From Kiritimatiellia bacterium (GTDB lineage: Bacteria; Verrucomicrobiota; Kiritimatiellia; CAIVKH01): a stretch of 64,000 nucleotides of DNA. Positions within the stretch are counted from its first letter, which is position 1. Each line of letters opens with the position of its first letter. The DNA lies in assembly GCA_025054615.1 (NCBI GenBank), contig JANWZO010000012.1:5818-69817 (forward strand). Reading direction: 5' to 3'. Below, one piece after another: positions 1 through 64,000 of the stretch. Position numbers and translations under genes: made by a program. Below the pieces are notes generated by a model. That model searched no databases. It worked only from the letters and a program-made list of their open reading frames with translations, and was not told where the DNA came from.

Positions 1-875
1 TGTTGCAACGCGGCTTCGCCGTTACGGTTGTTGACAACTTCATGTACAACCAGGCGTCGCTGTTGGACTGCTGCGCATACGACCACTTCAACATCGTTCG
101 CGGCGACGTCCGAGATCGAACTCTGATAAAAAAACTGGTCGACAGCGCGGACATCATCATCCCCCTCGCATGCCTCGTCGGCGCTCCAGCCTGTGCGCAG
201 CGCCCACAGGAAGCCGAATCGATCAACCGCGACGCGGTCAAAATGATCGTGGACCTCTCGCGCCCGGACCAGAAAATCATCTACCCCAACACGAACAGCG
301 GTTACGGAATCGGCAACTCGGGCGAGTATTGCACCGAGGATTCGCCACTCCGACCGATATCGCTCTACGGAATCACGAAAGTGGAGGCGGAAAAGTACGT
401 CCTCGAAAGCGGCCGCGGCATCTCCTTTCGCCTCGCCACGGTGTTTGGCGTCAGCCCTCGGATGCGGATTGATTTGCTCGTGAATGACTTTACCTACCGC
501 GCCCTGACCGACCGGTTCATCGTACTCTTTGAAGCGCACTTCAAGCGCAACTACATCCACATCCGTGACGTCGCGTACGCCTTCCTGCATGCGATCGATC
601 ACTGGGATCAGATGAAAGGTCGAGCCTACAACGTCGGGCTCAGCTCGGCCAACCTATCCAAGATGGAGCTTTGTCTCGAAATCAAAAAGCAGATTCCGGA
701 CTTCACAATCATGGAGGCGCCGATCGGCCGGGATCCTGACCAGCGGAATTATATTGTCAGCAATGAGCGGATCGAGCGCACCGGCTGGATGCCCCGGTAT
801 TCCCTGCAATGGGGAATCGCCGAGCTGATCCGCGGCTATCAGATCATTCGGAAAAACCAGTACGCCAACGTGTAA
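1..875 (+). CDS. NAD-dependent epimerase/dehydratase (5' partial)
   Basis: The C-terminal 290 residues of an extended short-chain dehydrogenase are present; the reading frame runs off the left window edge, so the N-terminal GxxGxxG nucleotide motif is missing. The catalytic Y-x3-K appears as YGITK and sits in the context NSGYG...PLRPISLYGITKVEAEK, typical of sugar-nucleotide epimerases, with a substrate half holding an RNYIHIRDVA-type segment. It is followed 13 nt later by a second epimerase and then a kinase and glycosyltransferase, so it probably works on a nucleotide-activated sugar for a surface glycan. Exact substrate cannot be read from the sequence. Family call is secure, function is inferred from context. 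Confidence 0.85.
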   Translation, partial: LQRGFAVTVVDNFMYNQASLLDCCAYDHFNIVRGDVRDRTLIKKLVDSADIIIPLACLVGAPACAQRPQEAESINRDAVKMIVDLSRPDQKIIYPNTNSGYGIGNSGEYCTEDSPLRPISLYGITKVEAEKYVLESGRGISFRLATVFGVSPRMRIDLLVNDFTYRALTDRFIVLFEAHFKRNYIHIRDVAYAFLHAIDHWDQMKGRAYNVGLSSANLSKMELCLEIKKQIPDFTIMEAPIGRDPDQRNYIVSNERIERTGWMPRYSLQWGIAELIRGYQIIRKNQYANV

Positions 876-888
876 ACCGTCTCCAACG

Positions 889-1842
889 ATGAAGGACCGC
901 CGATTCAAACGCATCCTCGTCACCGGCGCGCACGGATTCCTGGGCCATCATGTCCTGCCCGAACTGAAGAACGCCTTCGACGCGGAATTTGTCTGCCCGA
1001 CTCGCGCCGAATATGACCTGTTGCAGCCCGGCGTCCCCGAGCGGATGATGCGCGATATCCAGCCCGATTGCGTCGTCCACATGGCCGCCAAATCCGGAGG
1101 GATCCTCGACAACAAGAAACGGCCCGCGGAATATTTCTACGAAAACTTGGCGATGAATACGGCCATCTTCCACGAGGCGTGGCGGGCCGGCGTCAAAAAG
1201 TTTCTCACATTCATGGGTGGATGCTCCTATCCCGCAAATGCCATCTCGCCGATCGGCGAAGACCAGATGTGGAACGGCCTGCCCCAGATCGAGAGCGTCG
1301 GCTATTCCGTGGCGAAGAAGATGCTGCTGATCCAGTCATGGGCCTATCGCACCCAGTACGGATTCAACTCCGTCGTGCTGATTCCCGGCAACGTTTACGG
1401 CGAATGGGACAATTTCAATCTCGAGCAGGCGCACGTAATCCCGGCGATGATTCGCAAGTACATCGAGGCCAAAGAGGCGGGGCGCCCCTCGATCACTGCC
1501 TTCGGCACTGGGCGTCCGACTCGTGATTTCGTCTACGCCGGCGACGTCGCCAAAACCATCCCCTGGTTCCTCGCTCACTACGATTCGAGCGAGCCGGTTA
1601 ACATCTCCGCCGGCCGCCGAATCTCGATCCGCGAACTGGCGGAAACCGTCAAGAAAGTCACCGGTTTCGAGGGCGAAATCGTTTGGGATACGTCCAAACC
1701 AGACGGGCAGATGGATAAAATTTTTGATGTCTCCAAACTCAGGAGCCTCGGCCTGTCCTGCGACACGCCTCTTGAAGAGGGCCTGCGGCGCACGACCAAC
1801 TGGTTCCTTCACGCCCGCGAAACGGGCGAGGTCCGTCTGTGA
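889..1842 (+). CDS. GDP-L-fucose synthase-like epimerase/reductase
   Basis: A 317-residue extended SDR. The N-terminus has a Rossmann motif (GAHGFLGHH, about residues 13-21); the catalytic Y-x3-K is YSVAK. The AAKSGGILDN segment and the GRPTRDFVYAGDVA block resemble GDP-4-keto-6-deoxymannose epimerase/reductases (Fcl/WcaG type). This family can also act on GDP-heptose intermediates, and the HddA-like kinase two genes downstream makes a GDP-heptose or deoxyheptose product a reasonable inference. It starts 13 nt after the preceding epimerase and its stop overlaps the next GTG start (GTGA). The family is clear; whether the substrate is a mannose or a heptose derivative is not. Confidence 0.8.
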   Translation: MKDRRFKRILVTGAHGFLGHHVLPELKNAFDAEFVCPTRAEYDLLQPGVPERMMRDIQPDCVVHMAAKSGGILDNKKRPAEYFYENLAMNTAIFHEAWRAGVKKFLTFMGGCSYPANAISPIGEDQMWNGLPQIESVGYSVAKKMLLIQSWAYRTQYGFNSVVLIPGNVYGEWDNFNLEQAHVIPAMIRKYIEAKEAGRPSITAFGTGRPTRDFVYAGDVAKTIPWFLAHYDSSEPVNISAGRRISIRELAETVKKVTGFEGEIVWDTSKPDGQMDKIFDVSKLRSLGLSCDTPLEEGLRRTTNWFLHARETGEVRL

Positions 1843-2633
1843 GCCGGTCCGCGGATCTGATCGTGATCGGCGCCGCCGGATTCATCGGTTCGGCCGTCGC
1901 TGCTGAGGCAAAGGCCCGCGGGCTCGAAGTCATCGAGGTCACCCGCGAATCCTACCAGCCCGGCCTTGCCGCGCGGTGGCTCATCAATGCCAATGGCAAC
2001 TCCAAAAAATTTCTCGCGCGCGAACAGCCGGCCCTCGACTTCGATCTGTCGGTCCGCTCAGTCATGCAATCTCTGCACGACTTTCAATATGAGAGATATT
2101 GCTTCCTCTCCTCGATCGACGTGTACGACAACGTTAGCGACCCCGCTGCCAACCGCGAAACAGCCGCCATCCGGCGCGACCGGCTCTCACCGTATGGCCT
2201 CCACAAACTGATCGCCGAGGACCTTGTCCGCGCTTACGCGCCGCGCCGTTTGATCCTCAGAATGGGCGGGTTCGTCGGGCCGGGCCTCCGGAAAAACAGT
2301 GTGTACGACCTGCTAAAAAACCTCCCGTTGCGCGTGCACCCCGACTCCCGCTATCAATACCTTCATACCCGCGAACTCGCCGCAATCGTCCTCGACCTTC
2401 TGGCCGGCGCGGTAGAGGATGACATATGGAATGTCGCGGGAGACGGCACGCTGTCGCTCCGCGAGATCGCGTCGTGGATACCGGGCGCGAAACTGCCCGA
2501 ACCGGTCGGGTTTCCGGAGGTGTATGACGTGAACATCGAGAAACTCAAACGCTGGCGGGCCGTGCCCCCCACGTCCGAAACGGTTCGCCGATTCGTCGCC
2601 GACGTGCTCGCCGGCCGGGAGACGCTCGCATGA
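1839..2633 (+). CDS. NAD-dependent epimerase/dehydratase
   Basis: A 264-residue, rather short extended SDR with a Rossmann motif near the N-terminus (GAAGFIGSA, about residues 11-19) and catalytic YGLHK. The usual long C-terminal substrate domain is reduced, and NxxG-type residues (WNVAGDG) remain. The GTG start lies in a 4-nt GTGA overlap with the previous stop, and the stop overlaps the next ATG (ATGA), so it is translationally coupled on both sides within the sugar-nucleotide operon. It could be a ketoreductase finishing a deoxysugar, or an epimerase. Only the family is supported. Confidence 0.8.
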   Translation: MSRSADLIVIGAAGFIGSAVAAEAKARGLEVIEVTRESYQPGLAARWLINANGNSKKFLAREQPALDFDLSVRSVMQSLHDFQYERYCFLSSIDVYDNVSDPAANRETAAIRRDRLSPYGLHKLIAEDLVRAYAPRRLILRMGGFVGPGLRKNSVYDLLKNLPLRVHPDSRYQYLHTRELAAIVLDLLAGAVEDDIWNVAGDGTLSLREIASWIPGAKLPEPVGFPEVYDVNIEKLKRWRAVPPTSETVRRFVADVLAGRETLA

Positions 2634-3616
2634 TCATCTCGCGCACGCCTTTCCGCGTCAGTTTCTTCGGCGGTGGAACCGACTTTCCCGAATTCTACCG
2701 CGAACACGGCGGCGCCGTCCTCGCAACATCGATCGACAAATACTGTTACCTCGCCGTCCATTCGCTCGGCCCGTTTTTCCGCCATCGCATCCGCGTCAGC
2801 TACGCGCAGACCGAGACGGTGATTCACCCCTCCGAAATCCGGCACCCGCTCGTCCGCGAGTGCCTCGGCCTTCTCGGCATCGATTCGTGCATGGAAATCA
2901 GCCACATCGCGGACCTTCCCGGTCGGACCGGCCTCGGTTCCTCCTCGTCGTTCACCGTCGGCCTCCTCAACGCGCTCCACGCATTCCGCGGCGAAACCTG
3001 CACGCCCGCGCAACTCGCGCAGGAGGCGATCGTCGTCGAACGGGAACGGGTCGGCGATGCGGGCGGCCACCAGGACCAGTACGCCGCCGCGTTCGGCGGT
3101 TTGCGGCGATACGATTTCACCGCCGACGGCGTCCGGGAACGGCTGGTTCCGCTGGCGCCGGAAAGAAAGAAGGCTCTCAGCGACCGCCTTCTCATGTTCT
3201 ACACCGGGGTGGAAAGCTCCGCAGAGGAAATCCTCCGCGAGCAGTCCCGCAACACCGCCCGCAACATCCCCGCCCTGCGAGAAATGCGCGCGATGGTCGA
3301 CCACGCCGAACGAATCCTTACCGGTTCGGACGATCTCGAATCCTTCGGCCGCCTTCTTCACGCCGCCTGGCTCCACAAGCGGTCCCTCTCCTCGGGAATC
3401 ACCAATGCAGCCATCGACGACGCCTATGACGTCGCCCTGCGGGCTGGAGCCATCGGGGGCAAACTGCTCGGCGCCGGCGGACGCGGCTTCCTGCTCCTAT
3501 ACGTCGAACCACATGCGCAGCCCGCGGTTCGCGACGCGCTCCGCCAACTCGTTGAAATCCCCTTCTGCTTCAGCGACACCGGCTCCCAGATCATCTTCCG
3601 CACGCCGGAGTCATGA
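2630..3616 (+). CDS. GHMP kinase, D-glycero-D-manno-heptose 7-phosphate kinase (HddA-like)
   Basis: A 328-residue GHMP-superfamily kinase. The N-terminus ISRTPFRVSFFGGGTD is the family signature of HddA-type sugar kinases; the ATP-binding motif PGRTGLGSSSSF lies around residues 98-109, and the C-terminal glycine-rich motif KLLGAGGRGF around residues 280-290. HddA phosphorylates D-glycero-alpha-D-manno-heptose 7-phosphate at C1 before GDP transfer. The other steps (GmhA isomerase, HddC guanylyltransferase) are not in the window and may lie upstream. It is coupled by ATGA overlaps to both neighbours. Related fucose/arabinose kinases of the same superfamily are an alternative, so no gene symbol is assigned. 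Confidence 0.8.
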   Translation: MIISRTPFRVSFFGGGTDFPEFYREHGGAVLATSIDKYCYLAVHSLGPFFRHRIRVSYAQTETVIHPSEIRHPLVRECLGLLGIDSCMEISHIADLPGRTGLGSSSSFTVGLLNALHAFRGETCTPAQLAQEAIVVERERVGDAGGHQDQYAAAFGGLRRYDFTADGVRERLVPLAPERKKALSDRLLMFYTGVESSAEEILREQSRNTARNIPALREMRAMVDHAERILTGSDDLESFGRLLHAAWLHKRSLSSGITNAAIDDAYDVALRAGAIGGKLLGAGGRGFLLLYVEPHAQPAVRDALRQLVEIPFCFSDTGSQIIFRTPES

Positions 3617-4806
3617 GCGAAAAGCCCCGGCTGGCCTTCTGGTTCCGGTACGGCGCCGCGGAGCACGCCGAGTTGTACCACGCCCTCCCCCGGCTGCTGC
3701 AGGCCCTCTCCGAACACGTCGAGGTACATTACTTTGGCCCACAGGGCCGACGGCCGGACCCGGAATCCATCGCCCGCGTGGCCGTGCTGCACCGGGTGCC
3801 TTTTCGCGTGGACCGCACAAAGCACCGAGACAAAGTCGCCAAATACTTGCTCTGGCTGCTCTGGCTGCCATGGATCGGGCTGCAGTGCCGCCGACTCGGC
3901 GTCCGCGCGGTCTACATCGATGAAACTGTCCCACTCGCCGCGCCCCTCGCCCGGCTATTCTTCGGTCCGAACGTCGCCATCACCGTCGCCGACTTTTTCA
4001 CCGACATCTACCTTTCCGGCGGCCCGATCCATCGCGCGCTCGCGCGCGCGATTCAGGCCCTGGATTGGGCGGCGTGGCGCAAGCTACCCCTCATTATCAC
4101 GCGGGCCTGTAACACACGCGATTTCCTCGCCCGCCACGGCATTAACCCCGACCGCGTCGTTCCAATCTATGACCCTGTCGATGCTCGGCTTTACCACCCC
4201 GCCGATCGCGCCGCTGCTCGCGCACGCTTCGGCTACGGGGAAGACGACGTCGTCCTGGTTCACCATGGCATCCTCCACCCCAACAAGGGAAATGACCGCA
4301 TATTCCGCGCATTAGCTGCCGCGCGAAGTCGACTGCCCAACGTCCGTTTCCTGCTCGTGGGGCATGGACCTGAATTCGAGCCGCTTCGCGCCCTCGCCCA
4401 AGAACTCCGAATCCAGGACATTGTTCAAATGACCGGATGGCTGCCCCGGCCGGAAGATGTGAACGTTGCGCTCAACGCAGGCGACATTGGCCTTGTCATG
4501 CGCGTCGGCCACCGCTCAGACGATTTCCACATGACCGGAGCGCTCGTCCACAACATGGCTGTCGGCCTGCCCATCCTGGCCGCCGACCTCGGCGGTGTCC
4601 GGGAGGTCGTGCGCGACGGCTATAACGGGTTTCTCTTTCCGCCCGACGATATGGACCTATTCACCCGGCGGCTCGCGGAGCTGGCGGCAGACCCTTCGCT
4701 CCGTGCCCGGCTCGGCAGTGCCGCGCTGGCCAGCGCAAGGGAACATTTCGATTTGGAAAAAGTTGTGCAACGCACTGTGTCCGCGTTGCTGCGACTTGTC
4801 TCCTGA
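3613..4806 (+). CDS. Glycosyltransferase, GT4 / group 1 family
   Basis: A 397-residue GT-B fold enzyme. The C-terminal donor domain shows a GxLHPNKG-like motif after VLVHHG (about residue 217), then MTGWLPRPEDVN and the EX7E-like region ending GVREVVRDGYNGFLFPP, typical of GT4 retaining transferases. The N-terminal acceptor half has a hydrophobic stretch (YLLWLLWLPWIGLQ, about residues 77-90) suggesting membrane association. It is the last gene of the operon, with an ATGA overlap to the kinase, and probably transfers the activated sugar made by the preceding genes. It converges on the helicase gene with only 18 nt between stops. Donor and acceptor are unknown. Confidence 0.85.
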   Translation: MSEKPRLAFWFRYGAAEHAELYHALPRLLQALSEHVEVHYFGPQGRRPDPESIARVAVLHRVPFRVDRTKHRDKVAKYLLWLLWLPWIGLQCRRLGVRAVYIDETVPLAAPLARLFFGPNVAITVADFFTDIYLSGGPIHRALARAIQALDWAAWRKLPLIITRACNTRDFLARHGINPDRVVPIYDPVDARLYHPADRAAARARFGYGEDDVVLVHHGILHPNKGNDRIFRALAAARSRLPNVRFLLVGHGPEFEPLRALAQELRIQDIVQMTGWLPRPEDVNVALNAGDIGLVMRVGHRSDDFHMTGALVHNMAVGLPILAADLGGVREVVRDGYNGFLFPPDDMDLFTRRLAELAADPSLRARLGSAALASAREHFDLEKVVQRTVSALLRLVS

Positions 4807-4824
4807 AGGGCCTCAACCGGGGGA

Positions 4825-6447
4825 TCAAACCGGAATATCCGGCGCAGGCGGGGGTCTCGGCGCATCGGCCGGCGCTTCGTCGAACTTGCGGGGCGCCAAC
4901 CTCCCGCGACCCCGACCGGCCCGTCGACGCCGGCGACGCGGCGGACCGCCTGAATCGTCGCCCTGCCCCGCGGCGGCGCGCTTCCGTTCGCGATCGGACC
5001 GCTCCGCCGTTTGCTCCGGCGGGGGCGGAAGCACGAGCCAATCATCCTCGGGATGTGTACAGCTCAGCGTTTTGCCGATGAACTTCTCAATCGCCGGAAT
5101 GTGGAACGACTCGTTTTCGTCTGCGAAGTTGATGGATGTGCCGCTCGCCCCAGCGCGGCCGGTGCGCCCAATTCGGTGCACATAGTCCTCCGGATCCTCG
5201 GGCAGGTTGTAGTTGACCACATGGGTCACGCCGTTCACGTGGATGCCGCGGCCCGCGACGTCTGTCGCCACCAGCACGCGAAACTCTCCGCGCCGGAAGC
5301 GCTCGAGGGTCCGGATCCGTTTCTCCTGCGCGACAGCGCCGGACAACAGCTCGGCGTCCAGTCCGTAGCGGCGCAGCCGGTTGAGAAGGGTCTCCGCCTC
5401 ATCGCGCCGGTTCACGAAGCAGATCACCCGACGGGCGTTCTCTCGCGTGAGCAGGTTGTAGAGCAGCGCGAATTTCTGCTCGCTGGTGACAATGAAGGTC
5501 ACCTGCTCCACGGTGTCCACCGCCACCTTCTCGGGCGCGATCTCGACGGTGACGGGGTCGCGCGTCCATGCTGCCGCCAGCCGCCGCACGTCGGGTGTGA
5601 GCGTCGCGCTGAAAAAAAGGGTCTGCCGGCGGTCCTTTGGCGGCGTCGAATGGACGATGGTGCGGACATCGGGAATGAATCCCATGTCGAGCATGCGATC
5701 GGCTTCGTCGATCACGAGAATTTCCACATGGCGTAGGTCGAGGTCGCCGCGCCGTTTGAAATCGATGAGGCGCCCCGGCGTGGCCACAACGATATCGACG
5801 CGCTCCTTGCGCAACTGATCTCGCTGTTTCTCGTAGTCCATACCGCCAAAGACCGCGAGCGAGGAAAACGGCACATACCGGCCGAGCGCCCGTGCGTCTT
5901 TGTGAATTTGCAGGCACAGCTCGCGGGTCGGTGCGAGGATGAGGGCGCGCGGCGCTCCGGACTTCGCTGGCAGGGCCGGGGCCTCGCGAAGTAGGCGGGT
6001 GAAAATCGTGATCAGAAAGGCCGCGGTCTTGCCGGTTCCTGTCTGCGCCTGCCCAAAGGCGTCACGTCCGGAGAGAGTATGCGGAAGGATCGCCGCCTGG
6101 ATCGGCGTGCAGTACATAAACTGCAGATCCGCAATGGCGTGGAGAATCTCGTTGGGAAGGTTTAGGTCGTGAAATCGCGTTTTGCCCTCGGCGACGGGGA
6201 CCTGGAACATACTCGGATCCCAGGCGACCGCCGAAGGAGCCGCATCGAGAGACGGGGCGGCGGAAATCGACGGCGCCTCCGCCGCGTTGCCGCGCCGACG
6301 GCCGCTGGGCTTGTTCATTCGGGAGGATTCGGGGACTTGCGCGGGAGTGGGCTTCGGTTGAACTTCTGGGACCGATGGCGCAGATTTGACCGTGGAAGTT
6401 GCGCCGCGAAGGCGCCGGATGACCTGCTGAATCAGTTTTCGGACCAT
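4825..6447 (-). CDS. DEAD-box ATP-dependent RNA helicase (RhlB/RhlE-like)
   Basis: A 540-residue RNA helicase. Q motif region CTPIQ (about 114), Walker A TGTGKT (136-141), PTRELCLQ (about 174), TPGRL, DEAD (247-250), SAT (279-281) and the C-terminal ARGxD-equivalent ATDVAGRGIHV and HRIGRTGRAG are all present, so it should be an active ATPase that remodels RNA duplexes. Before the core are about 75 disordered Pro/Ala-rich residues, and after it a tail with a run of arginines and RGRGR repeats, which in other DEAD-box proteins gives non-specific RNA binding or tethering to a degradosome. The gene is monocistronic and divergent from the DCC gene. Confidence 0.95.
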   Translation of the reverse strand: MVRKLIQQVIRRLRGATSTVKSAPSVPEVQPKPTPAQVPESSRMNKPSGRRRGNAAEAPSISAAPSLDAAPSAVAWDPSMFQVPVAEGKTRFHDLNLPNEILHAIADLQFMYCTPIQAAILPHTLSGRDAFGQAQTGTGKTAAFLITIFTRLLREAPALPAKSGAPRALILAPTRELCLQIHKDARALGRYVPFSSLAVFGGMDYEKQRDQLRKERVDIVVATPGRLIDFKRRGDLDLRHVEILVIDEADRMLDMGFIPDVRTIVHSTPPKDRRQTLFFSATLTPDVRRLAAAWTRDPVTVEIAPEKVAVDTVEQVTFIVTSEQKFALLYNLLTRENARRVICFVNRRDEAETLLNRLRRYGLDAELLSGAVAQEKRIRTLERFRRGEFRVLVATDVAGRGIHVNGVTHVVNYNLPEDPEDYVHRIGRTGRAGASGTSINFADENESFHIPAIEKFIGKTLSCTHPEDDWLVLPPPPEQTAERSDRERKRAAAGQGDDSGGPPRRRRRRAGRGRGRLAPRKFDEAPADAPRPPPAPDIPV

Positions 6448-6507
6448 GAAATGACTTTCGAACGCAATGCCGTAGAAAGGATACCCTCAAATGAGGCGTC
6501 TGATCCA

Positions 6508-6990
6508 ATGACGGCCGCCGCGAAATACGGCAAAAACCCCTTGGATTGCATTGTATTATATGACGGCGCCTGTGGATTCTGCAACAGGGCGGTTCGGTTT
6601 GTGCTCGCCCACGAACGACAGCCCTGGTGCCGTTTTGCCGCGCTGCAATCGCCCGCCGGCCGCGAACTCGTCCGCGCCGCCGGCCGGGACCCAGACCGGC
6701 TGGACACCCTCTACCTCTGGACTGGGAAAACCCTCCTCGAACGCAGCGACGCCGCCTTGGCGATCGCCTACCACCTGCGCGCCCCGTGGCGCTGGCTGAC
6801 CGTCTTCCGGCACCTTCCCCGCCGCTGGCGGGACGCCCTCTACGATGCATTCGCGCGCCGGCGATACCGCTGGTTCGGGCAACAGACCACCTGCCTGCTC
6901 CCCGCCGGCGCGAATCCAGCTCGCTTTCTCACCCAGCCCGTGGACCCGTCACCGCAGGTAGACCCAGCCGCTCCGCACGGCGCCCGCTGA
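6508..6990 (+). CDS. DCC-family thiol-disulfide oxidoreductase-like protein
   Basis: A 160-residue protein with the defining D-x2-C-x2-C motif (DGACGFC) near residue 20 followed by the family's typical hydrophobic and arginine-rich pattern (WRWLTVFRHLPRRWRDALYD). DCC proteins adopt a thioredoxin-like fold and are presumed redox-active; no specific partner is established. The ATG at 6508 has a GAGG 11 nt upstream; an in-frame ATG at 6451 is an alternative that would overlap the divergent helicase promoter region. The gene is followed by a palindromic repeat array rather than another gene. Confidence 0.75.
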   Translation: MTAAAKYGKNPLDCIVLYDGACGFCNRAVRFVLAHERQPWCRFAALQSPAGRELVRAAGRDPDRLDTLYLWTGKTLLERSDAALAIAYHLRAPWRWLTVFRHLPRRWRDALYDAFARRRYRWFGQQTTCLLPAGANPARFLTQPVDPSPQVDPAAPHGAR

Positions 6991-7022
6991 TGCCCGGCCC
7001 GAACCCGGCCGGCCTAGCAGCT

Positions 7023-7146
7023 TTCCATCGCACGGAATTTCCATCGCATGGAAATCGCCGAAAAATTTTTTCCATTGCATGGAAATTTCCGAAAAATTTT
7101 TTCCATTGCATGGAAATTGCCGAAAATTTTTTTCCATTGCATGGAA
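7023..7146. repeat. Array of five TTCCATTGCATGGAA palindromes
   Basis: Five 15-bp dyads with half-sites TTCCAT/ATGGAA and a 3-nt centre lie at 7023-7037 (one mismatch), 7039-7053, 7070-7084, 7101-7115 and 7132-7146. The first pair is 16 bp apart start to start; the remaining steps are exactly 31 bp. The spacers are also conserved (ATTTCCGAAAAATTTT and near copies). The array occupies the space between the DCC gene and the WalJ promoter. The same dyad recurs near 20.4 and 57.6 kb. It could be a protein-binding array, a repetitive extragenic element, or hairpins in RNA; sequence alone does not decide. Confidence 0.9.
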
Positions 7147-7189
7147 ACGGCATCTGGGGGACAGCCCTGAGAACTCCGGCGGGCCGGGC

Positions 7190-7216
7190 TTGAAAGGCGG
7201 TCCGGCGTGCTACAAT
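7190..7216 (+). promoter_or_regulatory. Promoter of the walJ-like operon, leaderless
   Basis: TTGAAA (7190-7195) and an extended -10 TGCTACAAT (hexamer TACAAT 7211-7216) are separated by 15 bp. Transcription would begin about 6-7 nt later, which is the GTG start codon at 7223, so the transcript should have no 5' leader. Confidence 0.6.
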
Positions 7217-7222
7217 GCGCGC

Positions 7223-8005
7223 GTGAGTCTCCAACTGAGCATCCTCGCGAGCGGCAGCAGCGGAAACTGCACGTTCGTCGCGTCGGGGCGGACCGCCATT
7301 CTGATCGATGCGGGCCTGAGCGCGCGCGCCATCGAGCAGCGCCTGGCAGCAATCGGAAAATCGCTGGATGAAATCCGCGCCGTGTGCGTTAGCCATGAGC
7401 ACGGCGACCACACGCAAGGGCTGCGGGTGCTCTACCAGCGCACGGGCATTCCGCTCTACGCCAACAGCGGGACCATCGAGGCGCTTGAACGCCAGCCCGA
7501 GTTTGAGGGTTTGAAATGGCATGTTTTTACGACGGGGTGCGCGTTCGAGATCGGCGACCTGACGATCGAGCCGTTCGCGGTTCCGCACGATGCATATGAG
7601 CCGGTGGGGTTTGTGGTGTCGAATGGCGCGTCTCGCGTCGGGATCGTGACCGACATGGGGATGAGCACGTCGCTGATCCGCGAACGGCTGCGCCGATGTG
7701 CGGCCCTGGTGGTGGAGTCGAACCATGACGAGGAGCTGCTGCTGGAGGCGGATCGCCCGTGGCATTTGAAGCAGCGAATCCGAGGTCGGCAGGGGCACCT
7801 CTCGAACCGCGGGGCCGCCGCCTTGCTCGCCGAAGTGGCAGGTCCGGACCTGCGATATGTGTTTCTGGCGCATTTGAGCGAGGACTGTAACAGGCCCGAG
7901 CTCGCCTGCCGGACAGCGCGGGAAACGTTGCTGCAACTCGGGCACGGCCATGTGTGCGTGCAGGCCGCCTACCCAGACCGCCCGACGGAACTGTGCATCG
8001 TGTGA
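7223..8005 (+). CDS. MBL-fold metallo-hydrolase, YycJ/WalJ-like
   Basis: A 260-residue metallo-beta-lactamase-fold hydrolase. The N-terminal ILASGSSGN signature and the metal-binding HEHGDH motif (about residues 56-61) are those of the YycJ/WalJ family, proposed 5'-3' DNA exonucleases linked to mismatch repair in Firmicutes; later ligand histidines and aspartates follow (VPHDAYEP, TDMG, HLSEDCNRPE). The reading frame extends upstream to 7079 through the palindrome array, but those residues are repeat-encoded and I place the start at GTG 7223, immediately downstream of a -10 box. Its stop overlaps the next gene (GTGA). Confidence 0.85.
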   Translation: MSLQLSILASGSSGNCTFVASGRTAILIDAGLSARAIEQRLAAIGKSLDEIRAVCVSHEHGDHTQGLRVLYQRTGIPLYANSGTIEALERQPEFEGLKWHVFTTGCAFEIGDLTIEPFAVPHDAYEPVGFVVSNGASRVGIVTDMGMSTSLIRERLRRCAALVVESNHDEELLLEADRPWHLKQRIRGRQGHLSNRGAAALLAEVAGPDLRYVFLAHLSEDCNRPELACRTARETLLQLGHGHVCVQAAYPDRPTELCIV

Positions 8006-8778
8006 ATCCACTCGACAACATACGGGTGGTTCTGGTGCGGACGATCTACGGCGGTAACCTCGGGGCGGTCTGCCGCGCGATGAAAAACATGGGGCTTTCC
8101 GACCTCGTACTGGTGAATCCGAACCCGGACATGGACTTTTACGACGCGCAGAAATACGCACTCCATGCCCAAGACGTGTTGGAGAACCGCCGGCAGGTGG
8201 CGAGCGTTCCGGAGGCGGTGGCGGACTGCTCAATCGTCGCCGCCACAACTGGACTCAAGGGGCTTTACCGAAGCCACGCGAAGACGCCGCGCGAATGGGC
8301 GCCTCGATTATTGGAATCCGCCTGCACTGGTCGGGTTGCGCTCGTTTTTGGGCCCGAGCACCACGGCCTCTCCAATGAAGAGATGCAATACGCCACGCTT
8401 CTGATCACGATCCCGAGCTCGCCGGCCTATCCGTCGCTGAACCTCGCGCAGGCGGTGATGATTTGCGCGTATGAACTATTCGTCGCCTCCGGCCAGTTCC
8501 AGCCGCCCCGCGAGATCCACCCCGAGGCGCCCGTTGTGATGCGAGAGCGTATGCTCAGCCTTTGGCGGGAGATGCTGCTGACGATCGGCTTCTGCGACGA
8601 AATCAAGATCGACCACATGATGATGGCGTTCCGCCGGATTTTCGGTCGGGGGTATTTGAGCGAGGCGGACGTCAACATCCTGATGGGGCTGGCGCGGCAG
8701 GCCATGTGGAGCGCGAAGCACACGCCGCAGGAGCGTCGACGCTCCAAGGCGGCAGCCCCAGCGGAGCCGTCGAGCTAG
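8002..8778 (+). CDS. SPOUT RNA methyltransferase, TrmJ-like
   Basis: A 258-residue SpoU/TrmH-type methyltransferase. The N-terminus IRVVLVRTIYGGNLGAVCRAMKNMG and the knot motifs FGPEHHGLSNEE and IPSSPAYPSLNLAQAV are characteristic of TrmJ (tRNA Cm32/Um32 2'-O-methyltransferase, SAM-dependent). The C-terminal 90 residues form the helical extension usual in TrmJ. The GTG start at 8002 overlaps the previous stop; an upstream in-frame ATG at 7954 lies inside the hydrolase gene and is less likely. RNA target is inferred from family resemblance. Confidence 0.85.
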   Translation: MNPLDNIRVVLVRTIYGGNLGAVCRAMKNMGLSDLVLVNPNPDMDFYDAQKYALHAQDVLENRRQVASVPEAVADCSIVAATTGLKGLYRSHAKTPREWAPRLLESACTGRVALVFGPEHHGLSNEEMQYATLLITIPSSPAYPSLNLAQAVMICAYELFVASGQFQPPREIHPEAPVVMRERMLSLWREMLLTIGFCDEIKIDHMMMAFRRIFGRGYLSEADVNILMGLARQAMWSAKHTPQERRRSKAAAPAEPSS

Positions 8779-9680
8779 TGCAGGTGCTCTGGTCAAGTCG
8801 TCGAGAGGCGGCCTTCAACCTCGCCGCGGAGGATTGGTGGCTGGACCATTTTGCGACCGCGGGGCGCGCCCTTTTGTTCTATGTCAACGGCCCTAGCATC
8901 GTCGTGGGGAAAAATCAGAATCCGTGGCGGGAAGCCGCTACCGGCTGGGCCCGGCGCGAGGGCATAGCCGTCAGGCGGCGGGTCTCCGGCGGAGGCACGG
9001 TCTGGCACGACGAGGGAAATCTGAATTTCTGCCTCGTGCTGCCGAGGACGGAATATTGTCGGGACCGCGTCTTGGATCAGACCCTCGCCGCTCTCGCCTC
9101 CCTCGAGGTGGAGGCTGAAGTGGCTCACGGCAACAGCCTGTTTGTCCGCGGCCGCAAAATTTCTGGAACGGCGTTCTGCTATCGGGGGAACGCCGTAATG
9201 CACCACGGAACCCTCTTGGTGAATGCCGATCTGGAGCGGCTCCGCCGTGCGCTCCAGCCTGCCCTGCCGCAGGTCGAAACCCGCGCGATCGCTTCGCGCC
9301 CCGCGCCAGTTGCGAATCTCAGCGAATACACCGCACTCCACGACCTCACCGACATTGCGCGAGCGCTCGCCATCCATCTGGCGGGGACGGAAACCTGGAG
9401 AACGTTCGACCCGGCCGAATTGGATGGCCTCTGCCGAATGGCCGAAAAACATGCCGAGCAGGAGTGGATCTTCGGCGCAACGCCAGCCTTCTCGTGGATC
9501 CCGTTCGTTGGCGGTCCTCAGCTTCATGTCGAGAAAGGAGTGGTCACACGAGTGGATCGAGCTGATGGCGGATCGATCGAGCCGTGGTTTCCCACGCCCT
9601 TCTCGCCAGCCGATCTAGCGGCCGCACTTGCGCGGCACGATCCCGCATGGGCTGCCTCGTTGGCGGAATTCGACTGGTAG
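8778..9680 (+). CDS. Lipoate--protein ligase family protein (LplA-like)
   Basis: A 300-residue biotin/lipoate ligase (BPL_LplA_LipB) family protein. The RRxSGGGTVWHDEGNLN motif (about residues 75-91) binds lipoyl-adenylate, and KISGTAFC provides the conserved catalytic lysine region. A C-terminal domain of about 80 residues is present as in LplA, so it may ligate free lipoate to 2-oxoacid dehydrogenase or GcvH domains. Start is GTG 8778, sharing one base with the TAG stop of the methyltransferase (TAGTG), which shows tight coupling in this three-gene operon. It ends 52 nt from a convergent receiver gene. Confidence 0.85.
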   Translation: MQVLWSSRREAAFNLAAEDWWLDHFATAGRALLFYVNGPSIVVGKNQNPWREAATGWARREGIAVRRRVSGGGTVWHDEGNLNFCLVLPRTEYCRDRVLDQTLAALASLEVEAEVAHGNSLFVRGRKISGTAFCYRGNAVMHHGTLLVNADLERLRRALQPALPQVETRAIASRPAPVANLSEYTALHDLTDIARALAIHLAGTETWRTFDPAELDGLCRMAEKHAEQEWIFGATPAFSWIPFVGGPQLHVEKGVVTRVDRADGGSIEPWFPTPFSPADLAAALARHDPAWAASLAEFDW

Positions 9681-9732
9681 CCGAGTTGCCCTGGAGCTTC
9701 ACGCCCAAAAACTACCAACCGCAGGGAAGCCC

Positions 9733-10131
9733 TTACGAGCTGGACGGGCTCGACGAGCTTCGAGCGGCAGAATCCGGCAGTGCCGCGGCAATCAGCGAAC
9801 GTGCCGTAAACAAATCGAATGGTTTCTCGAGAAAGTAGACAGCCCCAAGCGCACGGAGCCGCGTGTCCAAATTGCCAATACTGTAGCCGGTCGTCACGAC
9901 GATCGGACAATCCGGCCGGGCCTGCCGCAAAGCCATCACCAGTTCCGCATTTGAAGGAGGCGTCGGCAGGCACAGGTCCGTAATGATAAGCGATGGATTG
10001 TCCGAAGAGGCCAGAGCAAGCCCCTCAGCGCCGGTCGAGACCGAAACGGGCTCGAGCCCGACCATTTGCACCACACGCTCCAACAGCTTTCTCAACATCG
10101 GTTCGTCCTCGATGATCAAAACCTTGGACAT
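9733..10131 (-). CDS. Stand-alone response-regulator receiver domain
   Basis: A 132-residue CheY-type receiver. Acidic pocket ED (residues 8-9), phospho-acceptor aspartate in IITDLCLP (about residue 51), conserved threonine in VVTTGYS and lysine in EKPF are all present, so it should be phosphorylatable. There is no output domain; the C-terminus is a short Ser-rich tail. No kinase is adjacent. A GGGGGAT Shine-Dalgarno precedes the ATG and a TATATT -10-like box lies at 10156-10161. It may act as a phosphate shuttle or protein-interaction regulator. Confidence 0.9.
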   Translation of the reverse strand: MSKVLIIEDEPMLRKLLERVVQMVGLEPVSVSTGAEGLALASSDNPSLIITDLCLPTPPSNAELVMALRQARPDCPIVVTTGYSIGNLDTRLRALGAVYFLEKPFDLFTARSLIAAALPDSAARSSSSPSSS

Positions 10132-10166
10132 GTTTCATCCCCCAGATTCTGCATCAATATACCCAC

Positions 10167-11342
10167 TTAGACGGTGCAATTTCGATTCTCAAAATCGTCA
10201 AGAATCACACGCGCCGTCTCCATCGCATCGCGTCGGTTGTGCCCGATCAGGCCGCGCGCGCCTCTCTTGATCCAACCTACCGCATAAACCCCAGGCACAA
10301 CGCGGTGATTTCGCGTGGGAATGACCCCACGGACTTCATCAAATGGAAGACCCGGAATCGGGCGCCCCCGATGGCCGATCGAGACGATCACCAGCCCCGC
10401 GTCCACCCGCTGCAGAGCGCCGGTGGGAATCGCGCGTTGCTCAAAAGGCTCCCCGTCGAGCCGGCAGATCTCGAGCGTAGCTTGCTTCACAGCATCGGAA
10501 CCGGAAAACGCGATGGGGCGCCGTAGAAAGTCGAATCCCAGTTCAATTCTCGGCTCAGAGGGACGAGGCCGCGAGGCGAACTCCCTTAGCGCGGCGACCA
10601 CCGCACGCTGCCGGTCTGATTGCGGCGCTGCCAGTTCCGCCTCATCCGCCGCGCTCGGCATGGCGACGATCGGATCGATGCGGAAGTCGATCCCGGCGAG
10701 GTCTCCGAACTCCCGAAGCTCGTTCTCGCCAAACGAGGACTGGACAGGACCTCGCCGACCCACCACTCGAATACGCCTCAGGCAATTTCGAAACATGCTT
10801 TCCCTGGCCCGGGGCGCAAGGTCAAACTGGGCGAGTTCTGCCGGCGTCCGGCAAAGGATTCGGGCGACGTCGAGCGCGACGTTGCCGTTTCCAACTATGA
10901 GGGCTTCTTCCACATCGAGCCGGATGTCGAGGCCGGAAAATTTGGGGTGTCCGTTGAGCCATCCCGCAAAATGAAGAGACGGCCACACGTTGGGCAACGT
11001 TTCTCCGGGGATATCCAGCGTTCGGTCGTCGGCCGCTCCGGTCGCGATTGCGACGGCGTCAAATCGGGCCCGGAGTTCGTCGAGGGACAGATCCCGCCCC
11101 ACGCGGGCGCACGTGTGGAGTCGCACCCGGGGATGGGCCAGTATTCTCTCAAGGTGCAGCGCCACGCGGCGCGTGTGCGGGTGGTCCGGCGCCACGCCAT
11201 ATCGCACCAAACCGAAGGGCTCGGGCATCTGTTCAAAGAATTCAATTTCGATAGGGTGCGGGCTTTGGAGAAGTTCTTCAGCGAGGAACAAGCCCGCCGG
11301 TCCAGCACCGGCAATCGCCACCCGCCATCTGCGCGCAGTCAT
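10167..11342 (-). CDS. NADPH-ferredoxin reductase, FprA/adrenodoxin reductase type
   Basis: A 391-residue flavoprotein. FAD-binding GAGPAGLFLAEELL (about residues 11-24), the family marker FGLVRYGVAPDHP (about 43-55), a second nucleotide motif VGNGNVALDVARIL and a C-terminal YAVGWIKRGARGLIGHN are diagnostic of FprA/adrenodoxin reductase enzymes, which move electrons between NADPH and ferredoxin. It is somewhat shorter than typical FprA (about 450 residues). No ferredoxin gene is nearby. It lies upstream of the receiver gene in the same direction with 35 nt between them, so they may be cotranscribed. Confidence 0.88.
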   Translation of the reverse strand: MTARRWRVAIAGAGPAGLFLAEELLQSPHPIEIEFFEQMPEPFGLVRYGVAPDHPHTRRVALHLERILAHPRVRLHTCARVGRDLSLDELRARFDAVAIATGAADDRTLDIPGETLPNVWPSLHFAGWLNGHPKFSGLDIRLDVEEALIVGNGNVALDVARILCRTPAELAQFDLAPRARESMFRNCLRRIRVVGRRGPVQSSFGENELREFGDLAGIDFRIDPIVAMPSAADEAELAAPQSDRQRAVVAALREFASRPRPSEPRIELGFDFLRRPIAFSGSDAVKQATLEICRLDGEPFEQRAIPTGALQRVDAGLVIVSIGHRGRPIPGLPFDEVRGVIPTRNHRVVPGVYAVGWIKRGARGLIGHNRRDAMETARVILDDFENRNCTV

Positions 11343-11467
11343 GCTGGGGATGATGACATAGCGGGCGAGGAGGGGTCAAAAAGCGATCGCGGCGACCTCA
11401 CCGGGCCTGCCGCCGGTGAACAAGGATTTGTGAGCGAAACATTGCGCTCAAATCGTGAAAACACTGA

Positions 11468-12178
11468 TCAGGTCGGGACGCCCGGCACGGTGAGTGCGCG
11501 ACCGTTGTCCCGGGCCGAAATGCCGAGGATGAACGGGACCGCTCGCTGAGCCCATTCGGTGGGAGAGGGATAGTTTCGCGCATCGTCGCCCCAGCATTGC
11601 CGCAGCATGTCGGTGTCGATGATACCGGGGTTTAGGGCAACTGCCACTATGCCGCGCGGCAATTCCTGGGCAAGGGCCTGCGTCAGCCCTTCGACGGCCC
11701 ACTTTGTCGCACAGTAGGGCGCGACATGGGCATCGGTCGACCGGCCCCATCCCGAGCTGAAATTGACGATGACCCCTCGTCGAGCAGCCACCATCGCCGG
11801 CACGAAAAAGCGGATCACAAAAGCCGAGCCGTTGATGTTGATGGCGGTGATCCGCGCAAACTCAGCCGGGTCAATCTCCCATAGTGGCGCTGGCCGAAGC
11901 ATAATCGCCGCGTTGTTCACCAGGAGATCCGGCGGCCCGTGCGAGGCGAGCACGGCATCCGCCCACCGGCGCACGCTGTCGGCGTTCGACACATCGCAGA
12001 CGTCGAAACGGTGCGGCGCGCCAAATCGGGCGCGGAGAGCGCTGATTCGGGCCGCATCGCGACCGCATCCGACTACCGTGTGGCCGCGGGCGATGAACCC
12101 TTCGGCCATCGCGAGGCCCAGCCCGCGAGTCGCGCCGGTAACAACAATCGTTCGAAAGTTTGCTTTCTCCATCGGCAT
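11468..12178 (-). CDS. Short-chain dehydrogenase/reductase
   Basis: A 236-residue classical SDR with TGATRGLG (cofactor glycine motif), NNAA, catalytic serine in VNFSSGWG and Y-x3-K as YCATK, followed by a PGIIDTDM segment. All catalytic residues are present, so it is likely an active NAD(P)H oxidoreductase of unknown substrate. The frame stays open upstream of 12178, but the ATG at 12178 has a GAGAG Shine-Dalgarno and places the glycine motif at the normal distance from the N-terminus. It is divergent from the secretion operon, with 126 nt between them. Confidence 0.85.
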   Translation of the reverse strand: MPMEKANFRTIVVTGATRGLGLAMAEGFIARGHTVVGCGRDAARISALRARFGAPHRFDVCDVSNADSVRRWADAVLASHGPPDLLVNNAAIMLRPAPLWEIDPAEFARITAININGSAFVIRFFVPAMVAARRGVIVNFSSGWGRSTDAHVAPYCATKWAVEGLTQALAQELPRGIVAVALNPGIIDTDMLRQCWGDDARNYPSPTEWAQRAVPFILGISARDNGRALTVPGVPT

Positions 12179-12304
12179 TCGCTCTCGTGAAGCACGATTC
12201 GTATTGAGCGTGTTTGTTTTCAGAGCGTCAACGACCGATTCGAGCGCCCTGCAGCAAATCGCGACTTTCGCTTTCTCGCCCATTCGGGCATATTTGAATT
12301 CTTC

Positions 12305-13675
12305 ATGGCTGACGTGTTCATAACCGGTGTGTTCGTCGAGGCGGACGCCGTGGAGTGGACCACCCTCCGGCGCCGTAAAGGGCAGATCGAGGTCGCCGAG
12401 CACCGGCGCCTGGCCCTCCCCACGGACAATGATGCGGCGCGCCAATCCGCCCTTGGCGCTGCCATCCGCGGCATGAAAGGCCCGATCGCGGTCGCTCTGC
12501 CCACGGAAAAAGCGCTGCTTCGCGCGATCCGCCTTCCCACGATCGACCTCGCGGAAATCCGCGACATGGCGGCCCTGCAGGTGGACAAATTTTCGCCCTT
12601 TCCGGCCGAACATATGGCCATCGGCCAGGAGGTTGTAGCGCAAGACCAGACCTCTTCCCTGGTGGTGGTGGCAGCGGCGTTGAACGAGCATGTCGAAGCC
12701 TGTGCCGAGACCTTTCGACGCGCAGCCCGCCTGCCGCGAGACTTAGATATATCGGTGTTCGGCTGGTGGCGGTTACTTCGCCAGGAAGGGCACCTCCCCG
12801 AAGATGGCTGGGCGCTTATTCTGCTGGCCGAAGGACCGAGAACCGAACTGCTCGCGATCCAACGGGGCGCACCGATTATCATACGATCCCTCGGACCAAT
12901 CTCGGCGGCGGACCCCGCTTCCAGCGCTTTGGAATTCGCCGAGGAGATCGCCTACACGGTAACGCTGCTGGAATCCGAGTGGGGACTACCCGCTCCGGAA
13001 CGACTTGAACTCTGGCGCAAAACGTCGGTTCCTGCCTCCTTTGTAGACACGCTTTCCGGCGCGCTCCCGTTCCGCGTGGAGCCTCGCATCCTGGACACCC
13101 TGCCGCCGCTCTCCGAAGGCATCGCCCGCCGGGCGCTGGAGAGGGGCCCGCATGTCCTGGATCTGGCGCCGTCCGCGTGGAAGGCGGCAATCGCCTCGAA
13201 ACGCCTCCGTCGAAATCTCGCGGTAGCCGCGTGCGTCATGATCGCAATCTGGCTCGGGGCGGTCGGGTCGGTTGCCGCCGCGCTGAAAATCCGGCAGGGC
13301 CGCCTCGCCGCAGCGCAGGCAGAACTGGCCGAAATGCGCGCGCCGGCGCGCGCGGTGGAACAGCTGAAGGAACAAGTTCGTTCGCTCGAGCGGTACATGG
13401 ATCCCCGGTATTCGCCGCTCGAATGCCTGCGCGAAATCAGCGAGCGGCTGCCGGCCGGCGTGGACCTCACCGCGTTCACCTACAAAAAGTTCGGGCAAAT
13501 TTCTCTGCGCGGTGAAGCGGACCAGAGCGACCCGATCTATGAATTTTTCTCACAGCTTGAGAAATCCACATTGTTTCCCTCTGTGAAGCCCGAGGGCATC
13601 ACGCAGCAGCAACGCGGCGGCAAGAACCGCTCGCAGTTCAAAGTGACCATCGAACTGCCGCCGGAGGCCAAATGA
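12305..13675 (+). CDS. PilM/PilN-like (GspL-type) assembly platform fusion protein
   Basis: A 456-residue protein with two halves. Residues 1-290 look like an actin-like PilM/GspL cytoplasmic domain (GVFVEADAVEWTTL, VALPTEKALLRAIRLP, ALQVDKFSPFP). A single transmembrane helix lies at about 304-326, followed by a coiled coil (326-365) and a small alpha/beta PilN-like domain (LREISERLPAGVDLTAFTYKK). This is the layout of GspL, equal to PilM plus PilN in one chain. It should connect a cytoplasmic ATPase to the periplasmic PilO/GspM partner encoded next, with an ATGA overlap. The assembly ATPase, pilins and inner-membrane protein are not in the window. Confidence 0.75.
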   Translation: MADVFITGVFVEADAVEWTTLRRRKGQIEVAEHRRLALPTDNDAARQSALGAAIRGMKGPIAVALPTEKALLRAIRLPTIDLAEIRDMAALQVDKFSPFPAEHMAIGQEVVAQDQTSSLVVVAAALNEHVEACAETFRRAARLPRDLDISVFGWWRLLRQEGHLPEDGWALILLAEGPRTELLAIQRGAPIIIRSLGPISAADPASSALEFAEEIAYTVTLLESEWGLPAPERLELWRKTSVPASFVDTLSGALPFRVEPRILDTLPPLSEGIARRALERGPHVLDLAPSAWKAAIASKRLRRNLAVAACVMIAIWLGAVGSVAAALKIRQGRLAAAQAELAEMRAPARAVEQLKEQVRSLERYMDPRYSPLECLREISERLPAGVDLTAFTYKKFGQISLRGEADQSDPIYEFFSQLEKSTLFPSVKPEGITQQQRGGKNRSQFKVTIELPPEAK

Positions 13676-14214
13676 CCCTTTCCCCCCGCGAGATGGTGCT
13701 GGCCGTGGTAACAGGCCTTGTCGCGCTCGCAGCCGGCACGTGGTATTTCGGCGCGCCCGCCCTCGAGTCGCTGAGCGAGGCGCGCGACCAGCTCCGCAAA
13801 ACGCAGGACGAGATCCGTCTGGCCCGCCGGCTGATCGAGCAGCGCCCCGAGTGGGAGTCGCGCTACACTGCATTGCGCGCGCGGATCCCCCAATACGCGG
13901 CAACCGATCCGGTGACCGCCGACATGCTGCGCACCCTCAAGCGCCTGGCGGACGAATCTGGCGTCTCGATATCGCGCATGGAGCCCGACCGCGAGAGGAC
14001 CACCGGCGATCTTTCGGAGGTGGCGATCGACTGCAGTTGGGAGAGCGAGCTGGAGCCGCTGGTCCGTTTTCTCTATGCGGTCCAAACCCACCCTGCTATG
14101 CTCGATGTCCGGCAATTGACGGTGACGCCCGCGCAAGGCAGCGCGGGCCGCATGAGAGGCAATGTGACGATACATTTCGCATTCAGCCGCGGGGCTGCCG
14201 CGGCTACCCGGTGA
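13672..14214 (+). CDS. PilO/GspM-like secretion or pilus assembly protein
   Basis: A 180-residue protein with one N-terminal transmembrane helix (about residues 9-27), a charged coiled coil (about 30-65) and a ferredoxin-like periplasmic domain (LDVRQLTVTP near the end). This matches PilO/GspM, which pairs with PilN/GspL at the inner membrane. Sequence identity in this family is always low, so the call rests on architecture, length and position between the PilM/N fusion and the secretin. ATGA overlap upstream; the secretin begins 7 nt downstream. Confidence 0.7.
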   Translation: MTLSPREMVLAVVTGLVALAAGTWYFGAPALESLSEARDQLRKTQDEIRLARRLIEQRPEWESRYTALRARIPQYAATDPVTADMLRTLKRLADESGVSISRMEPDRERTTGDLSEVAIDCSWESELEPLVRFLYAVQTHPAMLDVRQLTVTPAQGSAGRMRGNVTIHFAFSRGAAAATR

Positions 14215-14221
14215 TACGACG

Positions 14222-16726
14222 ATGATTCGACCCCTTCGATCACGCTGGGCGCGCCGGTGCTATACCGGGCTGGTCATCTGGATCGCCGCTGGCTTGTTGC
14301 CGCCGGTCATTCGCCCAATCCCCGTGCTCGCCCAGCCGCCTCCGCCGCCGGCCGGGACAGCCGCGGGCAACGACCGGTTGATTCTGCTCAATTTCCGAGA
14401 CTCCCCGCTCGACCAGGTGCTCGACTTCGTCGCGGAAAACCTTCTCAACCGCACCATCATCAAATCGCCCGGTCTCAACGCTTCCATCACGCTCAAGAGC
14501 CAGTCGCGCCTCACCGTGCGGGAGGCGCTCGAGGCAATCGAAGCCGTGCTGGCCATGAACAATATCTCCCTCGTGCCTATGGGCGAAAAATTCGTGAAGG
14601 TGGTACAGACCACCGCCGCCCGCCAGGAGGGAATGCCGCTCAATATCGCGCTGCCCGACACGAAGTTCCCCGAGAATGACAAGCTGGTCAGCCAGGTCAT
14701 CACTCTCCGGCACGTCGAAATCAACGAGGTCACACCCATCATCCAGAGCCTCATCCACGGCTACGGCAAAATTCAGCCCCTGGAGCGCGCCAACAGCCTG
14801 CTGGTGACCGACACGGCGATGAATTTGGCGCGGATCATGGAAATCCTCGAGCTGATCGACCAGCCCGTGGAGTCCAAGGTCGAAACCCGCATTTACACCA
14901 TCCGATTCGCGAAGGCCTCTGAAATCGCAGCGCGGTTGAACGACCTCATCGCGGATTCCCAGGCGAAGGAGGAAAAGCCGCGTGTGGACACGGCCAACAT
15001 TCAGGTCCCGCCTGCCATCGCGGCCCTGCGCCCGCCGAAACCGGAGGGAGAACAGGCCGCTGCGGCCGCCGCGGCGGCCGCCGAACGCGGTGTAATCACC
15101 GGCAAAGTCCGCATCATCGCCGACGAGCGGACGAACATCCTTTTCATCATCTCGCGGCCGGAAAATTTCGTGTTTTTCGACCGCATCGTGGAAGTGCTCG
15201 ACCGGCCGATCGATCCGGCCATCGCCGTCCGCGTCGTCGCGCTCGAATACGCCAAGGCCGAGGAAATCGCGGGCATCCTCAATGAATTCATTGGCGCGGC
15301 CGCGGCGGAGAAGGGCGCCGGCCCCCCAGCCGGCGTTCAGCCGCCGACCGGCGAAGCCGCCGATGCCCGCGGCCAGGCGCTCCGCGAATTCATCCAGCAA
15401 CGGGTGGAAGAGCGCGCCGCTCGCGAGGCGGCCGAGGAAGGCTCGCCCGGCACATTTGGCCGCCTCTCGCCCAACACAAAAATCCTCGCGGATAAACGAA
15501 CCAATTCGCTCCTGCTCATGGGGCGGAAGAGTGACCTCGATGCTCTGCTCGAGGTGATCGACAGCCTCGACATCATGCTCGCCCAGGTCCTGATCGAGGC
15601 GGTCATTCTCGAAATCAACTTGGGCAAGGATATTCAGTCCGGTGTCGACTGGCTCCAGCGCTCGGTCACCGCCTATCAGGACATCTCCCGCGGACCACGC
15701 GGAGGTTTGTCCACACGGCTGCCGGTTTACTCATTCGGAGGCGGTTCCGTCATGAGCGGCGGCTCCGGTTTCCGCGCCGGAAACAGCCTCCTAACCCAAG
15801 CGGACGGCAACGCGGCCCTCTCGTCCGGCACCCTCACTTATTATCTTACCTTCTTCGATCTCAACATCGACGCGATCATTCGCCTTGCCGCCAGTTCGCG
15901 CGACGCCCGAATCCTCTCAACCCCCGTGGTGCTCACCACCGACAACACGGAGGCCAAGATCAATATCGGCGAGGAGCGGCCGGTCGTCACATCCACCAGT
16001 ACGACGGAAACCGGCACGCAAACGCAGAACTACCAATACCGCAACATCGGCATCGACCTGTCGGTTACTCCGCGGATCAATCCGCAGCGCTACGTCGTGA
16101 TGGAAATCTCGCAAAAGGCAGACAATGTCGGCGGGTTTGAACTGATCAATGGCAACCGGGTCCCGGTGATCACCAAGCGCGAAATCAATGCGCAGATCGC
16201 CGTGCAGAGCCGAAACACGATCGTGCTGGGCGGCCTGGTCAGCACGGACAAGACGCGATCCCGAACCAAGGTCCCCCTGCTGGGCGACATTCCGCTGCTG
16301 GGCGCTCTATTTCGCTCCGATTCACGGGAGGAAGCCCGAACCGAGCTGCTCGTTCTTATCACGCCGTATGTGCTCATGACGCCTGAAGAGGCGCGCCAGG
16401 AGACCGTCCGCCTACACAAGGGATCTCATTCATCCAAGGTTCGCTGGCACCGCGACTGGTCGGACAGTGAGCTCCCGCGACTAACAGCCGCACAAACGGA
16501 CCAGATTTTGCGCGATCGCCAGACCGTGGTCACGCCGGGTTTGGTGCGGGATCTGTTTGGCAGAGAATTATCCGAGACGCCCGCCCATTCACCCTCGGAC
16601 AACAAACTGAAACCTGCGCCAGATATAACGCTCTCGCCCGAACCCGCAGCGGCACCAGATACTGATAAGAATAATGGCGCTGGAAACGCGGGGCCGGAAG
16701 ACGGCCAGCCCAACCCGGACCTTTGA
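14222..16726 (+). CDS. Type II secretion / type IV pilus secretin (GspD/PilQ family)
   Basis: An 834-residue outer-membrane secretin. A long signal peptide (hydrophobic core about residues 17-33, cleavage near AQPPP) is followed by N0-like and repeated N1/N2 domains (RLNDLI, EILELIDQP, EVLDRPIDP), a low-complexity alanine run near residue 285, and the C-terminal secretin domain with ILSTPVVLTTDN, the VPLLGDIPLLGALFRS signature and a terminal LLVLITPYVL strand. It forms the multimeric outer-membrane channel. A Pro/Ala-rich acidic tail of about 100 residues follows. Whether it serves secretion or pili cannot be told from the window. Confidence 0.92.
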   Translation: MIRPLRSRWARRCYTGLVIWIAAGLLPPVIRPIPVLAQPPPPPAGTAAGNDRLILLNFRDSPLDQVLDFVAENLLNRTIIKSPGLNASITLKSQSRLTVREALEAIEAVLAMNNISLVPMGEKFVKVVQTTAARQEGMPLNIALPDTKFPENDKLVSQVITLRHVEINEVTPIIQSLIHGYGKIQPLERANSLLVTDTAMNLARIMEILELIDQPVESKVETRIYTIRFAKASEIAARLNDLIADSQAKEEKPRVDTANIQVPPAIAALRPPKPEGEQAAAAAAAAAERGVITGKVRIIADERTNILFIISRPENFVFFDRIVEVLDRPIDPAIAVRVVALEYAKAEEIAGILNEFIGAAAAEKGAGPPAGVQPPTGEAADARGQALREFIQQRVEERAAREAAEEGSPGTFGRLSPNTKILADKRTNSLLLMGRKSDLDALLEVIDSLDIMLAQVLIEAVILEINLGKDIQSGVDWLQRSVTAYQDISRGPRGGLSTRLPVYSFGGGSVMSGGSGFRAGNSLLTQADGNAALSSGTLTYYLTFFDLNIDAIIRLAASSRDARILSTPVVLTTDNTEAKINIGEERPVVTSTSTTETGTQTQNYQYRNIGIDLSVTPRINPQRYVVMEISQKADNVGGFELINGNRVPVITKREINAQIAVQSRNTIVLGGLVSTDKTRSRTKVPLLGDIPLLGALFRSDSREEARTELLVLITPYVLMTPEEARQETVRLHKGSHSSKVRWHRDWSDSELPRLTAAQTDQILRDRQTVVTPGLVRDLFGRELSETPAHSPSDNKLKPAPDITLSPEPAAAPDTDKNNGAGNAGPEDGQPNPDL

Positions 16727-16743
16727 GCCGGCTGGGTCGACAT

Positions 16744-18948
16744 ATGGCATACCGGCTTCTGCTCATCCTCAGCCTTGGAATCGCCCTCGGTGCCGCCTGC
16801 AAACGCAAAACTACTTCTGAATCCGCCCCTTCGACTTCGGACTCCACGGCCTCTTCACCCACCGTCGCGGTTCTGACCCTCGAAGAGATCGCAGACCGTG
16901 CACCCGGGGGCCTGGCGCTCCACACTTATCAGATCGATCGCCTCGTCGCCCTGCTCCGTCAGAATGGGGTCGACGCCCATCATCTGCTCATCGGGGCGGA
17001 CCGAACCGAGCCCGATATTCCGACTCAATTCGATGCCGCCGTTCTCATCGACACCCCTGAGCTGCGCGCCGGCGAGCTACACATGCTCGACTCCTTCGTG
17101 CGCGAAGGCGGGCGGCTCCTGATCATCGGACCCGTCGGGCCGGCTGCTCGACTGGCCGGCGTGCAGCCCCTATCAGACGAGCCGCGGGAACGCACCGGAC
17201 GGTCTCGCGTCGCCCGACCCGGCCCGCCACTCCCCCCCACGCAAAATAGCGAGTTCGACTGGGGACCAGCCGCTCGGATGGCGTGGCCGGTTCGAGCTGA
17301 TGGCGCTACTGTGCTTATGGAGGATCCGGATGGCGCTCCTGTCCTGACTGAACACCGTCTGGGAGCAGGAGTGGTCTGGTACAGCGCCATCCTTCCGCCC
17401 TCGCGCATGTTTGATGGATGGACTGGCGCCGAATCCTCTGCCACGCTGTATGCCTCTCTCCTTCAAACCGCCCCCGCCCGACGCCGACCCCCGCGTGCAG
17501 GCCCCCTCGAGCTCACTCTCTCCGTCAATCAGATCGCCTATGGGGAAGACGGATGGCCGGTCGTTGCAATCCTCCGCGCCCGAGGAGGCGACGCAACCAC
17601 CCCGCTCACCGGCCTGTTTGAGGCGCGTCGAACGGATGGATCGGTTGCGCTCCGCGGCGAATTGACGCCAATCCAACCGCGCTGGCGGAGCCGACTGGCT
17701 GTTGCGGACCTATCTGAGCTGCCTGCAGGCGAGTTCACGCTGATCGTGTCTCTGAATTCTGGCGAGACGATCAGCGCGGACGTACGCCGTGATCGGTCGC
17801 ATCTTGAGAACTATCTTTTACGGGAACTGGCAGCCTGGCTTGACTCGCTGGATTTTCGAATCCCGGTCGATGCGGCGGCTGCCCAGCCGCAAGCTGTCGA
17901 ACACCGTGCCCTGCTCGCCTGGTCGCTTGCGCGCGCGATCGAAACCGGAAAAGCGCCCGAACGGTATCGGTGGGACATCGAGCGACTCGGCTACTGGTTG
18001 CGGGACGCTGCACCGCGCCTTGTGCGCGATCCGAACGCGCCACCCTCGACGCTTGCGGCCATCGCTGGCGGCCTCGCGCGCTCGCTGGCGCCCCTTCGGG
18101 AGCAGGTGAGCCTGCAACTCTCACGCGAGTTGCAGGTGGTGGCTGAACAGGCCCAGGCTGCGCTTGTCGCCCGGCGGCTGGACGACACGCCATCCATCGG
18201 CCAGCGGCTTTGGGCGGCGGCCGAACTGTACCGGGCAACCTTCATCCGGGAATACCGCACCGAGGCCGAGAATGCAGCTCGCCTTCTGTTCGGCCGCCAG
18301 ATCGGGCCCGGCCATTCGGTCGAGGGCGACCTCTACGGGGAATTTTTTGCAGACGCTCTGAGAAGCCAACTTCTACCGCCCGATGCGACCCGCAGTGCGG
18401 CCGCGTTGGCGATTCTTGGCATAATCCGGCTTGAAGGCGCCATCGAACCGGGTCCCTTCAAGGACGATCTCAATGTTGTACTCAACCGTTACATCCGAGG
18501 GGTTCTCCTCGCCGGAGCGGCGATGAATCCGTACGGCGGGCTGCCCGCCGGTATCGAAGCAGTAGGGCCTCAGAGGCCGAGACCCGACAACCGCGGATTT
18601 CTGCCGCCGGAGAAAATTCGAGCCCGTACGTACCCGAGCGATCACGAATCCATCGCGCCTGGAGCCGAGGCGGTCCGTCTGCTGTTCGCGGTGGTTCTCC
18701 TCGAACGCGCTTCGGCCGCCGGCGATCCAGCCCTCGCCAAGATTGCCTGCCAACAGGTCAACCACCTGCTGGGGCTGAATCCGGAGAACCGTTTGCTGTG
18801 GTCGCATCGGCGGGTTCTCCAGGGCCTCATCGGACGAGGTCCGGAGGGCGTCCCCGTTTGGCGCCCCCCCTATTCCGAATCCGGTAGCGACCTGCCTGGC
18901 AACGCGTGGCTTCTCGCGCTGCACGCGCTGCTGCGCGAATCGATTTGA
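16744..18948 (+). CDS. Large lipoprotein with distant GH9-like features
   Basis: I do not recognise this protein firmly. Starting at ATG 16744 it is 734 residues with a lipoprotein signal (RLLLILSLGIALGAAC, lipobox cysteine about residue 19). A TTG at 16723 overlapping the secretin stop is an alternative start. Residues about 30-230 resemble a GATase-like or ThuA-like fold (AVLIDTPELRAGELHMLDSFV, GGRLLIIGP). About 245-345 looks like an Ig-like domain with the NQIAYG motif seen at the N-terminus of GH9 cellulases, and the remainder is helical with NHLLGLNPENR near the end, recalling the GH9 toroid LGxNP motif. Catalytic residues were not identified. Its place after a secretin suggests an envelope role. 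Confidence 0.6.
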   Translation: MAYRLLLILSLGIALGAACKRKTTSESAPSTSDSTASSPTVAVLTLEEIADRAPGGLALHTYQIDRLVALLRQNGVDAHHLLIGADRTEPDIPTQFDAAVLIDTPELRAGELHMLDSFVREGGRLLIIGPVGPAARLAGVQPLSDEPRERTGRSRVARPGPPLPPTQNSEFDWGPAARMAWPVRADGATVLMEDPDGAPVLTEHRLGAGVVWYSAILPPSRMFDGWTGAESSATLYASLLQTAPARRRPPRAGPLELTLSVNQIAYGEDGWPVVAILRARGGDATTPLTGLFEARRTDGSVALRGELTPIQPRWRSRLAVADLSELPAGEFTLIVSLNSGETISADVRRDRSHLENYLLRELAAWLDSLDFRIPVDAAAAQPQAVEHRALLAWSLARAIETGKAPERYRWDIERLGYWLRDAAPRLVRDPNAPPSTLAAIAGGLARSLAPLREQVSLQLSRELQVVAEQAQAALVARRLDDTPSIGQRLWAAAELYRATFIREYRTEAENAARLLFGRQIGPGHSVEGDLYGEFFADALRSQLLPPDATRSAAALAILGIIRLEGAIEPGPFKDDLNVVLNRYIRGVLLAGAAMNPYGGLPAGIEAVGPQRPRPDNRGFLPPEKIRARTYPSDHESIAPGAEAVRLLFAVVLLERASAAGDPALAKIACQQVNHLLGLNPENRLLWSHRRVLQGLIGRGPEGVPVWRPPYSESGSDLPGNAWLLALHALLRESI

Positions 18949-18960
18949 TCTCCGGGCTTG

Positions 18961-18969
18961 TGCTAGGAT
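18961..18969 (+). promoter_or_regulatory. Extended -10 of the histidine kinase gene, leaderless
   Basis: TGCTAGGAT (hexamer TAGGAT 18964-18969) lies 7 nt before the ATG at 18977, with no good -35. The predicted transcript begins at the start codon. The box also overlaps the upstream in-frame ATG at 18968, which argues against that ATG being used. Confidence 0.5.
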
Positions 18970-18976
18970 GGCGTGG

Positions 18977-20344
18977 ATGTGGCGCCGCACGCTATTTTGG
19001 AAATTGTGGCTGATCCTCGTTTCGCTAACCCTTTTGCTTTCCTGGATCCAAGCCGCCGCGCAACTGCCCCCGTTTGCAAACCTCCTTCTACTGGCCCTGA
19101 TGGCGACCGTCGCCAGCGCAGCGACCGCCCGATTCCTCGCGCGCCCGCTGGATCAGATGCGTCGCGCCGCCCAGGCACAGGCGGCCGGAGAACCAAACGT
19201 GGAATGGCCCATCCCGACCACTCGCGAAATGCACAGCCTTTCCAACGCCGTCCAAACCATGGCCCTCAACCTGCAGGAAAAAATACACACCATCGAGGGC
19301 CTGCTTGCCGAGCAGCGCGCCATCTTTGAAAGCATGGCCGAAGGCCTTCTTGTCGTGGACACGAGAGAGCGACTGCTGGACGTAAACCGCGCAGCTCAGC
19401 AGATGCTCGGGATCGATCCGCAAACCTCGCGGGGCCGCGAATTCCTTGAAGTCGTCCGCAACACGCGCCTAGCCGAGCTGATTCGCCGAACGCTCCGCGG
19501 CAACGAGCAGGTCGTCGAGGGCGACGCCGTCCTGCTCGGCCCCCGGGAACGATATCTGCAGGTGCGCGGCACGCCATTACGTTCCGGCGCCCGGATCAAA
19601 GGCGCGCTCGTGGTGTTGTCCGACGTCACGCGCATCCGCCAGCTCGAGGCCGCCCAGCGTGAATTCGTCGCCAACGCCTCTCACGAGCTCAAGACGCCTG
19701 TCACCTCGATCAAGGGATTCGCCGAAACCCTCGCCGGCGAGGATATGGATCCGGAACAGATGCGACGCTTCACCAAAATCATCGCTCGCCACGCCGAGCA
19801 ATTGGGCGCGTTGATCGACGACCTGCTCGAACTGACCCGCCTCGAGCACGAGGGCTCCGGGGCCCAACTGGAATGCAAATGGGTGCCCGTCCGAGAGGTC
19901 ATCGAAAACGCGGTGGATGCCTGTGCCTCCGAAGCCAACCAGAAAAACATCTCCGTCTCGATCGATATTCCAGAGGAATTTTCCATCTCGGCGCACCCTC
20001 TGCTCTTGCAGCGCGCGCTCGTCAACCTGATCGATAATGCGATCAAATACAGCTCGGCCAACACCGGAGTCCGCGTCCGCGCGGAACGGGACGAGGGATC
20101 GGCAAAGATCCATGTGATCGACCAGGGCGTGGGCATTGCGCCCGAACACCACGAGCGGATCTTCGAACGCTTTTATCGGGTGGACAAATCCCGCAGCCGC
20201 AAGCTCGGCGGGACAGGATTGGGCCTTTCGATCGTCAAGCACATCGTGGACGCGCACGGCGGGAAGGTCACCGTCTCAAGCGCACCCGGCAAGGGCAGCA
20301 CCTTCACCATAACGCTGAAATTGCCCCAAGGACCGGGGCCATAG
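18977..20344 (+). CDS. Sensor histidine kinase, PhoR/WalK-like
   Basis: A 455-residue membrane kinase (458 if ATG 18968 is used). Two transmembrane helices at about residues 6-25 and 35-52 are separated by fewer than ten residues, then HAMP (about 53-103), a PAS domain (about 112-218), HisKA with phospho-acceptor His in NASHELKTP (about residue 236), and HATPase_c with N box NLIDNAIKYS, DQGVGI and GGTGLGLSIVKHI. It should autophosphorylate and signal to a response regulator not encoded nearby. The near absence of a periplasmic loop means any signal is sensed in the membrane or by PAS/HAMP. Confidence 0.9.
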   Translation: MWRRTLFWKLWLILVSLTLLLSWIQAAAQLPPFANLLLLALMATVASAATARFLARPLDQMRRAAQAQAAGEPNVEWPIPTTREMHSLSNAVQTMALNLQEKIHTIEGLLAEQRAIFESMAEGLLVVDTRERLLDVNRAAQQMLGIDPQTSRGREFLEVVRNTRLAELIRRTLRGNEQVVEGDAVLLGPRERYLQVRGTPLRSGARIKGALVVLSDVTRIRQLEAAQREFVANASHELKTPVTSIKGFAETLAGEDMDPEQMRRFTKIIARHAEQLGALIDDLLELTRLEHEGSGAQLECKWVPVREVIENAVDACASEANQKNISVSIDIPEEFSISAHPLLLQRALVNLIDNAIKYSSANTGVRVRAERDEGSAKIHVIDQGVGIAPEHHERIFERFYRVDKSRSRKLGGTGLGLSIVKHIVDAHGGKVTVSSAPGKGSTFTITLKLPQGPGP

Positions 20345-20365
20345 CGTCGCACGCGGCACCGAAAT

Positions 20366-20428
20366 TTCCATGGTCTGTAAAAACCTTGCGCGGCAGCTTC
20401 CATTGCATGGAATTCCCATACCATGGAA
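20366..20428. repeat. Second TTCCATTGCATGGAA palindrome cluster
   Basis: A perfect copy lies at 20398-20412, flanked by a degenerate copy at 20366-20380 (left half intact, 32 bp upstream) and a 16-bp variant TTCCCATACCATGGAA at 20413-20428 directly adjoining. Steps of 32 and 15-16 bp match the spacing in the 7.0 kb array. It lies between the histidine kinase stop and the zinc-ribbon gene, about 200 bp before the latter. Confidence 0.85.
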
Positions 20429-20589
20429 ATTTCGCGCGTCACTCCAGGAAACGCGATTTGCCGAGAAACGGATTCCGGTTCGATTGGAGGATGCGGGCGC
20501 GCCGCACCCCGATACCGCGGCAACGCGTCCTCCGGCCTACGATCGTGAACTTGAGCGCAATTTTTCTACCCATTTAGCACGGACAGAGC

Positions 20590-20620
20590 TAGGATAATCG
20601 GAGAGGTCAGTAACGGAGAG
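20590..20620 (+). promoter_or_regulatory. Promoter -10 and Shine-Dalgarno of the zinc-ribbon gene
   Basis: GCTAGGATAAT offers overlapping -10 hexamers TAGGAT (20590-20595) and GATAAT (20593-20598). A GGAGAG Shine-Dalgarno at 20615-20620 precedes the ATG at 20627, so unlike several neighbours this transcript has a short leader of about 25 nt. No clear -35. Confidence 0.45.
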
Positions 20621-20626
20621 CGCGCC

Positions 20627-21013
20627 ATGGAAGGGGAAATTCGTTCAGCGGGTTCAACGGAAATTCGAGAAACGGACATCGTGTTTGAATGCCCGAAATG
20701 TGGCAAAAGCCTCGCGATCGACGAGCGAGGCGCCGGACTGATCGTCCGTTGCCCGCAATGCCAGGAGGATATCCAGGTGCCGGTTCCCGCTGAAGGGGCC
20801 GAGGGCGAAGGGGAGGCGGCCCAGGAGGCGCCCGCCGAAACTGAAAACGTCCTCGAATCTCTGCAAGCGGAAATCGCGCGACTGAACCATCGCCTGAGCG
20901 TGGAATCCGAGCGGCACAAACGGATCAGCGCGGAGCTGGGATTGATTCAGGCCGCCCTCGACCGGATCGTCGATATCCTCGCCGAGCCGCCATCCGAGCC
21001 GCCGCAGGCCTGA
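20627..21013 (+). CDS. Zinc-ribbon, coiled-coil small protein
   Basis: A 128-residue protein of unknown function. Residues 22-41 carry two CxxC knuckles (CPKC and CPQC), a zinc-ribbon like those at the N-terminus of MJ0042-type or regulatory proteins. An acidic Glu/Ala-rich linker follows (about 50-72), then a predicted coiled coil (about 73-118, ESLQAEIARLNHRL). There is no transmembrane segment. Such proteins are common and unstudied in PVC genomes. Good Shine-Dalgarno and -10 support that it is expressed. Confidence 0.7.
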   Translation: MEGEIRSAGSTEIRETDIVFECPKCGKSLAIDERGAGLIVRCPQCQEDIQVPVPAEGAEGEGEAAQEAPAETENVLESLQAEIARLNHRLSVESERHKRISAELGLIQAALDRIVDILAEPPSEPPQA

Positions 21014-21069
21014 TCTGTCGGCCGCGCTTTTTAGCCCAAACAGCTCATCCAGCAGGGCTGTGAACCCAT

Positions 21070-21218
21070 TTATCCACAATTTGCTCAGCCTGTTAATAAC
21101 CGGCCGGGAGGGGTCTTCGGGAGGCAAATTCGCAACCCATTTTCGATCAATGGATTGCGATTTCGATTTGGGGCGAATCTCCACTTATCCACAGAGCGGT
21201 CGAGCGCCCTGTGGACAA
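21070..21218. other. DnaA-box cluster
   Basis: Two exact TTATCCACA boxes in direct orientation (21070-21078 and 21185-21193) and one TGTGGACAA (21210-21218, the reverse complement of TTGTCCACA) fall within 149 bp of non-coding DNA between the zinc-ribbon gene and the aminotransferase. TTATCCACA is the high-affinity DnaA box in many bacteria. The stretch 21014-21219 holds nothing else recognisable apart from a short AT-rich TTAATAA. It could be a DnaA-binding regulatory or titration site, or part of an origin. Confidence 0.55.
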
Positions 21219-21219
21219 G

Positions 21220-22419
21220 TCAGCAAGCGGCTATGCGTGTGAAGGACGGGGCCTGTATTCGTCGCAAGAAGCGCTCGATGCGCCGCACGGCCTCCTGAAG
21301 ATCCTCCATCGAGGTCGCGTAAGCGCAACGAACGAATCCCTCTCCGCACGCGCCGAACGCCGTTCCGGGAACGACTGCCACTTTTTCCTCTTCGAGCAGG
21401 CGAAGCGCGAATTCTTTTGAGGTCAACCCGAGATGTCCGATGGAGGGAAATGCATAAAACGCGCCGGTCGGGCGCATGCAGGGCAAACCGAGTTCCTGAA
21501 AGGAACGGTGAAGGAAATTGCGACGCCGCCGGTATTCGTCGCGCATTTCTTCGACGTCATTTCCCGGGTTTTGCAGCGCTTCGACGGCTGCTTCCTGACT
21601 GATGACCGAGGCGCAAAGCATTGTGTATTGGTGGATTTTCATCATCGCCTCGATCAGGTCAGCTGGCCCGCAGGCGTAGCCGAGGCGGAAACCAGTCATG
21701 GCCCACCCTTTCGAGAAGCCGTGGAGGAAGATGGTCCGGTCGCGCATGCCGGGGACGGATACCACGCTGGCGTGGGGCTGATCGTACGTCAGTTCCGCGT
21801 AGATCTCATCGGTGATCACGATCAGGTCATGCTCGATGGCGAACTCGGCGATCGACCGCACATCTTCGCGCGTAAGGGTGGCGCCAGTGGGGTTGTTGGG
21901 ATAATTGAGCATCAGAGCCTTGGTGCGAGGCGTCGTGGCGGCTTCGAGCCGGTCGCGGGTGATGCGAAAGCCGTCGGCCGGGCCGGTCTCAATGGCCACG
22001 GGTTTGCCGTGCGCGAAGAGGATGACAGGACCGTAAGACACGTAGCAGGGCTCGTGGTAGATCACTTCATCGCCAGGCTCAATGATGGCCCGAAGCGCGA
22101 GGTCAAGCGCCTCGCTCACCCCGACAGTGATGAGGATCTCCTTTTCCGGCTGGTAGCGGACGCCGTACTGACGTTCGACATAATCTGAAATGGAGCGCCG
22201 CAGGGAGAGAAGCCCGAGGTTCGAGGTGTAGCCGGTGTTGCCGCGTTCGAGGGCGTGAACGGCAGCCTCGCGGATGTGCCAGGGCGTATCGAAATCCGGC
22301 TCGCCGATTCCGAGGCTGATGACGTCGCGCATCGTGCTGACAATGTCGAAGAAGTCCCGGATTCCGGACCGGGGTATGTTTCGGACATGGGATGCCACTT
22401 TAGTTTCGATCCGACTCAT
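21220..22419 (-). CDS. Class I/II PLP-dependent aminotransferase
   Basis: A 399-residue fold-type I aminotransferase of the aspartate/aromatic group. Visible landmarks are GEPDFDTP, NYPNNPTGA, the ITDEIYAELTYD aspartate/tyrosine pair, the PLP Schiff-base lysine in HGFSKGWAMTGFRLGY (about residue 233), and a C-terminal FVRCAYATS with the substrate arginine. It resembles PatA/AlaT-like enzymes; the amino donor is not determinable. It follows the Lrp regulator by 16 nt in the same transcript, so it may be autoregulated with amino-acid availability. Confidence 0.92.
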   Translation of the reverse strand: MSRIETKVASHVRNIPRSGIRDFFDIVSTMRDVISLGIGEPDFDTPWHIREAAVHALERGNTGYTSNLGLLSLRRSISDYVERQYGVRYQPEKEILITVGVSEALDLALRAIIEPGDEVIYHEPCYVSYGPVILFAHGKPVAIETGPADGFRITRDRLEAATTPRTKALMLNYPNNPTGATLTREDVRSIAEFAIEHDLIVITDEIYAELTYDQPHASVVSVPGMRDRTIFLHGFSKGWAMTGFRLGYACGPADLIEAMMKIHQYTMLCASVISQEAAVEALQNPGNDVEEMRDEYRRRRNFLHRSFQELGLPCMRPTGAFYAFPSIGHLGLTSKEFALRLLEEEKVAVVPGTAFGACGEGFVRCAYATSMEDLQEAVRRIERFLRRIQAPSFTRIAAC

Positions 22420-22435
22420 GGCGGCCTGTCCGAAA

Positions 22436-22915
22436 TCAGGGTGATACTTTGAGGCGCTCGGCGCCTTCCGAGGGGTTCATCAGGACACCATTGGCCTTAT
22501 AGGTCTTGAGCATGAAGTGGGTGGCGGTCGATATGACGCCGCGGATGGTCGCGAGTTTTTCGCTTACAAAGAAGGCGACTTCCTTCAGGTCCTTTCCCGA
22601 CACGAACAGCAGCAGATCGAATGCGCCGGACATCAGGTATACGGACTGGACTTCTGGAAATTTGCTGATGCGTTCAGCGACGGCGTTGAAACCGCCCTCG
22701 CGCTCCGGGGTCACTTTGACCTCGATGACGGCGGTCACCCTGTTGACAGAGAGCTGGTCTTCGTTAACGACAGCCTGATAGCCTCGGATTACGCCGGCCT
22801 TTTCATACTCCGCAATCCGACGCCGTACCTCCTCCGGGGTGAGGTCGAGCATTTTCGCCAGATTCTCGGGCGTCTCCAGCGCGTTGCGCTTGAGCAGCAT
22901 CAGCAGTTCGTCCAT
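22436..22915 (-). CDS. Lrp/AsnC-family transcriptional regulator
   Basis: A 159-residue regulator: N-terminal winged helix-turn-helix (about residues 1-50, LAKMLDLTPEEVRRRIAEYEKAGVI) and a RAM ligand-binding domain (about 65-140). The G-A-F-D motif (SGAFDLLLFV) of the effector-binding beta-alpha-beta fold is visible. Members bind amino acids and oligomerise to switch nearby metabolic genes. It is the first gene of a two-gene unit with the aminotransferase, which is its likely target. Upstream 22916-23037 holds no clear -10 at leaderless distance. Confidence 0.9.
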   Translation of the reverse strand: MDELLMLLKRNALETPENLAKMLDLTPEEVRRRIAEYEKAGVIRGYQAVVNEDQLSVNRVTAVIEVKVTPEREGGFNAVAERISKFPEVQSVYLMSGAFDLLLFVSGKDLKEVAFFVSEKLATIRGVISTATHFMLKTYKANGVLMNPSEGAERLKVSP

Positions 22916-23037
22916 ATCCGCAGGCGCCTTTCGTATCGATGCAAAGAGAATCTCGTTAGTATCGCGGGCGGCGGGGGGGCGTCCAGCCTTTTGTTTGTGT
23001 CGCGGACGCCGGGGTCGCCGGCGCGCCGACTCCCACT

Positions 23038-23066
23038 TTGACAGTGCGAGGTCGCTTTGATATGGT
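23038..23066 (+). promoter_or_regulatory. Sigma-70 promoter of the HNH gene
   Basis: TTGACA (23038-23043), a 17-bp spacer and TATGGT (23061-23066) form the best consensus promoter in the window. Start of transcription would be near 23073, giving a leader of about 20 nt before the ATG at 23093; no Shine-Dalgarno is evident. Confidence 0.65.
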
Positions 23067-23092
23067 CCGCGCCAATTGCGCGGGTTTGCGCC

Positions 23093-23707
23093 ATGTCTTC
23101 GTTACTCGAGCGTCCGGTGTTGGTGCTGAACCGCCTCTGGCAGGCGGTCAATGTGTGTACCGCCGAGCGGGCATTGACACTGCTATTCACGGGCCATGCG
23201 CAGGTTGTGTATCAGGACGCGAACGGGTTCCAGACCTTCACCTTCCGCGAGTGGTGCGATTTTTCGCCGGCAGACGAGCCCGATGAGGTCATCCACACCA
23301 TCCGATTCCGCATCCCGATCCCTCGGGTGATTTTGCTGCTGTTCTTCGATCGGCTTCCGGCCAAGGAGGTCAAGTTCACGCGTCAAAATGTTTTTGAACG
23401 AGACAAGAACACGTGCCAGTACTGCGGCCGGAAGTTCGACCGCAAGGACTTGAACCTCGACCACGTGATTCCGCGGCAACAGGGCGGCCTGACCACATGG
23501 ACGAACATCGTCTGCAGTTGCATTGAATGCAATCGGCGCAAGGCCAATCGGACGCCGGAGCAAGCCGGCATGCACCTAATCCGGAAGCCGAAAAAGCCTC
23601 GCTGGCGTCCCTTCCTCGAGGTGCATTTTCACAAATGCGCCCACCATTCGTGGCGCCATTTCCTCGATTTCGCGTATTGGAATGTCGAACTCGGCGAGGA
23701 CGAGTAG
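23093..23707 (+). CDS. HNH endonuclease domain protein
   Basis: A 204-residue protein. The C-terminal half has the HNH zinc-finger: CQYCGRKFDR, then LNLDHVIPRQQGG (catalytic His region), NIVCSCIECN with the second pair of cysteines, so both metal-binding knuckles are present. The N-terminal half (VLVLNRLWQAVNV, FTGHAQVVY, FREWCDF) is typical of a widespread chromosomal HNH family not tied to restriction or mobile elements. An upstream in-frame TTG at 23057 lies inside the promoter, so ATG 23093 is preferred. No partner methylase or transposon boundary is present. Biological role unknown. Confidence 0.85.
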   Translation: MSSLLERPVLVLNRLWQAVNVCTAERALTLLFTGHAQVVYQDANGFQTFTFREWCDFSPADEPDEVIHTIRFRIPIPRVILLLFFDRLPAKEVKFTRQNVFERDKNTCQYCGRKFDRKDLNLDHVIPRQQGGLTTWTNIVCSCIECNRRKANRTPEQAGMHLIRKPKKPRWRPFLEVHFHKCAHHSWRHFLDFAYWNVELGEDE

Positions 23708-23871
23708 GGCAAGCCGGTCGGAGGGGCGCTGACGACCGGCATGGCCTTCCCATTCCGGGAGTTGCGAGCCGCTGGAAAAAATTCGCGCGTCCATCTGGAC
23801 AGCCAACACGGCAAGCGGGTAGTAAATCTGGACCTGAAGGGCGCGGCGTGGCGCCGTGAAAAGGAGCACCC

Positions 23872-24198
23872 ATGTCACCCAATCGCAGAAAGCCCAATTA
23901 CCCGGACGAGGAGTCTGACATGTACAGCGATTTCGAGGCCGAGGAATGCCCCGTCTGCCATCAGGAATTCCGCGACGGCGTCTGTCCGATCAATTCGGCG
24001 GACTGCCCTTATCTCCTCGGCGAGGACGAGGAGGATGAATTTGCAGACGACGATGAGTTTGCGGACGAGGAACCCGACTTCGAGGACGTCGAAGATCTGG
24101 ATGAAATTCTCGACGAAGACGAGGAGGCCGATCGCCTGGTCGAGGAAGAGGAGGATTTCTCCGAAGACTTTGATGAGGATGACGACTCGCGCTCCTGA
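23872..24198 (+). CDS. Small acidic protein with cysteine motif
   Basis: A 108-residue protein with an AAGGAG-type Shine-Dalgarno five to six nt upstream. Residues about 27-46 contain four cysteines (CPVC, then C and C in VCPINSADC) that could bind one metal ion, followed by an extremely acidic tail (about residues 50-108, mostly Asp and Glu in short repeats such as DEFADD). No membrane segment. I do not recognise a family; similar acidic zinc-finger proteins occur beside nucleases and ribosomal genes in PVC bacteria. It ends 18 nt from the convergent sugar dehydrogenase gene. Confidence 0.65.
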   Translation: MSPNRRKPNYPDEESDMYSDFEAEECPVCHQEFRDGVCPINSADCPYLLGEDEEDEFADDDEFADEEPDFEDVEDLDEILDEDEEADRLVEEEEDFSEDFDEDDDSRS

Positions 24199-24216
24199 GG
24201 GCTCGAGATCGTCGGT

Positions 24217-26865
24217 TCAAGGCTCGTAAAAGATGGCGCGGAATGATTGGGCCGGCTCTGCGCCCAGAAGCGCCTCATCGACCATGACTTCCTCGTCCAC
24301 CGCGGGGAAATGCGGCCGGTTTGCGCTAATATCGAGCGGCGTCCATTCGCCGGCGGAAAGATCGTTGTTCCCCTCGATTCGCACACCGCGGTTGGCGACA
24401 TGCACAAACCGCAGGCGCGGGCCGCCGTGCCACGCCGGGGAAATTTCCAGCCCCCCGCGCGCGCTGGCAGCATTGGTAGGCTGGGTTTTGAGCAGATACT
24501 CCAAATGATTCGGCTCGCCATCGCCATCCGGGTCACGATCGAGTCCAGCATCCGGATTTGCGGGGGAACCAAAATGGGCGGACTGCCATTCAGCAAACGT
24601 CAGGTGCGACGTCAGCGACCCGATCCAGGCGGCGATCAGCGCGACGCCTTGCGTGTCTACGATGGTTGAGCCGACAGGAGGCATCTGTCCGGGCCCCCGA
24701 ATCGCCATCCGCGTGTGGATCATCGATTGGGCGGGCGCGCCTCTGCGGATCACGCGGTTATTCGTGTTGCCGAAATTATTCGCGAGGGATCCCTCGATCA
24801 TGTGCGTCGCGGACAGCGGCGTAAAAATCCGCGTGTCGAAGCCCGACGGTACTGGTCCCCCCGGTAAATGGCAATGGGCGCAATTCGCGGCAAGATAGGA
24901 CCGCGCGCGCTGTTCGAGGCTGACCGATTGATTCGTCGGAGGCACGAGCGCGCGAAGCAGGGTCACAGAGACGACGTTCGTCTGGAAATAGCCCAACGCC
25001 GCAAGACGTCGGATTTGGTTGGTAACATCGGTCGGGCCATAGGCGAAATCGCGATGGAGCTGGGGCGTTTGAAACCCGACCGCGAATCCGGCTGCGGAAT
25101 TGTGACATGCGAGACATTCCAACCGCGAAGGATATTGCCAAATCTGCGTCCGCACGGTGCCCCCCTCCACGATGTGAATGGGCTCCTCCAAGCCGTGTTC
25201 CGGAACTAGGAAAGCCTCGGTTCCAGATTCGCCCCATCGATAGGTCAACCCGTATCCGCCGTCGGGCGCATCCGTCTTCACTAGCACCCGCGTCTCGAGC
25301 CGGCGCACGGACGAGGGCACTCCGGCCGTGGTCTCGATCTCGAAATGTTTGATCCAGACGGTTCCGGTTGGAAACGTCCACGATTGCTCGGGGTGAAACA
25401 CCATGTGGAGATTGGTGCTCGGAATCGAGAACCATCGCTTTTTCGAGGCGCCATCGGCCCAGAAGGGCACATTGACGTCATAGGGGAGGATCCCTGGGTG
25501 CGTGGAAAGCGTCACCAGGTTTGAGAAGATTCCCGCCGCCGACAACTGTGCCGGGACGCCGCTGGTCGAAATAAGCGGCAGCAGCCGAAACACCTGCCCG
25601 TCCAATTTGGCCATCAGAACATCCCCATTTCGCGGATCGCGTCCAAAACCGACCACGGATCCAAGCGAGGTGAGCCACTTGAAGGACGTATTCGTTACGC
25701 CGTTGTCGGTCATCGCCCACACATTGCCGCGAACATAGTCGGCAAAAATGTAGTTCCCCACCAGTTCCGGCATGCGATCCCCGTAGTAAACGATTCCCCC
25801 CGTGATGGAGTTGCCCTTGTTGGTGCCTGTCCCATGCGCATAAGTCAGCAACGGACGCGTGTAGGCGGAGGCCGGGTGAGGTGTCGGTTTGGGTCCTGGC
25901 GCAAATCCTTCGAAGTGAGCCCACCCGTAATTGCCGCCGTTGGTGACCCAGTTCACCTCTTCCCAGGCGTTCTGGCCGACATCGGCAAGAAGGAGTCGGC
26001 CGGTGCGGGGATCGAATGTGAAGCGGAAGGGGTTGCGAAACCCGTGCGCCCAGAATTCCGTTCGAACCTGGTGGGGCACGAGGTTCGAGCCTAGGTAGTT
26101 GGTCACACCGACCAGCCAGTTGTCCGGCGGCACCGCATAATTCGTTCCTGCGCCGAGCGCGGGGTGAGGGTTGGGCGGCAGGCTACCGGGCCGAAAATCC
26201 ACATCGATCCGCATCAGGCCACTAAAAAAGTCCCGATCGAGCACTTGCGAATTGTTGTAGTTATCATTGCCGCCGCCCTCGTCGCCCGTGCCTATGTAAA
26301 GGTAGCCGTCCGGTCCGAAGTGCAGGTCGCCAGCGTTGTGGTTTGCCGCATCATTAAACTGGCTGAACAGGATGCGCTCAAATGAAGGGTCGAACGCGTT
26401 GGCATTCGTCGGCGAGACGCGGAATTCGGAGGCCCGCGTGTGGAAACCTGTGCCCGTGCCATTCGTGGCGGTGGTCGTGTAAAAGCAAAAGAACCGCCCG
26501 TTGGTAGCAAAACCAGGGTGGAACGCGAGCCCGAGCAGGCCGCCCTCGGAGGTCGTGTTTACCCGCGACTGGATATTCATGAACACGGTTCGTGTCGGCG
26601 CGGCCAGGTTTGTGATCACGACGATGCGGCCGGCTCGCTCGACAACGAACAGGCGATTCGTCTCTCCCGGCGGTGACGCAATCGCAATGGGATTCGTGAA
26701 GACCACGCTGGGAAAAGCGACAGCGACGGTGTATCCCGTGGCGGCTGTCGCGGGCGGAACCCCGGGGAAAGCGAGAGTCGTGTTGGCGACACGCTGTGTG
26801 ACCGCATGCGATGGGACCGCTGTGCCGACCGCTGCGCCGATGAGAATCAACCAAGCGCGAATCAT
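24217..26865 (-). CDS. PQQ-type sugar dehydrogenase fused to haem-binding region
   Basis: An 882-residue secreted protein. A signal peptide (residues 1-21, AVPSHA) precedes a six-bladed soluble glucose dehydrogenase/GSDH domain (about 45-430; NAGDLHFGPDGYLYIGTGDEGG, HGFRNPFRF, YGWAHFEG). Then comes a region with CLACH (584-588) and CAHCH (662-666), both CxxCH haem motifs, and a final part with a calcium-binding-like DRDPDGDGEPN. Such fusions are common in Verrucomicrobia-like genomes and probably oxidise a sugar or alcohol and pass electrons to haem. ATG 26865 (nine codons into the open frame) is chosen because of the signal peptide and the -10 box 7 nt before it. Confidence 0.85.
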   Translation of the reverse strand: MIRAWLILIGAAVGTAVPSHAVTQRVANTTLAFPGVPPATAATGYTVAVAFPSVVFTNPIAIASPPGETNRLFVVERAGRIVVITNLAAPTRTVFMNIQSRVNTTSEGGLLGLAFHPGFATNGRFFCFYTTTATNGTGTGFHTRASEFRVSPTNANAFDPSFERILFSQFNDAANHNAGDLHFGPDGYLYIGTGDEGGGNDNYNNSQVLDRDFFSGLMRIDVDFRPGSLPPNPHPALGAGTNYAVPPDNWLVGVTNYLGSNLVPHQVRTEFWAHGFRNPFRFTFDPRTGRLLLADVGQNAWEEVNWVTNGGNYGWAHFEGFAPGPKPTPHPASAYTRPLLTYAHGTGTNKGNSITGGIVYYGDRMPELVGNYIFADYVRGNVWAMTDNGVTNTSFKWLTSLGSVVGFGRDPRNGDVLMAKLDGQVFRLLPLISTSGVPAQLSAAGIFSNLVTLSTHPGILPYDVNVPFWADGASKKRWFSIPSTNLHMVFHPEQSWTFPTGTVWIKHFEIETTAGVPSSVRRLETRVLVKTDAPDGGYGLTYRWGESGTEAFLVPEHGLEEPIHIVEGGTVRTQIWQYPSRLECLACHNSAAGFAVGFQTPQLHRDFAYGPTDVTNQIRRLAALGYFQTNVVSVTLLRALVPPTNQSVSLEQRARSYLAANCAHCHLPGGPVPSGFDTRIFTPLSATHMIEGSLANNFGNTNNRVIRRGAPAQSMIHTRMAIRGPGQMPPVGSTIVDTQGVALIAAWIGSLTSHLTFAEWQSAHFGSPANPDAGLDRDPDGDGEPNHLEYLLKTQPTNAASARGGLEISPAWHGGPRLRFVHVANRGVRIEGNNDLSAGEWTPLDISANRPHFPAVDEEVMVDEALLGAEPAQSFRAIFYEP

Positions 26866-26872
26866 ATGAAGA

Positions 26873-26881
26873 AGTGTAGCA
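26873..26881 (-). promoter_or_regulatory. Extended -10 of the sugar dehydrogenase, leaderless
   Basis: On the minus strand TGCTACACT (hexamer TACACT = 26878-26873) stands 7 nt before the ATG at 26865, with no convincing -35. It repeats the TGCTAnnnT pattern found before three other genes. Confidence 0.5.
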
Positions 26882-26912
26882 CAAAGCATGCCGCTTGGTT
26901 ATTCATTCAACG

Positions 26913-28028
26913 ATGATTCGTTCGGGGCTGGATAATCTGATTCGAAACAGGGTCGATCTGAAGGGCCGCATCGGGTTGCTGACCCATCCGGCTGCGGTCG
27001 ACCGAAAAGGGAGGCATGCGTCGGTAGTCCTCCGGGAGCTTCTCGGAGTCCGGCTGGCCGCGCTGTTTGGGCCGGAGCATGGCTACTGGGGCCGCAGCGG
27101 TGCGGGTGAAGGAGTTCCCGATGAGCGGCATCCCGCTTGGAACATCCCCGTTTATTCTCTCTACGGAGCCCATCGGCGACCGACGCGAGACATGCTCGCC
27201 GGCATCGACACCTTGGTGATCGATCTGCAGGACATCGGCGTGCGCTGCTACACCTTTGTTTCGACGCTGCGCCTCGCGTTGGAGGCATGCGCCGAATGCG
27301 GTATCCGCGTCGTCGTGTGTGATCGCCCAATTCCGCTCCCGCGGACCGTCGACGGCCCCCTCCCAAAGCCGGGATGCGAGTCCTTCGTCGCGGGCATTCC
27401 GGCGCCGTTTATTTATGGTATGACACCGGGCGAGACGGCGTTGTGGCTTCGGGACGAGCTCGGGCTGAAGGTGGAGATTCTCGTCGTTCGCGCGATGGAT
27501 TGGCGCCGATCCGGTCGAGTGGCTCCCTACGTTTGGGTATCGCCATCGCCGGGCATCCGATACTGGCAAACGGCCTGGACCTATCCCATTACGGTCTTCA
27601 CAGAAGCGCTACCGACGCTGGACTGCGGTCGCGGAGGAACGACGCCCTTCCAGATCCTGTGCGCACCGTGGCTCGATGCGGAACGTTTTGCGGCGCGGGT
27701 CAATTCCCTGCAACTTGCCGGACTATTCGCCGCGCCTATCTGGGCGCCGACGCCGGGCATTCGTCTGTGTGTCACGAATCCCGATGCCTTGCGGCCATTT
27801 CAGGCGATGGTGTCGATCCTTTGCGCGCTGCGCGACGACTACGGATCTGAGGCCGTCTGGTCGGCGCCCGGAACGCGCCCGGAATGGTTTGACCAACTCG
27901 CCGGCGATCCAGACGTCCGGGAAGCGCTTCTCGCCGGCACGGCAGCGCACGACATCGTCGCGATCTACTCCGCCAGTCTGCGCGCCTTTGCGCGGAAACG
28001 TGCTCGCTACCTGTTGTACAAGCCCTAA
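26913..28028 (+). CDS. Exo-beta-N-acetylmuramidase NamZ-like (DUF1343)
   Basis: A 371-residue DUF1343 protein. Family landmarks are IGLLTHPAAVDRKGRH, FGPEHGYWG, DTLVIDLQDIGVRCYT, VVVCDRPIPLPRTVDGP and SPSPGIRYWQTAWTYP. NamZ of Bacillus releases N-acetylmuramic acid from the non-reducing end of peptidoglycan fragments, so a cell-wall recycling role is likely. No signal peptide is visible, unlike the secreted Bacillus enzyme. ATG 26913 is preferred over the upstream TTG 26895. The gene is divergent from the sugar dehydrogenase with only 47 nt between starts, and a weak TATTCA -10 lies 7 nt before the ATG. Confidence 0.82.
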   Translation: MIRSGLDNLIRNRVDLKGRIGLLTHPAAVDRKGRHASVVLRELLGVRLAALFGPEHGYWGRSGAGEGVPDERHPAWNIPVYSLYGAHRRPTRDMLAGIDTLVIDLQDIGVRCYTFVSTLRLALEACAECGIRVVVCDRPIPLPRTVDGPLPKPGCESFVAGIPAPFIYGMTPGETALWLRDELGLKVEILVVRAMDWRRSGRVAPYVWVSPSPGIRYWQTAWTYPITVFTEALPTLDCGRGGTTPFQILCAPWLDAERFAARVNSLQLAGLFAAPIWAPTPGIRLCVTNPDALRPFQAMVSILCALRDDYGSEAVWSAPGTRPEWFDQLAGDPDVREALLAGTAAHDIVAIYSASLRAFARKRARYLLYKP

Positions 28029-28063
28029 AGAATTCGTCGTTCCGGTTCGGAGATTCCGGAAAA

Positions 28064-28092
28064 AAACGGGCGGCCCAGATGGCCGCCCGTTT
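28064..28092. terminator. Bidirectional rho-independent terminator between namZ-like and groEL
   Basis: A perfect 12-bp stem AAACGGGCGGCC / GGCCGCCCGTTT with a 5-nt loop CAGAT. On the minus strand the stem is followed by a run of seven T, so it should terminate groEL strongly; on the plus strand only three T follow, so it serves the namZ-like gene weakly. Confidence 0.9.
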
Positions 28093-28120
28093 GGATATAT
28101 CTGCCGTTTGGCGAGATGAC

Positions 28121-29740
28121 TTAGTAGTCCATTCCGCCACCGCCCGGAGGAGGCGTTTCCTTCTTCTCCGGAATCTCGGTCACCATGCATTCGGTGGTGA
28201 GCAGAAGCCCAGCGATGCTCGCGGCGTTCTGCAGCGCCGTCCGCGTGACCTTGGTGGGATCGATGATGCCGGCCTTGAACATGTCGACATACTCTCCTGT
28301 CGCCACGTCATAGCCGTTGGCCCCCTTCTGCTTCTTGACCTCCTGCACGACAACCGCGCCTTCCTGACCGGCGTTGTCGACCAGTTGGCGAAGCGGCGCC
28401 TCGCAGGCGCGGCGGACGATATCGACGCCGATCGCCTCGTCGCCCTCGAGCTTGAGATCGTCGAGCGCGGACTGCGCGCGAATGAGCGCCACGCCGCCAC
28501 CGGCAACGATTCCCTCCTCGACCGCGGCGCGGGTCGCATGGAGCGCGTCCTCGACGCGGGCCTTTTTCTCCTTCATCTCGGTTTCGGTCGCTGCGCCGAC
28601 ATTGATGACGGCCACGCCGCCCGCGAGTTTCGCCAGACGCTCCTGGAGCTTCTCGCGATCGTAATCGGAGGTGGTCTCCTCAATCTGCCGGCGGATCTGG
28701 TTGATACGGCCCTGGATGTCGGAGGTCTTGCCGGCGCCCTCGACGATGGTCGTGTTCTCCTTGTCGATCGTGATCCGCTTCGCTCGGCCGAGATCCGACA
28801 GTTGCACGTTCTCGAGCTTAATGCCGAGGTCTTCGGAGATGAAGCGGCCACCGGTGAGGATAGCAATATCCTCGCACATCGCCTTGCGGCGATCGCCGAA
28901 TCCGGGGGCCTTCACCGCCGCGACCTGCAGCGTGCCGCGAATCTTGTTCACGACCAGCGTCGCCAGCGCCTCACCCTCTACGTCCTCAGCGATGATCAAC
29001 AACGGACGGCCGCTCTTCGCGATGTTCTGCAGCAACGGCAGAAGATCCTGGAGGTTCGAGATCTTCTTCTCGTAGATGAGGATGTAGGCATCCTCGAGCA
29101 CCGCCTCCATCGTTTCAGGGTTAGTGACGAAGTACGGCGAGAGGTAGCCCTTGTCGAACTGCATCCCCTCTACGACATCGAGCGTGGTTTCGATGCTCTT
29201 GGCCTCCTCGACGGTGATGGTGCCGTCCTTGCCGACCTTGTCCATCGCATCCGCGATGATTTCACCGATCGACTTGTCGCCGTTGGCCGAAATCGTCGCG
29301 ACTTGGGCAATTTCCGCGCGATCCTTAACCTTCTTGCTCTGCTTCTGAAGGTTCTCGACGATTTTTTCGACCGCGGCGTCAATGCCCCGCTTGAGGCTCA
29401 TGGGATTCGCCCCGGCTGTGACGTTCTTGAGGCCCTCGCGATAGATGGCTTCGGCCAGCACCGTCGCCGTGGTGGTCCCATCGCCCGCGACGTCGCTGGT
29501 CTTGCTGGCGACTTCGCGCACCATTTGGGCGCCCATGTTCTCGAAGGGATCCGGAAGCTCGATTTCCTTCGCGACGGTCACGCCGTCCTTTGTGATGGTC
29601 GGAGAACCGAACTTCTTGTCGAGAACCACGTTGCGCCCGCGCGGACCCAGGGTGGCCTTGACGGCGCGGCTCAACTTCTCCACGCCGGCCAGGATCGCCT
29701 GCCGCGCTTCCTGATCATACTTGAGTTGCTTCGCTGCCAT
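28121..29740 (-). CDS. groEL: Chaperonin GroEL
   Basis: A 539-residue HSP60 with the full family signature: [39 protein letters not shown] (ATP hydrolysis aspartate), the apical segment with [10 protein letters not shown], and the C-terminal equatorial [18 protein letters not shown]. The C-terminal tail is short and ends GGGGMDY instead of a long GGM repeat. It forms the 14-mer folding cage with GroES, encoded 39 nt upstream in the same operon. A strong terminator follows. It is the only GroEL seen in the window; PVC genomes sometimes have several. Confidence 0.98.
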
Positions 29741-29779
29741 ACGTCGTGACTCCTGTTTCGATGCCCTGAAGACGGGCGT

Positions 29780-30070
29780 TTATTCCTCGATGATCCCGAG
29801 GATGTCCTCCTCGCGGATGATTTGATATTCCTTTCCGTCGATTTTGATCTCCGTGCCGCCATACTTGGGCATCAGCACGGTGTCCCCCTTCTTGACGTTG
29901 AAGGGGATCTTCTCACCCTTTTCATTCAGTTTGCCCGTACCGACGGCGATGACGACGCCCTCCTGGGGCTTTTCCTTCGCCGTGTCGGGAATGATGATCC
30001 CGCCCTTTTTGACTTCGGCCTCTTTCTTGGGCTCGACCAGGACGCGATCACCCAACGGTTGGATCTTCAT
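29780..30070 (-). CDS. groES: Co-chaperonin GroES
   Basis: A 96-residue Gro[17 protein letters not shown] at the N-terminus, mobile-loop region [18 protein letters not shown], and [18 protein letters not shown] at the C-terminus. It caps GroEL. A GGAGGA Shine-Dalgarno lies 9 nt upstream. It is directly downstream of dnaK on the same strand (108 nt between), so it can be expressed both from its own TATAAT and by readthrough. Confidence 0.98.
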
Positions 30071-30085
30071 GCGCAGTATTCCTCC

Positions 30086-30091
30086 ATTATA
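30086..30091 (-). promoter_or_regulatory. -10 box of groESL
   Basis: A consensus TATAAT on the minus strand 15 nt before the groES ATG. It directly abuts the Shine-Dalgarno, so a transcript starting 7 nt downstream would begin at or after GGAGGA and lose it. No CIRCE inverted repeat (TTAGCACTC/GAGTGCTAA) and no good -35 are visible in 30071-30146. Confidence 0.5.
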
Positions 30092-30146
30092 GTTCCTACC
30101 TATTCCTTGGCCCCGGCACTCGCCAGGTTCGCCGAAACTCCTAAGC

Positions 30147-30170
30147 GGCCGGCGGCACGAGCTGCCGGCC
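30147..30170 (-). terminator. Hairpin downstream of dnaK
   Basis: A 10-bp GC-rich stem (GGCCGGCGGC with GCTGCCGGCC, one G-U pair) and ACGA loop, 8 nt after the dnaK stop. No T run follows on the minus strand, so it may attenuate or stabilise rather than fully terminate before groES. Confidence 0.65.
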
Positions 30171-30178
30171 CCTCGTTG

Positions 30179-32110
30179 TCAGGGTTTCTTCTTCTTGTCG
30201 TCGACCATCGTGAAATCCGCATCGATCACCGTGTCTGACCGGGACGAGTCGCCCGCGCTCGTCGATCCGCCGCGCGCCTGCGAGGAACCGGGACCCGCCG
30301 ACGTTTGCTGGCGGACCCGGGCATACATTTCGGACGAGATGGCCTGGATCTGGGTGTTGACCTCCTCGATGCCGCTGCGGATGCGGGCGACGTCATTCGA
30401 CTTGACTGCATCCTTGAGGGCGGAAATCGCCGACTCGAGGCGGGATTTCTTTTCCGCGTCAACCTTGTCCCCATGCTCTTTGAGAAACTTCTCCGCCTCA
30501 TACGCCATGCTGTCCCCACGGTTTCGGGTTTCCGCCTCCTCGCGCCTGCGGGCGTCTTCCGCGGCGTGTAATTCCGCATCCTGACGCATACGCTCAATTT
30601 CCTCCTTGGTGAGGCCGCTGGATGCGGTAATCGTGATCTTCTGCTCCTTGCCCGTACCAAGATCCTTCGCGCTGACGTGCAGGATGCCGTTGGCGTCTAT
30701 GTCGAAGGTTACCTCGATCTGCGGGACGCCACGCGGCGCCGGCGGAATACCGTCGAGATGGAACTTCCCGATCGTCTTATTATCCGCCGCCATCTTCCGC
30801 TCGCCCTGTAAGACGTGAATCTCGACGGATGTTTGATTGTCTGCGGCGGTGCTGAAAATCTCGCTTTTCCGTGTCGGAATCGTGGTGTTCCGCTCGATCA
30901 ATGGTGTGAAAACTCCACCGAGAGTCTCAATCCCGAGGGTGAGCGGCGTTACATCCAGCAGGAGAACATCCTTCACCTCACCCTTGAGCACGCCGCCTTG
31001 AATCGCGGCGCCGACCGCCACGACTTCATCAGGATTCACGCCCTTGTGAGGCTCTTTGCCGAAGAACCGGCGGACGATCTCCTGCACCTTAGGCATGCGG
31101 GTCATTCCACCCACCAGAATCACCTCGTCGATGTCGGAGGGCTTAAGCCCGGCATCCCGGAGGCAATTCTCAACCGGGTTGATCGTCCGCTGGATCAAAT
31201 CGTCGACGAGCTGTTCCAGCTTTGCGCGGGTCAACGTCATGTTAAGGTGTTTCGGCCCGGAACTGTCAGCCGTGATGAACGGCAGGTTGATTTCCGTGCT
31301 CTGCGAGCTGGAGAGCTCGATTTTCGCCTTCTCTGCGGCCTCTTTCAGCCGCTGAAGCGCCATCGGATCTTTGGAGAGGTCGATGCCATGCTCCTTTTTG
31401 AACTCACTAATCAACCACTCCATGATCCGAGCGTCGAAGTCGTCGCCGCCCAGATGTGTGTCGCCATTGGTCGCCTTCACCTCGAAGACGCCGTCGCCAA
31501 TCTCGAGGATCGAGATGTCGAACGTTCCGCCTCCCAGGTCGTATACGGCGATTTTCTCGTCCTTCTTTTTGTCCAAACCATACGCCAGCGAAGCCGCAGT
31601 GGGCTCGTTGATGATCCGAAGCACATCCAGCCCTGCAATGCGGCCCGCATCTTTGGTGGCCTGCCGCTGACTGTCGTTGAAATAGGCGGGAACGGTGATG
31701 ACGGCCTGCGTAATTTTCTCGCCGAGATAGGCTTCCGCGTCGGCCTTCAATTTCTGGAGGATCATTGCGGAAATTTCGGGAGGGGAATAATTCTTCTCGG
31801 CGATTTGGACATAAGCGTCGCCGTTGGACGCCGGCACTACCTTGTAAGGCACACGCGAAATTTCTGAGCCAACCTCGGAATACTTCCGGCCCATAAATCG
31901 TTTGATGGAGTAAATAGTATTGCTCGGATTGGTCACAGCCTGACGTTTGGCCGACTGACCGACCAACCGCTCACCCGTCTTAGTAAATGCCACGATCGAA
32001 GGCGTAGTACGGCCGCCCTCGACATTCGGGATCACGACAGGCTCGCCGCCTTCCATGATCGCCATGCACGAGTTCGTTGTTCCTAGATCAATCCCTAAAA
32101 CCTTGGACAT
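30179..32110 (-). CDS. dnaK: Molecular chaperone DnaK
   Basis: A 643-residue HSP70. [12 protein letters not shown] (phosphate loop 1), the [13 protein letters not shown]-like block ([11 protein letters not shown]), [11 protein letters not shown] and the interdomain linker [19 protein letters not shown] are present, followed by substrate-binding beta domain and helical lid. The C-terminus lacks the EEVD-type end but ends in a Lys-rich DDKKKKP. A GAGGAG Shine-Dalgarno precedes ATG. GrpE and DnaJ are not in the window. It is the first of dnaK-groES-groEL, an arrangement that puts both major chaperone systems together. Confidence 0.98.
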
Positions 32111-32342
32111 AGGCTCCTCACTTCCTTACCGCGACATTGAAAAGCAGTCGACGTGCCAACAAAACAACCCAAACCCGAAGTATTCTTTCTATGCCTTCTA
32201 AATCAACAAGTTACAAATAAAAAAACATTAGGAACATGCGGGCCCTACCGCGAAAAATGAGACATCATGTCACGCTTAAACCGTATCTGTGTGGCGAAGT
32301 GTCACGATAAACCTTGTGCCTAATTTTTGGTAATGGGAGCGT
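32111..32342 (-). promoter_or_regulatory. dnaK upstream region with promoter-like boxes and repeats
   Basis: This 232-bp AT-rich gap carries a candidate TTGATT (32206-32201) and ATACTT (32183-32178) with 17-bp spacer on the minus strand, and an overlapping TTGTAA/CATAGA pair. Further upstream are an 11-bp palindrome GACATCATGTC (32261-32271) and two CGTGACA repeats on the minus strand (32268-32274 and 32300-32306), 32 bp apart. No CIRCE element is present. These may be the heat-shock control region, but the assignment is tentative. Confidence 0.4.
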
Positions 32343-33470
32343 TCAGAAATCAGAGTTTCTGAATCGGTCTAGTTCCGAAGGCGAGAGCGAATGGAGGGTT
32401 TCGATGATTTTTTGGTCAGCCCTTCCAAAAGCAAATTGATCGAGTTCGGAAAGAGAGACCCAACGCCAGTCTGCGCAATGAACCGGGCGCGGCGTGCCCT
32501 TGAGGATCCGGCAGGTATGGGCGTGCAAATCCATAGTGAAATGGCTGAAGGCGTGGTAAACCGTCGCCAGCCGAGGGCCGACAGCAACCTCGATATCCAA
32601 TTCTTCCTTCAGCTCTCTCGCGATGCAGGCCTCGATGGTCTCCCCGCACTCGCGCGTTCCACCCGGAAATTCCCATAGCCCGCCGAGCATCTCCCCGGGC
32701 TTCCGTTTCGCGATCAGGAGGCGGCCATCCCGCCGAAACACGACCCCGGCCCCAACCTCGCGATGCGGGATTCGTTTCGCCCGCTTGCGCCGAGGGAAAT
32801 CCTCAGGCCGTCCCAATTCGCGGGCCGCGCACCAGCGGCCCCAGGGGCAGGCCGGGCAATCGGGATTGCGCGGTGTGCAGCAGGTCGCGCCGAGCTCCAT
32901 GAGCGCCTCGTTGAAGGCTCCGGGCTGCTTCGGATCCAACAGCTCTTCCGCCATCTTTGCGACCTTGATGTGGTTCGCGCTACGGGACAGATCACCCTCG
33001 AAGCCAGTCAGCCGGGCAAGCACGCGCACGACGTTTCCATCAACAGCCGCAGCCCGAATACCGAAGGCGATGCTGCCGATGGCAGCCGCCGTATAAGGCC
33101 CGATGCCCGGGAGATTGCGGATGGATTCCAGATCGCGCGGAAAGCGGCCGGCATGTTTTTCGACAATCATTTGCGCCGCCGCATGTAGATTCCGCGCGCG
33201 CGAGTAGTAGCCGAGTCCTTCCCATGCCTTCAGCACCTCATCCCGAGATGCCCGGGCCAGCCGCTGCACAGATGGAAATCGCGAGACGAATTTTTTGTAG
33301 TAAGGAATGACCGTATCGACCCGGGTTTGCTGCAACATGATTTCGGAGATCCAGATCCGGTACGGAGTCCGCGCGACGCGCCACGGAAGGACGCGCGCAT
33401 TCGCGGCAAACCAAGCCAACAGGCTTTTGCGAAGCGCCCGGCAGCGCGAAGGCGTAAAGATCGGCGTCAT
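32343..33470 (-). CDS. mutY: A/G-specific adenine glycosylase MutY
   Basis: A 375-residue base-excision glycosylase that removes adenine mispaired with 8-oxoguanine. SEIMLQQTRVDTV holds the catalytic glutamate, LPGIGPYTAAAIGSIAFG is the helix-hairpin-helix, VDGNVVRV carries the catalytic aspartate, and C-x6-C-x2-C-x5-C (CTPRNPDCPACPWGRWC) binds the 4Fe-4S cluster. The C-terminal third is the NUDIX-like 8-oxoG recognition domain with a Nudix-box-like segment (GGTRECGETIEACIARELKEEL, partly degenerate). It begins 5 nt after the lipoprotein stop. An 8-bp inverted repeat (TTCAGAAA/TTTCTGAA, 32342-32363) spans the stop codon. Confidence 0.95.
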   Translation of the reverse strand: MTPIFTPSRCRALRKSLLAWFAANARVLPWRVARTPYRIWISEIMLQQTRVDTVIPYYKKFVSRFPSVQRLARASRDEVLKAWEGLGYYSRARNLHAAAQMIVEKHAGRFPRDLESIRNLPGIGPYTAAAIGSIAFGIRAAAVDGNVVRVLARLTGFEGDLSRSANHIKVAKMAEELLDPKQPGAFNEALMELGATCCTPRNPDCPACPWGRWCAARELGRPEDFPRRKRAKRIPHREVGAGVVFRRDGRLLIAKRKPGEMLGGLWEFPGGTRECGETIEACIARELKEELDIEVAVGPRLATVYHAFSHFTMDLHAHTCRILKGTPRPVHCADWRWVSLSELDQFAFGRADQKIIETLHSLSPSELDRFRNSDF

Positions 33471-33475
33471 TCAGC

Positions 33476-33991
33476 TCACCGCAGGCTGTATTCCGGATCC
33501 TCCGCCCGCCGCTGCTGTTGTTCAGCGGGCGATCGAATTTTGGGCGCATCGGCGTCGGCGATCGGCTGTGGCGCTGAAACCGTGTTCAACGCGGTGTCAA
33601 CCATCCACATGTAGCCGCGATTCACGATCTGGCTGTCCAGTCCCACCCACTTGTAGGTGTAGCGCACCTCGAACCTTGTGGCGGCACGACGGCGAGTGTG
33701 CCAGCGGGGAAATAACGGTTGCCCGCTCGGCGAACGGGAAAGGCGGTCGATCCAGTTGGAAACCGTGCCCTCTCCACCGTCCGGCGCCGGCTGTTGCAGC
33801 ACGAGTCGAACCAATTCCTCCTCGGTAGCAGCCGCGGGCAACAGTCCCTGCGTGAAGTCGCGGCTTGGTCCGTCCAGCGGAGTGGACTCATCAGTGGTTT
33901 CGGACCATCCGCATCCCGCTGCACCTGCAAGTCCCACGACAGCCAACCACCGGCCTGCACCCTTCAAGACCCTTGCGATTCGTGTGGGCAT
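33476..33991 (-). CDS. Hypothetical lipoprotein
   Basis: A 171-residue protein with a lipoprotein signal: positively charged MPTRIARVLKGAGR, hydrophobic WLAVVGLAGAAG and lipobox cysteine (about residue 26). The mature part has a polar N-terminus, a domain with RRRAATRFEVRYTYKWVG and a Gln-rich C-terminus; I recognise no family. The ATG at 33991 is chosen because it gives an ideal signal peptide; the open frame continues upstream to 34063 without one. It heads an operon with mutY and has its own promoter. Confidence 0.65.
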   Translation of the reverse strand: MPTRIARVLKGAGRWLAVVGLAGAAGCGWSETTDESTPLDGPSRDFTQGLLPAAATEEELVRLVLQQPAPDGGEGTVSNWIDRLSRSPSGQPLFPRWHTRRRAATRFEVRYTYKWVGLDSQIVNRGYMWMVDTALNTVSAPQPIADADAPKIRSPAEQQQRRAEDPEYSLR

Positions 33992-34008
33992 GGCGTTTCC
34001 GGCCACAA

Positions 34009-34037
34009 AGTGTACCCTTCGCACCGTGCGATTCCAA
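34009..34037 (-). promoter_or_regulatory. Promoter of the lipoprotein-mutY operon
   Basis: On the minus strand TTGGAA (34037-34032), a 17-bp spacer and TACACT (34014-34009). Transcription would start about 10 nt before the ATG at 33991, giving a very short leader with GGAA. Confidence 0.6.
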
Positions 34038-34052
34038 TTGCCGCCTCCAAGA

Positions 34053-34081
34053 TTGACCTGCAATGGCTATTTTCATAGAGT
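34053..34081 (+). promoter_or_regulatory. Promoter of the T-R-I repeat membrane protein gene
   Basis: TTGACC (34053-34058), 17-bp spacer and TAGAGT (34076-34081), followed by a leader of about 16 nt holding the GAGAGG Shine-Dalgarno. It is back-to-back with the promoter of the lipoprotein-mutY operon. Confidence 0.6.
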
Positions 34082-34103
34082 TATTTACAGAGAGGTTGAT
34101 ACC

Positions 34104-34889
34104 ATGTCCGGCGAACCCATACACCCGCGCGAAGGGGAAGAGACTCCCCCAAAAATCAAACTCACGATGGGATCAAAGGGATCGGATCCCTCTGCGCCCC
34201 GTCCCCCAGGCAAGACCGAGACAACCCGAATCGACCTGTCCAAAGCCGCGCAGTCAGCACCGTCGAAAGGTGATACGCAGGCCTTTCAAGTGGGCGCCCC
34301 GCCCAAACTGAATCAGACAATGCGGGTGGAGGTGACGATGCAGTCGCCTCCGAAACCGGAAACCACACGGATTTCCATTCCGGACGACGCGTTTATCAAA
34401 AAAAGCGGCGCCACTCCTCAGGCCACAACTGGCGTTGGCGAAGACATTTTCAAGAAATCGACCATTCCCGTAGGCATTCCGACACCGCCGCCTGCCCCGG
34501 CCGCGATCCCCAAAACGATCACGGTGAAAAAGCCGGTGAGCGAACCGCCGCCGGTCACCCCACCGGATCAGCGCGCAGTCAGCGAGGCCAAAAAAGGCGA
34601 GACCGCGCGAATCGACCTTCCAGAGACCGTTGGCGGGCGCCCGCCGACACGGCCGAAGACCATCCGAATCGTGCGGCCCGAGACCGCGCCGCGCAAGGCC
34701 ATCACGATCAGCCGCGCCGAGGCGTCCGCCGCAGCATCGGAGACAGCGGGCAAGGTCGCGGGGGAGGAGTCGCCAGGAACGGTTTTCGCCGTGGTCGCCA
34801 TTGCCGCGTTCCTCGTGCTGTGCGTGGTCATCTACATATTTGCCGCACAGACGTTCGCTCCCAACTTGCCGTTCCCCGGGAAAGTGTGA
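34104..34889 (+). CDS. Proline-rich membrane protein with T-x-R-I repeats
   Basis: A 261-residue protein of unknown function. Residues 1-220 are Pro/Lys/Thr-rich and probably disordered, with a short recurring motif: KTETTRIDL (37-45), QTMRVEV (71-77), KPETTRISI (84-92), KGETARIDL (164-172) and KTIRIVR (185-191). A single transmembrane helix lies near the C-terminus (about 226-248) with a 13-residue tail, so the long repeat region is probably cytoplasmic. The motifs might be binding or phosphorylation sites. It lies 49 nt upstream of thioredoxin. Start ATG 34104 has a GAGAGG Shine-Dalgarno; the upstream open frame is antisense to the lipoprotein gene. Confidence 0.7.
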   Translation: MSGEPIHPREGEETPPKIKLTMGSKGSDPSAPRPPGKTETTRIDLSKAAQSAPSKGDTQAFQVGAPPKLNQTMRVEVTMQSPPKPETTRISIPDDAFIKKSGATPQATTGVGEDIFKKSTIPVGIPTPPPAPAAIPKTITVKKPVSEPPPVTPPDQRAVSEAKKGETARIDLPETVGGRPPTRPKTIRIVRPETAPRKAITISRAEASAAASETAGKVAGEESPGTVFAVVAIAAFLVLCVVIYIFAAQTFAPNLPFPGKV

Positions 34890-34938
34890 AACAACCGGAC
34901 CGTAAGCTTATCAAGGGGTCCGCGAAACAGGGGTAATT

Positions 34939-35271
34939 ATGTCAGAGAAAATTATTCATCTGAACACTGCCAACTGGGACTCCGTTGTCTCCTCTTCGGC
35001 CGTTCCGGTTCTCGTCGATTTTTGGGCTGAATGGTGCGGACCTTGTCGAGCGATCGCTCCCATCCTCGACGAGTTGGCTCATGAGCTGGCAGGCAAGCTG
35101 ACCATCGCAAAAGTCAACGTTGATGAAGCGCCGGACCTGGCGATGAAATTTAACGTGCGATCAATACCGACTCTGTTGGTGTTCAAGGGCGGTCAGATTG
35201 TCGGTCACATGGTAGGATCGATGCCCAAATCCGCATTGAAAGCCAAGCTCGACGCGATTCTGGGTTCTTAA
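34939..35271 (+). CDS. trxA: Thioredoxin
   Basis: A 110-residue thioredoxin with active site WCGPC in VDFWAEWCGPCRAIAPIL, KVNVDEAPDLAMKFNVRSIPTLLVFKGG (cis-proline in SIPT) and no signal peptide, so it is cytoplasmic. It reduces disulfides in ribonucleotide reductase, methionine sulfoxide reductase and others. An AGGGG Shine-Dalgarno is 6 nt upstream. It may share a transcript with the preceding membrane protein. A long hairpin lies about 115 nt downstream. Confidence 0.97.
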   Translation: MSEKIIHLNTANWDSVVSSSAVPVLVDFWAEWCGPCRAIAPILDELAHELAGKLTIAKVNVDEAPDLAMKFNVRSIPTLLVFKGGQIVGHMVGSMPKSALKAKLDAILGS

Positions 35272-35386
35272 TCCCAGGCGGGTTCTACGTTTAGATTTCA
35301 ACGAGTTCACCGATCAGGTTGTCCGATTGGGTAACCTCGCGCTCTCCCGTTTCTCATCAATCAGCGCGCCTCTGGCCACACGCTGC

Positions 35387-35430
35387 GGGGCGATGCTACC
35401 GACCGAAAAATTCGGCCCGCGCATCGCCCC
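35387..35430 (+). terminator. Large nested hairpin downstream of trxA
   Basis: A perfect 10-bp outer inverted repeat GGGGCGATGC (35387-35396) / GCATCGCCCC (35421-35430) encloses an inner stem CCGAA-AAA-TTCGG (35403-35415), followed by TTGTT. It may end the trxA transcript, about 115 nt after the stop. The rest of 35272-35500 shows no gene. Confidence 0.55.
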
Positions 35431-35500
35431 TTGTTCATGCGGAAGTTGTCCGCAATTTGAAATCTGTGATCTCCGTGCGCTTATCTAAAAGCTTCCACCC

Positions 35501-35932
35501 TCAGAACCCATAAGCGGCCCGCAACTGTTCTTCGGTCGGGCGAGAAGGGTAGATTTCGCCCCGCGGTCCGCGATATTGGCCGTAACCGACTTTGGTCAGG
35601 GTGACGGGCATAAAGGACCCGTTGGAATTGCTGATCATAATGGTTTCGGCCTGATGGGCGGATTCCAGCGCCTCTAGCCGGTGTCGAATCATATCCTGTT
35701 GCTGGCCATATTGCTGGCCGAGCCAGGCGCCCGTTGCAGCTCCGATGGCAGCACCCAGTACGTCATTTTCACGATCGCCGACATTGTTTCCGATGATTCC
35801 GCCGAGCGTTCCGCCGACGACCGCCCCTGTAAGGGCGGAATTCACCTCCGATCGGCGCGCCTGATATTGAGGTGATGCGCAACCGGCCGCGCCGAGGGCC
35901 ACCGCACATCCGATCAGAGCAACTCGTTTCAT
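35501..35932 (-). CDS. Glycine-zipper lipoprotein
   Basis: A 143-residue protein with a lipoprotein signal (MKRVALIGCAVALGAAGC, lipobox cysteine at 18) and a glycine-zipper (about residues 33-75; ALTGAVVGGTLGGIIGNNVG and GAAIGAATGAWLGQQYG) resembling the Rick_17kDa/OmpA-like glycine-zipper family. Such segments insert in or span membranes as helical hairpins. The C-terminal 60 residues are soluble and contain PRGEIYPSRPTEEQL. ATG 35932 has an AAAGGAG Shine-Dalgarno; 14 upstream codons in frame are discounted. It follows recA by 69 nt on the same strand. Confidence 0.75.
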   Translation of the reverse strand: MKRVALIGCAVALGAAGCASPQYQARRSEVNSALTGAVVGGTLGGIIGNNVGDRENDVLGAAIGAATGAWLGQQYGQQQDMIRHRLEALESAHQAETIMISNSNGSFMPVTLTKVGYGQYRGPRGEIYPSRPTEEQLRAAYGF

Positions 35933-36001
35933 GGTCAGAACTCCTTTCATCGTTCCAACCATGAGACGTCGCAACCGGCAAATTATTCAAACAGTGCTGG
36001 G

Positions 36002-37063
36002 CTATTCGTCCCCGTCGGTGGATGCGGCGGCAAGATGCATTTCTTTTGCCTTCGCCTTGATTTTCTCAATGAGCTTGTTCTGCAGCTCGAGATCATTTTC
36101 CAGGGTGTCGCGCACAGCGTCCCGGCCCTGGCCGAGCTGCTGCCCCTCGAGCGAAAGCCAGGAGCCGCGCTTTTCCAGCAGCCCGTATTGCATGGCCGCA
36201 TCCACGATCGAACCTGTCCACGAAATGCCATGCGCGTAAAGAATATCGAATTCTGCCTCGGCGAAGGGCGGCGCCACCTTGTTTTTGACCACCTTGACCT
36301 TCGTTCGGCTTCCGTAGACCTTCCCGCTGGGATCTTTCAAGGTTCCGACCCGCCGCACGTCGAGTCGGACCGACGCATAAAACTTGAGTGCGCGGCCGCC
36401 GGGCGTTGTTTCCGGATTGCCAAACATCACGCCAATCTTCTCTCGAATTTGATTGGTGAAGATGCAGCAGCACTTCGACTTGTTGATGGCGCCCGTCAGC
36501 TTGCGGAGCGCCTGAGACATCAGGCGGGCCTGCAAACCGACATGCGAATCGCCCATCGCGCCCTCCAGCTCCGCCTTCGGCGCAAGCGCGGCCACCGAGT
36601 CGACGACGACCACATCCAGGGAGTTGCTTTTGACCAGCGACTCGGCGATCTGCAGCGCCTCCTCGCCGGAATCCGGTTGCGCCACCAAGAGTTCGTCAAG
36701 ATTTACCCCGATTTTCTTAGCATAGGTGGGATCCAGCGCGTGTTCTGCATCGATGAACGCCGCCAATCCGCCCGCCTTTTGCGCGTTGGCGATGATGTGA
36801 AGCACCAGCGTGGTCTTTCCCGACGACTCCGGGCCAAAGACTTCAATGATCCGCCCTCGCGGCACGCCGCCGACGCCGATGGCTAGATCGAGTGTCAACG
36901 CCCCGGTCGAAATCGCGGGCACCTCGACAATTTTTTCCTCCTCGCCGAGCCGCATAATGGCACCATCGCCGAATTCCTTTTGGATCTGGGCGATGACCGA
37001 AGCGAGCGCGGCTGGTATTTTCTTTTCCTCTTTGGCGGGCTCTTTGGCGCCCTTGGTCGGCAT
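36002..37063 (-). CDS. recA: Recombinase RecA
   Basis: A 353-residue RecA. Walker [11 protein letters not shown], Walker [13 protein letters not shown], loop L1 with [20 protein letters not shown], the [22 protein letters not shown]2 region and C-terminal domain with acidic end are present. It mediates homologous recombination and SOS co-protease activity. ATG 37063 is used: AAAGGAG lies 7 nt before it, and the thpR stop (37066) is just upstream, so translation is coupled. No separate SOS box was seen next to it because it is the distal gene of an operon. Confidence 0.98.
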
Positions 37064-37065
37064 GG

Positions 37066-37659
37066 TCACACTCCTTTCAATTTGGCCGCGTGCAACAAGG
37101 TATATATCGCCTCGGGGCGATCCGGCTGGCTGCGGTAAAAACAGACGCGCTCCACCATGAACTCCCCTGGCGAGTCATACACTACAGACCCAACCCACGA
37201 AGTCAACGCGGCGGCGTTTTGAGTCGACCGAATCCTCGCCAGCGTCACGTGCGGATGGAATGGCCGGGATTCGAGGGGAAATCCAAGGGAGGCCACACCC
37301 TTTGCGATCTCTTCCCGCAGGCTTGCCAGCGGTTCGGAGGGTTCCACTCCCAGCCAGACCACCCGAGGAGCACGCGGCGGCCCGAAAATGCCCACGCCAG
37401 CGAGCCTGCAGGGGAACGGGCGAACACCCTCCGCCGCCGCCTCTATCACACGCACGATCTGGGGTATCCGAGCGACAAAGGTGTCCCCTAGAAAAACCAT
37501 CGTCACATGGCTGTGTTCCGGTTTCGGGCAACTGACACGCACTCCCGTCCGGCGGAGTTTCTCTTGCAGCCGCGCGATCAGTGGATGCAGCTCGGCCGGT
37601 ACATCGATCGCGATGAATGTTCGCCACACCTCATCCGGTGCCGGCGTAACCCGCTCCAT
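37066..37659 (-). CDS. thpR: RNA 2',3'-cyclic phosphodiesterase ThpR
   Basis: A 197-residue 2H phosphoesterase (LigT/ThpR). Both HxTx motifs are visible: [10 protein letters not shown] and HPHVTLARI, about 87 residues apart. The family hydrolyses 2',3'-cyclic phosphates on RNA ends or ligates 2'-5' linkages in vitro. It lies between cinA (4 nt gap) and recA (2 nt gap), an arrangement seen in several phyla, which suggests a link to competence or recombination without showing mechanism. Confidence 0.9.
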
Positions 37660-37663
37660 CGGT

Positions 37664-38902
37664 TTAGGCTCCCTGCAGGACCAGACGCCTCAACGCGTCC
37701 ATCGCCCATTGAGCGGATAACTGCTTAATGACACTGCGAACGCCCGAAAATTTTCGTTGTCGCTCCTCGAAACGCGATCCGTCGGTCGCGCACATGTACA
37801 CGAGACCTACGGGCTTTTGCGGGGAACCGCCGGAGGGGCCGGCGATGCCGGTGACCGCCAGGCCATAATTCGAGCCGAATCGCGCTCGGACGCCGAGCGC
37901 CATCGCGCGGGCGGTTTCGGCGCTGACCGCACCGTGCGCGTCGAGCACTTGCGGTGGCACCCCCAGATCCCGGGTTTTCGATTCGTTCGAATACGCGACC
38001 ACGCCCCCAAGAAAAACGTGGGAGCTGCCGGGAACCTCCGTGAAGAGGTGTCCAATCAATCCGCCCGTGCACGACTCGGCAATTGCGACTGTACGACCTA
38101 ATGATCTCAAGAGATCGACGAGCGCCTCCTCGAGGTTGCAGGGCCGCTCCGCGTATATCCACGGAGCAAGGGTTTCACGCGCGCGGGCAGCGGCCCGATC
38201 CAGGGCCTCCTCGCGGTTAGGCGGCGCCGAAAGGCGGATTTCTACGCGGCCCGGCCGCGCGCAGTAGGCGATGTCGATTCCGGGGCCCGGAAACTCTGAT
38301 TCGGGAAGCAACCGCAGAATTTCCGATTCGCCGATGCAACAGGTCATGAAAATGCGGCGAACCGGCGGCGTACCCGCAAGGGCGCGAAGCGTGGGCAGGA
38401 TGCCGTTTTCGACTACGGCGCGGAATTCCGCTGGGGGGCCGGGCGTCAAATACAGTCGCCGCCCGCGAATTTCAATCAATTCCCCCGGGCAAAAGCCGAC
38501 CTCGTTTTCGAGCACGGTTGCGCCCTGCACGATCAGCGCGTGCCTCGCGGCGATGTCCGTGAATACTCGACCGGCGGCCTCGAACCGTTTGCGCAACTTT
38601 TCTCGCGTCGGCTCATGCATCACCACGGCTGTGCCGGCAATTTCGGCGGCCACGTCGCGCGTTAGGTCATCGCTGGTCGGGCCCAACCCGCCGCTGGTGA
38701 TTACAATGGGCGAACGCGCAAGTGCTTGTTCGATGGCGTCGCGGATCGCCGCTCGGTCGTCCGGCACCGTCGTCTCACGCACCAGCGGAATGCCCAGCGG
38801 CTCCAGCGCGGTGGCCAGCGTGGCGACATGCGTATTGACAGTTCTGCCGGACAGCAGTTCGGAGCCCGTGCAAATGAGCTCGGCGAACACCTCAGCGCGC
38901 AT
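37664..38902 (-). CDS. cinA: CinA-family protein (competence/damage-inducible, NMN deamidase-type)
   Basis: A 412-residue two-domain CinA. The N-terminal MoaB/COG1058 domain shows CTGSELLSGRTVNTH, SGGLGPTSDDLTRDV and TPGPPAEF. The C-terminal NMN amidohydrolase domain shows AIAESCTGGLIGHLFTEVPGSS and GLAVTGIAGPSGGSPQKPVG. The family deamidates NMN and hydrolyses ADP-ribose and is often next to recA. The ATG at 38902 overlaps the galE stop by 11 nt; the longer open frame upstream lies over galE and is not used. Confidence 0.95.
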   Translation of the reverse strand: MRAEVFAELICTGSELLSGRTVNTHVATLATALEPLGIPLVRETTVPDDRAAIRDAIEQALARSPIVITSGGLGPTSDDLTRDVAAEIAGTAVVMHEPTREKLRKRFEAAGRVFTDIAARHALIVQGATVLENEVGFCPGELIEIRGRRLYLTPGPPAEFRAVVENGILPTLRALAGTPPVRRIFMTCCIGESEILRLLPESEFPGPGIDIAYCARPGRVEIRLSAPPNREEALDRAAARARETLAPWIYAERPCNLEEALVDLLRSLGRTVAIAESCTGGLIGHLFTEVPGSSHVFLGGVVAYSNESKTRDLGVPPQVLDAHGAVSAETARAMALGVRARFGSNYGLAVTGIAGPSGGSPQKPVGLVYMCATDGSRFEERQRKFSGVRSVIKQLSAQWAMDALRRLVLQGA

Positions 38903-39863
38903 AACCTCGGGGATGCGCCAGGTGCCATTTCCAAGCGTGTTCGACGATCGTCCGCAGGTCGGGATAACGCGGCTTCCAGCCCAGAACGGTCCGGGCTTTC
39001 GAGGAATCCGCAATGAGCCGAGGTGGGTCGCCGGGCCGGCGCGGTGCGATTTCGGAATGGATCGGGCGCCCCGTGACCTCGCGCGCCGCGTCGATGACCT
39101 GTTTGACCGAATACCCGTCCCCGTTCCCCAAATTGAAGGCGCCCCGCACATCTTTTTCGAGCGCGAGAATATGCGCCTCAGCAAGGTCGACGATGTGGAT
39201 GTAATCCCGAATGCAGGTGCCATCCGGCGTCTCATAATCGTCGCCAAAAATTTTGACGGATGAAGCCCGCCCCATCGCGACAAACAGCACGTTGGGAATC
39301 AGATGGGTTTCCGGGTCGTGGTGTTCGCCGAATTTTTCGGTCGCTCCCGCCGCATTGAAATAGCGGAGGAAGACCGATCGCGTGCCCTCCCGCTCATCGC
39401 GCCATCGGAGAATTTTCTCGAACAGGAGCTTCGATTCGCCGTAGGGATTGGTCGGACGCTGAGGCAAGTCCTCGGTCATCGGAATCTTCTCAGGAATTCC
39501 ATAGGTCGCGCAGGTAGACGAGAAGATGATTGTACGCACGTCGGCCGCCTTCATGGCGTCCGCGAGATTGATACCGCCGAGGACATTGTTGCGGAAATAC
39601 AACATCGGGTTTTCCATCGATTCCCCGACCAACGCGTAGGCCGCAAAATGCATCACCGCGTCCGGTTTCGCGGCCCGCATGGCGGCGACGATGTCCTCGC
39701 GATTCCGCAAATCGCCCTCGATCAGCCGGGCGCGCGGGTCCACCGCGTCGCGATGCCCCCGCTCGAAATTATCGAACACGACGACCTCGTGCCCTCGGTC
39801 CAGAAGAAGCTCGGCGGCGACGCTCCCGATGTAACCGCCTCCGCCCGTCACGAAGACTTTCAT
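38892..39863 (-). CDS. galE: UDP-glucose 4-epimerase
   Basis: A 323-residue SDR with MKVFVTGGGGYIGSVAAE (NAD motif), VVFDNFERGH, catalytic YGESK and the GalE-type GDYETPDGTCIRDYIHIVDLA and FNLGNGDGYSVKQVI. It interconverts UDP-glucose and UDP-galactose (possibly the N-acetyl forms). ATG 39863 gives the normal N-terminus; ATG 39872 three codons earlier is an alternative. Placement inside a recA operon is unusual in function but shared with its neighbours by overlap and strand. Confidence 0.95.
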   Translation of the reverse strand: MKVFVTGGGGYIGSVAAELLLDRGHEVVVFDNFERGHRDAVDPRARLIEGDLRNREDIVAAMRAAKPDAVMHFAAYALVGESMENPMLYFRNNVLGGINLADAMKAADVRTIIFSSTCATYGIPEKIPMTEDLPQRPTNPYGESKLLFEKILRWRDEREGTRSVFLRYFNAAGATEKFGEHHDPETHLIPNVLFVAMGRASSVKIFGDDYETPDGTCIRDYIHIVDLAEAHILALEKDVRGAFNLGNGDGYSVKQVIDAAREVTGRPIHSEIAPRRPGDPPRLIADSSKARTVLGWKPRYPDLRTIVEHAWKWHLAHPRGYAR

Positions 39864-39904
39864 GAGTTCCATATTAAGGCGGGGCGAGCCGCTGACGAGA
39901 AAAT

Positions 39905-40375
39905 TCAGGTGTCCGGAGAGGCGTCGTCCTCGTTTTTATCTTCCTTGGATTCGATCTGTTCGACCGCCCAGCTCATGTCGCGCGCAGCCTCCCACACGTG
40001 GCGGGCCACATAGATGGGGCTGCCATGCTGCACCGCAAGCGCAATTGAATCGCTCGGCCGCGCATCGATTTCAACCAGACTTTTGCCGAGTTCGTTCTCC
40101 TGCAGCAAGAAGAGGCGCGCGAAAAAAGTGTCATCCTTCAGGTCGTTGACCACCACCTTTTGGACGCGCACGCCGAGCCCCGCGAAGATATTGCCGATCA
40201 GCTCGTGGGTCAGCGGCCGTGGCGTTTTCTTTTTGTTCAGTGCCATGGCGATTGCGCCGCCCACATATTCATCCACAAAAATGGCAATCGTCTTCTCCGA
40301 GTTCGTCAGGAGGACGCCGACGCCATCGGGAACGGAGAGCAGACCGCGAATCTGGACCGCGATTTCTTCCGCCAT
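39905..40375 (-). CDS. Bifunctional nuclease domain (BFN, DUF151) protein
   Basis: A 156-residue protein of the BFN/DUF151 family. Landmarks are EKTIAIFVDEYVGGAIAMAL, RPLTHELIGNIF, DTFFARLFL and the strongly conserved EIDARPSDSIALAVQHGSPIYV. A plant member has DNase/RNase activity; a bacterial role is not settled. The C-terminus is acidic. ATG 40375 lies 4 nt after the stop of a 24-codon ORF that carries the predicted transcription start. Confidence 0.88.
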   Translation of the reverse strand: MAEEIAVQIRGLLSVPDGVGVLLTNSEKTIAIFVDEYVGGAIAMALNKKKTPRPLTHELIGNIFAGLGVRVQKVVVNDLKDDTFFARLFLLQENELGKSLVEIDARPSDSIALAVQHGSPIYVARHVWEAARDMSWAVEQIESKEDKNEDDASPDT

Positions 40376-40379
40376 CGCC

Positions 40380-40454
40380 CTACAAGTCCCTCGTGACGTA
40401 GAGAACCATATAGAAAATCCCTATGATCATCGCCGCTGACAGCAAGGCATCCAT
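40380..40454 (-). CDS. 24-residue hydrophobic small ORF heading the recA operon
   Basis: ATG 40454 to TAG 40380 encodes MDALLSAAMIIGIFYMVLYV plus four polar residues, a single membrane-spanning helix with a short charged tail, in size and shape like KdpF/CydX-type microproteins. It begins exactly 7 nt after a consensus TATAAT, so it would be read from a leaderless transcript, and ends 4 nt before the BFN start. It could be a real microprotein or a leader that couples translation. No homologue is known to me. Confidence 0.5.
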   Translation of the reverse strand: MDALLSAAMIIGIFYMVLYVTRDL

Positions 40455-40461
40455 CGCTCAA

Positions 40462-40490
40462 ATTATACAGCGGCCGCTGCCTGCCGTCAT
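40462..40490 (-). promoter_or_regulatory. Promoter of the BFN-galE-cinA-thpR-recA operon
   Basis: On the minus strand ATGACG (40490-40485), a 17-bp spacer and consensus TATAAT (40467-40462). Seven nt follow before ATG 40454. This is the only clear promoter found upstream of recA on that strand in the cluster. Confidence 0.65.
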
Positions 40491-40553
40491 GGAGAGTTGA
40501 TTCGGTCTCTTGATAGATCGGTTCCGCGCGGGAACCCACTGAATCTTCGCGGT

Positions 40554-40859
40554 TTATTTATCTTTCGATTCCCGGGATTCCCCGCCGCCGGTCTCCTGTA
40601 ACAATTTGTTGAACTTTTCGACAATGGGCAGCGGGTCCCGCCGAAAATCCGCTAGGCAATCCTTGCAGCAGAATCTGAATTGTTGGCCTTCATAGTCGGC
40701 CATATAGGGCTCGGCGTACGGATCGAGCTTTTCGCCCGACACAACGCAAAAGGTAAAAGGATACGGCTTTGCACCCTTGGACTCCGAAGATCCCACCTCT
40801 CCGGCTCTTGCCGCGAAAGCCGCCGCGCAGAGCAAACACATCCAGATCCACGGATTCAT
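40554..40859 (-). CDS. Secreted TRASH/YHS-like metal-binding protein
   Basis: A 101-residue protein with a signal peptide (WIWMCLLCAAAFAARAG). The mature part has a YHS/TRASH-like pattern: CVVSGEKLDPYAEPY followed by FRFCCKDCLADFRRDP, giving four cysteines that could bind a soft metal such as copper. GAAGGAGC Shine-Dalgarno precedes ATG 40859. It is the last gene of the RND efflux operon, 56 nt after the DUF6132 gene, and its location suggests periplasmic metal handling. Confidence 0.7.
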   Translation of the reverse strand: MNPWIWMCLLCAAAFAARAGEVGSSESKGAKPYPFTFCVVSGEKLDPYAEPYMADYEGQQFRFCCKDCLADFRRDPLPIVEKFNKLLQETGGGESRESKDK

Positions 40860-40915
40860 CTTCGCTCCTTCTTTGTTACGATTTGTTCGACAGCGAGCCA
40901 GCCCGCGGCGTTGAA

Positions 40916-41086
40916 TCATTTGCCGGCCACAAGAGCACCCAGCATGCCATAGACCAGCATCGAAACCCAGGGATTTGCCGTGATCGGGCACGCGCCGGTT
41001 TTGCAACCGACCCACCGGTAGATCGCATATCCGATCGCCGCGCCGACTAGCGCGCCCACGATTGTTCTGGTGATGGAGGGCGTCAT
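40916..41086 (-). CDS. DUF6132-like small membrane protein
   Basis: A 56-residue protein too short for usual ORF cut-offs. Two hydrophobic helices (about residues 8-24 and 40-54) flank a polar loop with VGCKTGACPITANPW. The GC-x-TGxCPIT pattern with two cysteines is the hallmark of DUF6132 membrane proteins, which frequently accompany metal-transport or rhodanese genes. It starts 3 nt after the PII-like stop, so it is certainly cotranscribed. Function unknown; the cysteine pair could bind metal or sulfur. Confidence 0.7.
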   Translation of the reverse strand: MTPSITRTIVGALVGAAIGYAIYRWVGCKTGACPITANPWVSMLVYGMLGALVAGK

Positions 41087-41089
41087 CGC

Positions 41090-41380
41090 TCACAGCACCG
41101 CTTCGGCTGGTACGGTAAAGGCATGCAGGCGCTCGTCCGGATAGAGTTGCCCGCGGAGCGCCGTGAGCCCCGCAAGGGCGGATGCCAGCTGTTCCTCGGT
41201 AAGAACGCTGAAAATCAGCGTCTGACGGCCGGGAAATGCGGGAGTGCCAAAATGCGCGCCGGTCGCACCTGCACCCATCACCTCAGGCACTTCCGTGAAC
41301 GCTTTCGCGCCGTGCCTGCCCAGCGCATCCCGAATGTCGCGCTCGCGCGAGTGGGGTCCAATCACGATGAGCATCTTCAT
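41090..41380 (-). CDS. PII-like, RND-associated small protein (PG0541-like)
   Basis: A 96-residue protein with a ferredoxin-like PII fold pattern: MKMLIVIGPHSRERDIRDAL and GRQTLIFSVLTEEQLASAL, ending HAFTVPAEAVL. Proteins of this type regularly sit directly downstream of CusA/CzcA-class RND pumps and are thought to sense metal or nucleotide. The ATG overlaps the RND stop (ATGA). The T-loop modification residues of true PII proteins are absent, so nitrogen signalling is unlikely. Confidence 0.65.
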   Translation of the reverse strand: MKMLIVIGPHSRERDIRDALGRHGAKAFTEVPEVMGAGATGAHFGTPAFPGRQTLIFSVLTEEQLASALAGLTALRGQLYPDERLHAFTVPAEAVL

Positions 41381-44300
41381 GCTGCCACCTCCGCAGGACG
41401 ATTGCCATAGATCAGATAATAAACCACCGGGATCACCACGAGGGTGAACAGGGTCGACACAAACAATCCGAAGATCAGCGACCAGGCCAACCCGCTGAAA
41501 ATCGGGTCCAGGGTGATCGGCCACGCCCCAAGCAACGTGGTCCCCGCGGTCAACACAATCGGGCGCAGGCGAACGGCGCCCGACTCCAAAATGGCATCGG
41601 CAATCGGGCGCCCGCGCTCGACCTGCAGGCGGATGAAGTCAATCAGGATGATGCCGTTTCGCACCACGATGCCAGCCAGTGCGATCATCCCGATCATGGC
41701 CGTGGCCGTGAAAAACACGGGGTCGGGATAGCCGGCGACCGGCCGGTTGACCAAAACATTCAGCAACCAAAAGCCCGGCATTATGCCGATCATCGTCAGT
41801 GGAATCGAAAGCATGATCACCCCGGGCAGCGCATAGGACCTCGTCTCGTAAACCAGCAGGACGTAAATCCCCAGCAGAGCGGCGGCGAAGGCGAGCCCCA
41901 AATCGCGGAACACATCGACCGTGATCTTCCATTCGCCCTCGCCCGCCCATTCAACCCGAATGCCATCCGGCAGCGGGTGTTTCTTGAACCAGCTCTTGAG
42001 GGCCAGCACTGGATAAGCCGGCCCGCGGCCCGCTGTGTCCGCCGTCACATAGACGACGCGCTCAAGATTCTTGTGAAAAATGGTCTTGTCCTCCACCGTG
42101 GTTTCAAACGAACCGATCTCGCCGAGCTGGACCAGATTCCCTCCCTGACCTTTGACCGGAATCGTCTTGAGACGCTCGACATCCGACCGCAGGGCTCGCG
42201 GAAGTTGCAGGCGGATTGGCGTCTCGTTCTGTTCGCCCGGCGCGTGCAGGACACCGGCATCGTATCCGCCCAGCGCGATGCGGAGCGTTCGCGCGGCAGC
42301 CTCCACGGATACGCCGTTTCGGGCGGCCTTGTCGCGGTCCAGTCGGTAGACCACTTTGGGCTGGTCGGCCTCGACGTAGTCGTCGACATCCACCACGCCG
42401 CGCTCTTCCCGCATCCGCTTCTTGACGATTTCCGCAGCGGCGATCAGCTCCGCGTAGCGGTGATGCGGGCGTCCGTAAATTTCGGCCACAATCGTCGCCA
42501 GGACCGGCGGACCGGGCGGGACTTCGACAATCTTGACCGACGCGCCCCATTTGGCCGCAATGCGCTCCACATCGGGACGGATGCGCAGAGCGATCGCATG
42601 GCTGTTCATCTTGCGCTGCTTTCGATGCGCGAGGTTGATGCGAATGTCGGCGACATGCGGGCCCTGCCGAAGGTAATAGTGGCGGACCAGTCCGTTGAAA
42701 TCCATCGGGCTGGCGCCTCCGCTAATCGACGTGAAATTTTGCACCTCGGGGACGGTGCGCAGAAACGCCTCAAGATCTCGGACGACTGCGTCGGTCGTCT
42801 CCAGCGGCGTCCCCTCCGGCATATCGACGACCAACTGCAGTTCGTTTTTGTTGTCGAACGGCAACATTTTCAGCGGTACGACCCCCAGCGCGAGCGCCAC
42901 CGAGCCGACAAACAACAGCGCGACCACAGTGAGCATCCGCCTCGCCTTCCTCCGCGATTCGATGAACGGTCGCACGAGCCGGGAGTAAACCCGATACACG
43001 GGAGAACGGGTCACATCCCCGGACGTTTCGTCGTGCGAGGCGAAGTCCGCGCCTTTGAGCATCACCTTGGAAACCCACGGCGTGATCATGAGCGAGACGA
43101 TCATCGAGCTAAGCATCGCCAGCGGCACATTCAGCGCCATTGGCCGCATGTATGGACCCATCATTCCCGTGATGAAAAACATGGGCACAAAGGCGACCAT
43201 CACGGCCAGTGTCGCGAGAATCAGCGGGGGCATGACCTCGTTCATCGCCGTGAGGATCGCCTCATCGCGGCGCTGCTTGCCGAGCTTGAGGTGGCGATAA
43301 ATGTTCTCGACCGCGACGATCGGATCGTCGACCAGAAGGCCGAGCGCCAGGATGAGCGCGAACAAGGTAACCCGGTTGATCGTATATCCCGCGAGGTAGT
43401 TGACGAGGAGCGTCAATGAATACGTGATCGGAACCGCCAGCGCGACAATCAAGCCCACCCGCCAGTTCATGATCAGCGCAATGAGCACGATCACCGTAAT
43501 CACCGCTTCGCCGAGGCTCGTGACCAGGCTATTGACCTTTTCATTCGCCGTTTGCCCATAGTCCCGAGTCACGACGGCCTCCACTTCATGCGGGATGATC
43601 ACGCCGCGCAGCGATTCGATCATCGCTCGGACCTCCCGCGTGACGTGGACCGCATTGCTGCCCTTCTTCTTGGCGACGGCGATCGTCACGGCGGGCTGCG
43701 GCTCGGCTGCTGATTGGCCGGCCGAAGCCGCGGGACCGAAGCCGAAACGGGAATAGGTCTTCAATTCGGCCGGGCCGTCGAGCACTTCGGCAACGTCGCG
43801 CAGATATACCGGTCGGCCATCGTGCAGCCCCACGAGCAAATCGGCCACCTCGCGCGCGTCTTTGAGGAATGGCCCCGCAGACACCTTCACCGACACGCCC
43901 GCCTGGTCGAACGAGCCGCTCTCCAACTGGGCGTTCGACGCTTGAATCGCCGCCGCCACCTCTCCCGGCGACATTCCATACGCGGCCAGGCGGTTCGCAT
44001 CGAGTTGGACGGTCACCACGCGCTTTTCTCCGCCGTGGATCGTGATCGCGGCGGTGTTCTCGATGTGTTGCAGACGGGCGACAACCTCCTCCGCGATACG
44101 ATAGAGCTCGAACGTGTCGTACCTGCGGCTGGTCAGCGTAACATTCACCACGGGAACGTCATCGACCTCGACCGGCTTAATAACCCAGCCGGTTATGCCG
44201 GGCGTCACCTTGTCGACGTTTTGGAAAACCTTGTTGTAGAGTTTGATCAGGCTTTCCTCACGGTCCTCGCCGACAAAAAATCGAACCGTGATGATCGCCT

Positions 44301-44583
44301 GCCCGGGCATGGACATCGAGTAGACGTACTCGACTCCATCGATCTGATAGAGCATCCGCTCTAGCCGGGACGCGACCAGCCGCTCCACTTCCTCCGCACT
44401 GCCGCCAGGATACTGCACAAAGATGTCCGCTAGCGGCACGACGATTTGCGGCTCCTCCTCCCGCGGCGTCGCCAGCAGGGCGATTGCGCCCGCCGCCAGC
44501 GCAACCAACATCAGAAGGATCGAAAGATTCCCGCGAAGAAACGCCTCGATCAGGCGGGCGACACCTGAATGGGACCCATTCAT
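41377..44583 (-). CDS. RND-family efflux pump, inner-membrane subunit
   Basis: A 1068-residue AcrB/CusA-class transporter. TM1 is near residues 17-40 (LSILLMLVALAAGAIALL); the porter domains follow (VEYVYSMSMPGQAIITVRF), then the central TM block with LALGLLVDDPIVAVENIYRHL holding the proton-relay aspartates, and a second half ending in GIVVRNGIILIDFIRL. It is closer to HAE-type or hybrid pumps than to CzcA: the conserved metal-relay pattern could not be confirmed. ATG 44583 shares one base with the adaptor stop (TGATG). No outer-membrane channel gene is nearby, so a shared TolC is assumed. Confidence 0.93.
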   Translation of the reverse strand: MNGSHSGVARLIEAFLRGNLSILLMLVALAAGAIALLATPREEEPQIVVPLADIFVQYPGGSAEEVERLVASRLERMLYQIDGVEYVYSMSMPGQAIITVRFFVGEDREESLIKLYNKVFQNVDKVTPGITGWVIKPVEVDDVPVVNVTLTSRRYDTFELYRIAEEVVARLQHIENTAAITIHGGEKRVVTVQLDANRLAAYGMSPGEVAAAIQASNAQLESGSFDQAGVSVKVSAGPFLKDAREVADLLVGLHDGRPVYLRDVAEVLDGPAELKTYSRFGFGPAASAGQSAAEPQPAVTIAVAKKKGSNAVHVTREVRAMIESLRGVIIPHEVEAVVTRDYGQTANEKVNSLVTSLGEAVITVIVLIALIMNWRVGLIVALAVPITYSLTLLVNYLAGYTINRVTLFALILALGLLVDDPIVAVENIYRHLKLGKQRRDEAILTAMNEVMPPLILATLAVMVAFVPMFFITGMMGPYMRPMALNVPLAMLSSMIVSLMITPWVSKVMLKGADFASHDETSGDVTRSPVYRVYSRLVRPFIESRRKARRMLTVVALLFVGSVALALGVVPLKMLPFDNKNELQLVVDMPEGTPLETTDAVVRDLEAFLRTVPEVQNFTSISGGASPMDFNGLVRHYYLRQGPHVADIRINLAHRKQRKMNSHAIALRIRPDVERIAAKWGASVKIVEVPPGPPVLATIVAEIYGRPHHRYAELIAAAEIVKKRMREERGVVDVDDYVEADQPKVVYRLDRDKAARNGVSVEAAARTLRIALGGYDAGVLHAPGEQNETPIRLQLPRALRSDVERLKTIPVKGQGGNLVQLGEIGSFETTVEDKTIFHKNLERVVYVTADTAGRGPAYPVLALKSWFKKHPLPDGIRVEWAGEGEWKITVDVFRDLGLAFAAALLGIYVLLVYETRSYALPGVIMLSIPLTMIGIMPGFWLLNVLVNRPVAGYPDPVFFTATAMIGMIALAGIVVRNGIILIDFIRLQVERGRPIADAILESGAVRLRPIVLTAGTTLLGAWPITLDPIFSGLAWSLIFGLFVSTLFTLVVIPVVYYLIYGNRPAEVAA

Positions 44584-45578
44584 CACCGGGCCTCCGCCAA
44601 AATCACATCCCCATCCGCCAGCCCCGCGAGAATCTCCACCCGCCCTCCGACGGACGGTCCTGTCCGGACGAGGCGGTCGACGACACGGTCCCCGCGCACC
44701 AGCCCAACCGTCTCGAGCTGGCCAACGCGACGTACCGACGAAGCGGGCGCGAAAATAGCCAGCCGCGGCTCCGTCTCCACCCAAAGTCGGCCAAACGCAC
44801 CGGGTAGCAGATCCGCTTCCGGCCGTTGCAGGTCAACACGCACGATCTGCGTGCGGCTCCGAGGATCGATTTCCCCGACAATCTCTGCCACGACGCCGGA
44901 CAAGGAGAGGGGCGGATGCTCAACACTGACGGGAACGGACGCACCGAGCGAAAGAAACCGAATCAATCTGACTGGAGCGGCCGCTTCCAGTCGCATCCGA
45001 GTCGGGTCATACAACGCCATTAATTCCTGCCCGGGCGAGGCAAGGTCGCCCACTTCCACGTGCCGCTCGATGACAACGCCTGTCAAGGGCGAGCGAATTT
45101 CCGTGTAGGAGAGCATAACGCGGATGCGGTCCACCTGGGCCCTCGCAGAGCGATACGCGCTTTCGGCCGCGGTCAGTTCTTGCTCACTTGCGGTCCGAGC
45201 CTCGAACAGGCGTCGGGTCCGGTCATAGTCTGCCTCCGCCTGCCTGAGCTGCGCCTCCGCCGCCGTCAGTTGCTCCCTGATCTCCCGATCATCCAGCACG
45301 AGCAGCACCTGCCCCCGTTCGACCCGCTGCCCCGCGGATGCGCGAACTTCCGAGACCTGCGCCTGAATTCTCGCCGCAACCTTGACGCGCTCCGCCGCGC
45401 TAACCGTCCCCACGACGTCAATCCGGGAGCGCACCTGCTCCACGCCCACGGTCACGACTGGTACGCCCGCCGGCAGCGGGCGACCTTCCTCGCGATGGAC
45501 GTAGCCCGGCTGAATCTTGTTACGGCCGCAGCCCACCCAGATGCCCGCTGCGACCAGGATGATCACGACTTGTTTCAT
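44583..45578 (-). CDS. RND efflux periplasmic adaptor (membrane-fusion protein)
   Basis: A 331-residue MFP. The N-terminus is a lipoprotein signal (VVIILVAAGIWVGC, cysteine about residue 17). A lipoyl-like half motif (VAARIQAQVSEV and GVVIERHVEVGDLASPGQELM) flanks an alpha-helical hairpin (EQLTAAEAQLRQAEADYDRTRR), followed by beta-barrel and membrane-proximal domains. It bridges the RND subunit to an outer-membrane channel. First gene of the five-gene efflux operon; upstream lies an imperfect 33-bp dyad that could be an operator. Confidence 0.92.
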   Translation of the reverse strand: MKQVVIILVAAGIWVGCGRNKIQPGYVHREEGRPLPAGVPVVTVGVEQVRSRIDVVGTVSAAERVKVAARIQAQVSEVRASAGQRVERGQVLLVLDDREIREQLTAAEAQLRQAEADYDRTRRLFEARTASEQELTAAESAYRSARAQVDRIRVMLSYTEIRSPLTGVVIERHVEVGDLASPGQELMALYDPTRMRLEAAAPVRLIRFLSLGASVPVSVEHPPLSLSGVVAEIVGEIDPRSRTQIVRVDLQRPEADLLPGAFGRLWVETEPRLAIFAPASSVRRVGQLETVGLVRGDRVVDRLVRTGPSVGGRVEILAGLADGDVILAEAR

Positions 45579-45601
45579 GGAACCTCCAAGAGGAAAGATC
45601 C

Positions 45602-45634
45602 GTAGTTGAACCTGGCAGTTAGAGCCTGAACTAC
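45602..45634. promoter_or_regulatory. Candidate operator dyad upstream of the efflux operon
   Basis: An imperfect 33-bp inverted repeat with perfect 6-bp ends GTAGTT / AACTAC and scattered internal symmetry lies 24-56 nt upstream of the adaptor ATG and about 110 nt upstream of ctaA. Size and position fit a dimeric repressor or MerR-type site, but no regulator gene is adjacent. Confidence 0.35.
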
Positions 45635-45708
45635 AAGCTCAGGTTCCCCGGTAGGCACCGAGATTTCACACCCTGCTACCCAGTGAGGGACATCCTCTGT
45701 GCCGCCGC

Positions 45709-45736
45709 TTGCAATCCGCATCATTCGGCGTACATA
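45709..45736 (+). promoter_or_regulatory. Promoter of ctaA, leaderless
   Basis: TTGCAA (45709-45714), a 16-bp spacer and TACATA (45731-45736), then exactly 7 nt to the ATG at 45744. The transcript would start at or next to the start codon; no Shine-Dalgarno precedes the ATG. Confidence 0.6.
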
Positions 45737-45743
45737 TCGACTC

Positions 45744-46784
45744 ATGAACGACCCCTGTCGCCCCGTGATTCGCTGGTTGGATGTCGTGTGCGCGATGATT
45801 CTGTTGATGGTACTGGTGGGCGGCATCACGCGCTTGACGGAATCCGGCCTCTCGATGGTGACCTGGGAGCCTATTCTTGGCGTGATCCCTCCGCGCTCTG
45901 AGGCGGAATGGCAAATGCGCTTCGATCAATATCGCGCTTACCCAGAGTACCAACTGATCAAAAAAGGGATGACGCTGGCCGAATTCAAGGTGATCTTTTT
46001 TTGGGAATATTTGCACCGCCTGCTGGGCCGACTGATCGGATTGGTTTACGCACTGCCTCTGATCTGGTTCATCGCCCGCGGCGCTGTCCGAGGGCGGCTG
46101 GCGGCGCTGCTGCTTCTGGGACTCGCGCTCGGTGGCCTTCAGGGCTTCGTCGGGTGGTGGATGGTGAAAAGCGGGCTGGATCAGAACCCTTATGTGAGTC
46201 CGCTTCGCCTCGCGATCCATTTGGGACTCGCGCTGTTCCTTCTCTCGTTTCTGTGGTGGATCCGTTTGGATCTCGCGAAACCTCGCCCTCGCTTCACAAG
46301 GACGGAACGGCGGCCCCTTCAGGGGTTGGCGCGCGGCTTCGCCGCCCTGCTCATCCTCCAGATCTTCTACGGCGCGCTGACCGCGGGACTGAACGCAGGC
46401 TACATGTACAACACGTTTCCGCTGATGATGGGCCGCGTCTTCCCGCCCGGGATGTGGTCCATGAATTCGGGCTTTTTGAATCTGTTCGAAAATGCCGTGA
46501 CTGTCCAATGGATCCACCGCGCTCTTGGATGGCTGGTGTTGGCATTCGCCATCGGCCTGTGGCTTGCGGGTCGTCGACATCTGGCGCCCAACACGCTCGC
46601 GCGCCGCGCGGCCACCGCTGTTTTGCTGCTGACCGTGCTGCAGTTTCTGCTAGGCGTCGGGACACTCCTATTGAAAGTTCCCATTTGGCTCGGCGTCTCC
46701 CACCAGGTGAATGCCGCCCTGCTGCTCCTGGCGGCCGTCACGCTGATCTACGCGACGCCTGCCAGCCGCCACACAACGGCGTAA
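45744..46784 (+). CDS. ctaA: Haem A synthase, COX15/CtaA family
   Basis: A 346-residue polytopic membrane protein with about eight transmembrane helices. VGGITRLTESGLSMVTWEPILGVIPP and the EYLHRLLGRLIGL block (haem-ligand histidine) in the first half are repeated as VQWIHRALGWLVLA and SHQVNAALLLLAAV in the second, typical of COX15-type enzymes that hydroxylate the C8 methyl of haem O to haem A. This indicates an aa3-type oxidase elsewhere. ATG 45744 is chosen over GTG 45699 because of the promoter position. alaS follows 98 nt downstream. Confidence 0.93.
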   Translation: MNDPCRPVIRWLDVVCAMILLMVLVGGITRLTESGLSMVTWEPILGVIPPRSEAEWQMRFDQYRAYPEYQLIKKGMTLAEFKVIFFWEYLHRLLGRLIGLVYALPLIWFIARGAVRGRLAALLLLGLALGGLQGFVGWWMVKSGLDQNPYVSPLRLAIHLGLALFLLSFLWWIRLDLAKPRPRFTRTERRPLQGLARGFAALLILQIFYGALTAGLNAGYMYNTFPLMMGRVFPPGMWSMNSGFLNLFENAVTVQWIHRALGWLVLAFAIGLWLAGRRHLAPNTLARRAATAVLLLTVLQFLLGVGTLLLKVPIWLGVSHQVNAALLLLAAVTLIYATPASRHTTA

Positions 46785-46882
46785 GGCTTCTTGAGAGCCG
46801 CGCTGCGCCACGTAATCGCCGCTGGAGTTCGCGGCGCCTGTGGCGTATCTTCGCGGCTTTCGGTTTGTTGAAGGAACTGCCG

Positions 46883-49594
46883 ATGATGACATCAGCTCAA
46901 ATCCGCCAGTCGTTTCTGGATTTCTTCCGGTCAAAAGGACACACGATCGTGCCGTCCTCGAGTCTGATGCCGGACTCCCCCAACCTGCTGTTTACCAACG
47001 CTGGCATGAATCAGTTCGTGCCCATATTCCTGGGTCAACAACCCTGCCCTTATCAGCCGCCCCGCGCTGCCGATACGCAAAAGTGCATCCGCGCCGGCGG
47101 CAAACACAACGACCTCGAGGACGTCGGCCTCGACACCTACCACCATACGTTCTTTGAAATGCTCGGAAACTGGAGCTTTGGCGACTATTTCAAAAAGGAA
47201 GCAATCGAGTGGGCGTGGGAACTTCTGACCGAGGTCTGGAAATTTCCGCCAGCCCGGCTCTATGCCACTGTGTACAGCCCAGACAAGTCCAAAGGCGATC
47301 CGGCGGAATTCGACCAGGAGGCGCATGAGCATTGGTCCCGTATTTTTGAAAGCGCAGGACTCGACCCCGCCGTCCACATCGTAACTGGCGGCCGCAAGGA
47401 CAATTTTTGGATGATGGGCGAAACCGGTCCGTGCGGACCCTGTTCGGAAATCCATGTCGATCTGACCCCCGGCGGGGACACCCGCGGATCGCTCGTGAAC
47501 AAAGGCTCCGCGGAATGCATCGAGATCTGGAACCTGGTGTTCATCCAGTTCAACGCCGAACCCGACGGCTCGTTTTCGCCCCTGCCGGCTCGACATGTCG
47601 ACACAGGCATGGGTTTCGAGCGCGTCACGGCCATCCTTCAGTGCACTCGCCAGTTCACGGACTTTTCACGGGTAGTTTCCAACTATGAAACGGACGTCTT
47701 CCGTCCCCTTTTCGACGCGCTCGAGCGGCTCAGCGGAAAACGATACGGGTCAACTCTCCCGTCGCCGGGCACTGCCGGCGCGACCGCCCAGGAGAAGATC
47801 GACATCGCGTTCCGCGTCATCGCCGATCACATCCGCACGCTCGCGTTCGCGATCGCGGATGGAATTATGCCGGGCAACACGGACCGCCACTACGTGCTCC
47901 GCCGTATCCTGCGCCGGGCCGTCCGGTATGGCCGGTCGCTCGGATTCCACGAACCTTTCTTCTTCAAGCTCGCCGAGGTCCTTGCGGATACGATGGGCGA
48001 CGTGTTTCCGGAGGTCCGCACTCAGAAGGCCCGCATCCAGGAAGTCCTGCGCGTCGAGGAGGAGGCCTTCAATCGCACGCTGGACCGAGGAATCGAGCTC
48101 TTCCGCGAACAGGCTGGCTCTCTCGGCCGGGGAGGCGTGCTCGATGGGGCTTTCGCGTTCAAACTCTATGATACGTATGGCTTCCCGCTGGACCTGACCG
48201 AGCTGATGGCCCGCGAACAGGGTCTCACCGTCGACCGCGCGGGATTCGACGCAGAAATGGAAAAACAGCGGGCCCGCGCAAGAGCCGCCCAGAAAAAAAC
48301 CGTCATCGAAGTTTCCGCCGTCGCTGCGGAAGCCGTCACCGAATTTGTCGGCTACGAGCGGCTCGAGGCCGACGCGCGCGTCCTCGATGTGGTCGACGTG
48401 AAAGGCCGGACCGCCGTCATTGCGGACCGCTCGCCCTGTTACGCCGAGATGGGCGGCCAGGTTGGCGACACGGGTCGGATCCGTGAGGGCGGCCGGCTCT
48501 GGAGGATCGTCGACACGCAAAAGGCCGGTCGCGCCGTGCTCCACCTTCTCGACAGTCCCGATGCACCGGAGCCCGGCTCGCCGGTCACACTTGACGTGGA
48601 CCGCGAGCGCCGCGCCGCGATCCAGCGGCATCACACCGCCACACACCTTTTCCATTGGGCCCTCCACGAAGTCGTCAGTCGCGATGCCTCCCAGAAGGGT
48701 TCCTATGTGGGGCCTGACAAATTGACCTTCGATTTCAACAGTGCGCCACTAACCCCTGGCCAACTGTCAGATCTTGAGCGTCTGGTCAACGAACGAATCG
48801 TCGAGAACGCACCAGTCTTTTGGCGGGAGGTACCGTATGCCGATGTCCGGGGGCGGCGCGATATCCTTCAATTCTTTGGAGAAAAATATGGCGAAACGGT
48901 CCGGGTCGTGCAGATTGGCGGGGCGCCGGGCAGCTTGGATGGCTTTTCCATGGAGCTGTGCGGAGGAACCCACACACGCGCCACCGGCGAACTCGGGTTG
49001 TTCCGAATCGTCTCGGAAAGCGCCATCGCCGCGGGAATCCGACGCGTGGAGGCCGTGGCCGGCCTGGCAGCTTGGCAATCCATCAACGACGATCTTTGCC
49101 GACTCAAGCGAAGTGCTGCCCTTTTGAATGTGGGACCCGCCGAACTCGAGCGGCGAATCGAATCGTTGCTTGCCCATCAGAAGGAACTGGAAAAACAGCT
49201 AAAAACACTTCAGGCCCGCCAAGCCGCCAGCCGGGCGGAGGCGCTGCTGACTCACGCGCAAACTATCGGCGGCACGCCCGTAATCGTTGCCGACGTCGGC
49301 GAAGCCGACGCAGAAACTCTCGGAACCATGGCTGAACACCTCAAAGGGCGATGGGATGGCATTCTCGTCCTCGCCGGCTCGGCGGAGGGAACGGTGTCGA
49401 TGGTTGCAGCCGTTCCCGCGGCGTTCGGCAAGCGTGCACCTGCCGGGCAGTTGATCCAGGCCATCGCACCGTTGGTCGGCGGCCGAGGCGGCGGCAGGCC
49501 GGACTTCGCGCGCGGGGGCGGCAAAAATCCCGAGGGGCTCGGCGCGGCACTTGCCGCCGCTCGGGATTGGCTCTCTGCGCGGCTGGCCGGGTAA
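46883..49594 (+). CDS. alaS: Alanyl-tRNA synthetase
   Basis: A 903-residue class II synthetase. Motif 1/2 region FTNAGMNQFVPIFLG and KHNDLEDVGLDTYHHTFFEMLGNWSFGDYFKKEAI, motif 3 area with TGMGFERV, tRNA-recognition helices with GNTDRHYVLRRILRRAVRYGR, an editing domain with HHTATHLF (about residue 582) and CGGTHT (about residue 692), and the C-terminal DHHA1 domain with GGRGGGRPDFARGGG are present. ATG 46883 has an AGGA Shine-Dalgarno 7 nt upstream; an open frame reaching back to 45908 is out of frame with ctaA and is not coding. Confidence 0.98.
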   Translation: MMTSAQIRQSFLDFFRSKGHTIVPSSSLMPDSPNLLFTNAGMNQFVPIFLGQQPCPYQPPRAADTQKCIRAGGKHNDLEDVGLDTYHHTFFEMLGNWSFGDYFKKEAIEWAWELLTEVWKFPPARLYATVYSPDKSKGDPAEFDQEAHEHWSRIFESAGLDPAVHIVTGGRKDNFWMMGETGPCGPCSEIHVDLTPGGDTRGSLVNKGSAECIEIWNLVFIQFNAEPDGSFSPLPARHVDTGMGFERVTAILQCTRQFTDFSRVVSNYETDVFRPLFDALERLSGKRYGSTLPSPGTAGATAQEKIDIAFRVIADHIRTLAFAIADGIMPGNTDRHYVLRRILRRAVRYGRSLGFHEPFFFKLAEVLADTMGDVFPEVRTQKARIQEVLRVEEEAFNRTLDRGIELFREQAGSLGRGGVLDGAFAFKLYDTYGFPLDLTELMAREQGLTVDRAGFDAEMEKQRARARAAQKKTVIEVSAVAAEAVTEFVGYERLEADARVLDVVDVKGRTAVIADRSPCYAEMGGQVGDTGRIREGGRLWRIVDTQKAGRAVLHLLDSPDAPEPGSPVTLDVDRERRAAIQRHHTATHLFHWALHEVVSRDASQKGSYVGPDKLTFDFNSAPLTPGQLSDLERLVNERIVENAPVFWREVPYADVRGRRDILQFFGEKYGETVRVVQIGGAPGSLDGFSMELCGGTHTRATGELGLFRIVSESAIAAGIRRVEAVAGLAAWQSINDDLCRLKRSAALLNVGPAELERRIESLLAHQKELEKQLKTLQARQAASRAEALLTHAQTIGGTPVIVADVGEADAETLGTMAEHLKGRWDGILVLAGSAEGTVSMVAAVPAAFGKRAPAGQLIQAIAPLVGGRGGGRPDFARGGGKNPEGLGAALAAARDWLSARLAG

Positions 49595-49601
49595 AAACAA
49601 A

Positions 49602-49624
49602 GGGCGCGACTCTCGGCCGCGCCC
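49602..49624. terminator. Terminator between alaS and hsp20
   Basis: A 7-bp perfect stem GGGCGCG / CGCGCCC with a 9-nt loop. On the minus strand it is followed by TTTGTTTTT, so it terminates the Hsp20 operon; alaS on the plus strand has no T run after it. Confidence 0.8.
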
Positions 49625-49639
49625 CACGGTGTCCTGAAC

Positions 49640-50152
49640 TTATTCGGACTCCACCGCGATGGTCTTGCGCTTCGACTGCGCTTCGGGAAGCTTCGGCAAG
49701 GTCACCGTCAGGACGCCCTTCTTGAAGGTCGCCTTGGCGTGATCCTTGTCGAGGCCCGAGGGAAGCGGAATGCTCCGATGGAACTCGCCGTAGCTGCGCT
49801 CGACGAGATGGTAATTCCGCTTCTTCTCCTCGCGCTCGTCCTTGCGCACACCTCGAATCGTCAGGAGATCGTCGTCCAGCGAAACCTGGATGTCCTTTTC
49901 ATCCAGGCCGGGCAGGTCCGCGACGACCGTTAGCTCCTTTTCCGTCTCGGATACATCCACGCGAGGCGCAAATGTATCCAGACGGGTAAAGGACGACGGC
50001 CACGCCAGACCCCAGGACCGTTCGAAGTCTCCGAAGAAGTCTTCGAACAGCTTGTTGACCTGGCGGTGAAGTTCGGCGAAAGGATTCTCCTCACGTCGAG
50101 CCACCGCAGTCTCCGACGACTCCCGACGCCAAGGAATGAGGCTCCGTTTCAT
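49640..50152 (-). CDS. Hsp20/alpha-crystallin small heat-shock protein
   Basis: A 170-residue small chaperone. The alpha-crystallin domain (about residues 55-160) begins FAPRVDVSETEKELTVVADLPG, contains DLLTIRGVRKDEREEK and ends KKGVLTVTLPKLPEA, the conserved GVLxVxxPK motif. A long N-terminal arm with NPFAELHRQVNKLFEDFF precedes it. Third gene of a three-gene hsp20 operon, 26 nt after the middle one. It holds unfolding proteins for DnaK and GroEL. Confidence 0.93.
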   Translation of the reverse strand: MKRSLIPWRRESSETAVARREENPFAELHRQVNKLFEDFFGDFERSWGLAWPSSFTRLDTFAPRVDVSETEKELTVVADLPGLDEKDIQVSLDDDLLTIRGVRKDEREEKKRNYHLVERSYGEFHRSIPLPSGLDKDHAKATFKKGVLTVTLPKLPEAQSKRKTIAVESE

Positions 50153-50178
50153 CTACCTTCACCTCCTTTCGGTATGGA

Positions 50179-50565
50179 TTACTCGGCCCGAACCTCGATG
50201 CGGCGCGGTTGCGCGTCGACCGCCTTAGGCAGGACGAGGCGCAGTACACCGTTCTTGATCCGGGCGGAAATCCCATTTCGATCCACGTCTTCCGTCAGCG
50301 TGAAGGAACGGCGGTATTCAGCCGAACCGAATTCGCGATAGACCACTTCACGGCCGGCCGGCTCTTCCGCGACGTTCCGTGCGCTCACAGTCAACACGCG
50401 GTTTTCCAGCGTGATGTCGATCTGGTCCTGCCTTACGCCCGGCAGGTCCATCACGACGACGATTTCCTTGTCCGTCTCGTAGATGTCCGTGGCCGGCGAG
50501 TAGACGGGCAGATCGCGCATCTGTTCCGCACGCTGGACCTGGACTTCGGTAGCCTGCTTCGTCAT
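50179..50565 (-). CDS. Hsp20/alpha-crystallin small heat-shock protein
   Basis: A 128-residue member, the shortest of the three, with a reduced N-terminal arm. The alpha-crystallin domain starts TDIYETDKEIVVVMDLPGV and ends NGVLRLVLPKAVDAQP; REFGSAEYRRSFTL is the central conserved strand. AAGGAGG Shine-Dalgarno. It lies 12 nt after the first gene of the operon. The three paralogues differ enough that recent duplication is unlikely. Confidence 0.92.
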   Translation of the reverse strand: MTKQATEVQVQRAEQMRDLPVYSPATDIYETDKEIVVVMDLPGVRQDQIDITLENRVLTVSARNVAEEPAGREVVYREFGSAEYRRSFTLTEDVDRNGISARIKNGVLRLVLPKAVDAQPRRIEVRAE

Positions 50566-50577
50566 GGCAATCCCTCC

Positions 50578-51015
50578 TTACGCCGCCTCAATCGCAATCC
50601 GGCGCGGTTTTGTAGTCTCCTTCCTCGGCAACACCACTCGCAGGATCCCGTTCTCATATCGGGCCTGCACCTTGTCCGCCTCAACCTCATACGGCAGGCG
50701 GATCGAACGCATGAACTTCCCCATCTCGCGCTCGCGGCGATGGTAACTCTCCGCGGGCACCGACGAGTCGTCCTTGCGCTCGCCTTCAATCGTGACCACG
50801 TCCCCGGTCACTGAAACGGTTACATCCTTCGGATCCACCCCTGGAATTTCGGCAGCCAATATGGCTTCCTCCGGAGAGGTCCACAGGTTGAGCGCGGGAA
50901 ATTCCTCGGTCGGCGAAATGAAACCCGCCAGGAGCCGATTCATATCCCGCTGCAACCGTTGCAGCTCCCGGAACGGATCCAACGTCCAATCGAACCGGGT
51001 CATCGGATAAACCAT
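50578..51015 (-). CDS. Hsp20/alpha-crystallin small heat-shock protein
   Basis: A 145-residue Hsp20 with N-terminal arm TRFDWTLDPFRELQRLQRD, alpha-crystallin domain from about residue 38 (EEAILAAEIPGVDPKDVTV) to ENGILRVVLPRKE, and a short tail. First gene of the operon; ATG 51015 is preceded by AAAGGAGG, the strongest Shine-Dalgarno here. The frame is open upstream to 51057, but that segment lies over the promoter. Confidence 0.93.
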   Translation of the reverse strand: MVYPMTRFDWTLDPFRELQRLQRDMNRLLAGFISPTEEFPALNLWTSPEEAILAAEIPGVDPKDVTVSVTGDVVTIEGERKDDSSVPAESYHRREREMGKFMRSIRLPYEVEADKVQARYENGILRVVLPRKETTKPRRIAIEAA

Positions 51016-51040
51016 GTTTATTCCTCCTTTCACGCCTTCT

Positions 51041-51049
51041 AAATTAGCA
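51041..51049 (-). promoter_or_regulatory. Extended -10 of the hsp20 operon
   Basis: TGCTAATTT on the minus strand (hexamer TAATTT = 51046-51041), 25 nt before the ATG, leaving a leader that contains the AAAGGAGG Shine-Dalgarno. The 51016-51125 gap is markedly AT-rich compared with the window. Confidence 0.4.
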
Positions 51050-51144
51050 TAACCCATGCCATAAATTCGAAGACATGCAATTCATTATAAATAAACTACT
51101 TACGACTAATCATTTTTTATAAAATGTGTCATATTGTCGCTATT

Positions 51145-51153
51145 TGCTAGGAT
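51145..51153 (+). promoter_or_regulatory. Extended -10 upstream of the leader peptide and lipid kinase
   Basis: TGCTAGGAT (hexamer TAGGAT 51148-51153) identical to the box before the histidine kinase. Six nt follow before ATG 51160, the first codon of a 10-codon ORF. Confidence 0.5.
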
Positions 51154-51159
51154 TTTCGA

Positions 51160-51192
51160 ATGTTTATGAGACAAAAGATTTCACCCAAATGA
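51160..51192 (+). CDS. 10-codon leader peptide coupled to the lipid kinase
   Basis: ATG 51160 encodes MFMRQKISPK and stops at TGA 51190-51192, which overlaps the lipid-kinase ATG (51189) as ATGA. With the -10 six nt upstream, ribosomes would load at the 5' end on the leader and re-initiate on the kinase, which has no Shine-Dalgarno of its own. Too short to assign by homology; supported by promoter spacing and stop/start overlap only. Confidence 0.4.
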   Translation: MFMRQKISPK

Positions 51193-52157
51193 ACGAATTG
51201 CCGCTCGCTTTCCCGAAGCGGCGACTACAAAATGAGCTCTCAAATCGGTCCATGAAGAGAGTTCGCGTTCTGATCAACCCGAATAGTGCCCGCGGAAATG
51301 CGTTGGACGAGGTTATCCGCGCTGTCAACCGATATTGGGATACAGCGGAGTGCGAAGTCACCTTCCAGATCAGTAACAGCATTCAGGACGGCCATGTGAA
51401 GGTCCGTCGCATGGTGCAGGACGGGATTGACCTTGTTCTAGTCGTGGGCGGGGACGGCGTCATCAACACGGCCGGTTCGGAGCTGATCGGCTCCAATATC
51501 GCGCTGGGCGTCATCCCGACTGGCAGCGGCAACGGGTTCGCTCGCCATTTCGGTATTCCGTTGAATGTCGAAGCGGCTGCCGTAGCGCTCGCGGACGGAG
51601 AAGTTTGCCCTATCGATGTGGGCTTCGCGAACGGCCGCCCGTTTTTTGTCACCTGCAGCATGGCGGCCGATGCCTCGTTGGTCCGCACATTCGAGGCGTT
51701 TCCATTTCGCGGCATCATGCCTTATGTTTTCGCAGCGGCGTATGAACTGTTCGAATACCAGCCTCAGCGATTTGAGGTGGTTCTAGACGACGACGAAAAG
51801 CTCGTATTCCAGTATCCGCTCGTGTTTACGGTCGCAAATTTGACCCAATATGGCGGCGGCGCCCGAATCGCCCCGAAAGCCCGCCACGACGATGGCTATC
51901 TCGAGATGGTCGTGCTGGAAAAACAGGATGCCGCTCGCGCGATCGCGAACGTCGGGCGCCTGTTCGATGGAACGATCGACCGCTTGCCCGGCATCGTCAC
52001 CCGGCGATTCCGCTCCATGCGAGTCCGCCGGGAGAAAGCGGCTGTGATCCAAGTGGACGGCGAATTGCAGGAAAGCGGTCCCGAGGTCGAAGTCGCTGTG
52101 CGCCCAGCAGGACTAAACGTGCTCGTCCCGCGCCGTCCTGCTTCGCCCGAATCATGA
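51189..52157 (+). CDS. Diacylglycerol/sphingosine-type lipid kinase (YegS/DagK family)
   Basis: A 322-residue DAGK catalytic-domain protein. RVLINPNSARGNALDEV at the start, DLVLVVGGDGVINTAGSEL (glycine-rich nucleotide site) and LGVIPTGSGNGFARHFGIP are diagnostic, and the C-terminal beta-sandwich with VIQVDGEL follows. It phosphorylates a lipid (diacylglycerol or similar) with ATP for phospholipid turnover. ATG 51189 is preferred because of coupling to the leader; an internal ATG at 51252 just before RVRVLINP is the alternative. It overlaps the next gene by ATGA. Confidence 0.88.
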   Translation: MNELPLAFPKRRLQNELSNRSMKRVRVLINPNSARGNALDEVIRAVNRYWDTAECEVTFQISNSIQDGHVKVRRMVQDGIDLVLVVGGDGVINTAGSELIGSNIALGVIPTGSGNGFARHFGIPLNVEAAAVALADGEVCPIDVGFANGRPFFVTCSMAADASLVRTFEAFPFRGIMPYVFAAAYELFEYQPQRFEVVLDDDEKLVFQYPLVFTVANLTQYGGGARIAPKARHDDGYLEMVVLEKQDAARAIANVGRLFDGTIDRLPGIVTRRFRSMRVRREKAAVIQVDGELQESGPEVEVAVRPAGLNVLVPRRPASPES

Positions 52158-53203
52158 GCACGCTTCGTTCAATGTCGCTACGTGCTTGGCGAGGGTTCGC
52201 CGTGCTCGCGGCCGTCTGGATCTGCCATGCGCCAGCGACGCTAGGATCCGAAAAACGCGATTTCTCCTACAAGGGAAAGGTTCGCATCGACACGCCGATC
52301 CGCGCGATTTACCAAACCGACGAAGGGGAAATCCCCGCCAAAGACCGAATCCGAATTTCCTTTTACAACATTGAAACGTTTACGGACGGGGAGGGAGACG
52401 GGCCTCTACGAACACCCGAGCGCAGAGAGGCGCAAACCAAAAACGCGGCCGACCTGATCGGCGAGATCGATCCGGACATTCTGTTCCTTGCAGAAATCGA
52501 AAACGAGCACGCGCTCCGCTTGTTGAACAACGCGCTAGATCGTCCATTCCCGTTTGGTTGGGTCACCGCGTATGCGCGGGAGGATGGCCGGGAGGAAAAA
52601 CTCAACCACGCCCTGCTGTCTCGAATCCGACCCTCCCGCGTCCTTGAAATGGATTTCGGCCCTCTCCAGGGTGCGGGGCGCCCTCCCCGCGGCGTTCTCC
52701 GCGCGGAATTTCAACTGGACAACAACCGCCCGCTTATCGTCTATGCCGTGCACCTCAAATCCAATTACGGCTACCGTCCGCTCAATCTGTACAAACGAAA
52801 ACACGCGCTTTCGATCGTGGCCGCCGATGCACGCGCCCTCCAAGAGTCCGGCGCCCCATGCGAGCTGCTGATTGTCGGCGACTTCAACAACGACCCGCGC
52901 GCCCCTGAATTCGCTGATGATTGGTCCCTCGAGCAGCTCCGAGGCTGGTACGATCTCTGGCAAGACATCCCGTTCCCGGACCGCGTAACCTGTCCGACAC
53001 GTCGCGGAAACCCCGAACGGGAATTTCCGCCGGTCGCCTTCGACCGAATTTACGCTGGCGGCGATGCGACCAACCGCCCTTGGGTCGCGGCATCCCCGGG
53101 CGTATTGCAACGAGGCGTCGATGTCCGTAATGCGGACGCCCTCCCCGGCGATGGCGGACACATTTCTGACCACTACCCCGTTTGGATCGACCTCGTGCGA
53201 TAA
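52154..53203 (+). CDS. Secreted endonuclease/exonuclease/phosphatase family protein
   Basis: A 349-residue EEP protein with a signal peptide (about residues 1-31, FAVLAAVWICHAPATLGS). Catalytic landmarks: RISFYNIETF, FLAEIEN (metal-binding glutamate), VHLKSN, LLIVGDFNNDP and the C-terminal GGHISDHYPVW histidine. It is likely exported and may act on nucleic acids, phospholipid head groups or inositol phosphates. The ATGA overlap with the lipid kinase hints at a phospholipid connection. It ends 72 nt from the convergent DUF1844 gene, where a weak 5-bp hairpin (53254-53268) is the only feature. Confidence 0.85.
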   Translation: MSTLRSMSLRAWRGFAVLAAVWICHAPATLGSEKRDFSYKGKVRIDTPIRAIYQTDEGEIPAKDRIRISFYNIETFTDGEGDGPLRTPERREAQTKNAADLIGEIDPDILFLAEIENEHALRLLNNALDRPFPFGWVTAYAREDGREEKLNHALLSRIRPSRVLEMDFGPLQGAGRPPRGVLRAEFQLDNNRPLIVYAVHLKSNYGYRPLNLYKRKHALSIVAADARALQESGAPCELLIVGDFNNDPRAPEFADDWSLEQLRGWYDLWQDIPFPDRVTCPTRRGNPEREFPPVAFDRIYAGGDATNRPWVAASPGVLQRGVDVRNADALPGDGGHISDHYPVWIDLVR

Positions 53204-53275
53204 ACCGGCGGCCGGTTAGCAGTGCGCGATTGATTGATCGACATCCGGCGTACAGGGCCGGTAGCCCTAGTCGAT

Positions 53276-53677
53276 TCAGTCGTATTTTTTTCGAAACCGG
53301 ACCTTTTCTTCGGCGGGCGGTGGCTCTGTCGGGGCCGAATCGCCGGGAGACGGAGTCCCCGTCGAGGCCGCGTCGGCTTGGGGCGGCTGGCCGCCCGAAG
53401 CGCTAGCGGCGCCGATAACCTCGACATAATTCAGTTTCAGCATCGCCGCCGTCTGCTTGATCAGACGCTCCTCATCGGCGGTCAGATTGCCCTTTGTCTT
53501 CGCTTCGAGCATGTCCAGCATGTCGATCGCGTGCTGCGCGGCTTCGAGATCGACTTCCGCCTTCTGCCGAGCCGGATGGATCAGCTTGCCCATCCCAACG
53601 AGGGCGGCATGAGCGAATGAATCCACCAACTGCTCAAACAGAGCGCGGTGTAGTTCATCAAGGTTCGTCGGATTCAT
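53276..53677 (-). CDS. DUF1844 family protein
   Basis: A 133-residue protein. The family core LFEQLVDSFAHAALVGMGKLIHP and DLEAAQHAIDMLDMLEAKTKGNLTADEE is plain in residues 10-85; a Pro/Ala-rich tail follows. DUF1844 proteins are typical of Acidobacteria, Planctomycetes and Verrucomicrobia and have no known function. ATG 53677 has GGAGG 6 nt upstream, within the end of the M16 gene (20-nt overlap), so the two are coupled. Confidence 0.85.
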   Translation of the reverse strand: MNPTNLDELHRALFEQLVDSFAHAALVGMGKLIHPARQKAEVDLEAAQHAIDMLDMLEAKTKGNLTADEERLIKQTAAMLKLNYVEVIGAASASGGQPPQADAASTGTPSPGDSAPTEPPPAEEKVRFRKKYD

Positions 53678-56330
53678 CATCCACCTCCGTTGCCTCGTCG
53701 CTCGGCGCCTGGTCCGCCGGCCGCACGACGGCCACGGCGCATCGATCCTCCCGCAGAAGCTCCGCCGCCAAGCGTCGGACATCCTCAGGGGTCAACTGCA
53801 GCAACCGCTGTTCGAGTTCGAGCGAATAGCGGTAGCCCAGCCCATATAGTTCGTTGAGGGCGCAGGACATCGCAAGCTCTCCGTTGTTCTGGAGGCTCAT
53901 GCTGGCCGCGGCGGCTAGTTGCGCCCGGGCGCGCTCAAACTCATCAGGCCGCAATCCTTCTCGGACAATTCGCGCTACCTGTTCGCGCATGAGAGACTCC
54001 ACCTCCGCGATGGCGTCATCCCGTGTGCCCGCATAGAGGGCAAAAAAGCCCGGATCGAGCGCCGTGAGGCCAAAGGCGCCGACAAAATAGACAAGCCCGC
54101 GCTTCTCGCGGATCTCAATCCCGAGATCGGAGGACAATCCGCTCAATGCCTTTTGCAAGACGTTCAGCGCGTCGACACGAGGGTCGAAGAAGTTGATGCC
54201 CGGATATCCCAGCAAAACGATTGCTTGCTGCCGCGGCTCGCGCCGTTCGCTTCGAGCAGGCAGCACAGGCGGCGCCGCTTTGCATGAGAGCGCAGGCCGC
54301 TGTCCTTCCGGCATCGGATCAAAAAACCGTGACGCCAGCGATCGGGCCCGTTCAACCGTGATGTCACCGAAGAGCGCCAGCACGACATTCGACCGATTGA
54401 CAAGCCGCTGATAGTGGGCAACCACCGCGTCGCGGCTCAGGGCGTCAACCGATTCCTCGGTGCCCTCTGTTGTGAAACGGTACGGGTGGTTGGGGAACAG
54501 AAGCGCCCGCAACTCATCCTGCGCCACGCTCATCGGCTGTTCACGTTTCCGGCGAATCGCAGCGAGCTGGAGGTCGCGCTGCTTCTCGAATTCGGCCGGA
54601 TCGAACGACGGCTCGAGGAGGCATTCGGCCATTAGGCCGAGGACGGCCTCGGCATCTTCGGATAACATCATCGCCGAGAGCCCGAAACTGTTTCGGCCGG
54701 AAAAGGCTTCGAGGCTTGCCCCCAGTTGTTCAATGTGGGCCGCGATTTCCGCGGCCGATCGTCGGGCTGTCCCGCGGGTCAGCAAATTTGCGGTTAGATC
54801 CGTAATCCCGGCATTCTCTGCGCTTTCGGACAACAATCCGCCGCCAAACGCGGCCACCGCATGCACAAACGGAAGCCGACGGTCTTCCCGAACGATGAGC
54901 GGAATCCCGTTCGGAAGTTCGACGCGGTGGATGCTCAATTCGGGGCGTCGCGGCTCGGAGCGAGCAACGGACTCTACCTTAGGCGAAAGAACTACGGTGG
55001 TCCGCCGGCCGGATTCTAGATACCGGCGCGCCACCTCTCGAATCTGTTCGGCAGTCACCGCCTCGAGGCGGGAGAGGTATACTTCCACAAATCGAGGGTT
55101 GCCCGTATAGAACTCGCCCGAGGCGTAGGCGGCGGCCTGGCCGCTCATGGTCTGCAGGTCATCCAACTCGTCCACTAGGAGATTCCGGCGGGCCTTGGCG
55201 ACCTCCTCGTCGCCAAATCCTCTCTCGACCCAGGAAGCGATTTCCTCGTCCAGCGCCCGTCGGACTTCGGCTTCGCGGTCCGGATCAAACACGGCGGTAA
55301 TCGCGAACAAGCCCGTGTCGCGCGGCGTAAACGACCATGCACCGATGCTGTGGACGATGCGTTCCCGCTCTTTCAGCCGGGCTTCGAGTCGGGAACTGCG
55401 ACCCTGCCCGACCACTGAGGCAAGCAGATCGAGCGCGGCCGCGTCCGGGTGGTCCAGCGGGACCGTGTGCCAGGCCATCGCGAGCCGCGCGAGTTCGACC
55501 TTCGCTATCTGCCGAGCCTCGCGCGGAGCCACCTGCGGCGGCTCCGCCGGCAGCGGGTCCTGCGGCCGCGCCCGCCGCGCGAACCCGCTAAACACCTGCC
55601 GCAGATGCGCCTCGACCTCGTCCGGATCAATGTCGCCGACCACGACGGCGATCATGTTGTCTGGCACATAATGTTGGCGGTAATATGCGAGCAGTTCCTC
55701 GCGCGTCATCGTCCGGAAAATGTCCTCATAACCGATTACGGGAAACCGGTAAGGGTGCACGCGATACGCTGTGCTCCACAGCAGGTGGCTCAGTTCGCGC
55801 TCCGGGCTGTCCCTGCCCATGGCGAACTCGCGAAGGATGACCTCTTTCTCCCGCTGCCATTCCTCCTCCGGCAGCGATGCATTCATCACCGCATCGGCCA
55901 GCACATCGACACCCACCCGCCAGTTTCGCGATGGCAGATCCGCGTAGAACACGGTTCGGTCATGGCTGGTATAGGCATTGATGTCGCCCCCGGCGTCGTC
56001 GATGGCCCGCGTGATTTCAGCGACTCCGCGTGTCGTTGTGCCCTTGAAAATCATGTGTTCCATGTAATGGGACAGGCCCGCGCCGAGCCACGGGCTTTCA
56101 TGAATCGAGCCCGAACCGACCCAGATCTGGACCGACACAACCGGCGCGCTGGAGTCGGGCTTGATCAGGCAAACCAACCCGTTCTCTAGCACCACTCGGC
56201 GAAGAGGATCGTTTGCTGCGCGAAGCGCATCTAGCGGACCGGCCTCAAGTCGATTCATCGCTGCACTCCCCATCATCGCGACTGCAAACAACAGAGGCGC
56301 AACTCGCCGGGTTGGGCGGGAACAAACCAT
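53658..56330 (-). CDS. M16 zinc metallopeptidase, two-repeat
   Basis: An 890-residue insulinase/processing-peptidase family protein with a signal peptide (about 8-30). The first repeat has the inverted zinc motif HYMEH (88-92) and downstream glutamate in EKEVILREFAMG, so it is catalytic. The second repeat, starting near residue 470 (VELPNGIPLIVREDRRLPFV), has no HxxEH and is the usual inactive partner. Location should be periplasmic. It follows Minf_1886 by 16 nt. The start is the only ATG giving a signal peptide, but has no good Shine-Dalgarno. Substrate unknown. Confidence 0.9.
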   Translation of the reverse strand: MVCSRPTRRVAPLLFAVAMMGSAAMNRLEAGPLDALRAANDPLRRVVLENGLVCLIKPDSSAPVVSVQIWVGSGSIHESPWLGAGLSHYMEHMIFKGTTTRGVAEITRAIDDAGGDINAYTSHDRTVFYADLPSRNWRVGVDVLADAVMNASLPEEEWQREKEVILREFAMGRDSPERELSHLLWSTAYRVHPYRFPVIGYEDIFRTMTREELLAYYRQHYVPDNMIAVVVGDIDPDEVEAHLRQVFSGFARRARPQDPLPAEPPQVAPREARQIAKVELARLAMAWHTVPLDHPDAAALDLLASVVGQGRSSRLEARLKERERIVHSIGAWSFTPRDTGLFAITAVFDPDREAEVRRALDEEIASWVERGFGDEEVAKARRNLLVDELDDLQTMSGQAAAYASGEFYTGNPRFVEVYLSRLEAVTAEQIREVARRYLESGRRTTVVLSPKVESVARSEPRRPELSIHRVELPNGIPLIVREDRRLPFVHAVAAFGGGLLSESAENAGITDLTANLLTRGTARRSAAEIAAHIEQLGASLEAFSGRNSFGLSAMMLSEDAEAVLGLMAECLLEPSFDPAEFEKQRDLQLAAIRRKREQPMSVAQDELRALLFPNHPYRFTTEGTEESVDALSRDAVVAHYQRLVNRSNVVLALFGDITVERARSLASRFFDPMPEGQRPALSCKAAPPVLPARSERREPRQQAIVLLGYPGINFFDPRVDALNVLQKALSGLSSDLGIEIREKRGLVYFVGAFGLTALDPGFFALYAGTRDDAIAEVESLMREQVARIVREGLRPDEFERARAQLAAAASMSLQNNGELAMSCALNELYGLGYRYSLELEQRLLQLTPEDVRRLAAELLREDRCAVAVVRPADQAPSDEATEVDDESDEP

Positions 56331-56346
56331 GGCAGCATGGCGGCGA

Positions 56347-56772
56347 TCAGCGGGTCGACGCGCCTCGTTCGCTCGAAAAGCGCGCGGGATGTTCGGGCCG
56401 GAACGGCTTGGAAAACGCCGTTTCGAAATCATACCCGCCGTGAAAATCCTCGATGCGATCCTGCTCCGTCTTCCCGAAAACCCCTTCCCGCACCAGGTTG
56501 AACACGATCTCGCCGACGTCCTCGGTCGAGCGGATCCCCCAGTGCCGCAACACGCGCAAGGCCAAGGGGCCAAACTCCTCCAGCGCGTATTTCCGGAAGC
56601 CTTCCAGCAGCTCCTGTCCGGTCACGTGGCGGGCCGGTCCTTCGGCGGGCTTGTTCAGCATTTTGATCGTGTAGTCGAGGGCTTCCCGCACAAAGTGATA
56701 TGCGTCCTCCGCATACCGCGGGTCCCGGTTGAGAATGTTTTCCAGCGCCTCTTGAAAGTTGACCTTCTTCAT
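56347..56772 (-). CDS. Minf_1886 family protein
   Basis: A 141-residue soluble protein of a PVC-associated family of unknown function. The core NFQEALENILNRDPRYAEDAYHFVREALDYT and HVTGQELLEGFRKYALEEFGPLALRVL, then WGIRSTEDVGEIVFNLVREG, match it well. No catalytic motif or membrane segment is visible. The family is named from a Methylacidiphilum locus and often lies near HIT genes, as here. ATG 56772 is chosen; the 20 codons upstream have no conserved sequence. Confidence 0.82.
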   Translation of the reverse strand: MKKVNFQEALENILNRDPRYAEDAYHFVREALDYTIKMLNKPAEGPARHVTGQELLEGFRKYALEEFGPLALRVLRHWGIRSTEDVGEIVFNLVREGVFGKTEQDRIEDFHGGYDFETAFSKPFRPEHPARFSSERGASTR

Positions 56773-56858
56773 CTGCCCATCGTCAAGATAGCACGGCCGT
56801 CCGCGGAAGAAAAGCGGCGGAGCTTGGGCCAACGATTAAATTATCACGAAGGCGACGT

Positions 56859-57302
56859 TCACTCCTTTTGCAGATCACTGGATTGCAGGCCGCCGCGGAT
56901 CCGTCGCGCGAATTCCGCCATCTCCGCGCCCCCGCTGTACGCGCCGGCGCGCCAGTTCCACGAGTGTCCGTCGCCTTCGAACCGCGGAATGACGTGGAAA
57001 TGAACATGCGGCACCGTTTGGCCCGCCGCGGCTCCGTTGGTCTGGTGCACGTTCACGCCATCAGCGCCCAGCCCGCGGAAGAGAGCGCCCGCGACGCGCT
57101 GCACCGTCTGCATCACCCGCCCCAACGCCTCCGCCGGCACATCGGTGATCCGTTCGACATGAATTTTCGGAATGACGAGCGTATGCCCCTTAATGATCGG
57201 ACCAATGTCGAGGAAGGCGAGTGTTGCATCGTCTTCATACACGGCCTGACATGGCAACTCGCCGCGCAGAATCCTACAAAATACGCAATCCGGTTTATTC
57301 AT
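56859..57302 (-). CDS. HIT family nucleotide hydrolase
   Basis: A 147-residue histidine-triad protein. DCVFCRILRGELPC (zinc-binding cysteines), GHTLVIPKIHVERI and the catalytic triad HVHFHVIPR are present. HIT hydrolases (HinT-like) remove AMP from adenylated amines or phosphoramidates. ATG 57302 is preferred (GAGG 9 nt upstream) over ATG 57308; both overlap the end of the preceding 71-codon gene, so translation is coupled. Confidence 0.92.
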   Translation of the reverse strand: MNKPDCVFCRILRGELPCQAVYEDDATLAFLDIGPIIKGHTLVIPKIHVERITDVPAEALGRVMQTVQRVAGALFRGLGADGVNVHQTNGAAAGQTVPHVHFHVIPRFEGDGHSWNWRAGAYSGGAEMAEFARRIRGGLQSSDLQKE

Positions 57303-57510
57303 CGTCATCCGCCTCATACAGCATTGCCGGTGGCGGCCACTCAGCGTTTTCGTCTGCGACCGCATCGGGGGACCGCCCATGGACAAGCCGCGAAACCGTC
57401 CCCACGAGAAGGACGGCGATCAAACACCCCAACACCCATCGCTCGGCCGGCGTCAATGCGAACCAGCCGAGCGCCATCCAGCCCAACCGGTGATTCCGCC
57501 TCTTGTCCAC
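57295..57510 (-). CDS. 71-residue small membrane protein
   Basis: One transmembrane helix (about residues 24-42, ERWVLGCLIAVLLVGTVS) with a basic N-terminus and an acidic C-terminus ending EADDDE. It loosely recalls the membrane anchor of ComEA-like proteins without the helix-hairpin-helix domain. GTG 57510 lies 6 nt after TAGGAT, so the gene probably begins a leaderless transcript for the 57510-53276 operon. Function unknown. Confidence 0.6.
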   Translation of the reverse strand: MDKRRNHRLGWMALGWFALTPAERWVLGCLIAVLLVGTVSRLVHGRSPDAVADENAEWPPPAMLYEADDDE

Positions 57511-57516
57511 ACAATC

Positions 57517-57522
57517 ATCCTA
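57517..57522 (-). promoter_or_regulatory. -10 of the HIT-M16 operon, leaderless
   Basis: TAGGAT on the minus strand 6 nt before GTG 57510, with TTGCGC 18 bp further upstream (57546-57541) as a weak -35. It lies beside the third palindrome array. Confidence 0.5.
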
Positions 57523-57565
57523 ACGCGGCAGCGGGTCGGGGCGCAACGGGACTGCACCAGGTTTT

Positions 57566-57655
57566 TTCCATGGTCTGGAAATTCCATGGCATGGAAGCCG
57601 AATACTATCTTTTTTCCATAGCATGGAAATCCGGCCCATATCCTTTACGATGGAA
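57566..57655. repeat. Third TTCCATTGCATGGAA palindrome array
   Basis: Copies at 57566-57580 (TTCCATGGTCTGGAA), 57582-57596 (TTCCATGGCATGGAA, perfect) and 57614-57628 (TTCCATAGCATGGAA, perfect), with a decayed copy near 57641-57655. Steps of 16 and 32 bp repeat the spacing at 7.0 and 20.4 kb. The array is between divergent promoters at 57517 (minus) and 57678 (plus). Confidence 0.88.
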
Positions 57656-57677
57656 ATCCCAAGGTAATTCAATGGGG

Positions 57678-57706
57678 TTGTGTCCAGCGCGGAAGACGGC
57701 TATTGA
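57678..57706 (+). promoter_or_regulatory. Promoter of the AsmA-like gene
   Basis: TTGTGT (57678-57683), 17-bp spacer and TATTGA (57701-57706), then a leader of about 15 nt with AGGAGC before ATG 57729. The -35 starts 23 bp after the last palindrome. Confidence 0.5.
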
Positions 57707-57728
57707 ATGAAGTTTTTTAGGAGCGTTT

Positions 57729-58550
57729 ATGCGTTTTGCCAAACCGCTGCTGATTTTCCTCTTAATCCTGGTCGCCGTCGTCGTTCTGGCGGTGAGGTTT
57801 CTCGGTGGGGCCGCCATTAAGCAGGCCGTCAATACGGGCGGGCCCCTGCTTCTCGGCGTACCAGTCCGGTTGGAATCCGCCACGTTCCAGCCGTTTTCCG
57901 GCCGGCTTGTCCTCGGGAACCTATTTGTCGGGAATCCGGAAGGATTTTCGCCGGAAGGCCTGTTGCGGCTCCAATCGTTGGAGATCGACTGGGACGCCCG
58001 TTCACTGCTAACCGACACCGTGCGGGTTCGACGGATCGTGATGCGCGCACCGGAAATTCGAATCGAGAAGGGCTTGGATTCGAACAACATCCGAAGGCTG
58101 CTCGAGAACCTGGAGAAACGGGCTTCTGAACGCCCGCCTTCGCCACCGCCCTCGCGACCGCAGGCCGAGCCGCCCCAAGCCGACCGCGGGAAGCGTTTGA
58201 CCATCGACGAGGTGATCCTGGAGGGCGGACGCCTTCATGTAGCGACACCGGCCGTGCGCGGTTCCCTCGCGGCGGTCAAGCTGCCCACCATCACCATCCG
58301 CGATCTCGGAGGTGGCGACGGGATTAGCGTCATCGAAGCGATTGCCATAGTGGCCCGCGCCTTGCTGGATGCTTCCGTGCATACGGCTTCGAAACTGGGC
58401 GGCGGTCTCTTTGAAGTGCTGATCGGCGCATCCGACCAGGCGGCGAGCACGGGCGCAGATGAGTCGCAGCACCCTGAAAAGCGCAACGCCGCGGCGGTTC
58501 TTCAGAATCTCGGAAATCTGCTCAAGAAGGATGAAAAGGCCGCTGAATAG
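57729..58550 (+). CDS. AsmA/DUF748-like membrane-anchored protein
   Basis: A 273-residue protein with one N-terminal membrane helix (about residues 6-26, LLIFLLILVAVVVLAV), then an AsmA-like beta-rich region: GPLLLGVPVRLESATFQPFSG and LGNLFVGNPEGF are the family signature of short AsmA/DUF748 proteins. A Pro-rich linker (about 135-152) and a helical tail follow. It should face the periplasm and may help outer-membrane lipid or protein traffic. AGGAGC Shine-Dalgarno; rarA starts 17 nt downstream. Confidence 0.72.
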   Translation: MRFAKPLLIFLLILVAVVVLAVRFLGGAAIKQAVNTGGPLLLGVPVRLESATFQPFSGRLVLGNLFVGNPEGFSPEGLLRLQSLEIDWDARSLLTDTVRVRRIVMRAPEIRIEKGLDSNNIRRLLENLEKRASERPPSPPPSRPQAEPPQADRGKRLTIDEVILEGGRLHVATPAVRGSLAAVKLPTITIRDLGGGDGISVIEAIAIVARALLDASVHTASKLGGGLFEVLIGASDQAASTGADESQHPEKRNAAAVLQNLGNLLKKDEKAAE

Positions 58551-58567
58551 CGGGGCGGCGTGTTCCA

Positions 58568-59914
58568 ATGCAGATGGATGATCTCTTCGAAAAATCCCGG
58601 TCGGACCGGAAGCCGCTGCCGCCCCTCGCGGCGCGCCTGCGCCCGCGCACGTTGGAGGAGATCGTCGGGCAATCTCATATCTTGGGGCCGGGCAAGCTGC
58701 TGCGCCGAGCCATCGAGGCCGACCGGCTCGGGAGCATCATCCTTTACGGTCCGCCTGGCTGCGGCAAAACGTCGCTTGCGGAGGTCATTGCACGTGTGAC
58801 GCATCGCCACTTCGAGCGGACGAGCGGCGTGTTGGCGAACGTGAACATCTTGCGCGACCTTCTGGAAACGGCACAACGACGGAGGGCCATCCACGGGGAG
58901 GAGACGATCCTCTTCATCGACGAGATTCACCGCTTCAACAAGGCGCAGCAGGATGTCCTGCTGCCCTACGTGGAAGACGGATCGATCACGCTGATCGGCG
59001 CCACGACGCACAACCCGTTTTTCTTTATCAACAGCCCGCTCACCTCCCGTTCTCAGATTTTCCAACTCGAGCCGCTGTCGGAAGCGGACATCGTGGCGCT
59101 GCTCCGGCGCGCGCTCACGCATCCGGAAGGCCTCGGCGACCGCCGCATCGAGGCTGAAGAGGCGGCGCTCCAGCACTGGGCCGCCGTCTGCGAGGGTGAC
59201 GCGCGGCGCGCGCTGAACGCGCTCGAAATCGCCGCGCTCACAACGCCGGCAGACGCCGACGGCGTGATCCGGCTGACGCGCGCCGTCGCTGAAGAATCGA
59301 TCCAGAAAAAAGCTGTGGTCTACGACCACGATGAAGACGGCCACTACGACACGATATCCGCCTTCATCAAAAGTGTCCGCGGGTCTGATCCCAACGCTGC
59401 GCTGTACTGGCTGGCGAAGATGCTGTACGCAGGCGAGGACCCTCGATTCATCGCCCGACGCCTGATCATTCTCGCGTCTGAGGATATCGGGAATGCGGAT
59501 CCCCTCGGCCTACCGGTGGCGGTGGCCGCCATGGAGGCAGTCGACTTCGTCGGCATGCCCGAGGCGCGAATTATTCTGGCCCAGGCGACGACCTACCTGG
59601 CTTGCGCGCCGAAGAGCAACGCCAGTTACCTGGGGATTGAATCCGCCCTGGCGGACGTCAAGGCCGGGCGCGTTCTGCCAGTCCCCCGCCATCTGCGGGA
59701 TGCCTCCCACAAAAAAGCGGCGGAAATTCTTGGACACACTGGCTATAAATACGCGCACGATTATCCGGGACATGTCGTCGACCAGGAATATGTGCCGACG
59801 GACAAGGTGTACTACGAACCGACTGAGGAAGGTTTTGAAAAGCGCATCCGCGAGCGGCTGGCCCGCTGGGCGGAATTGAGGAGGTCGCCATCAACCCGAA
59901 CTACAAACCCCTGA
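58568..59914 (+). CDS. rarA: Replication-associated recombination protein A (RarA/MgsA)
   Basis: A 448-residue AAA+ ATPase. PLAARLRPRTLEEIVGQSHILGPG and ILYGPPGCGKTSLAE (Walker A), ILFIDEIHRFNKAQQDVLLP (Walker B), the sensor GATTHNPFF and the C-terminal tetramerisation block with KSVRGSDPNAALYWLAKMLYAGEDP and ASEDIGNADP match RarA/MgsA and eukaryotic WRNIP1. It acts at stalled forks and binds SSB. It overlaps the 5-formyl-THF cyclo-ligase by 25 nt. Confidence 0.95.
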   Translation: MQMDDLFEKSRSDRKPLPPLAARLRPRTLEEIVGQSHILGPGKLLRRAIEADRLGSIILYGPPGCGKTSLAEVIARVTHRHFERTSGVLANVNILRDLLETAQRRRAIHGEETILFIDEIHRFNKAQQDVLLPYVEDGSITLIGATTHNPFFFINSPLTSRSQIFQLEPLSEADIVALLRRALTHPEGLGDRRIEAEEAALQHWAAVCEGDARRALNALEIAALTTPADADGVIRLTRAVAEESIQKKAVVYDHDEDGHYDTISAFIKSVRGSDPNAALYWLAKMLYAGEDPRFIARRLIILASEDIGNADPLGLPVAVAAMEAVDFVGMPEARIILAQATTYLACAPKSNASYLGIESALADVKAGRVLPVPRHLRDASHKKAAEILGHTGYKYAHDYPGHVVDQEYVPTDKVYYEPTEEGFEKRIRERLARWAELRRSPSTRTTNP

Positions 59915-60513
59915 TCAATCCGAAAGCTGTTGCGCGGCAGGCCGCGCAACGCATCCGAAACAAACTGTCGTTCGAATGGATCGCCGAGGCCTCGATCCGA
60001 GCGCAGCAGCGGCTGCTTGACCTGCCTGAGTTCCAGCGGGCGAAGACTGTCGCTCTCTATCGCCCGCGGCCGCGCGAGGTGGCGACCGATCTCCTCCTCG
60101 CGGCCTGTCGCAAGGAGGCGAAAACGGTTCTGCTTCCCGCATGGGACAAGGAACGTGGCGAATATCGGCTCGCCCGATGGAACGAGGGAGCTCCGCTTCA
60201 ATCGGGTCTTTATGGAATTGAAGAACCCGTCGAACGGATTTGGGTGCCCGGCTCGGAGACCGATTTCATCGTGGTGACGGCCCTCGCATTTGATATCTAC
60301 GGGTTCCGTCTCGGCCACGGCGGCGGACACTTCGACCGTCTGCTGGCCGATGTCCGGGGAACCAAGGCTTGCCTCGCGTTCGAATGCCAGAAACTGACGG
60401 CTGTGCCGGTCGAACCCCACGATGTGCAACTCGACGTGATCGCGACTGAAAAAGCCCTCTACCGCGCGCCCGCCCGTCTCGTGTACGCCGATCCCGAAGC
60501 CCTTCGCAAGTGA
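59890..60513 (+). CDS. 5-formyltetrahydrofolate cyclo-ligase with apparent AUC start
   Basis: A 207-residue 5-FCL (MTHFS) family protein. It converts 5-formyl-THF to 5,10-methenyl-THF with ATP. The family signature GFRLGHGGGHFDRLL is near residue 140, with LLDLPEFQRAKTVALYRP earlier. Homology continues well upstream of the first in-frame GTG (60079). The in-frame stop at 59836-59838 and the absence of ATG, GTG or TTG between it and 60079 leave CTG 59866, ATT 59875, ATC 59890 or CTG 59911. ATC 59890 has AGGAGG (59879-59884) exactly 5 nt upstream, so I choose it. A base-call error turning ATG to ATC is possible. Confidence 0.8.
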   Translation: MNPNYKPLINPKAVARQAAQRIRNKLSFEWIAEASIRAQQRLLDLPEFQRAKTVALYRPRPREVATDLLLAACRKEAKTVLLPAWDKERGEYRLARWNEGAPLQSGLYGIEEPVERIWVPGSETDFIVVTALAFDIYGFRLGHGGGHFDRLLADVRGTKACLAFECQKLTAVPVEPHDVQLDVIATEKALYRAPARLVYADPEALRK

Positions 60514-60771
60514 GCCGGTTTCGCGCACGAGCGACAACCGAAATCCAAGCACGTTGAAATATCATTTAAGTGCAGCTTCGAGCCGTCGGTTCACGAATCT
60601 TCCATGGCTCGCGGGTGCGGTGGCCGCGATCTTCCACAATGCCACGTTGTTTGCGTCGTCGCCTTTATCCACCCCGCCTGAGACAAGAGCCTGAGCATAG
60701 GCCTGCATCGTGGTCCACCGACCTCCCACAGTCGGATCTCTGAGGCGTTGGATCGGCTTGGCTTCGGCACG
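60514..60771. other. Intergenic stretch with an in-frame continuation of the GH57 gene
   Basis: Between 5-FCL and GH57, which converge here, I see no gene start, promoter or strong terminator. On the minus strand the GH57 frame stays open beyond its TAG (60774-60772) for 68 sense codons to a TGA near 60567. The encoded segment (WTTMQAYAQALVSGGVDKG, then WKIAATAPASHGRFVNRRL) has protein-like composition but no family I know. It may be a gene remnant. Confidence 0.4.
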
Positions 60772-62472
60772 CTAGGCCGACACCGCCTGCACGGTTTCCT
60801 CGCCCGTCTCCGCTCGACGTTCGTTTTCGGCATAGACGCGAAAATCGATGAAAGGAAAAATCCGATCGAGTTCTTCCAGCGCGGCCAACTTACGCGGGTC
60901 GATGTCGTTGCGACGCGCTGACTCCGCCAAAAAGTGGAACCGGGCGAGGTGGTCCTTGACGCGCTTGTTCGCGTAGTCGACAGCGGTGTTGCATTTCAGG
61001 ATGAACGGCCAGTCTGAAGACTGGGCCAGCAGCAACGAGCGCGCGGCCTGATTCAGGATCCGCTCGCGCATCGACCCCGGCGGATCGTTTTGAAACCGCG
61101 TTGCGAGATCGGTCATGATAGCAGCGGCTCGGTGCAATTCGGGATAAATCCATTCATTGCAGCCGCTCAGCCAGCACTCATTGTAGCCCTGCCACCCCCA
61201 GCTCGAGGCCGACGGCGTCGCGCGCTGAAGGATCGGATGACGCTGCAGATAATCGGACGGCGTAATGAATTCGACCGTGGTTTGCCGCGCCGCAACGCGC
61301 GCGATGAATTCAAGGAATTGGGGGCCCTCGAACCACCAATGGCCGAACAATTCAGCATCATACGGGGACACGACAAGCGGGGGTCGGTCCATGCGACGCG
61401 CATGCCAATCGACCTGCTTCTGCCGACATTCCACAAAATGCGCCGCGTGAATCTCCGCCTTCCGCCGCGCGGCATCCGGGTCATATAGGTCCTTGTGGTC
61501 TCCCCGGCCCGTCACCCTGTGGTATTTGATGCCGGTCAGGATGCGCGTCTTGCCGTCCAGGATATACGGCTGAATGTATTCGAACTCCGCATCAAAGCCG
61601 AGATCGCGATAGAAATCCCGGTAATCGAAATCGCCGGGATAACCCTCGTGGGCGCTCCAGACCTGGCGTGAGGACTCCGGGTCGCGCCCGAAGGCGGCGA
61701 CGCCATTGTCGCACGCTACGGGCGCGAACAGACCGTAGTGCGGCCGGGACGAGGCATGCAAAATGCCGTGTGAATCCACAATGAACCAGGTGATCCCGTG
61801 GGCGGCGAGGATCTCCTCCAAACCGGGATAGAAGGCGCACTCGGGAAGCCACAGGCCGCGCGGGGCGCGACCGAACGTGTGCCGGAAGCTTTCGACGCCG
61901 ATTGCCACCTGCGCCTCGACGGCGCGCGGGTGCGTCTTGAGCAGCGGCAGATAGCCATGTGTCGCGCAGGTGGTGAAGAGCTCCAGGATGCCGGCGTCTT
62001 CGTAGCGGCGGAACACCTTGAGCAGGTCGCGGCCATATCGAACATGGTAGATCGCGAGCGTCTCGGTGAGCCAGTCGCGATAGAAGCAGGCCAGACGATT
62101 CAGCCGCGGGTCCGAGCGGGTGCGCGCGACCTCTTTGTGCGTTAGCTCGATGAGTTTTTCCAGATGCCGAATGTACCGCTTCTGCAGGAGGTCGTCCTGC
62201 AGCATCGCGCACAGTGTCGGCGACAGCGAGATCGAAAGGCGAAACGGGATGTCCTCGCACAACAACCGGTAGCAGACCTGCAGCAGCGGCAGGTAGCATT
62301 CAGTGATCGCCTCAAAGAGCCAACGCTCCTCAAAAAACTCGTCGTATTCCGGGTGCCGCACGAAGGGGAGATGCCCGTGCAGGATCAGGCTCGCATATCC
62401 CGTCGGCTTCGGAGCGATGGGCGTCCGGCCGGCGGGCGTGGATTCCGTATTCTGCGAAGAAGAGTTCGTCAT
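60772..62472 (-). CDS. Glycoside hydrolase family 57 (DUF1957), glycogen branching-type
   Basis: A 566-residue GH57 enzyme. YASLILHGHLPFVRHPEYDEFFEERWLFEAI is the DUF1957 N-terminal signature; GLWLPECAFYPGLEEIL carries the nucleophile glutamate, and SPYDAELFGHWWFEGP the acid/base aspartate, both intact. C-terminal helices (WGWQGYNECWLSGCNEWIY, LAQSSDWPFILKCNTA) match 1,4-alpha-glucan branching enzymes of this family. It should act on glycogen-like polymer in the cytoplasm. It is preceded by DUF4912 at 21 nt, a recurrent pairing. Confidence 0.92.
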   Translation of the reverse strand: MTNSSSQNTESTPAGRTPIAPKPTGYASLILHGHLPFVRHPEYDEFFEERWLFEAITECYLPLLQVCYRLLCEDIPFRLSISLSPTLCAMLQDDLLQKRYIRHLEKLIELTHKEVARTRSDPRLNRLACFYRDWLTETLAIYHVRYGRDLLKVFRRYEDAGILELFTTCATHGYLPLLKTHPRAVEAQVAIGVESFRHTFGRAPRGLWLPECAFYPGLEEILAAHGITWFIVDSHGILHASSRPHYGLFAPVACDNGVAAFGRDPESSRQVWSAHEGYPGDFDYRDFYRDLGFDAEFEYIQPYILDGKTRILTGIKYHRVTGRGDHKDLYDPDAARRKAEIHAAHFVECRQKQVDWHARRMDRPPLVVSPYDAELFGHWWFEGPQFLEFIARVAARQTTVEFITPSDYLQRHPILQRATPSASSWGWQGYNECWLSGCNEWIYPELHRAAAIMTDLATRFQNDPPGSMRERILNQAARSLLLAQSSDWPFILKCNTAVDYANKRVKDHLARFHFLAESARRNDIDPRKLAALEELDRIFPFIDFRVYAENERRAETGEETVQAVSA

Positions 62473-62493
62473 CGCGTCGCGAAGCGTGCGGCC

Positions 62494-64000
62494 CTAGCGG
62501 GGCGGGTTCTTTGGCGTTTCCGTCGCGAGAATCGGCAACACCACTGCGCCGTGCGGCAGCGGCTTTCGCAGCGAGAAAGAGCCGTCGGGCCGGAGCGGTA
62601 CCGGCTGCCCGTAGAAGCTCACCTGCATGCCGGGCCGCACGCGCCCAAAGATGTGAAGTTCGACATTCACTTCCAACGCCACCTGCGGGCTCCCGTGCTC
62701 CGCGCTGAACAGCGCGATGTAGTTTTCCAACGGGAGGGACGCTGGCGGACCTGAGAACTGCCCATTTCCGCCGCCTCGGGGCGAGGCGGCCGGAGTCGGC
62801 GCTTCGGAGGCCAAGGCTGGCTTTTCGTTGGCCGGGGGCGGCGCCGGTTGCGGAGAGCCCGGCAGGCCGTGCTCAGACGCCTCCCTCTGGACCGCCGCAC
62901 CCGCCGGAGCGTCGTCGGACGGCGGCGCGGCGTGCTGCTCCTCCCCCGTGCTCGGGACGGCGGCGAACCGAGTCATCAAGGTCTCCACAGACTGCGCGGC
63001 CAACGCGCCGCCGGGCGCGAATGCCTCCACAACAAACCTTGCCAGTTCTTCGGCGCTGGGCCAGTCCGGGCGTTCCTCAAACGATCTTGGTTCGGCCGGC
63101 TCCGGAGACGGCTGCACAGCGGACGAACTTTCATCGGTTTCCGAGGTGGGCGAATCCGCTTTCATCGGCTCCGGCGAGACTTCTCGATCAAACTCGGACT
63201 GAGCGAACGCGTACTCGGCAGGTTCGGGGAAATCGCTCTCGTTGGGGGGCGGCTCTACGTCCAGATACACGGCGGGGCGGCTCTCCGCGCCGGGCGGCAA
63301 TGGAAATTCCTTTCGCTGGGGAAGGTCCGGCCCGCTTTGCGGCCCAACGGGCAAAATATCCGCGGATTCGAGATCGGGAGGCGCCGACTCGATCTCCGGC
63401 GATTGAAACGCCGCCGGCTCAGGCGGTGGCACAATCACAAGAGGTGGAGAATTGGGATCACCTGTCGATTCGCCGGCGGCTTGTGGCTCCCCGGCTATCG
63501 GCTCCTTGGCTGGAGGATGCGGGCGGAGAAGGTCGGTGAGGCGGTTTTCGGGGTTCGTCTCCGCCACGTTCACCGCTTCGGTATGGTAATGAGGAGATTC
63601 CGAGGCAATGGGCGTCGACACCGGATTGGAACGCGCGAGGATTTCCAGCCGTCCGTCGGGCCGCCGAAGCCCGATCTCGCCGATATAGGTCCGTCCATCC
63701 TGCCACAGGTCGACATACCAGTGGCCCTGCAGGCCCTGAACCTGCAAATCGAAAAATGAATTCGAATTCGTGCCGTCGAAATTGACGCCGGTGATATCGT
63801 GGACCCGCAGCAACAGCGGCGGATTCGGATCGCCCGCCGCTTCGGCCGCCCGTCGGAAATCGGCCACATCGATGTTCCAATAGGCGTGCGAGCGGTGAGG
63901 GTTGATCTCCAGAAGGACCAGCTCCGTGCCAAGTCGGGGCGGCGGATAGGACGACGAAATTTCCTGAGAAATGGCGCGCAGGTCCTCGGCGGAAAGCGAC
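62494..64000 (-). CDS. DUF4912 domain protein (5' partial)
   Basis: The frame is open to the right window edge, so the start lies outside. The visible 501 residues begin with the DUF4912 core (LVLLEINPHRSHAYWNIDVADF, VHDITGVNFDGTNSNSFFDL, WYVDLWQDGRTYIGEIGL) followed by a very long Pro/Glu/Ser-rich disordered segment and a C-terminal second short domain (FGRVRPGMQVSFYGQPVPLRPDGSFSLRKPLP). DUF4912 proteins accompany GH57 branching enzymes and may bind glucans; the exact role is unproven. A GTG at 63867 would give an internal start but would cut the domain. Confidence 0.8.
   Translation of the reverse strand, partial: SLSAEDLRAISQEISSSYPPPRLGTELVLLEINPHRSHAYWNIDVADFRRAAEAAGDPNPPLLLRVHDITGVNFDGTNSNSFFDLQVQGLQGHWYVDLWQDGRTYIGEIGLRRPDGRLEILARSNPVSTPIASESPHYHTEAVNVAETNPENRLTDLLRPHPPAKEPIAGEPQAAGESTGDPNSPPLVIVPPPEPAAFQSPEIESAPPDLESADILPVGPQSGPDLPQRKEFPLPPGAESRPAVYLDVEPPPNESDFPEPAEYAFAQSEFDREVSPEPMKADSPTSETDESSSAVQPSPEPAEPRSFEERPDWPSAEELARFVVEAFAPGGALAAQSVETLMTRFAAVPSTGEEQHAAPPSDDAPAGAAVQREASEHGLPGSPQPAPPPANEKPALASEAPTPAASPRGGGNGQFSGPPASLPLENYIALFSAEHGSPQVALEVNVELHIFGRVRPGMQVSFYGQPVPLRPDGSFSLRKPLPHGAVVLPILATETPKNPPR

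Follow-up and report, generated by a model that had tools for sequence, protein, structure and literature searches.

The stretch of DNA analyzed here (64,000 nucleotides, referred to as the window) originates from contig 12 of a 2.48-Mb assembly of a Kiritimatiellia bacterium, a representative of a bacterial class with few cultured members. On its minus strand, a promoter-like element, an open reading frame (ORF) of 24 codons, and the genes for a bifunctional nuclease (BFN), an epimerase, CinA, a LigT-family protein, and RecA follow one another in this order (Table 1). The spacer between the two promoter hexamers comprises 17 nt, the heptanucleotide TTGAGCG lies between the -10 hexamer and the ATG at 40454, and the 4-nt gap GGCG separates the TAG codon of the short ORF from the ATG of BFN at 40375. 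This organization, with ATGACG-N17-TATAAT ahead of a 24-codon ORF that stops 4 nt before the series BFN-galE-cinA-thpR-recA, had been proposed from the letters of the window alone (the sequence-only reading) and is borne out on the minus strand, BFN being identified as PF02577.

Several small genes are located upstream of the locus on the same strand (40554-41380), including those for a YHS-domain protein, which scores just under the Pfam cut-off, a 56-aa DUF6132 protein, and a P-II-like protein. They are adjoined by a putative efflux pump gene within 41377-44784, a label given from reading the sequence.

Table 1. Features of the microprotein locus in the window
Feature	Coordinates	Strand	Remarks
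-35 hexamer ATGACG	40485..40490	-	placement relative to the start codon conserved in relatives
-10 hexamer TATAAT	40462..40467	-	ends 7 nt before the start codon
Microprotein gene MDALLSAAMIIGIFYMVLYVTRDL	40380..40454	-	24 codons; ATG 40454; TAG ends at 40380; stop included in the coordinates
BFN (bifunctional nuclease)	39905..40375	-	PF02577, E 8.8e-31; a neighbor, not a constant partner
galE-like NAD-dependent epimerase	38892..39872	-	downstream of BFN, same direction
cinA	37664..38902	-	start at 38902 chosen, putative
thpR-like RNA 2',3'-cyclic phosphodiesterase, LigT/2'-5' RNA ligase family	37066..37659	-	
recA	36002..37069	-	

Distribution in the class Kiritimatiellia

A BFN gene was detected in 44 of 58 genomes, and 31 BFN loci were read, two of them the window's own. 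A strict regular-expression scan of the relatives gave few copies of the short ORF and was replaced by a position-weight scan, which revealed comparable ORFs of 24 residues ahead of BFN in another 15 genomes. A first profile, composed of 16 sequences, matched 60 of 288 Kiritimatiellia genomes at E values of at most 0.1; no value fell between 7.2e-8 and 0.0075. A second profile of 35 sequences, including sequences found by the first, matched 47 of the 288 genomes, distributed over 11 families and 27 genera, with a worst E value of 8.7e-9 and none between 8.7e-9 and 0.01. Thirteen further genomes with first-profile E values of 0.009-0.1 were not confirmed by the second profile and were dropped. 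One copy, L084 (genome G147), ends one residue later; its E value was 0.0075 with the first profile and 8.7e-9 with the second, in which L084 itself is a row. When applied to 387 genomes of the phylum, the first profile produced 26 matches, 25 inside the class and one weak match outside it (G336, E 0.004), which lay below the position-weight threshold and was discarded. Additionally, a contig scan with a strict pattern derived from 8 sequences matched 59 stretches, among which 7 relatives were confirmed, their records being titled Verrucomicrobia, Kiritimatiellia/Kiritimatiellae, or plain bacterium.

The microprotein gene is absent from 241 of the 288 sampled class genomes, including near relatives of carriers such as G014 of family f8, and the microprotein is therefore dispensable at the level of the class. 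In family f1, to which the window belongs, frame breaks and loss of the start codon in close relatives that keep BFN were looked for, and all eight genomes proved to hold an intact 24-codon ORF before BFN, beginning with ATG in seven and GTG in one. More distant relatives that keep BFN can be devoid of the microprotein, for example G011, G018, and G046, the last of which has no copy beside BFN and is absent from the 47 second-profile matches. A single copy is present in 45 of the 47 genomes, and two genomes of one genus (L076 and L086) carry two tandem copies before priA, the second with a longer N-terminus.

Selection on the encoded peptide

The codon comparison covered 49 copies, drawn from these 47 genomes of 27 genera and 11 families, and in 48 of the 49 the stop codon follows directly after residue 24. 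Within genera, pS reaches 0.52 and pN 0.079, giving a pN/pS of 0.15 over 41 pairs, which are not independent; when one pair per genus is taken from the 10 genera having one, pN/pS is about 0.16 by hand calculation, and pN is lower than pS in 10 of 10. The ratio is 0.29 between genera of a family (161 pairs) and 0.50 between families (879 pairs), where synonymous sites are near saturation. Third positions account for most of the within-genus codon differences (328, against 107 at first and 53 at second positions), and genomes G041 and G030 differ by 9 synonymous and 0 nonsynonymous changes. Selection therefore acts on the peptide, and an RNA or DNA element does not explain the pattern. The codon-conservation check proposed in the sequence-only reading thus returned purifying selection, and of the two options offered there, the microprotein is upheld by its constant length, this selection, its occurrence in many genera, and its membrane-helix composition. 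There is very little doubt that it is real and conserved.

Membrane helix and predicted topology

The expectation that the ORF encodes a single hydrophobic helix agrees with the composition of the peptide. The mean Kyte-Doolittle value of residues 4-21 is 2.17, with a minimum of 1.62, and Lys or Arg occurs among the last five residues in 43 of 47 sequences and among the first six in none of the 47. With charges at the C-terminal end and none at the N-terminus, the positive-inside rule predicts an N-out, C-in orientation. Two features of a small single-pass membrane protein, conservation of the amino acids and one hydrophobic helix with topology-setting charges, are present together. Ile13 is invariant among the 47 sequences, and Ser6, Phe14, and Thr21 are nearly so. 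Genus-weighted column entropy displays its strongest periodicity at 100 degrees, the repeat of a helix, which was equaled by 114 of 5000 permutations; the significance is no more than moderate (about 2%), and few positions of a hydrophobic 24-mer are free to vary. The conserved face comprises, in the consensus, T3, S6, A7, I10, I13, F14, V17, and T21, and the simplest reading of the periodicity would be a helix with one packing face.

Promoter placement and start of translation

The promoter of the window scores 10 of 12 matches and is the sole sigma-70-like site found on the minus strand between 36000 and 45700, as the description of an only clear promoter had implied. Taken alone, it is not significant, two sites occurring in the region against 2.4 +/- 1.7 in shuffled sequences; what makes it significant is comparison with relatives, which repeatedly carry a promoter equally far from the start codon. 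A bipartite sigma-70 score, based on approximate base frequencies, was computed for the 47 copies at each gap of 0-40 nt between the -10 hexamer and the start codon. The genus-weighted mean peaks at gaps of 6-9 nt, a peak reached by 0 of 200 dinucleotide shuffles. The best position falls at this gap in 27 of 47 copies, against 4.6 expected under a uniform distribution, and outside it in 20; in 13 of 27 genera, it is the best for at least half of the copies. Binomial values for this placement were set aside, since they count related genomes as independent observations.

A -10 box 6-9 nt before the start codon is the arrangement of leaderless genes, and the gap in the window is 7 nt. The transcript of the window is predicted to start at about 40454-40457, on or just before the ATG. 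Comparison of relatives shows conservation of the promoter placement as such, with a transcript predicted to begin on the start codon or no more than a few bases from it, and leaderless transcription of the gene, as anticipated in the claim that the promoter fires at the ATG, is well supported by these scores. A Shine-Dalgarno (SD)-like site with a duplex energy of -6 or lower is present in 14 of 47 copies; a leaderless-type promoter accompanies 2 of these 14, versus 25 of the 33 copies without such a site. The gene thus seems, from these predicted sites, to start its translation in one of two ways, depending on the lineage. A rough survey of the window itself showed no TANNNT at a gap of 6-9 nt before the first ATG of 45 long ORFs, a weak result because first ATGs are often not the true starts.

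Leaderless bacterial genes have been characterized by TANNNT about 12 bp before the start codon, with Actinobacteria and Deinococcus-Thermus named as the main groups and Verrucomicrobia not mentioned in the text of that study (PMC3160421); a -10 box adjoining the start codon is also treated in PMC12340547. The microprotein gene resembles the genes described in the text of PMC3160421 in having a -10 box next to its start codon and differs from them in that a single microprotein gene shows this arrangement repeatedly in different families.

Palindromes were also observed around the promoter. A perfect 12-bp palindrome, CAGCGGCCGCTG, occupies 40468-40479 within the spacer of the window and is not the best palindrome in any other f1 genome. 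In L076, L086, and L072 (genus g51), upstream of the microprotein-priA pair, the promoter is overlapped or flanked by long palindromes (AAGTTTTCCAC...GTGGAAAACTT and TTTTCCATGGCATGGAAAA), which are likely the operator of a regulator.

Gene neighbors

The gene following the microprotein is BFN in 27 of 47 genomes, priA in 14 (all of family f26), and neither in 6. Upstream, the end of clpB lies close by in at least 19 genomes, a lower bound set by short flanks, such as the 170-605 nt available in L047, L050, L057, L059, and L074. In two f17 genomes, the microprotein stands after clpB and before a 58-aa ORF. This hydrophobic ORF is conserved directly after the microprotein in that family (L055:1598-1774, L073:2373-2549) and has no significant Pfam match. 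In L052, the microprotein lies between ORFs of the opposite strand, and in L057, a strong hairpin follows its stop codon.

BFN begins 3-6 nt after the microprotein in 6 of 8 f1 genomes; in most f26 genomes, the distance to priA, which starts with GTG, is 6-13 nt, and gaps of up to 119 nt occur in other families. Gene content was compared in 62 genomes, comprising 31 of the 47 carriers and 31 of the 241 non-carriers, chosen mainly for completeness; no BFN domain was detected in 11 of the 31 carriers and 7 of the 31 non-carriers. Since the neighbors change and carriers without a BFN domain exist, the microprotein is not a device for expressing BFN. Its conserved role is, on this comparison of loci, not tied to the adjoining gene. 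Translational coupling to BFN (4 nt in the window) or to priA (mostly 6-13 nt) may be possible in places.

Alternative explanations

The sequence-only reading had offered, as its other option, a ribosome-loading leader. Taken as a leader ORF acting in cis, its translation would load ribosomes and couple into BFN and the recA operon, while the peptide itself would be inert. The short distances to BFN in the window and in most f1 genomes agree with it, as does the spacing before priA in f26, where SD scores are often weak. A leader peptide of the BFN operon would always be expected upstream of BFN, and it is found there in only 27 of 47 genomes, with priA in its place in 14; the six loci with neither gene, including those with the hairpin and the opposite-strand ORFs, the carriers devoid of BFN, and the wider gaps of other families also speak against it. 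Moreover, amino acids have been conserved over 27 genera while synonymous sites diverged. Ribosome loading for BFN to recA is consequently not upheld as the conserved role, and this explanation is considered unlikely.

A second alternative is a toxin, small and hydrophobic, that belongs to a type I toxin-antitoxin pair under the control of an antisense RNA. The microprotein would have the length and hydrophobicity of such toxins; the tandem copies in L076 and L086 are compatible with this, as is a weak promoter-like site (9 of 12 matches) on the opposite strand at 40399-40427, although promoter-like sites in the region are as numerous as in shuffled sequences. The single copy in 45 of 47 genomes, purifying selection, a context fixed within families, and an Rfam search that gives nothing above the gathering score make a toxin highly improbable. 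The search returned one 5.8S rRNA match at 20 bits against a gathering score of 42, which was taken as chance. A third explanation regards the microprotein as an accessory component of an established respiratory or transport complex, comparable to the small subunits CydX, CcoQ, or KdpF, which belong to the same size class, and the conserved helix face would suit such a function. However, none of the corresponding genes differs significantly between carriers and non-carriers: CydA is present in 7 of 31 versus 5 of 31, KdpA in 2 of 31 versus 6 of 31, and the COX1 family in 15 of 31 versus 9 of 31, the KdpA and COX1 counts including weak matches, of which those in G042 and G103 fall below the cut-off and that in G035 narrowly passes it. 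Furthermore, all three are missing from 14 of 31 carriers, and no convincing Pfam or NCBIfam match and no PDB chain were obtained for the microprotein. A role as such an accessory subunit is considered very unlikely; cytochrome bd, Kdp, and heme-copper oxidase, which do not track the microprotein across the 62 genomes, were rejected as partners, and the co-occurrence comparison with CydA, KdpA, and COX1 yielded no partner.

Proposed role

The account preferred here is that the MDALLSAAMIIGIFYMVLYVTRDL ORF would be the gene of a family of 24-residue single-pass inner-membrane proteins in part of the class Kiritimatiellia. In the window genome, it would have its own promoter, with an mRNA whose 5' end lies on the ATG or at most about 3 nt from it, and would be translated essentially leaderless. 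The peptide would insert with its N-terminus outside and its C-terminus, bearing Lys or Arg, inside, and its conserved helix face would pack against a partner, either a larger membrane protein encoded elsewhere or itself, so that the peptide may act as a small subunit or regulator. BFN, PriA, and ClpB would be neighbors in expression and not functional partners; in the window genome, the genes from BFN to recA may share the microprotein transcript. This account as a whole, i.e., a genuine single-pass family, leaderless from its own promoter here, packing on a partner, and functionally separate from its neighbors, appears probable from the comparative sequence evidence, and it is, taken by itself, likewise fairly probable that the peptide works in the membrane by packing against a partner. 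More tentatively, a class-restricted family that has kept its start-codon promoter despite changes of neighbor could bind a single conserved membrane machine and serve it as its dedicated subunit or regulator, a proposal that falls somewhat short of an even chance.

Relation to known small proteins and implications

Scans of 35 members against Pfam and NCBIfam gave best E values of 0.0048 (DUF7789, 6 members) and 0.023, respectively, which, read as E values without the family cut-offs alongside, were judged chance similarities between membrane helices, and the microprotein profile matches no PDB chain. The closest descriptive counterpart is YohP of Escherichia coli, a 27-aa stress protein with a single transmembrane helix (abstracts of PMC7549839 and PMC12719787). 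The two are alike in size, in the single membrane helix, and in being small stand-alone proteins, a likeness at the level of description; relative to those abstracts, the microprotein differs in its Kiritimatiellia distribution, its fixed length of 24 residues, and its start-codon-adjacent promoter. The sequence of YohP is presumably different. By analogy with YohP as described there, translation of the microprotein would be expected to terminate before so short a chain has left the ribosome, and insertion would then be post-translational. KdpF and CcoQ are short single-helix membrane proteins, each serving one large complex. CydX is described in the same terms (PMC4325964, PMC6005532). The microprotein shares shortness and a single helix with these three and differs from them in that it does not co-occur with the CydA, KdpA, and COX1 genes, the neighbors identified at its 47 loci being BFN, priA, and clpB.

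In size, it also resembles the entries of GMSC, an extensive catalogue in which small proteins of 9-99 aa are predicted, the majority with no function assigned. The main text on this catalogue does not mention Verrucomicrobia (PMC11364881), and the catalogue could contain the family. The family was not found in the literature on small proteins of Kiritimatiellota/Verrucomicrobia and on leaderless microproteins, a search with supplements outside its scope, and catalogues may hold its sequences. It is thus a family of a known kind, the small single-pass membrane proteins, found in no library or literature searched.

The suggestion that length cut-offs had missed the ORF is in keeping with these results, as it is a real gene of the kind that annotation by length would skip, and it provides a clear case in which a gene below the usual cut-offs is shown to be real by comparative evidence. 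Research on small proteins gains a defined family for which aligned sequences, a predicted topology, and the mapped face of a helix are available, and studies of translation initiation gain leaderless-type and SD-led homologues of one gene. Because the microprotein is absent from many relatives, finding its partner by comparison of gene content is feasible.
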